This document shows, piece by piece, positions 1 through 33,684 of a DNA stretch of 33,684 bases (positions are counted from its first letter, which is position 1; every line of letters starts with the position of its first letter). The translations under genes and the position numbers were made by a program. The stretch is taken from assembly GCA_030603595.1 (NCBI GenBank), contig JAUVXL010000015.1:1-33684 (forward strand), given 5' to 3'. The notes beneath the pieces were generated by a model that did not search any database, was not told the DNA's origin, and was given only the letters and a program-made list of their open reading frames with translations. The DNA comes from Sedimentisphaerales bacterium (GTDB lineage: Bacteria > Planctomycetota > Phycisphaerae > Sedimentisphaerales > Anaerobacaceae).

Positions 1-86
1 GTTTTTCGCCACGATTTGCTTTGAATCGATTTTGCCAACTGCTTCCCTTGCGGGATAACTGCTTTATGTTTTACTATCGTCTTCAT
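1..86 (-). CDS. Possible start of an unidentified gene running off the left edge
   Basis: An ATG at 86-84 opens a frame that stays open for 28 codons to the edge, beginning MKTIVKHKAVIPQGK. A short AGAGG lies 4 nt upstream, which is rather close for a ribosome binding site. The start is 37 nt beyond the stop of the truncated glutamate synthase gene. The peptide is basic and I do not recognise it; it is neither the missing glutamate synthase C-terminal domain nor a GltD N-terminus. It could be chance. Confidence 0.25.
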   Translation of the reverse strand, partial: MKTIVKHKAVIPQGKQLAKSIQSKSWRK

Positions 87-123
87 ATTACCTCTATCGG
101 CAACCAGAAGACTGAAACTTTAT

Positions 124-2043
124 TTATTTACAAGTCCTTAGAGTCACGCCGGGCGGGAGGAACGCGCCGAAGCTCTGGCCCGCCGAGCCTGTGAAAACGA
201 TTTGCAGCGTGTCGTCGCCCAGGCCGTTGGGCCCGTGCTTTTGCAGTATTCGGTTACTGAGAATCGCGCCTACGGTCCGGTTGGTGTTGCGAATGGGCAT
301 TTCGATTACGGTTCTTTCGGCGTTTTCAAGGGCCGGCGCGGCCTTTTCCATTATTTGCCGGTCGATATGGTCGTCGAGCTTGTTTGGCTGGGTCTGGGTC
401 TGTCTCATTGCGGCATCTTCGGCGGCATCCGGCTGATGGAAGATTGCGGTCATATCCAGTCCCTGTGCTTTAAAGTGTTCGACTGCTTTCTTGCTGCCAA
501 GCCGCTCGACGCGACCGATCATATCGTCGAATTTTTCAAAGCCTAATTGGGCCATAAGCCCTCTTGCCTCTTCGGCTATGAAATACATAAAACGCTCGAT
601 GTATTCGGGTTTGCCGGCGAAGCGAGCCCGCAGTTCCGGGTCTTGCGTCCCTATTCCGAACGGGCAGGCGCCTTCGTGACATTTTCTCAGGAGGGTGCAT
701 CCGAGGCAAACCAGCGCCGCCGTTCCAAAGCCGAATCTTTCGGCGCCGAGCAGAGCCGCAATTACGATGTCCCTTCCGGTTTTCATTTGTCCGTCGGCCT
801 GGACCTTGATTCTGCTGCGAAGGGCGTTGAGAACCAGGACCTGCTGCGTCTCGGCCAGGCCAAGCTCCCACGGACAGCCGGTATGCTTGATCGATGAGAG
901 CGGGCTTGCCCCGGTTCCGCCGTCGTGTCCGCTGATCAGCACCTCGTCGGCGTTGGCCTTTGCGACCCCGGCGGCGATGGTCCCGACGCCTACCTCGGCC
1001 ACGAGCTTGACCGAGACCTTCACGCCCGGATTGGCGCACTTGAGGTCGTATATTAGCTGAGCCAGGTCTTCGATAGAATATATGTCGTGATGGGGCGGCG
1101 GCGAGATCAGCGTTACTCCAGGTGTTGAGTGGCGCAGCCGGGCGATCTCTTCTGTAACTTTGTGGCCCGGGAGTTGGCCGCCCTCGCCGGGCTTGGCGCC
1201 CTGTGCGATTTTGATCTGCAATTCGCTCGCGTGGGCGAGGTAGTTCAGCGTCACGCCGAACCTTGCACTGGCGATTTGTTTGATCGAGGAGTTCTTGGAA
1301 TCACCGTTTGGCAGAGGCGTGTAGCGTGCGGGGTCTTCGCCGCCCTCTCCCGTGTTACTCGCACCGCCGAGGCGGTTCATTGCAATCGCCATGCACTCGT
1401 GGGCCTCTTTGCTTATTGAGCCGTGGCTCATTGCGCCGGTGCAGAATCTTTTGACTATTTCCCGCGCCGGTTCGACCTTCTCAATATCGACGGGCTGTGC
1501 GGGCACGAATTCGAAGAGGCCTCGCAGCGTGCAGAGCTTCTCGGACTGGTCGTTGACGGCGCGGGCGTAGTCGGCGTAAGCATCCGGGTCGTCATATTTC
1601 ACAGCCTGCTGAAGTTTCGAGACGGTTGTGGGATTCCAGAGATGCTGCTCGCCGTTGTGCCTGAAATGATATTCGCCTCCGAATTCGAGGTCGAGCGTGC
1701 CGGGTTGCCGGCGGTCGAACGCCGATCTGTGGCGGGCGATTGCCTCGCGCGCTATCTGTTCAAGCCCGATGCCGCCGATTCGCGAGCTTGTGCCTGTGAA
1801 GTATTTGTCGATGAGCGGGCGTTCAAGGCCGATTGCCTCGAACAACTGGGCGCCTGCGTAGCTTCTCAGTGTCGAGATGCCCATCTTGCTCATTGTCTTT
1901 AGGATACCTTTTTTGATCGCGGCGATGTAGTTGTCGGCTATCGCAGTCGGCTCCATCTTTTCGGGCAGATAGCCTTCTCTATGCAGTTCATCGAGCGACT
2001 CGAGCGCCATATAGGGTTTATTGCGCTGGCGCCGAACCCGCAC
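124..2043 (-). CDS. gltB: Glutamate synthase large subunit, 3' part (split and truncated gltB)
   Basis: This frame carries the central and FMN-binding synthase domains of the ferredoxin/NADPH glutamate synthase large subunit, which makes glutamate from 2-oxoglutarate and the ammonia channelled from glutamine. Family landmarks are the glycine-rich ISGHDGGTGASPLSS stretch and the cysteine cluster CLGCTLLRKCHEGACPFGIGTQ that binds the 3Fe-4S centre (read here as CLGC, KC and ACP). The nominal GTG start at 2043 is probably not used alone: homology begins at the Tyr codon 2013-2011, where it continues the upstream frame after a -1 shift. The protein ends after SFGAFLPPGVTLR with three unrelated residues and a stop, about 45 residues into the GXGXG beta-helix domain, so roughly 200 C-terminal residues of a normal ~1500-residue subunit are missing. 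No gltD is seen in the window. Confidence 0.85.
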   Translation of the reverse strand: MRVRRQRNKPYMALESLDELHREGYLPEKMEPTAIADNYIAAIKKGILKTMSKMGISTLRSYAGAQLFEAIGLERPLIDKYFTGTSSRIGGIGLEQIAREAIARHRSAFDRRQPGTLDLEFGGEYHFRHNGEQHLWNPTTVSKLQQAVKYDDPDAYADYARAVNDQSEKLCTLRGLFEFVPAQPVDIEKVEPAREIVKRFCTGAMSHGSISKEAHECMAIAMNRLGGASNTGEGGEDPARYTPLPNGDSKNSSIKQIASARFGVTLNYLAHASELQIKIAQGAKPGEGGQLPGHKVTEEIARLRHSTPGVTLISPPPHHDIYSIEDLAQLIYDLKCANPGVKVSVKLVAEVGVGTIAAGVAKANADEVLISGHDGGTGASPLSSIKHTGCPWELGLAETQQVLVLNALRSRIKVQADGQMKTGRDIVIAALLGAERFGFGTAALVCLGCTLLRKCHEGACPFGIGTQDPELRARFAGKPEYIERFMYFIAEEARGLMAQLGFEKFDDMIGRVERLGSKKAVEHFKAQGLDMTAIFHQPDAAEDAAMRQTQTQPNKLDDHIDRQIMEKAAPALENAERTVIEMPIRNTNRTVGAILSNRILQKHGPNGLGDDTLQIVFTGSAGQSFGAFLPPGVTLRTCK

Positions 2044-4082
2044 AGCAGGCAGAAGTGCATCACTTCTCTCGGCTCTCCCGATTCGACGATGAGCCCCGCC
2101 TCGCCCCGCAGTCCGAGTTCGAGCAGCCCGTGGTGAACGGCCGATGTTGCAAGAAGCGACGGGATAGGGACGCTGGATTCGGACATGCCCCGGTCGCTTA
2201 TTATGATCAGCGATGCGCCGTCTTGAATGGCCTTTTGGGCCGAATCGAGCAGTTGCGCCAGGCCGGCGGCCAGGGCCTCGGCGTGGCCGGATGTATCGCC
2301 CCCGAAGAGTGCGGAAATAGTGACGACCTTGAAGTCGTCGCGTCTGACCGTGCGCAGGCGTTCGATGTTTTCGTTGGCCAGGATCGGATGGGGCAGCTTC
2401 AACTGCCTGCAGTGCCCGGGCGTCTCGGTGAGGATATTCCTCTTTTTCCCGGCAAAAACCATCAGGTTCATAACGAGCCCTTCCCGCAGCGGATCTATCG
2501 GCGGATTTGTCACCTGGGCGAATAGCTGCTTGAAATAGTTGAAGAGCAGCTTCGGCTTTGCGGACAGGACGGCCAGAGGGGTGTCATTGCCCATTGAGCC
2601 GACAGGTTCCTGCCCGTTGAGCGCCATTGGCATGAGGACCATTCTAAGCTCTTCACGCGTGTAGCCGAAGGCCCGCATCCTCTGGGCCATTGTCTGCGGG
2701 TCGCTTTCGACGAGAGTCGGCGTGTCAAAAAGTCCTCGAAGTTCGATTCTGTTCTCTTCGAGCCACCTTCTGTAAGGCTTTTTTCTGGCGACTCGGCTTT
2801 TAACTTCGTTGTCGGAGATTTCTCGTCCTTCGCCGGTATCTACAAGGAACATCCGTCCGGGCATAAGGCGGCCCTTTTTCGCGATCTTTTCAGGCGGGAA
2901 CTGCACGACTCCGGTTTCGCTGGCGACGATTGCCAACCCGTCCGTGGTAACGAGGTAGCGGCAGGGTCTCAGGCCGTTTCTATCGAGCGTTCCGCCGATG
3001 ACTCTGCCGTCGGTGAATACCATCGCCGCTGGCCCGTCCCACGGCTCCATTATCGAGGCGTGATACTCGTAGAAGGCGCGTTTGTCGGTGCTGATATGAT
3101 ATTTCGAGCCGAAGGCCTCCGGAATCATCATCATCATTGAATGCGGTATGCTCCTGCCGCAGTGAAACAATAGTTCGAGAGTGCTGTCGAAACACGCGGA
3201 GTCGCTGCCGTCACGCGGCAAAATAGGAAATAAGTCGTCGGTGTCTTCGCCGAAGAAATCGCCGGCCATCTGCTTTTGCCGGGCTCGCATCCAGTTTCGG
3301 TTGCCGCTGAGCGTGTTTATTTCGCCGTTGTGTGCGACGTAGCGAAATGGCTGGGCAAGCTGCCAGTTCGGGAAGGTATTGGTGCTGTAGCGTTGATGCA
3401 CTATCGCCAGAGCGCTGGTCAGAGTTTCTTCGGCCAGATCCGGGTAGTAGGCGAACAACTGGCGGGCCATGAACATTCCCTTGTAACAGATTGTTCTGCT
3501 GGACAATGAAGCGACGTAGAAATCTGCGGCGCGGTCGGCGAGGTCCTCTCTGATGAGTCTTTCGGCGCGTTTGCGCGCGAGGTATAAACGCCGCTCAAGT
3601 TCGTGGCCTTCGAGGCCTGCTCCATCGACGAAGACTTGTTTTATCGAAGGCTCTGCGGCCAATGCTATCTTGCCCAGGCAATCCGGTGCAGTAGGGACAT
3701 CCCGCCAGCCGATCAATGCCATGCCGTAGTGGCTTATTGCAGCTTCGAGTCTTTTATCGCAAATCGCTCTTAGCTCGGCCTCTTTCGGGCCGAAGACCAT
3801 GCCGACGCCGTATCGTGAGACGCCGGGCAGATCGAAATCGAGCTTTCGGCTTTCGAGAGCAAAAAAATCGTGGGGGATCTGGAAGAGAATGCCTGCGCCG
3901 TCTCCGGTGCTCTCATCGGCGCCGGCGGCGCCGCGGTGATGCAGGTTTATGAGTATCTCCTTGCCGTACTCAATGATTGAGTGGTCGCGGGCGCCGTTGA
4001 TATTTACGACCGCGCCGATACCGCATGCGTCGTGCTCACGCCGAGTCTCGTACAAACCTTGATCTCCGGGTCTCAGTGTCAT
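1938..4082 (-). CDS. gltB: Glutamate synthase large subunit, 5' part (class II glutamine amidotransferase)
   Basis: This is the N-terminal part of the glutamate synthase large subunit: the Ntn-type glutaminase followed by the start of the central domain. The nucleophile is Cys20 in EHDACGIGAVV when counted from the ATG at 4082, which leaves the short propeptide normal for this family; a TTG at 4181 would give a longer, non-homologous leader. Other landmarks are HHRGAAGADESTGDGAG and QRYSTNTFPNW. Homology runs to CLLCGFGASAINP and is then lost, the last 24 residues being out of frame. The continuing frame is the neighbouring 124-2043 ORF. The gene lies downstream of glnA on the same strand, after about 330 nt containing two stem-loops. 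Confidence 0.88.
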   Translation of the reverse strand: MTLRPGDQGLYETRREHDACGIGAVVNINGARDHSIIEYGKEILINLHHRGAAGADESTGDGAGILFQIPHDFFALESRKLDFDLPGVSRYGVGMVFGPKEAELRAICDKRLEAAISHYGMALIGWRDVPTAPDCLGKIALAAEPSIKQVFVDGAGLEGHELERRLYLARKRAERLIREDLADRAADFYVASLSSRTICYKGMFMARQLFAYYPDLAEETLTSALAIVHQRYSTNTFPNWQLAQPFRYVAHNGEINTLSGNRNWMRARQKQMAGDFFGEDTDDLFPILPRDGSDSACFDSTLELLFHCGRSIPHSMMMMIPEAFGSKYHISTDKRAFYEYHASIMEPWDGPAAMVFTDGRVIGGTLDRNGLRPCRYLVTTDGLAIVASETGVVQFPPEKIAKKGRLMPGRMFLVDTGEGREISDNEVKSRVARKKPYRRWLEENRIELRGLFDTPTLVESDPQTMAQRMRAFGYTREELRMVLMPMALNGQEPVGSMGNDTPLAVLSAKPKLLFNYFKQLFAQVTNPPIDPLREGLVMNLMVFAGKKRNILTETPGHCRQLKLPHPILANENIERLRTVRRDDFKVVTISALFGGDTSGHAEALAAGLAQLLDSAQKAIQDGASLIIISDRGMSESSVPIPSLLATSAVHHGLLELGLRGEAGLIVESGEPREVMHFCLLCGFGASAINPIWRSSRSMNCIEKAICPKRWSRLR
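2013..2019 (-). other. Frameshift site in gltB, heptamer A_AAC_CCT
   Basis: In the upstream frame the codons read GCA ATA AAC CCT ATA TGG. The family sequence AINPYMALES is restored if the ribosome slips back one base, because the downstream frame reads AAA CCC TAT ATG GCG. The seven bases A AAC CCT have the X_XXY_YYZ form of a -1 slippery site. A one-base deletion from CCN-TAT (real mutation or assembly error) would give the same picture. I saw no strong stem-loop just downstream. Confidence 0.6.
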
Positions 4083-4298
4083 TATGGCGTATTTCCAACT
4101 ACTCTGTTCTTGCCCTCTGCTCCGGCGTTGCTGCCGCTTCAGGGCCTGCGTTGAGGAATCCCAGTAATCCTCGGATAACAAACATCATTTAGAGTGTACG
4201 CTGATTCGCATACTATGGTGAACAGATTTCCTTAATAAACATTAGTAGGTTGCCTTATGTTTTTTCCAGTATTACTAATATCTCTGAATGCGCACAGA

Positions 4299-4347
4299 CT
4301 TGCCCAGCCTTAGGTCGGCTCTTGCCGGACCAGCCCAAGGCGGGCAA
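4299..4347. other. Long stem-loop between glnA and gltB
   Basis: Arms CTTGCCC (4299-4305) and GGGCAAG (4341-4347) enclose further pairing GCCTT/AAGGC, GGTC/GACC and GGC/GCC around a TCTT loop. There is no U-run on either strand, so it is not a classic intrinsic terminator. It could be an attenuator, an mRNA-processing site or an old repeat. Confidence 0.5.
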
Positions 4348-4368
4348 GCCTTACACAGAAAATCTCAG

Positions 4369-4386
4369 CCACACAACCCAGTGTGG
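4369..4386 (-). terminator. Possible glnA terminator hairpin
   Basis: CCACAC and GTGTGG form a 6-bp stem with a 6-nt loop about 30 nt after the glnA stop. On the minus strand it is followed by CTGAGATTTTC, a weak T tract, so termination may be partial. Confidence 0.35.
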
Positions 4387-4415
4387 AAGTACAAGCAAGC
4401 AATTCAAGCCGGCGA

Positions 4416-5828
4416 TCAGGAGTCGTAGTACATGTGGAACTCGTACGGGTGCGGACGAAGAGCCATTTCATCGAGTTCCTCTTCGCGTTTCCACTTAATC
4501 CACATCTCGACAAGGTCATCGGTGAATACATCGCCGGCGGTTAGGAACTTGTGGTCCTTTTCGAGTGCGTTGATCGCCTCGGCCAAAGAGCCTGGCGTAT
4601 GGCGGTATTTCGCCAATTCGGCGGCGTCCAGTTCATAGATGTCGGTATCCAGCGGCTCGCCCGGATCGATTTTGTTCTCGATGCCGTCGAGAGCCGCCAT
4701 CAGCATCGCGGTCCAGGCGAGGTATCCGTTTGCAGTCGGGTCCGGACAACGAAACTCAAGACGTTTCGCCTTGGGACTGTCCGAATACATCGGAATACGA
4801 ATAGCCGCAGAGCGATTACGCGCGCTCATAACGAGGTTGACAGGCGCCTCGAATCCGGGGACAAGACGACGATAAGAATTTGTCGTCGGGGCCGCAAAAG
4901 CCAGGATTGCGGGCGTATGCTCAAGGATGCCGCCGATTGCGTAAAGGGCAAGATCGCTCAGACCTGCGTACTTATCGCCCGCCATCAGGCTCTTGCCGTC
5001 TTTCCATAGCGACAGGTGCGAGTGCATACCGCTGCCGTTGTCCTCGAATACGGGCTTCGGCATAAACGTCACCGTCTTGCCGTTGCGCCTGGCCACGTTC
5101 TTAATAATGTATTTGAACCACATATACTGGTCTGCCATTTTGAGCAGGTCTTCGAACCTCATATCGATCTCAGACTGCCCTGCCGTGGCGACTTCGTGAT
5201 GGTGCGCTTCGACGACAATCCCCACTTTCTGCATCTCTGCAGCCATCTCGCCGCGAAGGTCCTGATAGGTGTCCGTCGGGCTTACAGGGAAGTAGCCGCC
5301 CTTGAAGCTCGGCTTGCATCCCAGGTTGGGCTCTTCGAAGCGAGCCGTGTTCCAGGCCCCTTCGACCGAGTCTATGCGGTACATCCCCGTATGCTGATTC
5401 TGCTCGTAGCGAACCTCGTCAAAGATGAAGAACTCCGGCTCCGGCCCGATAAAGCAGGTGTCGGCGATCCCAGTCTTTTTGAGATACTCAGCGCCCTTGC
5501 GTGCGACGTAGCGCGGGTCGCGTGAATAATCTTCCCTTGTAATCGGATCGACGATATTCGCGAGAACGCTAACTGTGGGCTCTTTGAAGAACGGATCCAT
5601 CACAGCCGTGGCCGGGTCGGGAATAGCCAACATGTCCGACATGTGTATCCCCTGCCACCCGCGAATCGAAGAGCCGTCGAAACCGACGCCGTCCTCGAAG
5701 GTCCCTTCATCCCAAGTCTCGGTCGGATAAGAACAGTGCTGCCAAGTGCCGAGGAGGTCGGTGAACTTTAAGTCGATCATCTTCGCGTTGTTCTTCTTGG
5801 CGAATTCAAAGAAATCTTTCGGTGTCAT
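4416..5828 (-). CDS. glnA: Glutamine synthetase type I
   Basis: This is a 470-residue type I glutamine synthetase, which makes glutamine from glutamate, ammonia and ATP as a cytoplasmic dodecamer. Family signatures seen are [10 protein letters not shown] near the N-terminus, [17 protein letters not shown], the [12 protein letters not shown] metal and glutamate site, and [10 protein letters not shown] near the C-terminal half. The tyrosine of the adenylylation loop is present at residue 398 ([11 protein letters not shown]), the position used in the GSI-beta subclass, so the enzyme could be controlled by GlnE. AGGAAG lies 6 nt before the ATG. A near-perfect sigma-54 promoter lies about 95 bp upstream. 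With PII, Amt and GltB next door it belongs to the ammonia assimilation island. Confidence 0.97.
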
Positions 5829-5921
5829 AATCTACTTCCTTTCATAATTCTTTCCCATCATCATCCGTACCTCAAATCACATTAGTAACTCTTGGGTCAA
5901 ATACTACCAGGAAAACTATGT

Positions 5922-5937
5922 CGCAACAACCGTGCCA
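5922..5937 (-). promoter_or_regulatory. Sigma-54 promoter of glnA
   Basis: The minus strand reads TGGCACGGTTGTTGCG, matching TGGCAC-N5-TTGC with the invariant GG and GC exactly 10 nt apart. Transcription should start near 5911, giving a leader of about 83 nt. Sigma-54 promoters need an AAA+ activator, and one is encoded at 9134. Confidence 0.9.
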
Positions 5938-6025
5938 AACCTATTGAAAGCCTGTTTTTCGCCGTAACCCCCTGAAAAAGCGGTGTTTAGAGATAAAACC
6001 TGCCTATCAGTTGCGCGCAAAGATG

Positions 6026-6069
6026 AGCACGTTTTTGTAGCTTTCACAAAAAAGGCTACGTTTTTGTGC
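6026..6069. promoter_or_regulatory. Candidate enhancer dyad upstream of the glnA promoter
   Basis: Two 15-bp sites face each other: GCACGTTTTTGTAGC and, on the other strand, GCACAAAAACGTAGC. Both have the form GCAC-N7-TAGC, which shares a half with the NtrC site GCAC-N7-GTGC. They lie about 90-130 bp upstream of the -24 element, a usual enhancer distance. The block AGCACGTTTT recurs upstream of the other sigma-54 promoter at 8855. Confidence 0.45.
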
Positions 6070-6109
6070 CTCATTCTGTCGTGCCCTTTATGAAGCGGGC
6101 CTTTAGTGC

Positions 6110-6170
6110 TCTGTCAAGAATGGTTCTGTGAGGTGCTCGCAATGACACCTACTAATTCGATTTTGACAGA
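6110..6170. terminator. Long inverted repeat after the PII gene, possible terminator
   Basis: TCTGTCAA (6110-6117) pairs with TTGACAGA (6163-6170). Inside it GAAT/ATTC and AGGTG/CACCT can pair as well. It begins 3 nt after the PII stop on the minus strand. There is no clean U-run, so it may act by structure or be a mobile repeat remnant. Confidence 0.4.
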
Positions 6171-6173
6171 CTA

Positions 6174-6515
6174 TTAGCCGATAGCTTCTTTGCCGCGCTG
6201 GCCGGTGCGAATCCTGACACATTCGGGCATATCAATGACAAGTATCTTGCCGTCGCCGATGTTTCCGGTCTTCGCGCCGGCACAGATGGCATCGATCGTT
6301 TTTTCGACGAAATCCTCGTTTACGGCTATCTCGATCCTCACTTTCTTGAGTAGGTTTACCTCAAACTTTATGCCTCTGTAGCTTTCTTCGTAGCCATGCT
6401 GTTCGCCGCAGCCCAGGGCGTTGGTAACGGACATCTTACAAACCTCTGCTTCATAAAGGGCCTTCTTGACATCCTGTAACTTGTGCGGCTGAATATATGC
6501 GATTATCAGTTTCAT
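6174..6515 (-). CDS. glnK: Nitrogen regulatory protein PII (Phe51 variant)
   Basis: This is a 113-residue PII trimer protein that senses ATP/ADP and 2-oxoglutarate and binds targets such as Amt through its T-loop. The fold signatures are [13 protein letters not shown] at the N-terminus and the C-terminal [20 protein letters not shown]. The T-loop reads [26 protein letters not shown]: Tyr46 is present, but position 51, the tyrosine uridylylated by GlnD in proteobacteria, is Phe. I chose the ATG at 6515, which has GGGAAG 9 nt upstream, over a TTG two codons earlier. It directly follows amt, the usual amtB-glnK order, so glnK is the likelier symbol. The adjacent amt suggests it blocks the transporter when ammonium is plentiful. 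Confidence 0.93.
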
Positions 6516-6547
6516 GTTCAACTTCCCATTTTCAAATCAATAAAAAC

Positions 6548-7906
6548 CTATGTTGTGCTGAAGACCTGGAATCCGCTGTACGCTTCCATACCATGCTCGC
6601 CAACGTCCAGACCCTTGAACTCTTCTTCGGTGCTGACTCTCAGGCCAATGGTTTTGTCTATTATGGTAAACAGCAGTAAACCAAGACCAAAGGCCCAGGC
6701 GAAGGCGGCTGCGGCGCCTAAAGCCTGCACGCCTAACTGCTTCAGGCCGCCGCCATAGAACAGGCCGGTTTCCATATTGAACAGACCTGCCGAGAGAGTT
6801 CCCCAGAGGCCATTGACTCCGTGCACGCTGACCGCCCCGACGGGGTCGTCAACTTTCAGCACGTGGTCAATGAACAATACGCTAAGCACGACTAAGATCC
6901 CGGCAACGCCGCCAATAATTAGAGCAGCAATCGGTGAGACGCCGTCGCACGGACATGTGATAGCAACCAGACCGGCCAGTGCGCCGTTGAGCGCCATCGA
7001 GGCATCCGGTTTTTTCATTATGATCCAAGCAGCAAACATCGCAAAGATAGCACCGGTTGCTGCGGCAAGATTGGTAGTAACGGCAATATAACCAATTGAA
7101 CCATTGCCGGTGGTAGTGCTGCCGGGGTTAAATCCGAACCAGCCGAACCATAGAATGAACACACCCAATGCCGCAAGCGGAATGTTGTGGCCTGGAATGG
7201 CGCGCGGTTTTTTGTCGGGTCCATATTTGCCGAGCCTCGGGCCAAGAACGATTGCCCCGGCTAAAGCAAGCCAGCCACCGACAGAGTGTACGACGGTTGA
7301 CCCGGCAAAGTCGAGAAAACCCAACTTTTCCAGCCAACCGCCACCATCCAGAAGCCCCCCCCAGGCCCATGAACCGAAAACCGGGTAGATGAAAAGCGAT
7401 ATAAAGAAGCTGTATATCAAATACCCAACAAATTTTGTGCGTTCAGCCATTGCACCTGAGACGATAGTAGCGGCGGTTGCGGCAAAGACTGTTTGGAATA
7501 TGAGAAACGTCCAGTTCCAGTGTGCGCCTGGCTCGATACCCTTTAAGCCAAACAGCGTTGTACCAAACAAACCGTTACTAGCGCCAAACATCAGGCCAAA
7601 ACCAACTAAAAAGAAGGCTATCGAGCCAATGGAGAAGTCCATGAGGTTCTTCATGAGAATGTTGACGGCGTTCTTTGCCCTGGTGAAGCCGCACTCCACC
7701 ATTGCAAAACCTGGTTGCATAAAGAAAACCAAGAAGGCAGCGATGCACGTCCATACAATGTTGATATTATCCTGCAATCCTTTTGCAGCGACCTCTATTG
7801 GAGAAAGTTCCGGAGTATCCGTTTCCGCCGCCAACAATAACCGGCCGCTGCCTATGAGGAAGACTGCGGCGGCGGCGAGAATGATTTTTCTTTTTCGTGT
7901 AATCAT
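6548..7906 (-). CDS. amt: Ammonium transporter Amt
   Basis: This is a 452-residue inner-membrane Amt/Rh channel with an N-terminal signal-like segment (residues 5-26) and about 11 hydrophobic helices. The pore histidines lie in DFAGSTVVHSVGG and VHGVNGLWGTL, and the ammonium vestibule motif QPGFAMVECG is present near residue 63. GAGAGG precedes the ATG by about 10 nt. It lies 18 nt after the porin-like gene and about 32 nt before the PII gene, so the three are probably one transcript from the sigma-54 promoter at 8787-8802. Confidence 0.96.
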   Translation of the reverse strand: MITRKRKIILAAAAVFLIGSGRLLLAAETDTPELSPIEVAAKGLQDNINIVWTCIAAFLVFFMQPGFAMVECGFTRAKNAVNILMKNLMDFSIGSIAFFLVGFGLMFGASNGLFGTTLFGLKGIEPGAHWNWTFLIFQTVFAATAATIVSGAMAERTKFVGYLIYSFFISLFIYPVFGSWAWGGLLDGGGWLEKLGFLDFAGSTVVHSVGGWLALAGAIVLGPRLGKYGPDKKPRAIPGHNIPLAALGVFILWFGWFGFNPGSTTTGNGSIGYIAVTTNLAAATGAIFAMFAAWIIMKKPDASMALNGALAGLVAITCPCDGVSPIAALIIGGVAGILVVLSVLFIDHVLKVDDPVGAVSVHGVNGLWGTLSAGLFNMETGLFYGGGLKQLGVQALGAAAAFAWAFGLGLLLFTIIDKTIGLRVSTEEEFKGLDVGEHGMEAYSGFQVFSTT

Positions 7907-7924
7907 GATTCTAATGCCTCTCTT

Positions 7925-8692
7925 CTAAAACTTTTTTACAAAACCAATGCCAGCGTAAAAGTAGTCGCTGTCTGTGCCGTATGCGTCGGTAGCGCGTATG
8001 TCGTCACTGAGCAATGTCACGTAGTTCAGGCTCGGAACCACCGTCCATCCGGCCACGTCGAAGGGGAATGACGCCGAGAACGTCAGATCGTTGAGCTTGC
8101 TCTGATCCGTGCCCCAGTAGTACTTGTTGTAAGACCCGCTGCCCCAGCCCAGGCTGGCGCCTAATTCCATTCCTATGGGGGTATCGGCGCCCAACTCGGC
8201 GATCTTCTCGATGCTGTGCGAGAATGCGAGAGAAAGGTAGGAACCCTCGGCTTCGTCGATGTCATGGTAGATAGTCAGCGACGGGTTGAGCGGGAGATCG
8301 CAACTGAATCCCAAATAAGCTTCCGTTGTATCTTTGACCACAGTGCCGGGGAAGTCATAGTAAATCAAGCCGATAGAATACCCTAAACCCTCTATACCCG
8401 GCACTGCGCCGGAGTAATCCAGCGAATAATCGAGTTCGGTGAAATCGCCTCGGTTTCCGTTAATGTTTGTAAATTCGAAGTTGCCCCAAACCGATGCAGT
8501 CACGTTCTTATGGCTGATACTAATGCCCGGCTGGAAAACGGGGTCGTCATCGAGGTTCTGGCCCCGCCATATATACTTGCTGAAGAAATCGGCTGTAAAC
8601 TCGAGATCAATCCCGGTCTCGGCCGTAACTGTTTCACTGCCGGCCACCGCCACTATACCAAATACAACCATTAGACATTTCAACTTGTTCAT
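7925..8692 (-). CDS. Outer-membrane porin-like protein, TorF/gcw_chp family
   Basis: This 255-residue exported beta-barrel candidate has a signal peptide (KCLMVVFGIVAVAGSETVTAE) and then the family opening GIDLEFTADFFSKYIWRGQ. It has alternating aromatic strands and a C-terminal FVKKF ending in Phe, as outer-membrane barrels do. The match is to the family known as TIGR02001 or TorF putative porins, recalled from memory, whose genes often sit beside amt. A role in letting ammonium or other nitrogen sources across the outer membrane is inference from context only. I chose the ATG at 8692, with AGGAG 10 nt upstream, over a TTG at 8701. Confidence 0.8.
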   Translation of the reverse strand: MNKLKCLMVVFGIVAVAGSETVTAETGIDLEFTADFFSKYIWRGQNLDDDPVFQPGISISHKNVTASVWGNFEFTNINGNRGDFTELDYSLDYSGAVPGIEGLGYSIGLIYYDFPGTVVKDTTEAYLGFSCDLPLNPSLTIYHDIDEAEGSYLSLAFSHSIEKIAELGADTPIGMELGASLGWGSGSYNKYYWGTDQSKLNDLTFSASFPFDVAGWTVVPSLNYVTLLSDDIRATDAYGTDSDYFYAGIGFVKKF

Positions 8693-8786
8693 TTGAACCA
8701 ATCTCCTTTCTATTGCCCTGAAAACGTGTCTTTCAACTTCTGATTGTTCCGTTCAACAAAACAGCAAATCAACTCCTCTACCTTCG

Positions 8787-8802
8787 AGCAATTCGCGTGC
8801 CA
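8787..8802 (-). promoter_or_regulatory. Sigma-54 promoter of the porin-amt-PII operon
   Basis: The minus strand reads TGGCACGCGAATTGCT, a perfect TGGCAC-N5-TTGCT match with GG at 8801-8800 and GC at 8789-8788 separated by 10 nt. The start point would be near 8776, giving a leader of about 84 nt, nearly the same as at glnA. Confidence 0.92.
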
Positions 8803-8854
8803 CAAATGCAAAACTTCGCACAACCGCTTATTTGACAAGAGGATACGTCATCTT

Positions 8855-8883
8855 AGCACGTTTTCAGCGGCCGATTGCTGTGC
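8855..8883. promoter_or_regulatory. Candidate enhancer dyad upstream of the porin-amt promoter
   Basis: AGCACGTTTT here is identical to the block at 6026-6035 upstream of glnA. GCAC at 8856 and GTGC at 8880 form the outer arms and CAGC/GCTG the inner arms of a dyad, about 55 bp upstream of the -24 element. It could be the site of the activator encoded divergently at 9134. Confidence 0.4.
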
Positions 8884-9133
8884 GACAATTATGTATTCAC
8901 CGCTATTTGAACCACATATTTGTCTTTCTCGTTAGCGAAAGATTCAGGGTTGGAGAGCGCCGGTAGAGCAATCCGCCGGCAGGCTGTAACACTTTGTCGG
9001 CACTGGACTTATGGGGACTATCAGCTATGAGCGGTATTATTTAGGTACGTATCTGTAATACTTTGTTGAAGTTATGACAATTATGTAGTATCGTAATTGG
9101 CGAATTGGTAGAATTTGACGGAGTTGGTTCATT

Positions 9134-10732
9134 ATGGCTAAGAAGAATTCCAATATGAAGAGGCGGCCGGGCAAGATGCCAAGATCGACAGAGGCATCGC
9201 GTCACGTGCAGGAACTGGAGACGCTTTATAAGATCAGTGAAATCCTTGCGGCGGGTGCGCGGCAGCGGCAGGCGCTTGCGGAGGTTTTGGACGTGCTGGA
9301 CAATGATTTGGATATGAACAGGGGGACCGTAACGCTCCTGGGGTCGGACAGCGCCGAGATTAAGATTGACGTGGCGCATAATATCTCGCAGGAGAAGAGC
9401 CGAAAAGTGCGGTATCGAATGGGGGAGGGAGTGACGGGAAAAGTGATGCAGACGGGCAAGGCGATGATTGTGCCCAAGGTCTCGGAGGAGCCGTCGTTTC
9501 TCAATCACCTTGAGCGGCGCAGCTCCACAGAGGGTGAGACGAGTTTTATCTGCGTGCCGATTTCGATTGGGCAGAATGCGATTGGGACGATCTCGATAGA
9601 TCGGCTCTTCGACGAGTCGGTATCGCTGGACGAGGATATGCGGGTCTTGAGTATTGTTGCGAGTATGATCGCCAATGATGTGAAGGCGCGGCGGGAGGTT
9701 GCTATTCGCCGGCAGGAGCTTGAGGATGAGAACCTCCGGCTTCGTCATGAACTGGAGGACAAGTTTCGGCCCGAGAATATCATCGGCAATTCGAGTAGTA
9801 TGCGCGATCTCTATCAGCAGATTCACCAGGTGGCCGGCAGCGATACGACGGTTCTTATTCGCGGCGAATCCGGGACGGGCAAGGAATTGGTTGCGCATGC
9901 GATTCATTACTCGAGCCCGAGAAGCGAGGGGCCTTTTATAAAGGTGAACTGCGCGGCGCTGAATGAGAATTTGTTGGAGAGCGAATTGTTCGGGCATGAG
10001 AAAGGGGCTTTTACCGGCGCTATCCAGAGCCGAAAGGGTCGGCTGGAAGAGGCCAATGGCGGGACGCTGTTCTTGGATGAGATAGGGGATTTTTCGTCGG
10101 TTACGCAGGTCAAGCTTCTTCGCGTGCTTCAGGAGCGGCAGTTCGAGCGGGTGGGGAGCAACCAGACGCTGAAGACCAATGCAAGGATTGTAGTTGCTAC
10201 GAATCACAATTTGGAGAAGGCGGTCGATAAGGGCGATTTTCGACAGGACCTTTACTATCGGATAAATGTTTTCGAGGTTTTCCTGCCTCCTCTGCGCGAC
10301 CGCAAGGACGATATTCTGCTTCTGGCGGATTTCTTTGTCGAGCACTACGGTAAGAAGATGGGCAAGGACGTTCGGCGGATCAGCACGCCTGCGATTAATA
10401 TGATGGTGGCGTATCACTGGCCCGGTAACGTGCGGGAATTGGAAAACTGCATCGAGAGGGCGATTCTGTTGAGCACGGACGGGGTCATACACGGGCATCA
10501 TTTGCCGCCGACGCTGCAGACCTCGGACGCATCGGATACCATCGGTACCGGATCACTGAAGGAAAGGGTGGATCTATTCGAGCGTGACATCGTCGTCGAT
10601 GCGCTGAAGCGTTGTAACGGGAACCTGGCGGCGGCGGCGCGGGACTTGAGGACCACCCCGCGAATCATAGGGTATAAGGTGAAGGACCTGGGGATTGACT
10701 ACAATCGCTACCGCAGGAGCAAGGGGGTATAG
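9134..10732 (+). CDS. Sigma-54-dependent activator, GAF-AAA+-Fis (NifA-type)
   Basis: This 532-residue enhancer-binding protein has a GAF sensor domain (about residues 25-190), a short coiled linker, an AAA+ domain and a C-terminal Fis helix-turn-helix (about 475-525). The AAA+ domain has Walker A GESGTGKE (244-251), the sigma-54 contact loop GAFTGA (291-296), Walker B LFLDEIGD (312-319) and the [12 protein letters not shown] motif. There is no receiver domain, so control is by ligand or protein binding to the GAF domain as in NifA, not by phosphorylation. GGAG lies 10 nt before the ATG. It is divergent from a cluster with two sigma-54 promoters, making it their likely activator; whether it acts as NifA or replaces NtrC cannot be told, and no nif genes are seen. 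Confidence 0.93.
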
Positions 10733-10807
10733 CCACAAAGACACCAAGACACGAATAGAAGAAATTGGCGCATTTCGGCACGCGCCCCTCTTGATGCGAA
10801 AATAGGG

Positions 10808-10837
10808 TTGACAGCATACTCAGGAAGTTGTTATGTT
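10808..10837 (+). promoter_or_regulatory. Sigma-70-type promoter of tRNA-Met
   Basis: TTGACA at 10808-10813 is a perfect -35 box. After 17-18 nt comes a weaker -10, TTATGT or TATGTT. The tRNA starts about 20 nt later. Confidence 0.6.
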
Positions 10838-10856
10838 GCAACAACTTAGAAGTTCA

Positions 10857-10930
10857 GGCGGCGTAGCTCAGTTGGTTAGAGCATGGGATTCATAAGCCCA
10901 GGGTCGTTGGTTCGAATCCAACCGCCGCTA
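10857..10930 (+). tRNA. tRNA-Met (CAT)
   Basis: A 74-nt cloverleaf has acceptor GGCGGCG pairing with CGCCGCT (first pair G-U), D-arm GCTCAGTTGGTTAGAGC, anticodon loop TTCATAA with anticodon CAT, and T-arm GTTGG-TTCGAAT-CCAAC. The 3' CCA is not encoded. It could be elongator or a CAT tRNA modified for Ile; the sequence alone does not decide with certainty. Confidence 0.95.
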
Positions 10931-10935
10931 TTGTT

Positions 10936-10959
10936 CGGTTTGCAGCGAGTTGCAAACCG
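10936..10959 (+). terminator. Hairpin after tRNA-Met
   Basis: CGGTTTGCA and TGCAAACCG form a perfect 9-bp stem with a 6-nt loop, 5 nt after the tRNA. The following bases GGCAAATTAG lack a T run, so it may mark 3' processing or termination. Confidence 0.5.
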
Positions 10960-10974
10960 GGCAAATTAGAAGCA

Positions 10975-11079
10975 CGAAATACTAAATTCGAGACAATGTC
11001 GAATGACCAAAACAAACAGTTTCGGAAATTTGAACATTAGGATTTTGAATTTGTTTCGTATTTCGAGTTTAGAATTTCG
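10975..11079. repeat. Imperfect palindrome filling the tRNA-Met to tRNA-Glu spacer
   Basis: The arm CGAAATACTAAATTCGA (10975-10991) matches the reverse complement of TCGAGTTTAGAATTTCG (11063-11079) at 15 of 17 positions. The interior is AT-rich and built of TTTCG/CGAAA words. This style resembles a dispersed intergenic repeat I recall from planctomycete genomes; no second copy is in this window. Confidence 0.45.
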
Positions 11080-11093
11080 GGTTTGAATATTTT

Positions 11094-11166
11094 GCCCCCA
11101 TCGTCTAGTGGCCTAGGATATCAGGTTCTCATCCTGGAGACAGGGGTTCGACTCCCCTTGGGGGTA
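11094..11166 (+). tRNA. tRNA-Glu (CTC)
   Basis: A 73-nt cloverleaf has acceptor GCCCCCA pairing with TGGGGGT, D-arm beginning TCGTCTAGTGGCCTAGGA as usual for tRNA-Glu, anticodon loop TTCTCAT with anticodon CTC, and T-arm AGGGG-TTCGACT-CCCCT. CCA is not encoded. Confidence 0.95.
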
Positions 11167-11172
11167 ATTGTG

Positions 11173-11197
11173 GGCCGGCGTGCATATCATGCCGGCC
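11173..11197 (+). terminator. Hairpin after tRNA-Glu
   Basis: GGCCGGC (11173-11179) pairs with GCCGGCC (11191-11197), 7 nt after the tRNA. It is followed by ATTCGCTTATG without a true T run. Confidence 0.5.
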
Positions 11198-11239
11198 ATT
11201 CGCTTATGCGCCGTCCTTACAGTTGGAGATTGACGGCTT

Positions 11240-12667
11240 ATGAAACGACGAGAAGTCATAGTTGCCTCGGAGCAGGGCATTTCACTACTGCTTAGGCACG
11301 TATTCCCACTGCTCGTGTTGGGGCTGGTTGTGTTTGTCCCGCGTGCGAGTTCAGCAGACGAAACCGGCACAATGGTCTTTCACGGGAGAATACTCGCCGC
11401 GCAATATCCCGGCAGCGGCGAAACTGTCCCTATGACGGCGGTTTATTGCTTCGCAAGCGCAGCGGGGCCGGATCGGCAGGCAATTGGGTTTCGCACCTGG
11501 GAGACGCATCCGGCGGGTTGGTATCGGCTGGCCGGGCCTGCGGGGACCTATAGTTTTATCTTCTCAGCGCCGGCGGGTTTTGTACGGCCTCTGGTTGTGA
11601 CAGGGCAGGTTCTCAAATCCGGCGATAACGTCAATCGCGATTTGACGCCGGCCTTCGATTACGCCGATTTTTATCAAGGAGCCTGGGACGAGAAGCCGGC
11701 GAGCGACTACTTCCAAACATTCATCGCCAAAGGCAACAGCATTACGCGGGTCGGTTTCAAGCTGGCCACAGACGGTGTGGACGGCCCCGGCCCTCTTGGG
11801 CAGAATATGCTGCTCTCGATCCACAAGAAAACCGAGGCCGCCCCGGACAAGTGGCCGCAGGTCGGGCCGACTGCGACCGTTCCGAACGTCGATTGCGGAG
11901 GGGCGAAGAACTATTGGTGGTGCGCTGGGTGGGATTCGGGGCAGGTCCCGACGGAACCGGGCAAGACCTATGCCGTGCATCTTGAGGCCCAGAACCATTC
12001 ATCGAGTCTTCAGGCATTCTGGCGAGAGGCCCAAGTCGCCCAATCGGATTGCTACCGCCTGGGCAAAGCGGGCAAGACAGGCTGGCAGGGACGCAGGATG
12101 TGCATGGCTGTTAGTTCAGATTCCGATGGTCTGGTCGTGCCTTACAACAAGCGCATCCAGAAGAAATTCGTCGAGTTTGCGGGATTCGAGAAGTCCTGGT
12201 CGCAAACTTATGTTGCGCAGGGCAAAGGCCTGGCGGGAGTGATTTTGTACACGGCGACGTCGGGCGTACAGCCTTCGTTGATGAAACAGCGGGCGAAGGT
12301 GAGCCTCAGGCGCGGCGGGCCGGGCGGTGAGATTGTCGGCGTCGAGAAAATCGCTATCGGCAACGGCAACTATACGGGCGATGCCTCGTGGGGCGTTTTC
12401 GGCGTATCTTTCGCACCGGGCGAAGTGCCGCTCGAGCCGGGCAAGACATACGCCGTCGAGTTCGAATCAATCGAGAACTACGATACCCTGCACGGATTCG
12501 TGAATATCAAGGGCCAGGTAAGCGACGACAAGCCCGGCTTCAACCCATACAGAAAAGTCCCGCCCGACGACTACAAGCGCGGAACCGCCTACCGAAAGTG
12601 CACCGACAAACAGCCCTTCGACCTCGACATGCAAATCGTTGAGTACCGATCCGACGCCGAGAATTGA
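11240..12667 (+). CDS. Exported protein with two related beta-rich halves, function unknown
   Basis: I do not recognise the family. The 475-residue protein starts with a signal peptide (hydrophobic residues about 17-36, cleavage near ASSADE), then has a carboxypeptidase-regulatory-like beta segment (residues 45-125: GTYSFIFSAPAGFV). Two related modules follow: one contains GQVPTEPGKTYAVHLEAQ (about residue 235) and the other GEVPLEPGKTYAVEFESI (about residue 395), each preceded by a strand-rich stretch starting DYFQTFIAKG or SWSQTYVAQG. This points to a tandem duplicated beta-sandwich, perhaps carbohydrate binding. The module with TYAVHLEA also has several Trp and Cys residues. GGAGA lies about 10 nt before the ATG. 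It stands alone between tRNA-Glu and the lipoprotein repeats. Confidence 0.75.
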   Translation: MKRREVIVASEQGISLLLRHVFPLLVLGLVVFVPRASSADETGTMVFHGRILAAQYPGSGETVPMTAVYCFASAAGPDRQAIGFRTWETHPAGWYRLAGPAGTYSFIFSAPAGFVRPLVVTGQVLKSGDNVNRDLTPAFDYADFYQGAWDEKPASDYFQTFIAKGNSITRVGFKLATDGVDGPGPLGQNMLLSIHKKTEAAPDKWPQVGPTATVPNVDCGGAKNYWWCAGWDSGQVPTEPGKTYAVHLEAQNHSSSLQAFWREAQVAQSDCYRLGKAGKTGWQGRRMCMAVSSDSDGLVVPYNKRIQKKFVEFAGFEKSWSQTYVAQGKGLAGVILYTATSGVQPSLMKQRAKVSLRRGGPGGEIVGVEKIAIGNGNYTGDASWGVFGVSFAPGEVPLEPGKTYAVEFESIENYDTLHGFVNIKGQVSDDKPGFNPYRKVPPDDYKRGTAYRKCTDKQPFDLDMQIVEYRSDAEN

Positions 12668-12791
12668 AAGGAACTCGGCGGAAGACCTTGCGTTTGCAGA
12701 GAAAGTTGCTATGCTGAAATAGCAGACATGGCCGAAGGAGGCCAGGTTAGTGGCAGATGGGAAATTTGCAATTAGTGAAAGGAGTATTTCA

Positions 12792-13133
12792 ATGAGAAAT
12801 GTTCTTGGACTGTCGGCGGTTCTTTTGACGTGTGTGGTGTTAAGCTCATGCAGCGGCAATCGGCCGGAGAAGGCCTTTATGGGTACGTGGACAGGTACTG
12901 ATGAGGGGGAGACGGTTGAGCTTTCATTCATGGAGCAAGGTATCTGGATCGTGAAACTGCCGGATGGAACCACGGCGGGGACATGGACCATCGGCCCCGA
13001 AGGCAACGCAGTGCTGATCTACGATGATAGTAAGGCATCCGCCACCCCCACGAGCGACGGGAGGCTTATTGTACGGCACGAGGGCGAATCGAATGTGATG
13101 GTATTCGATAAGGCGGACGCGAAGAACAAGTGA
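12792..13133 (+). CDS. Small lipoprotein, first tandem copy
   Basis: This 113-residue protein has a lipoprotein signal (MRNVLGLSAVLLTCVVLSSC) with lipobox LSSC and Cys20 as lipidation site. The mature part is short, with GTW-type repeats (FMGTWTGTDEGETVELSF, TAGTWTIGPEGNAVLIYDD) that suggest a lipocalin-like or META-like small beta-barrel. I do not recognise a named family. I chose the ATG at 12792, preceded by AAAGGAG with 9 nt spacing, since the paralogue at 13521 starts at the same residue and both are then 113 residues long. Confidence 0.8.
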   Translation: MRNVLGLSAVLLTCVVLSSCSGNRPEKAFMGTWTGTDEGETVELSFMEQGIWIVKLPDGTTAGTWTIGPEGNAVLIYDDSKASATPTSDGRLIVRHEGESNVMVFDKADAKNK

Positions 13134-13210
13134 AACTCGCTGTGCGTAGATGAGAGTCGGACTTCCGCCGGTACGAGCATGTATTCTGAATCTTTGGATA
13201 ATCGATCGGC

Positions 13211-13274
13211 GAGCACACACGATAAAAAGCGGGACGAATACTACATACGCCAGGCTGGCTGCGCAGATTGCCGA
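13211..13274 (+). pseudogene. Fossil of the tadA 5' end left by the duplication
   Basis: Read in frame, this stretch gives STHDKKRDEYYIRQA, matching STIDNKQDEHYMLEA at the start of TadA. The DNA then rejoins tadA at GCGCAGATTGCCGA after a length change that breaks the frame, and a stop follows. The start codon ATG has become GCG. It was left when the lipoprotein-tadA region was duplicated and is not expected to be expressed. Confidence 0.75.
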
Positions 13275-13363
13275 TAGATTGGCGGGAAAGCTTGCGTTTT
13301 CAGGGGAAGTTGGTATTGTGTGATGGTGAATATGGGACAGCAAAGTGAGATTAATGGTAAATA

Positions 13364-13482
13364 GTCTTTGTTGCGGAAAGCAAGAACTGCCAATGTCACC
13401 CCTGCGAAAGCAGGGGTCCAGAGGGAAAAAGCTGGATTCCCGCTTCCGCGGGAATGACAAATACTGTTTCCGCAACAGAGAC
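13364..13482. mobile_element. MITE-like inverted-repeat element, copy A
   Basis: A 119-bp element has ends GTCTTTGTTGCGGAAA and TTTCCGCAACAGAGAC that match as inverted repeats at 15 of 16 positions. Inside are two strong hairpins, CCCCTGCGAAAGCAGGGG and ATTCCCGCTTCCGCGGGAAT. A related copy is at 27731-27870. It interrupts the leader of the second lipoprotein copy, 38 bp before its ATG. No transposase is present and no clear target duplication was seen. Confidence 0.7.
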
Positions 13483-13520
13483 AAAATAGGTGATTCCAGG
13501 ATAAAGAAAGGAGTATTTCA

Positions 13521-13862
13521 ATGAGAAACGTTGTTGGACTGTCGGCGGTTCTTTTGACGTGTGCGGCATTAGGCTCGTGCAGCGGCAATCGACCGGAAAA
13601 GGCCTTTATGGGTACGTGGAAAGGTGCGCATGAGGGAGAGACGATTGAGCTTTCGTTCATGGAGAAGGATATCTCTATCGTGAAGACGGGCGATGAAACA
13701 TTTGCGGGGACTTGGATCATTGACCCCGAAGGCAACGCAGTGATGACCTTTGAGGACGAGAAGGTCATCGTCACGCTCTTGAACGACGGGAAGATCCTGG
13801 CCCGAAAGGGGGCCGGATCGTCGTCGGTAGTGTTCGAAAAGAGCGACTCGGAAAAGAAGTGA
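13521..13862 (+). CDS. Small lipoprotein, second tandem copy
   Basis: This 113-residue paralogue of the 12792 gene has signal MRNVVGLSAVLLTCAALGSC with lipobox LGSC. The mature part aligns without gaps: GNRPEKAFMGTW is identical, followed by KGAHEGETIELSFMEKD. The copies differ most in the C-terminal third. AAAGGAG is 9 nt before the ATG. The leader differs from copy one by the inserted inverted-repeat element, which could change its expression. The function is unknown; it is exported to a membrane surface. Confidence 0.8.
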   Translation: MRNVVGLSAVLLTCAALGSCSGNRPEKAFMGTWKGAHEGETIELSFMEKDISIVKTGDETFAGTWIIDPEGNAVMTFEDEKVIVTLLNDGKILARKGAGSSSVVFEKSDSEKK

Positions 13863-13941
13863 ATGTCGCCGGGCGTAAATGAGCGTGGAATCTCTGCCGG
13901 CATCACGCCTGCCACCTTGCCAACCGTTCGCTGGTAAGCCT

Positions 13942-14421
13942 ATGAGCACGATTGACAACAAACAGGATGAGCATTACATGCTCGAAGCGATCAAGGCGGC
14001 GCAGATTGCCGAGGAGAACGGCGATGTCCCTATCGGTGCGGTGATCGTCTATGAGAATCAGGTCATCGGCAGGGCTTATAATCAGAGAGAGCAACTCAAC
14101 GACCCGACGGCCCATGCCGAGATCCTTGCATTAACTCAGGCGGCGGCGTTTATCGAGAGTTGGCGATTGGGTGGCTGCACGATATACGTTACTTTGGAGC
14201 CCTGCGCGATGTGTGCCGGTGCGCTGGTCCTGGGTCGGCTGGATAGATTGGTCTATGGCTGCGACGACCCTAAGGCCGGGGCCTGCAAGAGCCTGTACAA
14301 TATCGTCCAGGATGAAAGGCTGAATCACAGACTTGAAGTGACATCCGGCGTTTTGGCCGACGAATGCGGCAAGCTCCTGCAGGATTTCTTTCTGCGGCGA
14401 AGACCCGACAAGAGTCAATAG
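13942..14421 (+). CDS. tadA: tRNA-specific adenosine deaminase
   Basis: This 159-residue cytidine-deaminase-fold zinc enzyme converts adenosine 34 of tRNA-Arg(ACG) to inosine. The zinc site is seen as TAHAE (His58, Glu60 the proton shuttle) and TLEPCAMCAG (Cys88, Cys91). The C-terminal region with FFLRRR is typical of TadA rather than of guanine deaminase. A longer frame opens at 13879, but those bases are the duplicated 3' flank of the lipoprotein gene and do not encode conserved sequence, so the ATG at 13942 is preferred, although no strong Shine-Dalgarno sequence precedes it. The start of this gene was duplicated as a fossil at 13211. Confidence 0.92.
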   Translation: MSTIDNKQDEHYMLEAIKAAQIAEENGDVPIGAVIVYENQVIGRAYNQREQLNDPTAHAEILALTQAAAFIESWRLGGCTIYVTLEPCAMCAGALVLGRLDRLVYGCDDPKAGACKSLYNIVQDERLNHRLEVTSGVLADECGKLLQDFFLRRRPDKSQ

Positions 14422-14422
14422 C

Positions 14423-15061
14423 TCAAGTCTTCCGGCGCCTCCGCCGCGATGTCACGTAACGCGCCACCCGCGCGCAATAGCCGCCGAAGGCATCTCCGTA
14501 ATGCTCGGCGTGGAAACACTCCTCCCGGAGAATCTGCAGGTGAAATACCGTCGCCAAAACCAATGCGAGCAAGAGAAGATGCAGCCGGCCATGGACCAAA
14601 AATGTTCCGATGAGCAGCAGATCGAAGCTCAGATAAATCGGATTGCGCGTCCAGGCATAAATGCCGTCGGTCATAAGCGGCCCCGGGCTATTGCGGTCGA
14701 TGCCGAATCGCCACGACTCGCCAAGCCCGCGAGTCCCCAGCCCGTAGAAGACAAGGCCTGTAGCCATCAACAGACCACCGGCAATCTTGGTCGCCGGCGA
14801 ATCAAACAGGGCAACCGCCAGGCGCGGCGGAACGGGGCGAAACTGTATGGACCAGGCGCCGGCCACCAACTCATACGACCACAGGAGCAGGCAGACCATA
14901 GCCAGAAGGTCCTCAAGTATCTGCTTGGCCGTTCGTTGTCTGTCAACAACCATCACGCGAATCCCGCGTCTGTATAGGCGCAACGCCCGCGGCAGTGCAA
15001 GAAAAGCCAGGCACACCAGGGTGGCAAACCCAAACCAATCAAAAAATCGACTTATGTCCAT
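14423..15061 (-). CDS. Membrane methyltransferase of the isoprenylcysteine carboxyl / phospholipid methyltransferase family
   Basis: This 212-residue integral membrane protein has about five hydrophobic segments. Its C-terminal third has the family signature: DGIYAWTRNPIYLSF (SAM-binding arginine and proline region), then LREECFHAEHYGDAFGGYCARVARY, matching the E-x4-HYG-x3-YCxRVxRY pattern of ICMT/PEMT-like enzymes. It probably methylates a lipid or small lipophilic molecule with S-adenosylmethionine; the substrate cannot be told. It is convergent with tadA, the two genes ending one base apart. The ATG has only a weak Shine-Dalgarno sequence and lies inside the end of a small ORF (15039-15137) with a strong one, suggesting translational coupling. 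Confidence 0.82.
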   Translation of the reverse strand: MDISRFFDWFGFATLVCLAFLALPRALRLYRRGIRVMVVDRQRTAKQILEDLLAMVCLLLWSYELVAGAWSIQFRPVPPRLAVALFDSPATKIAGGLLMATGLVFYGLGTRGLGESWRFGIDRNSPGPLMTDGIYAWTRNPIYLSFDLLLIGTFLVHGRLHLLLLALVLATVFHLQILREECFHAEHYGDAFGGYCARVARYVTSRRRRRKT

Positions 15062-15137
15062 AACGGCGAATCTCGTGAACGATATCTACAATACCAAACT
15101 TTTTGACCCGCTGGTCCATTTTTTCCAGAAATTCCAT
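15039..15137 (-). CDS. Small ORF overlapping the methyltransferase start
   Basis: A 32-residue frame starts at ATG 15137 with AAAGGAG 9 nt upstream, a much better site than that of the methyltransferase. It reads MEFLEKMDQRVKKFG and on to RRYGHKSIF. Its stop lies 23 nt inside the next gene. The peptide is charged and probably helical, with no signal or membrane segment. It could be a leader that couples translation, a small protein in its own right, or the true 5' end of the methyltransferase separated by a frameshift. Confidence 0.5.
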   Translation of the reverse strand: MEFLEKMDQRVKKFGIVDIVHEIRRYGHKSIF

Positions 15138-15247
15138 TTTCACAGTCTCCTTTACATAAAGGCCGGGCTGGTCGCTTCAGGGCGGGCGATGCGGATTGCT
15201 TGTTGCAAAAGTGCGGGTTCGCCGATATATTATCAGTGCACGACACC

Positions 15248-15335
15248 GGAGAGGTGTCGGAGTGGCTTATCGAGCAGCCTTGGAAAGGCTGTGTAGGGCT
15301 TGTCCCTACCGCGGGTTCGAATCCCGCCCTCTCCG
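15248..15335 (+). tRNA. tRNA-Ser (GGA)
   Basis: An 88-nt cloverleaf with a long variable arm has acceptor GGAGAGG pairing with CCTCTCC, anticodon loop TTGGAAA with anticodon GGA, variable arm TGTAGGGCTTGTCCCTACC and T-arm GCGGG-TTCGAAT-CCCGC. CCA is not encoded. Confidence 0.95.
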
Positions 15336-15507
15336 TTACATTTCAACTTTCGCTTGTATGTGCTTTCAGAGGCACTTGAAAAACGCACGTTTCTGAATCA
15401 GAAGATTAAAAGGTGGAAAAGTGTTTCTGAAAATGGTAAATGGAAATCATAAGCTGATCTAAGTGAAAAATGAGATCATAAACGGAAAGCTATGAAAGGA
15501 GATAACG

Positions 15508-15846
15508 ATGACAAGGTTTGCGACCGTACTATCTTTGGTTTTTGTTTGCTTCTCTTCCGGTTGTGCAAAGTATTACTATCAAGAAGGGAAAACTCTTGAG
15601 CAGTGCAAACAGGCCGGAAAGGAGTGCTACGCTGAGTTCGAGAAGTTCCAGGCCCCCGGCCATGACGACCCGGGCACGTACAATGTCTCCTACGACCATG
15701 AAGGCAACTTCATGGATGCTTGCATGCTGGATAGGGGATACGGAGTAGTAACGGAAAACAAGTTGCCTCTTCGCGTGAAACGAGAAGATCCGGATCGGTG
15801 GGCCAGCAGACGCCAACGCGGTTTTGCGGGCACATTGGATGAGTAG
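15508..15846 (+). CDS. Small lipoprotein of unknown function
   Basis: This 112-residue protein has a short lipoprotein signal (MTRFATVLSLVFVCFSSGC, Cys19 as lipidation site). The mature part is rich in charged and aromatic residues (KYYYQEGKTLEQCKQAGKECYAEF) and ends in a basic GY-containing segment (MLDRGYGVVTENKLPLRVKRED). The EGKTLEQCKQDxxECxxE and CMxxKGY pattern resembles small lipoproteins of planctomycetes and other bacteria, but I cannot name a family. AAAGGAG lies 6 nt before the ATG. The roughly 170 bp upstream, after tRNA-Ser, hold no other gene. Confidence 0.75.
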   Translation: MTRFATVLSLVFVCFSSGCAKYYYQEGKTLEQCKQAGKECYAEFEKFQAPGHDDPGTYNVSYDHEGNFMDACMLDRGYGVVTENKLPLRVKREDPDRWASRRQRGFAGTLDE

Positions 15847-15977
15847 CATTGGATCTGTGCATGGCTTTGCAGCAGGATCTTGGTCCGCGAAGCTGGGTCC
15901 TTAGCCTGAAGTGTACGCCCTGGACATTTTTGAAACCGGCCGTCTCGCAAAAGGAGCGAAGAAAGGATGACTGCCTT

Positions 15978-17003
15978 ATGAAAAGGCTTATTCTTGTCTT
16001 AGTGATTCTCTTGGCCGGCGCCGAGGCGTTGGCGCAGGCGAAAGCAACGGTGGCGTTTGTTGAGGGTCGGGGGAAGATCGATGTGATGATTGCCGGGGAG
16101 CTGTTTACAACTTATCTCTATGGCACTGAATTAACCAAGCCAGTCCTCGTACCGATGCGAACCCCTTCAGGAATAGAAGTAACGCGACGATGGCCTCTGA
16201 CCGAACTCGAAGGCGGGAGTATGGACCATCTGCACCACGTGGGGTTGTTCTTCTGCGTCGATAAGGTCAACGGAACGAATTTCTGGAATTACTACAGAAA
16301 TCCCGGCGGCAAAGAGCCAAAGATTAAGCACGTCAAATTCGAGAAAATAGCAGGAGGCGATGGGCGAGGACAGCTGCGGACAGTGTCTCACTGGATCGAT
16401 AAAAATGAGCAGTTCGTCCTCGAAGAGAAACGGAGCATGACCTTTGTCGCCGGCGAGCACAAGAGCGAATACGCAATAGATTTCGGTATCGATTTGACCG
16501 CACAGGTCGAGAAGGTAGTCTTCGAGGATATCGAGGAGGGCGTGCTGGCCGTTAGATTGAGTGATTATCTGCGAGAGGGCAAGCGGAGCGTTCGGCTTCA
16601 CGCAGGTGAGAAGCCGCCGAAAGAAGATGTCTCGGGAACCGGGCGCTATTTCAGTTCCAGCGGAGACGAGACGGCGAAGAATATCTGGGGCAAGCGCCAT
16701 CGGTGGGTGGCGGTCCAGGGCGTCAAGGCAGGCAAAATCGTCGGCCTGGCGATACTGAACCATCCGGCCGGCATCAACTATCCGACTTACTGGCACGTTC
16801 GCGATTACGGGCTGATGTCGGCGAATCCGCTGGGCCAGGGAGATTTTCAAAGACAGAGCAAATACAAGAAGAACCCCGTCATACCGTTAAAGCTGACGCT
16901 GGAGAAGGGGCAGGCGGTGCATTTCAGGTTCTTAGTGATAGTATATGAAGGGGCCAGGACGAAAGAACAGATTGAAGAACGCTTTAGGAAATTTGTGAAA
17001 TAG
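15978..17003 (+). CDS. Exported DUF6807 (PmoA-like) family protein
   Basis: This 341-residue exported protein has the signal peptide MKRLILVLVILLAGAEALAQA. The mature part matches the DUF6807 family: a central DHLHHVGLFFCVDKVNGTNFW block (around residue 85) and later GLAILNHPAGINYPTYWHVRDYGLMSANPLG. Such proteins are common in planctomycetes next to Gfo/Idh/MocA oxidoreductases and are linked to sugar catabolism; the name PmoA in databases does not imply methane oxidation. I chose the ATG at 15978 because the 43 residues before it are not conserved-looking and this one opens a proper signal peptide. It ends 10 nt before the oxidoreductase. Confidence 0.82.
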   Translation: MKRLILVLVILLAGAEALAQAKATVAFVEGRGKIDVMIAGELFTTYLYGTELTKPVLVPMRTPSGIEVTRRWPLTELEGGSMDHLHHVGLFFCVDKVNGTNFWNYYRNPGGKEPKIKHVKFEKIAGGDGRGQLRTVSHWIDKNEQFVLEEKRSMTFVAGEHKSEYAIDFGIDLTAQVEKVVFEDIEEGVLAVRLSDYLREGKRSVRLHAGEKPPKEDVSGTGRYFSSSGDETAKNIWGKRHRWVAVQGVKAGKIVGLAILNHPAGINYPTYWHVRDYGLMSANPLGQGDFQRQSKYKKNPVIPLKLTLEKGQAVHFRFLVIVYEGARTKEQIEERFRKFVK

Positions 17004-17013
17004 GAGGTTTACT

Positions 17014-18285
17014 ATGGGAACTTTGACACGGCGAGAATTTGTGGCCGGTTCGTTAGCGGCCGGCGTGGGCATGGCGATGCCTTATTCCAAGGTCCGCGGG
17101 GCGAACGACGATATTCGAGTTGCCGTTGCCGGTATCAACGGGCGAGGCGGAGGCCTTATAAACGAATTTCGCGATATTGAAGGCGTCAGAGTCGTAGCTC
17201 TCTGCGATGTGGACGCCAATGTCCTGAATCGTCGAGTGAAGAGTTTCAAGGACCGCAAAGAGAAGGTCGCCGGCTACGGAGACTATCGAAAAATGCTCGA
17301 GGACAAGTCGATTGATGTAGTTGCAATCGCCACCCCCGACCATTGGCATGTGCCTTTGGCCGCCTGGTCGGTCGTGGCGGGCAAGGATGTCTATGTCGAA
17401 AAGCCCTTGAGCCATACGATTTCGGAGGGTCGGCTGTTGGTGAATCTGGCGCGCAAGCACAAGCGAATGGTCCAGCATGGGACGCAGGCGCGCAGCGACA
17501 AGGGCTTGGCCGAGGCCGTCGAGTACATGCAGTCGGGCGAGTTGGGCAAGATTCGGATGGCCAAAGCGATTAACAGCCAGTTCCGCGGTCCGATAGGCCG
17601 CGTCGCCGACAGCGACCCGCCGGCGGGCGTCAACTACGATATGTGGCTCGGACCCGCCCCAAAACGCCCGTTCAATCAAAATCGCTACCACTATAAGTGG
17701 CATTGGTGCTGGGACTACGGAACCGGAGATACCGGCAACGACGGAGTCCACCAGATCGATATTGCAAGATGGGGCCTCGGAGTCGAGCTGCCCAAGGCCG
17801 TCACCTGCAGCGGAGGGCAGTTATTCTACGACGACGACCATCAGACCCCGGACACTCAGGTTGCCACCTTCGAGTACGACGATGTCTATCTGATGTACGA
17901 GATGAGGCTCTGGACCCCCTATCCGCACGAGGGCCATGATAACGGCAATGTCTTCTATGGCGACAAGGGCAAGGTCTCCATCGGCAGGCGGGGCTGGCGG
18001 GTGACGTTCAAAGACGGCAAGGAAGGACCGGGTGGCGAACGAGACAGCGAGTCGCACGCGGCAAATTTCATCAAGGCCGTGCGAAGTCGCAAGACCGAAG
18101 ATTTGAATGCCGATGTAAAAGAGGGCCACTATTCCGCCGCCCTCTGCCATCTGGCCAATATCTCCATGCGAGTCGGACGCCGACTGCGATTCGACCCAAA
18201 AAACGAACGGGTCATCGGTGACAACGGGGCCAACACCTACCTGACGAAGGAATATCGAAAAGGATACGAACTGCCGAAGGTGTAA
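17014..18285 (+). CDS. Gfo/Idh/MocA family oxidoreductase with Tat signal
   Basis: This 423-residue NAD(P)-dependent oxidoreductase has a twin-arginine signal (TRREFVAGSLAAGVGMAMP), so it is exported folded with cofactor. The Rossmann fold starts at VAVAGINGRGGGLI (about residues 36-50), followed by ALCDVD, the ATPDHWHV segment, and the catalytic-loop motif VEKPLSH. The C-terminal domain has DTGNDGVHQIDIARW, typical of planctomycete members acting on sugars or sugar acids. AGGAGG lies 6 nt before the ATG, the best ribosome site in this operon. The substrate is unknown; the DUF6807 and SDR neighbours suggest a shared sugar pathway. Confidence 0.92.
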   Translation: MGTLTRREFVAGSLAAGVGMAMPYSKVRGANDDIRVAVAGINGRGGGLINEFRDIEGVRVVALCDVDANVLNRRVKSFKDRKEKVAGYGDYRKMLEDKSIDVVAIATPDHWHVPLAAWSVVAGKDVYVEKPLSHTISEGRLLVNLARKHKRMVQHGTQARSDKGLAEAVEYMQSGELGKIRMAKAINSQFRGPIGRVADSDPPAGVNYDMWLGPAPKRPFNQNRYHYKWHWCWDYGTGDTGNDGVHQIDIARWGLGVELPKAVTCSGGQLFYDDDHQTPDTQVATFEYDDVYLMYEMRLWTPYPHEGHDNGNVFYGDKGKVSIGRRGWRVTFKDGKEGPGGERDSESHAANFIKAVRSRKTEDLNADVKEGHYSAALCHLANISMRVGRRLRFDPKNERVIGDNGANTYLTKEYRKGYELPKV

Positions 18286-18313
18286 ATCGACGGTCTTTCA
18301 GGATGAGATCTCT

Positions 18314-19048
18314 ATGGCGAGACAATTAGCTGGGAAGGTTGCATTGGTCACGGGGGCGAGCAGGGGCATCGGCCGGGCGATTAGTGTTGCGCTGGCAAGT
18401 GAAGGGGCGACAGTAGTCTTGGCGGCGAGGGCGATTGATAAATTGGAGCAGACGGCCGAGCAGGTGGGAAAAGCAGGCGGACAAGCGCGGATTGTTCCTA
18501 CCGAGTTGACGGATGAGGATTCGATTAAGAATTTGGTCAAAGTGACGACTGAGAAGTTCGGAAGGTTGGACATACTCGTCAATAATGCAGGCGTAACGCA
18601 TTCCGCCAAGTTGGAGGATACGGCGACCGAGGATTGGCAGCGCTGTATGCTGGTCAATGCCCGAGCCCCGTTTATTCTCTGCAGAGAGGCCTTGCCGCTG
18701 CTCCGCGAGTCGCAGGCTGGCTGCATAATCAATATCGCCTCGGTCGTGGGTGTCAAAGGCTATCCGCTCCAAAGTGCATACACAGCCTCGAAGCATGCCC
18801 TGCGCGGAATGACGATTTCGCTGGCAGAGGAATTACGCGGCTCGAGCGTTCGAGTGCATCTGCTCTGCCCCGGAGGAGTGAATACGGAGATGGTAGGCAG
18901 CGTCCGCCCCGATATCAAGAAAGAGGACCTCATAGAACCGGGCGAAATTGCAGAACTGGTCCTGTACCTCGCAACGCACAAGGGCAATGCCGTGATGGAT
19001 GAACTCCACATCCGCCGAGCCGTCTCATCGCCATGGTTTATTTCTTAG
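18314..19048 (+). CDS. Short-chain dehydrogenase/reductase
   Basis: This 244-residue classical SDR has the cofactor motif TGASRGIG (residues 14-21), NNAG, a catalytic Ser in NIASVVG, and YTASK with the catalytic Tyr and Lys. Arg-16 region residues (GASRGIG, followed by AARAID after strand 2) suggest NADPH preference, though that is not certain. The C-terminus is short and lacks the GG-x-DG loop common in family members. It follows the oxidoreductase by 28 nt and likely acts in the same sugar pathway. It could equally be a 3-oxoacyl-ACP reductase-like enzyme of general use. Confidence 0.88.
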   Translation: MARQLAGKVALVTGASRGIGRAISVALASEGATVVLAARAIDKLEQTAEQVGKAGGQARIVPTELTDEDSIKNLVKVTTEKFGRLDILVNNAGVTHSAKLEDTATEDWQRCMLVNARAPFILCREALPLLRESQAGCIINIASVVGVKGYPLQSAYTASKHALRGMTISLAEELRGSSVRVHLLCPGGVNTEMVGSVRPDIKKEDLIEPGEIAELVLYLATHKGNAVMDELHIRRAVSSPWFIS

Positions 19049-19099
19049 CAAGGCGGTGTTTGCGAATCTTCGCACCAAATGTGATATGAAAGGATAGCA

Positions 19100-19549
19100 A
19101 TGCGAGCGGTTATTCAGCGAGTCTTGGAAGCGAAGGTGGAAGTTGGCGGCGAGGTTGTCGGGCAAATCGACAAGGGGCTGCTCGTTTATCTCGGTGTGGG
19201 CAAGGGCGATGAGCAGAAGGACGCCGAGTTCATGGCCGAGAAGCTGGCCAACCTGCGCATCTTCGCCGACGAGCAAGGAAAGATGAACCTCAGCGTAAAG
19301 GATATCGGCGGGAGCATCCTATTAGTGAGCAACTTCACCCTTCACGGCGATTGTCGAAAAGGACGCCGCCCAGGCTTCGAGGCCGCCGCAGAACCCGCCC
19401 CAGCCGAGCAGATCTACGAAAAAACAGCAAACCTGATTCGTAATCAAGCAGTCCCCGTAGAAACAGGCGCTTTCGGCGAACACATGCAAGTAGCCAGCAA
19501 AAACGACGGCCCCGTAACATTCCTCCTGGACAGCGGCAAACTATTTTGA
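19100..19549 (+). CDS. dtd: D-aminoacyl-tRNA deacylase
   Basis: This 149-residue dimeric enzyme removes D-amino acids (and Gly from tRNA-Ala) mischarged on tRNA. The start [15 protein letters not shown] is classic. The catalytic motifs are [17 protein letters not shown], where most members have SQFTL and RPSF, and the Gly-cis-Pro loop [10 protein letters not shown] near the C-terminus. The Gln-to-Asn change in SQFTL is conservative. AAAGGATAG lies just before the ATG. It is the last gene of the plus-strand run and converges with the sigma-factor gene. Confidence 0.93.
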
Positions 19550-19584
19550 AAGGCCCGCAAAATGTTCTGTCAATTTGGTGTGGA

Positions 19585-20724
19585 TCAATGGGGTTCGGCG
19601 GTTTGTTTTCTTTGTCTGGAGTCGAGGGTTAGGAAGATTACGAGCAGGACGGCCATTATTGCTGCTATTATCAGGTTCATTGTCCAGCGTGAGAGGTTGG
19701 TCGGTGCGTTGTAAGACGGGTCCTCTTGATATGCCTGCATCCAAACGTTCCAACGCAGGTTTATCACCGCCAGGTTCAGTGCGCACAGGGCGATCATTAC
19801 CCAGCCGAGTATTCGCCAGCGTTTGGCTTGATTGCGCAGGCACAAGGTCGCGCTTACCACGAAGATAACCCCTGCAATAGCGAGGACCGCTGCCGCAGCG
19901 TGCCAGTCCTTCCCCGCAATGGAGGTAGGCAGCAGCCAGGCGACCCCGCCGAATATGCTGCCCGCAAACGCGCCGTAGATCGCGCTTTTGGACATTGGGG
20001 CCGGGGCCGAGAGGTATTGATACTCGAGTTCTGCATCGTCTTCAACCCGCGAACCATGGGTGGATGCCGCGCCGCCTGCACTCCGCTCAAAACGGACTCC
20101 ATGACCTGGCTTGGGAACTTTGGATAGTGCGCCGAGGACGGCGAGGGTGAAAGGCTTACCCGGTGCGGTCTTGGCCAGAACGTCCTGGATGAGCGATGCG
20201 ACTTCGGGTTTGAGCAACGACCTGGCCTTGGAGACATATTGCACTAGCGCCGGCTCGGACAAATCCAGATCGCCCGCCACCGCAGGTGTCGAAGAATGCC
20301 GTTGGTAGAAGAAGATCAGCGGCTCGCGGAATTTCTCGGAGACGGTCTCAAGCCCCCGCCAGACAAGCTCCTGACGCTCCTTACTTATTGGGACCTCGTC
20401 CGCCTCGGATTCATGTCCCTCTGCCGGTTTGGAGTCATGGATAACGCCGAAACGCTGCTTTCTCACCGACTTATCGACGAGGTTCCGTGCGATTCGGCAG
20501 AGCATCAGGCGGAACTTGTGGGGGTCTTTGAGTTGGGCCAGGCTATTGAAGGCCCTTGTGAAGGTCTCCCGAGCAAGTTGGCGGCTTTTGGCGAAATCGC
20601 CCGTGGCGCTATATGTGATCGCGCAGATCAGAGACTGATAGCGTTCGACAATTGAGCCAAAGGCATCCTTGTCGCCAGCCTGACTGGCCCGTAGTAACTC
20701 GGCCTCGGTAATGGTTGCTTGCAT
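19585..20724 (-). CDS. ECF-like sigma factor fused to a four-helix membrane domain
   Basis: The N-terminal 180 residues are an ECF sigma factor: region 2 (GDKDAFGSIVERYQSLICAITY and HKFRLMLCRIARNLVDK) and region 4 (SEKFREPLIFFYQRHSS and SEPALVQYVSKARSLL). A linker of about 60 residues follows, then four hydrophobic helices: GAFAGSIFGGVAWLLP, AVLAIAGVIFVVSATLCL, GWVMIALCALNLAVINL and MNLIIAAIMAVLLVIFLTL. The sigma factor would thus be tethered to the membrane unless cut. I chose the ATG at 20724 over a GTG at 20748. It ends the operon with the kinase and phosphatase, and no separate anti-sigma gene is seen. Planctomycete ECF factors linked to kinases are known, so control by phosphorylation is plausible. 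Confidence 0.85.
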   Translation of the reverse strand: MQATITEAELLRASQAGDKDAFGSIVERYQSLICAITYSATGDFAKSRQLARETFTRAFNSLAQLKDPHKFRLMLCRIARNLVDKSVRKQRFGVIHDSKPAEGHESEADEVPISKERQELVWRGLETVSEKFREPLIFFYQRHSSTPAVAGDLDLSEPALVQYVSKARSLLKPEVASLIQDVLAKTAPGKPFTLAVLGALSKVPKPGHGVRFERSAGGAASTHGSRVEDDAELEYQYLSAPAPMSKSAIYGAFAGSIFGGVAWLLPTSIAGKDWHAAAAVLAIAGVIFVVSATLCLRNQAKRWRILGWVMIALCALNLAVINLRWNVWMQAYQEDPSYNAPTNLSRWTMNLIIAAIMAVLLVIFLTLDSRQRKQTAEPH

Positions 20725-20805
20725 CCTAATTACAACCCCATTGATCACTCTATACTATAACCTCAACAAAACGGAATCACCAAAGAAAATATCCGCACCG
20801 GCGGA

Positions 20806-21588
20806 TTATTCGGCTGGCCCCCAATCGATGATCAGGGCGGTTATATTGTCATGTCCGCCGGCTTTGTTCGCCGCCGCTACAAGTGCTTTGCAGGCTGCTT
20901 CGGGATCGACCTTCGTTCCTAAAAGTCCGGTGATGGCCTTCTCGTCCAGCAGGTCGGTAAGCCCGTCAGTGCACAGCAAGAGGCGGTCGAATTTCTGCAG
21001 GGCGAATGAGCGGACGTCGGAACGGGCCTTTTGTTCCATCCCGATATACCGGGTGATTTGGCCTTGTGCGTGGTGATTTTCAGCGTTCTCGGGTTTCAGA
21101 CGCCCTTTCTCTATCAGTTCGGATATAACCGAGTGGTCGCGCGTCAGTTGCCGCAGACGCCCCTTTCGCAGCAGATAAGCCCTGCTGTCGCCCACGTTGG
21201 CGACGAAGCAGCGGTCCTTTCGAAGCAGCGTAATAACGATGGTCGCGCCCATGCCTTTGAAGCCGCTCTCGCTGGTTCCTTCGAGGTGGAGCTGCCTGCT
21301 TTGTTCGGCGATGGTGCGTTCGAGCAGCGCCCTTATTGCCCGTGTAGTCCCGACTTTGAGGCGATCGATGGCGTTTTCGATCATCACGGGCAGGTCCTCG
21401 ATGATAATCCCCGATGCCAGCGAGCCGCCTCGATGGCCCCCCATGCCGTCGGATACGAGAAAAATAGGCACATGTGGGTCGGCGAAGAAGGTGTCCTCGT
21501 TTTCTTCCCGTACCTTTCCGACATGTGTCTCGGCGGCCCAACGGAAAGTGCTGGATTGGCTTGAAGCATCGACTAAGTTTTCTGGCAC
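20806..21588 (-). CDS. PP2C-family serine/threonine phosphatase
   Basis: This 260-residue Mg/Mn-dependent phosphatase has the full PP2C motif set: REENEDTFF (residues 27-35), VSDGMGGHRGG, GMGATIV, VGDSRAYLLRKG, LTRDHS, CTDGLTDLLD and GGHDNITALII. All metal-binding aspartates are present, so it should be active. There is no membrane segment. It starts with GTG, preceded by AGGGGC, 24 nt after the kinase gene stop. Its obvious partner is the kinase upstream, whose phosphorylation it probably reverses, or the sigma factor downstream. Confidence 0.93.
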   Translation of the reverse strand: MPENLVDASSQSSTFRWAAETHVGKVREENEDTFFADPHVPIFLVSDGMGGHRGGSLASGIIIEDLPVMIENAIDRLKVGTTRAIRALLERTIAEQSRQLHLEGTSESGFKGMGATIVITLLRKDRCFVANVGDSRAYLLRKGRLRQLTRDHSVISELIEKGRLKPENAENHHAQGQITRYIGMEQKARSDVRSFALQKFDRLLLCTDGLTDLLDEKAITGLLGTKVDPEAACKALVAAANKAGGHDNITALIIDWGPAE

Positions 21589-21612
21589 TGAAAATGCCCC
21601 TATTATCGGTCT

Positions 21613-23064
21613 CTATACGAGCGTCTGCCGGCACCACGGGCAATGGTTCCAGAAATTAGTATCGACAGACCAGCCGCATCTCGTGCAAATTTCCGGGAAA
21701 GGACGCACCTGCCAGGGGCGGCGGACCTTCCTATGACACCAGGGGCAGTACCGCATAAATCGCATAATCTTTCCGTCACAATGCTTGCAGCGAGCGTGAT
21801 ATCGTACGTCGGGCGTCTTTTTTGCGGCGGGCGAGGCCAGGCCCGGACTGTAGCACCACGGGCAATAATGCCATTCGGGCAGCACACCTTTACGGCAGTA
21901 GGGGCAAACGTGGCTGAATTGCGTATTCGCGTCGAAGCGGTTCTTGTCGCTGCCGCACCATGGGCACAGCACCATGCTTTCGGCTATGGGTTCGCCGCAA
22001 TCTACGCACCGAAAGCCCGCCGAGAGCACTCTATCATATCGCTTGAGGAAAGCGCCCCGGCGCATTTTACGCCAGTCGAGCTTTTTTCCGTTGCCGGATT
22101 TGAGGATGAATCCGGTCTTCAGGCTATTCGGCACGGCCTCGAGCATCGCTGTGAGCATGCTTTCGGCGTGTTGGAAGCGTTTAGCCGGATCGACGGCAAG
22201 CGTCTGTTTGAGGAACGCTGCAAATGCAAGGCTGGTCCGCTGGCGGAGTCGCTTATGGCCTTTGGGCGGCCAGTGGAACGGCCATTTGGGCAGAACGCCG
22301 GTGAGATACTCGTATAGTATCAAGCCGATAGCGAAGCAATCGCTGCGGTAGGTCGGTCGGCCGTAGGCCTGCTCCGGGGCGACGTAGCCGGGAGTGCCGA
22401 AATCATCGACCGTCCGCATTCGCCCTTTAACTTTCAGGCCGATACCAAAATCGCCCAGGGCCGCCCGTCCGTTCGGAAAAAGAAAGATATTGCCCGGAGT
22501 AACATCGCAATGGACCAGTCGCTTGCGGTGCGCGTGCGCCAGCCCGTCGAGCACCTGGGCGACAATGAAGATAATTCGTCGCGGCGACATGGGCGCCGAG
22601 CAATCGGCCAGAGTGCCGACGGATAGCTCCGTTGCAAGCACGGCGTGGCCGCTGATTATGTCGGCGTTCTTAACCGGCATTATATGTGGGTGGCGAAGCT
22701 TCGCAACCAGACGTATCTCCCGGAGCAACGACTGGTTATCGCGCTGCCCGTTCACGCCGATCAGAGGTATCTTTAGAGCGACCCATATACCCTCGACCGA
22801 ATCTCTGGCCTTCCAGACCTCGCAGCTTCCGCCTTTCCCGAGGCATTTCGCCAGGCGGTACTTGCCCAGACGACGACCTCGCCTCAGACGCAGGGCCGGG
22901 GGGCGCGAAGTAAGCCGTTTAGTTGTCTCAATCGGCTGAATCATCCGGTTGCTTTTTTCCACCAGGAATGTGAATAACAATACCGCGCATATATTAACAG
23001 CAATTCCCGAAATGGCGTCGAAGAAAAAGGCCAATAAATCAAAAACCTTTTCAAAAACCCCCAC
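21613..23064 (-). CDS. Hanks-type Ser/Thr kinase with four C-terminal zinc ribbons
   Basis: This 483-residue protein begins with a hydrophobic segment (about residues 8-36) that may anchor it. The kinase domain (about 66-310) has the loop LGKGGSCEVW, catalytic Lys98 in VALKIP, HCD at 185-187 with the catalytic Asp, Asn192, DFG at 205-207 and APE at 229-231. The usual HRD Arg is Cys, so it is a non-RD kinase that need not be switched on by activation-loop phosphorylation. Four CxxC-CPWC pairs follow: C353/C356-C367/C370, C387/C390-C401/C404, C426/C429-C440/C443 and C460/C463-C475/C478. The GTG start is uncertain; an ATG at 22944 would drop the hydrophobic segment. Confidence 0.9.
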   Translation of the reverse strand: MGVFEKVFDLLAFFFDAISGIAVNICAVLLFTFLVEKSNRMIQPIETTKRLTSRPPALRLRRGRRLGKYRLAKCLGKGGSCEVWKARDSVEGIWVALKIPLIGVNGQRDNQSLLREIRLVAKLRHPHIMPVKNADIISGHAVLATELSVGTLADCSAPMSPRRIIFIVAQVLDGLAHAHRKRLVHCDVTPGNIFLFPNGRAALGDFGIGLKVKGRMRTVDDFGTPGYVAPEQAYGRPTYRSDCFAIGLILYEYLTGVLPKWPFHWPPKGHKRLRQRTSLAFAAFLKQTLAVDPAKRFQHAESMLTAMLEAVPNSLKTGFILKSGNGKKLDWRKMRRGAFLKRYDRVLSAGFRCVDCGEPIAESMVLCPWCGSDKNRFDANTQFSHVCPYCRKGVLPEWHYCPWCYSPGLASPAAKKTPDVRYHARCKHCDGKIMRFMRYCPWCHRKVRRPWQVRPFPEICTRCGWSVDTNFWNHCPWCRQTLV

Positions 23065-23097
23065 ATACGAAAAGAACTTCGTCCCGGTTACGAATCG

Positions 23098-23538
23098 TCA
23101 ACTCTCCGCATAGCTGTTTAGCCCGGCGGCCAGGTCGATGTAGCGATAGGGAATGCCGAACTCGGTGCAGATTGCCTTGAATTTCTCCAATACGGATTCG
23201 CTCAATGCGCTCTGAAAATCCTTATCGCCCTTGCAGCAGAATATCCGGCATCCGGCGAAGCGATAATCGTAGATCGAACATGCGACAATAATGTTGTACG
23301 GACAGCGGCCTGTCGGCATCGCTTTTACCTTCTCGCCATCGAGCCTCGCAGCCAAATACGTCAATTCCGGCGGCGTAACGTACAAACGATGGTCGAAGGT
23401 CTCGAAATCGCAGCATTTGCCGCAGGCATCGCATCCCGGCGCTCGCTCGGCGGCGTCCTGCAACTGCATATCCAGCCACTCGTAAACCGCCGCAACCTTC
23501 TGGACTACCTGATCAGTTATTTCGCGTCGTTCCACCAC
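23098..23538 (-). CDS. YkgJ-type cysteine-cluster protein, second of pair
   Basis: The core motif is CDACGKCCDFETF, followed by VTPPEL, a GRCPYN cysteine and CSIYDYRFAGCRIFCCKGD, the pattern of the YkgJ zinc/iron-chelating domain. The RP-x2-CR-x2-PF element is changed to RFAGCRIFC. The frame opens to 23628, but those first residues lie over the end of the preceding gene. I therefore place the start at a GTG (23538 or 23535) with AAGAAGAG just upstream, giving a short overlap with the preceding gene. Metal binding and a redox or metal-sensing role are inferred from the domain; no substrate is known. The kinase starts 33 nt downstream. Confidence 0.78.
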   Translation of the reverse strand: MVERREITDQVVQKVAAVYEWLDMQLQDAAERAPGCDACGKCCDFETFDHRLYVTPPELTYLAARLDGEKVKAMPTGRCPYNIIVACSIYDYRFAGCRIFCCKGDKDFQSALSESVLEKFKAICTEFGIPYRYIDLAAGLNSYAES

Positions 23539-24002
23539 TTTTTGCTCTTCTTGATTCTTTCGATTTCCCTGTAGTTGTAGAACCTGCCGCGGTTGACTCC
23601 AGGGCACTTCCGGGTGGCTTCGTTCCACGCCTTACCGCTGGCCAGATTGCTCGGCCAGAAAGGCCAGTTCCTGCACTGGCTCGGCCGAACCGCGTAAATC
23701 ATACATTTCTTACTCCCCTCAATCCCTATGGGACCGTGGGTCTCCCGCAGAAAGATGCAGTCTTTGGTCAGGTCATGCTCGATGATGCTCGTCCGCAGAC
23801 CCACGCGTTTGAGGTAATCGCGCTTCAGTTCGCTCATGGATATCCCCAGGAACTCGGCGATCAACTCAATCTCCGGCCGAGTTGCCCAGATATAACCCTC
23901 CCCCGGCCCCGAGCAGCACCCCCCGCACCCCTGACACTCAAAGTGCAATCCACCAACATACCACGGAGTTTTTTTCTTCTTGCCCACAAACCTCACATCC
24001 AC
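23517..24002 (-). CDS. YkgJ-type cysteine-cluster protein, first of pair
   Basis: The protein has the full YkgJ signature: CQGCGGCCSG near the N-terminus, then a helix-rich stretch, KKCMIYAVRPSQCRNWPFW and a final conserved C in TRKCPG. This family probably binds Zn or an Fe-S-like centre through the cysteines. The frame opens to a GTG at 24086, but I prefer the GTG at 24002, preceded by AGGA with 6 nt spacing; the true start could also be one of the GTGs at 23996 or 23987. It overlaps the second YkgJ gene and heads a five-gene minus-strand operon that ends with the membrane sigma factor. Confidence 0.8.
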   Translation of the reverse strand: MDVRFVGKKKKTPWYVGGLHFECQGCGGCCSGPGEGYIWATRPEIELIAEFLGISMSELKRDYLKRVGLRTSIIEHDLTKDCIFLRETHGPIGIEGSKKCMIYAVRPSQCRNWPFWPSNLASGKAWNEATRKCPGVNRGRFYNYREIERIKKSKKWWNDAK

Positions 24003-24110
24003 AAGGAATCCTGGCCGGGCGGAATCAAATACAACGAGCCACGACCGTAAGCTTGTCCCACAGGGCGAGCGGCTTGAGCTTGGCACGTGTCCAAAAGAGT
24101 TTCGCGCATC

Positions 24111-24488
24111 CTACCCGGCTTCCAACCATTGGGCGATTGTGTCCACAAACTCTCTGCCCGTACGAAGCAGGTATTCTGCGTCCTCGTTTGATATGACAAA
24201 GGTGTAGTCATAGTCGCCGATTTGCCTTTTCTCGAAAGCCCGGTTAAGTTCTCTGCCCATTTCTTTTGGGAGGATGCCTGTCTTTACGAAATGTTCGCCG
24301 AAGGCGCTTATCACTCCTTTGTGAGACGAAAACGAGAGGTCCTTGGTCAGCAGCGCTGCCTGGGCACAATAGAACATCGCGTAGTAGGTGCGAGATACGC
24401 ATGATTCATAGTCTTTATGCTCCAAAAGCATCTCGGCACTTTGTATATATTTCTGTGCTCGCTTAACGAGGGTCGCTGCTTCTTTCAC
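24111..24488 (-). CDS. HEPN-domain protein, toxin half of an MNT/HEPN pair
   Basis: This 125-residue all-helical HEPN protein has the family core SRTYYAMFYCAQAALL and FSSHKGVISAFGEHFVKTG, then FEKRQIGDYDYTF. Many HEPN toxins cut RNA through an R-x4-6-H motif; here the corresponding stretch reads RQIGDYDY, with Tyr where His might be expected, as in the UPF0332-like branch. Nuclease activity is therefore uncertain. It overlaps the nucleotidyltransferase gene by 4 nt (ATGA), so the two are translationally coupled. MNT partners of this kind are known to silence HEPN toxins by adding AMP to a tyrosine. Confidence 0.85.
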   Translation of the reverse strand: MKEAATLVKRAQKYIQSAEMLLEHKDYESCVSRTYYAMFYCAQAALLTKDLSFSSHKGVISAFGEHFVKTGILPKEMGRELNRAFEKRQIGDYDYTFVISNEDAEYLLRTGREFVDTIAQWLEAG

Positions 24489-24829
24489 GCCGGGATGCCC
24501 TCCCTTCGTACATTGATTAGCAATGGGCTGTTGAGCTCGCTGTAGTCCTTCTCCGACACAGGGTAAACCGATATCAACACCGCATAGTCCAGGTTCAAAT
24601 CGGTTATGATATCTATCATCCTGTCGATCTCTCTGCCTGGAGCAACTTCGCCCTCGAGCACAATCGCCAGATCAATATCCGAGTCGGCAGTGGCTTGGCC
24701 TCTCGCGCACGAACCATACAGAATGACTTCTTTGAGTCTTCCGCCGTACAACTCGGCAATTCTTTCCCGGAATTCTTTAATGATATCTTGCGTTTTCACA
24801 GCCTGTTCCCAAATCTCAATATTCGGCAC
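24485..24829 (-). CDS. Minimal nucleotidyltransferase, antitoxin half of an MNT/HEPN pair
   Basis: This is a small MNT protein of the pol-beta superfamily. The active site is LYGSCARGQATADSDIDLAIVL, that is GS-x10-D-x-D, so both metal-binding aspartates of the motif are there. A third acidic residue may be the Asp in LDYAVLI. The start is uncertain: the frame opens to a TTG at 24847, and I use the GTG at 24829, preceded by AGG. It precedes and overlaps the HEPN gene, the usual order of this toxin-antitoxin type. It probably nucleotidylylates the HEPN partner. Confidence 0.85.
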   Translation of the reverse strand: MPNIEIWEQAVKTQDIIKEFRERIAELYGGRLKEVILYGSCARGQATADSDIDLAIVLEGEVAPGREIDRMIDIITDLNLDYAVLISVYPVSEKDYSELNSPLLINVRREGIPA

Positions 24830-24907
24830 AACTACCTGATTATACAAGAATCAGCCCCGGATAGCAAACGCGCGATATCTCCGACTTCCTTAATGTGTGG
24901 GCAGCAT

Positions 24908-25813
24908 CTACTCAAAAATCCCATCTTCTCTCGCGGTCTTCACAAAAGCTCGCCAGAAGAATATTGCAGCAAATAACGCAACAGGCGGTATTGCCAGCCA
25001 GAGCCATATATATTTATGAAAAAGGTTTTCCTTCGCTGCGACAGAACCGTTTGAAGCCTCGGGAGGCTGTGTTTGCCTGCTCAACTTCTCGCGCATGGCC
25101 TTGATGGCGGCTGCCTGTTTATCAGAAAGCCAACCTTTTTCACTCGTAATCTTAAGAGCCCATTGGTCTTTCCATAACTCTAAAAAAGCTCTATACTCAC
25201 ACCTTGCTCGCAACTTGTTCAATAACTCTTCTTGCTCAGCGGGAGACTGTTTGCCTTTCTTGGCCAGCCCTTCAGCGAACGCCGATGTATCGTATTCATC
25301 AACAAGCCATGAGTAAGCCCCTCTGGACTTGTACTTTCCAGCAGGAAGAATGCCGGTTTGCATAGCTCCGATTCCGTCCAGATCCTTTGTCACAGTCAAT
25401 TCGAGTTCCAGCTTATCGCCGGGCGCAGTCAGATATTTGCGGGTGGATCTAAACCCAAAATAAATCTCTCCTTTACGTGGCCCGGTAATGGGCATAGCTT
25501 CCCAGCCATCGGACAACTTCCCATTCTCGAAAATAACAATATCGTTCGATTGCCCTTCTCGGATGATACGCAGAACCAGCTTTCCCGAAAGAAAATCCTC
25601 GCGACTCATAAACGTCCAATGGAACCTTGGCTGTAGAAGCGGCAGCTTCAGGTCAATCGCCCGTTCTCGCGGCTCTTTGACTATAGTTAGCATATTCTGG
25701 GACGTATCCGTCATCTGCAGCGAGAATACAGGCACTGCCGGCACAAACGTAACTGCAAGCGCCAGCCAGTACATCTTGCAACTCCATATAGTGGAACCAG
25801 TGGCAGTTTTCAT
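24908..25813 (-). CDS. Exported protein with a C-terminal membrane anchor, function unknown
   Basis: I do not recognise the family. The 301-residue protein starts with a signal-like segment (CKMYWLALAVTFVPAVPVFSLQM), followed by a beta-rich domain of about 140 residues (PRFHWTFMSREDFLSGKLVLRII, then IYFGFRSTRKYLTAPGDKLELELTVTKDL). A charged helical stretch rich in Lys and Glu comes next, and one helix near the end (YIWLWLAIPPVALFAAIFFW) anchors it, leaving a short cytoplasmic tail. I chose the ATG at 25813 over a TTG at 25822. It stands alone between ilvD and the MNT/HEPN pair. Confidence 0.75.
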   Translation of the reverse strand: MKTATGSTIWSCKMYWLALAVTFVPAVPVFSLQMTDTSQNMLTIVKEPRERAIDLKLPLLQPRFHWTFMSREDFLSGKLVLRIIREGQSNDIVIFENGKLSDGWEAMPITGPRKGEIYFGFRSTRKYLTAPGDKLELELTVTKDLDGIGAMQTGILPAGKYKSRGAYSWLVDEYDTSAFAEGLAKKGKQSPAEQEELLNKLRARCEYRAFLELWKDQWALKITSEKGWLSDKQAAAIKAMREKLSRQTQPPEASNGSVAAKENLFHKYIWLWLAIPPVALFAAIFFWRAFVKTAREDGIFE

Positions 25814-25937
25814 AAGCTCCAACGCATCCCTTCATAAGTTCTGGCACACAAGAATACCGTTCCTGTTCATTATAAACAAGACTCTGAAATAAGCGTACAA
25901 GAATTTCGCCGGCGACGATCTATCCTCAATGCCGACG

Positions 25938-27605
25938 CTACCATTTCAACACTGCACCTGTATCGGCGCTTGTTGCTAATAATGCGTATTTTGCGAGGCA
26001 GCCTTTTGTTATTTTTGGGGTTGGGGGTTTCCAGGTCTTTTTTCTTTCGGCTAATTCTTTGTCTGAGAGCTTGACGTTTATTGCGTTTTTGGGGATGTCT
26101 ATTTCGATTATGTCGCCGTCCTTTAATAATCCAATCGGTCCTCCTACTGCGGCTTCTGGGCTGATGTGTCCTATGCAGGCGCCTCTTGTACCTCCGCTGA
26201 ATCTGCCGTCTGTGATTAGGGCGACGGATTCGCCGAGGTCTGCGCCCATTATGTAGCTTGTAGGGCTGAGCATTTCCTGCATTCCGGGTCCGCCCTTGGG
26301 GCCTTCGCAGCGGATTACTACGACGTCTCCTGCCTTTACTTTGCCTGCGAGGATTCCGTCGCAGGCCTCTTCCTGGCTCTCGAATATTACGGCCGGGCCG
26401 GTGTGGGTCAGCATCGCCGGGGCGACGCCTGCGGTCTTTACCACGCCGCCGTTGGGTGCGAGGTTGCCGGTGAGGATCGTCAGACCGCCCCTCTTGGAAT
26501 AGGCGTTATCGAGGGGGTGGATGACTTCGGGATTCTTTATCTCGGCGTCGGCGATATTTTCGCATAAGGTCTTGCCCGTAACGGTCAGGCAGTCGGCATT
26601 CAAGAGATCGGGGACCTTGCTGATTTCGTTTAGAATCGCGCTAATGCCGCCAGCCGCATCGACATCCTCCATGTGCCACTTGCTCGATGGCGATACCTTG
26701 CAGATATTCGGGCACTTCGACGAGATCTCGTTTATCCTTCCGAGGTCGTATTCGATTTCCGCCTCGTTGGCCACCGCCAAGGTATGCAGGACGGTATTGG
26801 TCGAACCGCCCATCGCCATATCGAGGACGAGGGCATTATCGAAGGATTTCTTCGTGATGATATCGAGGGCCTTGATGTCCTTTTCGATAAGCGTCATTAT
26901 CTGCCTGCCCGCGGCGGCGTAGAGGTCCTGACGTTTCGGGTCGATGGCAAGGATGGTTCCGTTGCCCGGCAGCGCCATTCCGATACCTTCGCAGAGGCAA
27001 TTCATAGAATTGGCGGTGAACATCCCCGAGCAGCTCCCCTGGCCCGGACAAGCGGCCCGCTCGAGTTCGGCGAGCCGGTCTTCGTCGATCTTGCCCGCGT
27101 TAAGTTGGGCGACTCCCTCGAATATGCTGATAAGGTCCACGGTCTCGCCGTCTTTGGTCTTGCCCGAGGCCATAGGCCCGCCCGAGACGAAAATCGTCGG
27201 GATATTCAGCCGAACCGCCGCCATCAGCATCCCGGGGATAATCTTATCGCAGTTGGGGATGCAGATTAGGGCGTCGAAACAGTGCGCCCGCACCATAGTC
27301 TCGACCGAATCGGCAATAATCTCGCGTGAGGCCAGCGAGTACTTCATTCCCGTATGCCCCATTGCGACGCCGTCGCAGACGGCGATAGTATTGAACTCGA
27401 ACGGCGCCCCGCCGGCCTGCCGAACCGCGTCCTTGACCGCCCTGGCCACCTTATCGAGGTGAATGTGCCCCGGAACTATCTCGCAAAAGCTGTTCGCGAT
27501 TCCGATGAACGGCTTGGCGATATCCTCGGCACTTAGGCCGCAAGCGTGAAGCAGCCCCCTGTGCGGCGCTCGCTGAAAGCCCTTTTTAACTGTATCACTT
27601 CTCAT
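25938..27605 (-). CDS. ilvD: Dihydroxy-acid dehydratase
   Basis: This 555-residue Fe-S dehydratase makes 2-keto acids in valine, isoleucine and pantothenate synthesis. The three cluster cysteines are in [23 protein letters not shown] and [17 protein letters not shown]. Substrate and Mg contacts follow in [12 protein letters not shown], and the C-terminal motif is [25 protein letters not shown]. The length is normal. The ATG has GGAG 10 nt upstream and ATTAGG-like bases nearer. It is a single gene here; no other ilv genes are in the window. Confidence 0.96.
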
Positions 27606-27921
27606 AATCCTGATTCTCCAAAAACACTTGCAAAGTTGTTTGAAAACTTGAAAATTGTATTCTAACCGCTCATAAAGGCCGATTAAAGAAAAATCGCTTG
27701 CCTTTGGGCGGCCAAAACGTATAATTTAATCCCTGTTGCCTAAAGGCAGAAATTGCCAACGTCACCCCTGCGAAGCTTGTGCCCGCGAAAGCGGGTAGCA
27801 GGGGTCCAGAGCGAAGAAGCTGGATTCCCGCTTCCGCGGGAATGACAAATTGTGTTTCCGCAACAGAGACGAATTAGCGACTGAAAATAACGTTCAATAT
27901 AGACTATTCGGGAGACTAACG
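27606..27921. other. Divergent intergenic region upstream of ilvD and a lipoprotein gene
   Basis: No gene is seen. It contains the MITE-like copy B, listed separately, and on the ilvD side an AT-rich stretch (27640-27730) that should hold the ilvD promoter, but I could not pick a convincing -35/-10 pair. Confidence 0.6.
27731..27870. mobile_element. MITE-like inverted-repeat element, copy B
   Basis: The right end TTTCCGCAACAGAGAC (27855-27870) is identical to that of copy A; the left end (CCCTGTTGCCTAAAGG) has decayed. The second hairpin ATTCCCGCTTCCGCGGGAAT is identical. In the first hairpin the loop has gained about 21 bp that themselves fold as CCCGCGAAAGCGGG, giving a two-storey stem. 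The element ends 51 bp before a lipoprotein start, as copy A does at 38 bp. Confidence 0.7.
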
Positions 27922-29079
27922 ATGATGTCTGATAAGAATTGCCTTTTCATCACCACTACCGTGCTTTGCCTGCTGCTCCTTGCCACAGGCTGCGGCCGTT
28001 CCGCAAAACAAACCGAAACCTGTAACGAGAAGGTCGTAAAAACCGTTGATACCGGCGAAGAAACCAAAGTAAAGCCGGAGAAGGTGGTTGAAACCAAGGT
28101 CGAGCCTGAAAAGACCATCGAGACCAAGGTTGAGCCTGACAAGGTGGTCGAGACGAAAGTCGAACCGGACGAGCAGAAGTCGGCGGTGACGCTGGCGCTG
28201 AAGTTCGAGCCCAACGACGTATCGACGTATAAAGTAGTAAGGGAGGCACAGAAGTCGGTCTTATGGGAAGGTCCGGCCCCGACCAAGCCGTCGGCATTCA
28301 AGGGCGGCCTGACGAGCAACAGGAGTGAAATAACCTTCACGCAGCAGATCAAGAGCGTGGACGAACAAGGTAATGCGATTGCTCAGATTACGATCAGGAA
28401 GCTGAGGTATCTCACCAAGGTCCGCGACAACGTCTCAATGGATTTCGACAGTTCGAGAGAGCAGGATAAGAGCGACCCAATGAACGGCCTGATCGGACGG
28501 GGTTACTCGATAAAGATCACGCCTGCCGGCAACGTCGCCACAGTCATGGAAACGGCAGATGCGCAGGCCGCCGTCAAGGGCAGTTCCGCCGCCGCAAAGG
28601 CCGCTCGATCACTACTCGGCGGCGAAGTAGTCAAGCAACGCCATTCCATCCCGGCACTGCCTGCAAAAGACAAGAGCCGGGTAAGCAAAGGAGACAACTG
28701 GAGCGCCCTGAGAACATTCGACTTCGGGATGTTGGGCGCCAAGTCATACGAGAGAGTATATAAATTAGACGCTGTCGAGGACTCGGACAAAGGCAAGGTC
28801 GCCGTCGCCCAAATGAGCGGCGTGCCCTCTTCCGAAGATGCCGCGGAGCTTCATAAGGAGCAGTCCAGCGGCTTCCTCTCGAAGCTATTCGACAATACCG
28901 AAGAATACACCGGCCGGCTCAAGCTCGACCTCTCCGCAGGAAAAGTGGAAATGTACCGCGAAGAGTTGAAATCCGAGTGGCTGGCTGTTGACCCGGAGTC
29001 CGCGCAAAAACCAAACGAACAACCCGCGGCTCTGAGAATGACGGCCGTCCGGCTCTACAAGATCGAGAGAATTGACTAA
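27922..29079 (+). CDS. Lipoprotein with ten-residue charged repeats (DUF6263-like)
   Basis: The protein (385 residues) has signal KNCLFITTTVLCLLLLATGC with lipobox ATGC. It then has four tandem decapeptides ETKVxPxKxV (28060-28179), a charged spacer likely to cross the periplasm or peptidoglycan, and a beta-rich domain starting LALKFEPNDVSTYKV. Words such as GNAIAQITIRKLRY and YSIKITPAGNVATVME fit the DUF6263 group, by memory only. I chose the ATG at 27922, which has GGGAG 7 nt upstream; the longer frame begins inside the MITE-like element. It lies 94 nt before another lipoprotein of similar build. Confidence 0.78.
   Translation: MMSDKNCLFITTTVLCLLLLATGCGRSAKQTETCNEKVVKTVDTGEETKVKPEKVVETKVEPEKTIETKVEPDKVVETKVEPDEQKSAVTLALKFEPNDVSTYKVVREAQKSVLWEGPAPTKPSAFKGGLTSNRSEITFTQQIKSVDEQGNAIAQITIRKLRYLTKVRDNVSMDFDSSREQDKSDPMNGLIGRGYSIKITPAGNVATVMETADAQAAVKGSSAAAKAARSLLGGEVVKQRHSIPALPAKDKSRVSKGDNWSALRTFDFGMLGAKSYERVYKLDAVEDSDKGKVAVAQMSGVPSSEDAAELHKEQSSGFLSKLFDNTEEYTGRLKLDLSAGKVEMYREELKSEWLAVDPESAQKPNEQPAALRMTAVRLYKIERID
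28060..28179 (+). repeat. Four 30-bp in-frame repeats encoding ETKVxPxKxV
   Basis: The four units are 28060-28089, 28090-28119, 28120-28149 and 28150-28179, coding ETKVKPEKVV, ETKVEPEKTI, ETKVEPDKVV and ETKVEPDEQK. Codons vary between units, so the repeat is kept at the protein level or is old. Confidence 0.85.
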
Positions 29080-29173
29080 AACCGCAAGACCGGCGCCGGC
29101 ATACATCAAGCCCGGCAGCAAATGGGCATCGACGCCGACCGAGTAAAGACCATAAGAACTGAAAGGAGTAGAA

Positions 29174-30163
29174 TTGAGAACCGCACTTACAATCCTGACT
29201 CTTTCTGTGCTTTGCGCCCTTGCAGGATGCACTAATTCCGAAAAAAGCACGCCCAAAGAGGAAGAGAACATATTGACCGTCGATTTCGTGCAAGGCCAAA
29301 TCCTCCAATACAGATTTGCGGCGAGAAGGGAAATAATCATCGAGTGGGACCCCGAAGGAAAAATGTCCAAGCCGGGAAAAAAGGCTACCGAGACGAATAC
29401 CGAATCTCTGGATATCGTCATGGCCTACACGCCTATCGAAGTTGACCCTTTCGGCCTGACAACCATTAAGGCCACGTGCAAATCCGCGAAGGTCACCCGG
29501 ACCAAGCGAACCGCCGCAACCAGCCGAAAGGACGCCGCCGAACATTTTGCAGGCAAAACCTACACTTTCAAGGTCGGGCCCACGGGCAAAATAGAACACG
29601 GCTCAGAACTCGATAAGCTGATCAAGCAGGTCGCCGAGAAGGCATTCCGACAGAACTCGAATCGAGGTAGAATCAAAGAACCCGAAATGATAAGCGACTT
29701 CATCGCGAGCCAGTGGTTTCTCTGGGATTCGATCTCCAGTATAGATGCAGCCTCCGAAGGTCTTGTGCCGGGCCAAACCTGGAAGTCCAAACTGTCGCTG
29801 CCTTCTCCGATAGTGATGCGGCAGGCCAGAGATGTGGTCTATACGCTCAAAGAAATACGCCAGACGCACCAGGGGCGGGTCGCCACAATCGCCAGTTCGT
29901 ACTCGCTCTCAGATTCGACGCCAAATAGCTGGCCTATCCCCTATTCGGGGACGTTTCAGGTGAGCGGAACTTTCGGATTCCTCGGCGGATACAACCTGCT
30001 CAGCGTGAGCGGTCAGGGCGAGGAGAAGTTCAACATCGACACCGGCCAATCCGAACAGTATGAGCAGAAGTATGAAATGAAACTGAGCTCCATAATACCG
30101 TTGGGCATCAGCGCAAAACCACAGATTACGATCCGACAAACTATAACGGCACAGAAGTTGTAA
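29174..30163 (+). CDS. Lipoprotein, likely paralogue of the preceding one
   Basis: This 329-residue protein starts with TTG, preceded by AAAGGAG with 5-6 nt spacing, and has the lipoprotein signal LTILTLSVLCALAGC. The mature part is beta-rich: LTVDFVQGQILQYRF corresponds to LALKFEPNDVSTYKV of the upstream protein, and KTYTFKVGPTGKIEHG to GYSIKITPAGNVATV. Later come LVPGQTWKSKLSLPSP and GTFQVSGTFGFLGGYNLLSVSGQGE. The two therefore look like diverged copies of one extracytoplasmic family. The function is unknown. The next gene starts 25 nt after its stop. Confidence 0.75.
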   Translation: MRTALTILTLSVLCALAGCTNSEKSTPKEEENILTVDFVQGQILQYRFAARREIIIEWDPEGKMSKPGKKATETNTESLDIVMAYTPIEVDPFGLTTIKATCKSAKVTRTKRTAATSRKDAAEHFAGKTYTFKVGPTGKIEHGSELDKLIKQVAEKAFRQNSNRGRIKEPEMISDFIASQWFLWDSISSIDAASEGLVPGQTWKSKLSLPSPIVMRQARDVVYTLKEIRQTHQGRVATIASSYSLSDSTPNSWPIPYSGTFQVSGTFGFLGGYNLLSVSGQGEEKFNIDTGQSEQYEQKYEMKLSSIIPLGISAKPQITIRQTITAQKL

Positions 30164-30188
30164 CGGCATCAGATTAGGGAGTCGCGGC

Positions 30189-30698
30189 TTGGAACGCAAT
30201 AATCTATGGGCGCCCTGGCGGATTAGCTATATTCAGGGCCTGGACAAGACAACCGATTGCTTCATCTGCCACAGCCGCGACAATCCCCAGGACGACGACG
30301 AGAATCTCGTGCTGTGGCGCGGCGAAAAGAGCATCGTAATCCTGAATCGCTACCCTTACAACAACGGCCATCTCTTGATAGCGCCGCTGCGGCATATCCC
30401 GGACCTCGACGAGACGACCGACGAGGAGATGCTGGAGATGACCAAACTCATCCGGGAATCCCAAAAAGCGCTTTCGCTGACCATCAACCCTCACGGCTTC
30501 AACGTAGGGATGAACTTCGGTCGATGCGCCGGAGCAGGCCTGCCGGGGCATTTGCACATACATGTCGTGCCAAGATGGAGCGGAGACACCAACTTCATTA
30601 ATGTATGCGGCAACGCCGACGTTATCAGCCAGAGCCTGACCGAACTGCTCGATTTGCTAAAAGAAGCAAGCAAAGAACACAAACTACCGGCTCTCTAA
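30189..30698 (+). CDS. HIT-family nucleotide hydrolase or phosphorylase
   Basis: This 169-residue protein has the histidine triad GHLHIHVVPRW (HLHIH at 121-125), with the middle His as nucleophile for nucleotide phosphates. The N-terminus MERNNLWAPWRISYI and the zinc pair CFICHS (Cys24, Cys27) resemble the Ap4A phosphorylase-like HIT branch. It begins with TTG, preceded by GGGAG with 7 nt spacing. It probably handles dinucleoside polyphosphates or adenylylated compounds in the cytoplasm; the exact substrate is not known. It follows the lipoprotein by 25 nt and may share its transcript. Confidence 0.9.
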   Translation: MERNNLWAPWRISYIQGLDKTTDCFICHSRDNPQDDDENLVLWRGEKSIVILNRYPYNNGHLLIAPLRHIPDLDETTDEEMLEMTKLIRESQKALSLTINPHGFNVGMNFGRCAGAGLPGHLHIHVVPRWSGDTNFINVCGNADVISQSLTELLDLLKEASKEHKLPAL

Positions 30699-30823
30699 CT
30701 CTACGCGCAAAGTGTCGCAAGGAATCGCCGATTACGCCTACGATGCAGGAATGACAGATAAATTCTTACTTAAGAAGTTCGACGTAATCCAGCCGGGGCT
30801 ACCTGATAACCTTGGCGTAGGTG

Positions 30824-30839
30824 ACTGACCGTAGTCAGT
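30824..30839. terminator. Small hairpin after darG and the HIT gene
   Basis: ACTGAC and GTCAGT pair across a CGTA loop, about 10 nt beyond the darG stop on the minus strand and about 125 nt after the convergent HIT gene. Neither side has a T run. The 30699-30849 gap holds no gene. Confidence 0.3.
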
Positions 30840-30849
30840 TGGATAGTTC

Positions 30850-31893
30850 TTAGTTAGTATACCATCCCAATGCCTTCAACCTTTCAAAGGCAATCTTTAT
30901 ATGCTCATCTTTCATGATGGTTCTTTTTCTATTGGACCACTTATGCACAAACGAGGTCAATCGCTTTAGTTCCTTCGGTTTCTCATGGGTGGCAACCCAG
31001 TGAACAGTCGAAAGCAATTCCATTCCGTAAGGAGTCTCAAAGCCCTCAATCAACTTGGCCACACTGTCCAATCGTTCCTTCGTTGCCGGATGTTCCTGTA
31101 GATATGACGTAGCCAATGAATGAGCTTCTGGCAATACAGATATGGTCTTTTCAGGATTGTCATCACCTTCACCGAAACCGTCAATGAAATGTCCTTCAAT
31201 TAAGATCAGTACATGTCGAAGGTTCTCCGCATACGGGCCGTAGGATGCAGCTTTGTAATTGAGACGGAGCTTCTCACCAGCTTCCTGCATGAAATACATC
31301 AGCTTGTGGATTTCCAGAAGCGTTATGGAATCATCCAGCATGGCCTCCAAGTACTTCTTAACTAGCATGACCAGAGACGCACGTCCTACAGTCATTCCAG
31401 GCTTCCTAGTGCGATTCACCATTTCCTTGGCTTCGGGGGCACCCAAAGGCTCATAGATGTACACTTCCACATCTGTCAGGGTGCCCAGAACACCCTCGAT
31501 AATAGGACGTACCGTCTCCCAACTGAGTCCTCCCAGTCCACAGCCAAGCGGAGGGATGGAGATAGATCTGATGCCGAGCTTCTTGATCTCTTGTGCCAGA
31601 GCTCCCAAGCCGTCTTGTATATCCTTAAGCTTACTCCTACCTTTCCAATGGCGTTTAGTTGGTAAATTGACGATGTACTGCGGACCACCAAGAATTGAAA
31701 GCTTGTAGGTGTACACCATTCCGGGATGCAGCTTCTTTTCCTTGCAGACCTTGCGATACGCCTCAAAATTCTCTGGGTAAGCCTTCTTGAACTGTAGGGC
31801 GATCCCCCGGCCCATAATCCCCACGCAGTTGACTGTGTTAACCAGAGCTTCCGAATCTGCCTTGAGTATATTTCCCTGTTTAATGTAGATCAT
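30850..31893 (-). CDS. darG: DarG antitoxin, macrodomain DNA ADP-ribosyl glycohydrolase
   Basis: This 347-residue protein has an N-terminal macrodomain (about 1-155) with QGNILKADSEALVNTVNCVGIMGRGIALQFK and the loop IPPLGCGLGGLSWE. It removes ADP-ribose from thymidine in DNA. The C-terminal part (about 160-347: ASLVMLVKKYLEAMLDDSITLLEIHKLMYFMQ, ending in a basic KWSNRKRTIMK stretch) matches the DarG half that binds and blocks DarT. GGAATAGGC lies before the ATG. It begins 16 nt after the darT stop. Both antidote activities, enzymatic and by binding, look intact. Confidence 0.93.
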   Translation of the reverse strand: MIYIKQGNILKADSEALVNTVNCVGIMGRGIALQFKKAYPENFEAYRKVCKEKKLHPGMVYTYKLSILGGPQYIVNLPTKRHWKGRSKLKDIQDGLGALAQEIKKLGIRSISIPPLGCGLGGLSWETVRPIIEGVLGTLTDVEVYIYEPLGAPEAKEMVNRTRKPGMTVGRASLVMLVKKYLEAMLDDSITLLEIHKLMYFMQEAGEKLRLNYKAASYGPYAENLRHVLILIEGHFIDGFGEGDDNPEKTISVLPEAHSLATSYLQEHPATKERLDSVAKLIEGFETPYGMELLSTVHWVATHEKPKELKRLTSFVHKWSNRKRTIMKDEHIKIAFERLKALGWYTN

Positions 31894-31909
31894 GCCTATT
31901 CCAACACCT

Positions 31910-32569
31910 CTAATAATACCAATTGCTCTTAACTTTCACCATCGGTTTGTGGGTTGCTAATTCAAGAGCAGCCTCTATTCTATCACAGACTGCCGGGCTG
32001 TTCACGCCAATTCCGGCAACGAGTTCCCAAGGGAAGAAATCAAACACGAGAAACTCAGCCTGCTTGCCTTCCTTGATTTCTGGGTCACGAAAGTCAGTGG
32101 CTCTGACAGCTTCCCAACTGATCTCTCCAAGATCCGACAAATCATAATAGAACTGCGTATATGTTGCTCCTGCATTGGTGGCTGTGAACGTCCATTTACC
32201 ATCATTTTTTTCTAAATATGCGACCACGTCCTTCAGTGACGAAACCAAGTGAACAATCGGACCTTGGCCGCCCCTGTATGTGAGATCAAGATGGTTGCCC
32301 TTGTGCAGCAAGTAAAGCATGACAGAGCGAGGGCAGAAATAGAAGGGAACATATTCTCCTACACAGGTCCCAGGATGGCAATCAACGTGAAGGCTTAATC
32401 TCCGTTGCTTAATTGCATTCATGCCGACATTCGTATTATCCAGCCCAAGGGCGATTCTCTTTGCATCCGAATACAATCCGCAATGTTCGATCAAGCTCGA
32501 CAGATTGTCCACATGAGTTATATGATATATGAATGGCTTGTTCGGGATTTGATCCTTGCGAGTTTTAAT
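31910..32569 (-). CDS. darT: DarT toxin, DNA thymidine ADP-ribosyltransferase (ATT start)
   Basis: This protein adds ADP-ribose from NAD to thymidine in single-stranded DNA. The family start PFIYHITHVDNLSSLIEH is only complete if the frame extends past the GTG at 32512. The frame upstream has no ATG, GTG or TTG before an in-frame TAG at 32590-32588. The ATT at 32569-32567 has AGAAGGAG 7 nt upstream, so I start there: 219 residues. NAD contacts are in HITH (16-19); IKQRR carries the arginine and GKQAEFLVFDFFPWE the glutamate expected to be catalytic; EYVPFYFCPRSVMLY and the C-terminal KSNWYY are typical. The region is AT-richer than its surroundings. Confidence 0.9.
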   Translation of the reverse strand: MKTRKDQIPNKPFIYHITHVDNLSSLIEHCGLYSDAKRIALGLDNTNVGMNAIKQRRLSLHVDCHPGTCVGEYVPFYFCPRSVMLYLLHKGNHLDLTYRGGQGPIVHLVSSLKDVVAYLEKNDGKWTFTATNAGATYTQFYYDLSDLGEISWEAVRATDFRDPEIKEGKQAEFLVFDFFPWELVAGIGVNSPAVCDRIEAALELATHKPMVKVKSNWYY

Positions 32570-33026
32570 AGTGACACTCCTTCTGCCCTACATCACATAC
32601 AGAATAACTGGAAGCCCTGTGGCTGTAACACGAAATCGAACTGCAAACCTGTTAGATTTACGCCGCAACGGACCATCAAAATCGCAGGCTGGAAGAGCCC
32701 TGCTCGGGGCCATAGAGACTCATGTCTGTGCCACTTCCGATCTAAGTTTATCCTGCGAGATGACCGTCGTCTATTTCGCCGTGGACCGTTCGTTCAAAGG
32801 CAATTGTTGGTATTGTAGCCGTTTCCGCAAAAGCCGCAAATAAATTTGCGGGCCAAAGTATTTTGGGGGATGTGTGGTCTGTGATCCATTCAGTCCGTGA
32901 GAATTTGTGAAACCTATGGCTCGTTCGTGCATCCGCGTTCGGAAAGTGGCTTTCCTGGACTACAGATAGCAATACGGGCTAATAGTCTTTGACTCGCAGG
33001 TTTGGTGCGGTTAACCTTCGAGGACT
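32570..33026. other. Intergenic region between darT and pgpA
   Basis: No gene could be supported. Frames on both strands here are short and of odd composition. It holds the darT ribosome site (32577-32584), a stem-loop CCGCAAA-TAAA-TTTGCGG at 32834-32851, and the leader of pgpA. The darT promoter should be here on the minus strand but no clear match was found. Confidence 0.5.
32834..32851. terminator. Hairpin CCGCAAA/TTTGCGG
   Basis: A perfect 7-bp stem has a 4-nt TAAA loop; the bases around it (GCC before, GCC after) do not extend the stem. It is followed on the plus strand by AAAGTATTTT. No gene ends just before it, so its role is open. Confidence 0.3.
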
Positions 33027-33521
33027 ATGAATAGAATGCTCGCATCTTGTTTCGGTCTCGGCCGGCTTCCGGTTGCCCCGGGGACGTGGGGCTCGATTCC
33101 GCCGGCGGTTGTGTTTGGTGTTCTTTGCCAGTTCGGGGCGGCGCCGGTGTTAGTATCTATTGTTATGGCGGTGTTTGTCGTTGCCGGTTCTGTCGTATGC
33201 GTCAAGTACGCACCGGCTGCGATCGCGGCGACGGGCAAGAGCGACCCGGGCGAGGTCGTCGCCGATGAAGTCGCAGGTCAGGCTGTTACGCTGCTCAGCG
33301 TCCCGCTGGTGATGACGGCGGAATTCACGGTCGGGCGGATCTGGGCCGTTGCGGGGATGGGGTTTTTGATATTCAGGATACTCGATATTGCCAAGCCCCA
33401 GCCCATCCGAAAACTGGAAAAATTACCGCAGGGATGGGGGATTCTTGCCGATGATTTATTAGCCGGCGTCTTTGGGGCGGTTATCCTGCACATCAGCGTA
33501 TGGTTGTGGCTCGCCCGATAA
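33027..33521 (+). CDS. pgpA: Phosphatidylglycerophosphatase A
   Basis: This 164-residue integral membrane phosphatase makes phosphatidylglycerol from its phosphate. The family motifs are GLGRLPVAPGTWGS at the N-terminus, DPGEVVADEVAGQ in the middle, FRILDIAKPQPIRKLEKLPQGWGILADDLLAG and about four hydrophobic helices. The catalytic acidic residues in DPxEVVxDE and the final DD are present. GAGG lies only 3 nt before the ATG, so an alternative ATG 3 codons in (MLASCFG) is possible. It is separate from darTG and opens a new plus-strand unit. Confidence 0.94.
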   Translation: MNRMLASCFGLGRLPVAPGTWGSIPPAVVFGVLCQFGAAPVLVSIVMAVFVVAGSVVCVKYAPAAIAATGKSDPGEVVADEVAGQAVTLLSVPLVMTAEFTVGRIWAVAGMGFLIFRILDIAKPQPIRKLEKLPQGWGILADDLLAGVFGAVILHISVWLWLAR

Positions 33522-33566
33522 CCTCCAACGCAGCGCGGGTGATATTTTAGTCTCTTACAAATAAAA

Positions 33567-33595
33567 TTGAACGCAAAATGGTCATAAAATATAAA
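33567..33595 (+). promoter_or_regulatory. Sigma-70-type promoter near the right edge
   Basis: TTGAAC (33567-33572), 17 nt, then TATAAA (33590-33595). It points rightward into a gene that leaves the window. Confidence 0.5.
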
Positions 33596-33626
33596 TCATC
33601 ATGCAAATACGCCTCTCAGCGAGGGG

Positions 33627-33684
33627 ATGATATACATTTCACGCAGTTTCAAAGCTGTTGCAGTAACTCTGCGTCCCAAAGCAG
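33627..33684 (+). CDS. Possible start of a gene running off the right edge
   Basis: An ATG at 33627 opens a frame to the edge reading MIYISRSFKAVAVTLRPKA. It lies about 25 nt after the predicted start point of the promoter at 33567-33595. GAGGGG touches the ATG, which is too close for a good ribosome site, so the true start could be elsewhere. The peptide is too short to identify. Confidence 0.25.
   Translation, partial: MIYISRSFKAVAVTLRPKA

What the first reader, a model, noticed from the sequence alone, without database searches (positions are those of the whole stretch)
31910..32590. darT toxin probably starts at the rare codon ATT
The conserved DarT N-terminus (PFIYHITHVDNL) is encoded in frame upstream of the only GTG. 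Between the in-frame TAG (32590-32588) and that GTG there is no ATG, GTG or TTG. The ATT at 32569 has AGAAGGAG 7 nt upstream. AUU starts are known (infC, pcnB) and are weak and IF3-sensitive, so this would keep toxin output low. Starting at the GTG would remove the HITH NAD-binding motif and leave a dead toxin.
Basis: partly seen in the sequence, partly recalled or inferred. Interest (0 to 1): 0.7.

Follow-up and report, generated by a model that had tools for sequence, protein, structure and literature searches.

The report
darT toxin gene with AUU start
A bacterial self-poisoning gene (darT, the DNA-modifying toxin of a toxin-antitoxin pair) appears to begin with the rarely used start codon AUU instead of AUG, and its nearest relative also lacks any normal start codon, which suggests that weak initiation is kept on purpose to hold toxin output below that of its antidote.

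Summary
The darT frame (31910-32590, minus strand) is an intact DarT2 gene followed by an ATG-started darG. No in-frame ATG/GTG/TTG lies between the TAG at 32590-32588 and the first conserved strand. ATT at 32569-32567 sits 7 nt after AGAAGGAG. The only in-frame GTG (32512) would delete strand beta-1 and the NAD+ contacts H13/I14/T15.

The decisive test was the nearest relative (L003, 77% identity, contig coverage about 54x). It also has no ATG/GTG/TTG, and aligns without gaps as AGGAG-N7-ATC against AGGAG-N7-ATT here, similarity beginning at the Shine-Dalgarno. The body is under purifying selection (dN/dS about 0.20). A base error, a pseudogene or a frameshift therefore fit poorly.

Two unrelated darT genes also lack NTG starts: Peptococcaceae (ATT) and a planctomycete (CTG), both 7 nt after an SD-like motif. 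In 173 darT-darG pairs darT has the weaker start in 46, darG in 4 (p = 4e-10). infC of the same genome starts at ATA, so AUH initiation appears usable there.

Best reading: AUU-initiated DarT, translated weakly and probably restrained by IF3; a new member of a known kind. Low output and IF3 control are inferred, not shown.

The parts
31910..32569 (-). darT coding sequence as proposed: start ATT 32569-32567, stop TAG 31912-31910, 219 aa
   Evidence: NF048013 234 bits, PF14487 212 bits; AlphaFold model pLDDT 90, best PDB match Thermus DarT 7omv, TM 0.88-0.91; R51, Y71, M78, E160 equivalents present
32567..32569 (-). proposed AUU start codon
   Evidence: no in-frame ATG/GTG/TTG upstream of HITH; aligned without gaps to ATC in nearest relative L003
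32577..32584 (-). Shine-Dalgarno AGAAGGAG, 7 nt before ATT
   Evidence: predicted anti-SD duplex -8.6 kcal/mol, stronger than about 83% of NTG-started darT genes; AGGAG conserved in L003
32588..32590 (-). in-frame TAG that bounds the start search
32510..32512 (-). only in-frame GTG before the core: a valine codon inside HITHVDN, rejected as start
   Evidence: codon is GTT in L004, GTC in L048; start here would delete beta-1, residues 13-19
32546..32548 (-). alternative in-frame ATC with AAGGA 4 nt upstream (weaker candidate start)
   Evidence: sequence; equivalent codon in L003 is TTC, so not conserved
30850..31893 (-). darG antitoxin (macro domain), ATG start 16 nt after the darT stop
   Evidence: NF048014 443 bits

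Best explanation
This is a working darTG2 toxin-antitoxin operon whose toxin gene starts at AUU (32569). The strong Shine-Dalgarno AGAAGGAG at the usual 7-nt spacing positions the 30S subunit so that initiator tRNA pairs imperfectly with AUU. Initiation is therefore inefficient and is probably discriminated against by IF3, while darG starts at AUG. The effect would be antitoxin in excess of toxin, the logic shown for sigR(GTC)-rsrA in Streptomyces. Shown here: the anatomy, the intact conserved toxin, conservation of a non-NTG (AUH) start in the nearest relative, recurrence in unrelated darT genes, and a general weak-start bias of darT against darG. Inferred: that AUU is the codon used, that output is low, and that IF3 controls it.
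For: No NTG in frame. Nearest relative L003 also has none, and AGGAG-N7-ATC aligns without gaps to AGGAG-N7-ATT, with similarity starting at the SD. Body dN 0.136, dS 0.672, no indels over 204 codons. Catalytic residues present. The GTG start would delete beta-1 and the NAD+ contacts. Unrelated darT genes L048 (ATT at -11, AGGGG-N7) and L012 (CTG at -11, AGGA-N7) also lack NTG, and -11 is the modal ATG position. In 173 darT/darG pairs darT is weaker in 46 and darG in 4, p = 4.5e-10. infC in the same genome starts ATA, and in 7 of 8 other same-family genomes ATA/ATT/ATC.
Against: No protein, ribosome-profiling or reporter data. L003 has two adjacent candidates (ATT ATC), so the exact codon there is ambiguous. 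Codons 2-15 show no purifying signal (dN about equal to dS, 14 codons). Absence of NTG starts is rare in darT (4 of about 173). Only one close relative is held; two same-genus genomes have no darT. The next relatives (L004, L005) have a usable TTG.
Confidence: 0.8

Rival explanations
1. Full-length DarT starts at another non-canonical codon in the same frame: ATC 32548-32546 (AAGGA, 4-nt spacing).
For: AAGGA precedes ATC in the sequence; ATC is used by infC in relatives.
Against: Spacing is short; the equivalent codon in L003 is TTC without an SD; ATT has the stronger SD at 7 nt, shared with L003.
Confidence: 0.08
2. Sequence artefact or recent mutation: the real codon is ATG, or the contig holds a base error.
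For: ATT is one substitution from ATG; the genome is a draft assembly of 361 contigs; reads could not be inspected.
Against: The independent relative L003 (167-kb contig, coverage about 54) also lacks any NTG and has ATC or ATT at the site; the same error in both is unlikely.
Confidence: 0.05
3. Initiation at the out-of-frame GTG 32577-32575 inside the SD, followed by a -1 frameshift into the darT frame.
For: The +1 frame from this GTG is open for 19 codons to a TAA inside the HITH codons; a similar GTG lies in the SD of L048.
Against: No comparable NTG at the SD in L003 (its only +1-frame NTG is a distant TTG without SD); no recognised slippery heptamer; the GTG has no well-placed SD; SD motifs such as GGAGTG contain GTG by nature.
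Confidence: 0.04
4. The gene is silent, or makes only a truncated inactive protein from GTG 32512 (decaying toxin).
For: GTG is the only conventional start in the frame near the core and would be chosen by gene callers.
Against: dN/dS about 0.20 against L003 with no stops or indels; H13, T15, R51, Y71, M78, E160 equivalents retained; no SD at GTG; the valine codon is not conserved as GTG.
Confidence: 0.03

Closest known systems
infC (IF3), AUU/AUC/AUA start with IF3 autoregulation
   Same: AUH start behind a strong SD; present as ATA in this very genome
   Different: infC encodes the fidelity factor itself; darT is a toxin, so any IF3 effect would not be a self-loop
sigR-rsrA of Streptomyces (GTC start, IF3-repressed; PMC5472188)
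   Same: first gene of a two-gene operon has a non-canonical start with strong SD; its inhibitor follows with a normal start; the inhibitor must be in excess
   Different: sigma/anti-sigma switch, GTC codon, experimentally proven; here toxin/antitoxin, AUU, comparative evidence only
S. aureus cvfC1 (AUU) and ccpN (AUA) (PMC13009471)
   Same: conserved AUU/AUA starts with extended SD, about 10% of AUG output
   Different: not toxin-antitoxin genes; proven by ribosome profiling
DarTG2 systems (Thermus, M. tuberculosis, EPEC)
   Same: same toxin and antitoxin families, fold and catalytic residues
   Different: most darT genes start with ATG or GTG; no report of a non-NTG start was found in the held library

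Membership tests
DarT2 toxin (NF048013 / PF14487) | profile match above curated cut-off over the full length | tested here: met
   234.4 bits (cut-off 150), model 1-204/204; PF14487 212 bits
DarT2 toxin (NF048013 / PF14487) | catalytic and NAD+ residues H13, T15, N19, R51, Y71, M78, E160 | tested here: met
   all present; H119 is N here, as in 120 of 148 homologues
DarT2 toxin (NF048013 / PF14487) | DarT fold | tested here: met
   model pLDDT 90.4; 7omv TM 0.88/0.91, E 3e-22; DarT1 8baq much weaker
DarT2 toxin (NF048013 / PF14487) | ADP-ribosylates thymidine in ssDNA | not testable with these tools
   needs an enzyme assay
DarTG operon | adjacent DarG macrodomain antitoxin | tested here: met
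   NF048014 443 bits, 16 nt downstream
Genes with an AUH start | no in-frame ATG/GTG/TTG upstream of essential N-terminal residues | tested here: met
Genes with an AUH start | strong SD at 5-9 nt | tested here: met
   AGAAGGAG, 7 nt, -8.6 kcal/mol
Genes with an AUH start | non-canonical start conserved in relatives | tested here: met
   ATC aligned in L003; but TTG at a different place in L004/L005
Genes with an AUH start | initiation at that codon shown experimentally; IF3-sensitive | not testable with these tools
   needs reporter, ribosome profiling or N-terminal mass spectrometry

The most novel reading that the evidence does not exclude
darT genes have repeatedly evolved AUH/CUG starts as an IF3-gated toxin switch. 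DarT synthesis would report the state of the host initiation machinery (free IF3 relative to 30S), so disturbance of translation, for example during phage takeover, changes the toxin:antitoxin ratio, with darG insensitive because it starts at AUG.
Probability: 0.12. Interest if true: 0.8.

Novelty: new member of a known kind. Interest (0 to 1): 0.5.

Why it matters
Genes proven to use AUU/AUC/AUA starts are few and mostly concern translation itself. A toxin gene with such a start, mirrored in its nearest relative and echoed in unrelated darT genes, points to start-codon choice as a way of setting toxin:antitoxin ratio. Gene callers that allow only ATG/GTG/TTG would truncate this toxin at GTG 32512 and lose its NAD+-binding strand, so such genes may be misfiled as partial or dead. 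The bias of darT towards weaker starts than its partner darG (46 to 4 pairs) is a general, easily tested result.

Tried and rejected
GTG 32512 start: rejected (codon variation, structure). Upstream in-frame GTG/ATG at 32596-32591: followed directly by TAG. -1 frameshift from GTG 32577: not conserved in L003. Structured leader or riboswitch: fold z-score +1.36, no Rfam hit at darT. Sigma-70 promoter or terminator upstream: none found by the simple scan. Pseudogene: rejected by dN/dS about 0.20 and intact residues. Apparent no-NTG hits L129, L199, L200 and L220 are longer, more distant proteins and were not counted; L118 is cut by the contig end. infC regex attempts that printed nothing; fixed. 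The excess of no-NTG starts in darT over darG (4 vs 0 in 126) is not significant by itself (p = 0.12); the overall weak-start bias is.

Full report
Observation. The darT frame on the minus strand runs from TAG 32590-32588 to TAG 31912-31910. Its codons up to the conserved motif are GGC AGA AGG AGT GTC ACT ATT AAA ACT CGC AAG GAT CAA ATC CCG AAC AAG CCA TTC ATA TAT CAT ATA ACT CAT GTG. None is ATG, GTG or TTG before the GTG at 32512. AGAAGGAG (32584-32577) is followed by 7 nt and ATT (32569-32567).

Identity. The protein read from ATT is 219 aa and matches NCBIfam toxin_DarT over the whole model (234 bits, cut-off 150) and Pfam DarT (212 bits). The next gene is DarG (443 bits, cut-off 250), ATG-started, 16 nt after the darT stop. 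The AlphaFold model (pLDDT 90.4) matches Thermus DarT 7omv with TM-score 0.88/0.91. R51, Y71, M78, E160 and the NAD+ contacts H13, T15, N19 (residue roles from PMC9967889) are present; H119 is Asn here, as in 120 of 148 homologues.

Why GTG 32512 is not the start. In the model, strand beta-1 is residues 13-19 (FIYHITH) and the GTG is codon 20. A start there loses beta-1 and the H13/I14/T15 contacts. The codon is a plain valine: GTT in L004 and GTC in L048.

Relatives. The nearest homologue found in about 85,000 species genomes is L003 (Phycisphaerales MAG, 77% identity, contig of 167 kb with coverage 53.8 in its name). It is the same place as L083/G032. It has no in-frame ATG/GTG/TTG either. 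The two DNAs align without gaps from the SD onward: AGGAGTGTCACT-ATT-AAA here, AGGAGCGCAATT-ATC-AAA in L003, and similarity fades upstream of AGGAG. Over 204 codons from HITH on, dN = 0.136 and dS = 0.672, with no indel, so both genes are held by selection. The next relatives L004/L005 (66%) have a TTG 7 nt after GAGAG. Two genomes of the same genus have no darT.

Survey. DarT and DarG N-termini were mapped onto profile alignments in all loci fetched. Among 177 DarT-like frames the best available start was ATG in 129, GTG in 34, TTG in 6 and none in 8. Of the 8, four are longer or divergent proteins. The other four are this gene, L003, L048 (Peptococcaceae; AGGGG-N7-ATT, 11 codons before H13) and L012 (Planctomycetota; AGGA-N7-CTG, 11 codons before H13). 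Eleven codons is the modal ATG position. DarG in the same loci: 183 ATG, 7 GTG, 1 TTG; its single 'none' is a spurious hit in a 447-aa frame. In 173 loci with both genes, darT has the weaker start in 46 and darG in 4 (sign test p = 4.5e-10). The rule was conservative: an ATG anywhere in the allowed range counted as ATG. Caveats: loci are related to each other, and the sample was drawn by similarity to this DarT.

Host competence for AUH starts. In this genome infC has no NTG and reads AAGGTAAGGTGG..ATA; eight other genomes of the same family read ATA (2), ATT (3), ATC (2) and GTG (1). The hosts of L048 and L012 also appear to start infC at ATT and ATC. Start assignments for infC are by sequence only.

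SD strength. The predicted duplex with the anti-SD is -8.6 kcal/mol here, -6.6 in L003, -7.9 in L048, -4.2 in L012 and -9.0 for infC of this genome; the medians for ATG and GTG darT genes are -5.1 and -5.8. The anti-SD core was assumed, not read from this genome's 16S gene. A strong SD behind a poor start codon fits the pattern of proven cases: sigR has AGGAGGTG before GTC (PMC5472188), and S. aureus infC, cvfC1 and ccpN have extended SDs before AUA/AUU with about 10% of AUG output (PMC13009471).

Mechanism. Shown: the anatomy, an intact selected toxin, and a non-NTG start position shared with the nearest relative. Inferred: the 30S subunit is placed by the SD, initiator tRNA mispairs with AUU, and IF3 destabilises that complex, so DarT is made well below DarG. 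This matches sigR-rsrA, where changing GTC to ATG, GTG or TTG or weakening IF3 gives excess SigR over its inhibitor. The least certain point is whether IF3 activity varies enough in nature to act as a signal; the simplest reading is a constant low setting.

Alternatives. ATC 32548 behind AAGGA-N4 is not conserved. A base error would have to be paralleled in L003. The GTG-plus-frameshift model has no conserved counterpart in L003. No leader structure, Rfam element or sigma-70 promoter was found. No paper in the held library describes a non-NTG start in darT; subscription papers are mostly missing, so this is weak evidence of novelty.

Verdict. Observation confirmed, interpretation supported. 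It is a new member of the small class of AUH-started genes, within an ordinary DarTG2 operon, plus a general weak-start bias of darT that deserves a proper test.

Noticed in passing
G000 contig C294:2030-2548 (L134 1474-2067 and 2078-2728): The same genome carries a second, divergent darT-like gene (GTG start, 197 aa) followed by an ATG-started macrodomain gene of 216 aa, just downstream of what looks like a glutaminyl-tRNA synthetase gene.
   Followed up: partly
L104, L098-L103, L105, L106 (infC loci): infC of this planctomycete family starts at ATA, ATT or ATC behind a long SD (AAGGTAAGGTGG), except one genome (G039) where a GTG stands at that place.
   Followed up: partly
L004, L005 (66% relatives): Their DarT starts at TTG only 6 codons before H13, so the variable N-terminal tail seen in the window is probably dispensable for the family.
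   Followed up: partly
L048 2832-3473 and L012 3001-3642: Two further darT genes, in a Peptococcaceae bacterium and a planctomycete, with no ATG/GTG/TTG; candidate starts ATT and CTG at the modal start position.
   Followed up: partly
window 10857-10930, 11094-11166, 15248-15335: Three tRNA genes on the + strand.
   Followed up: no
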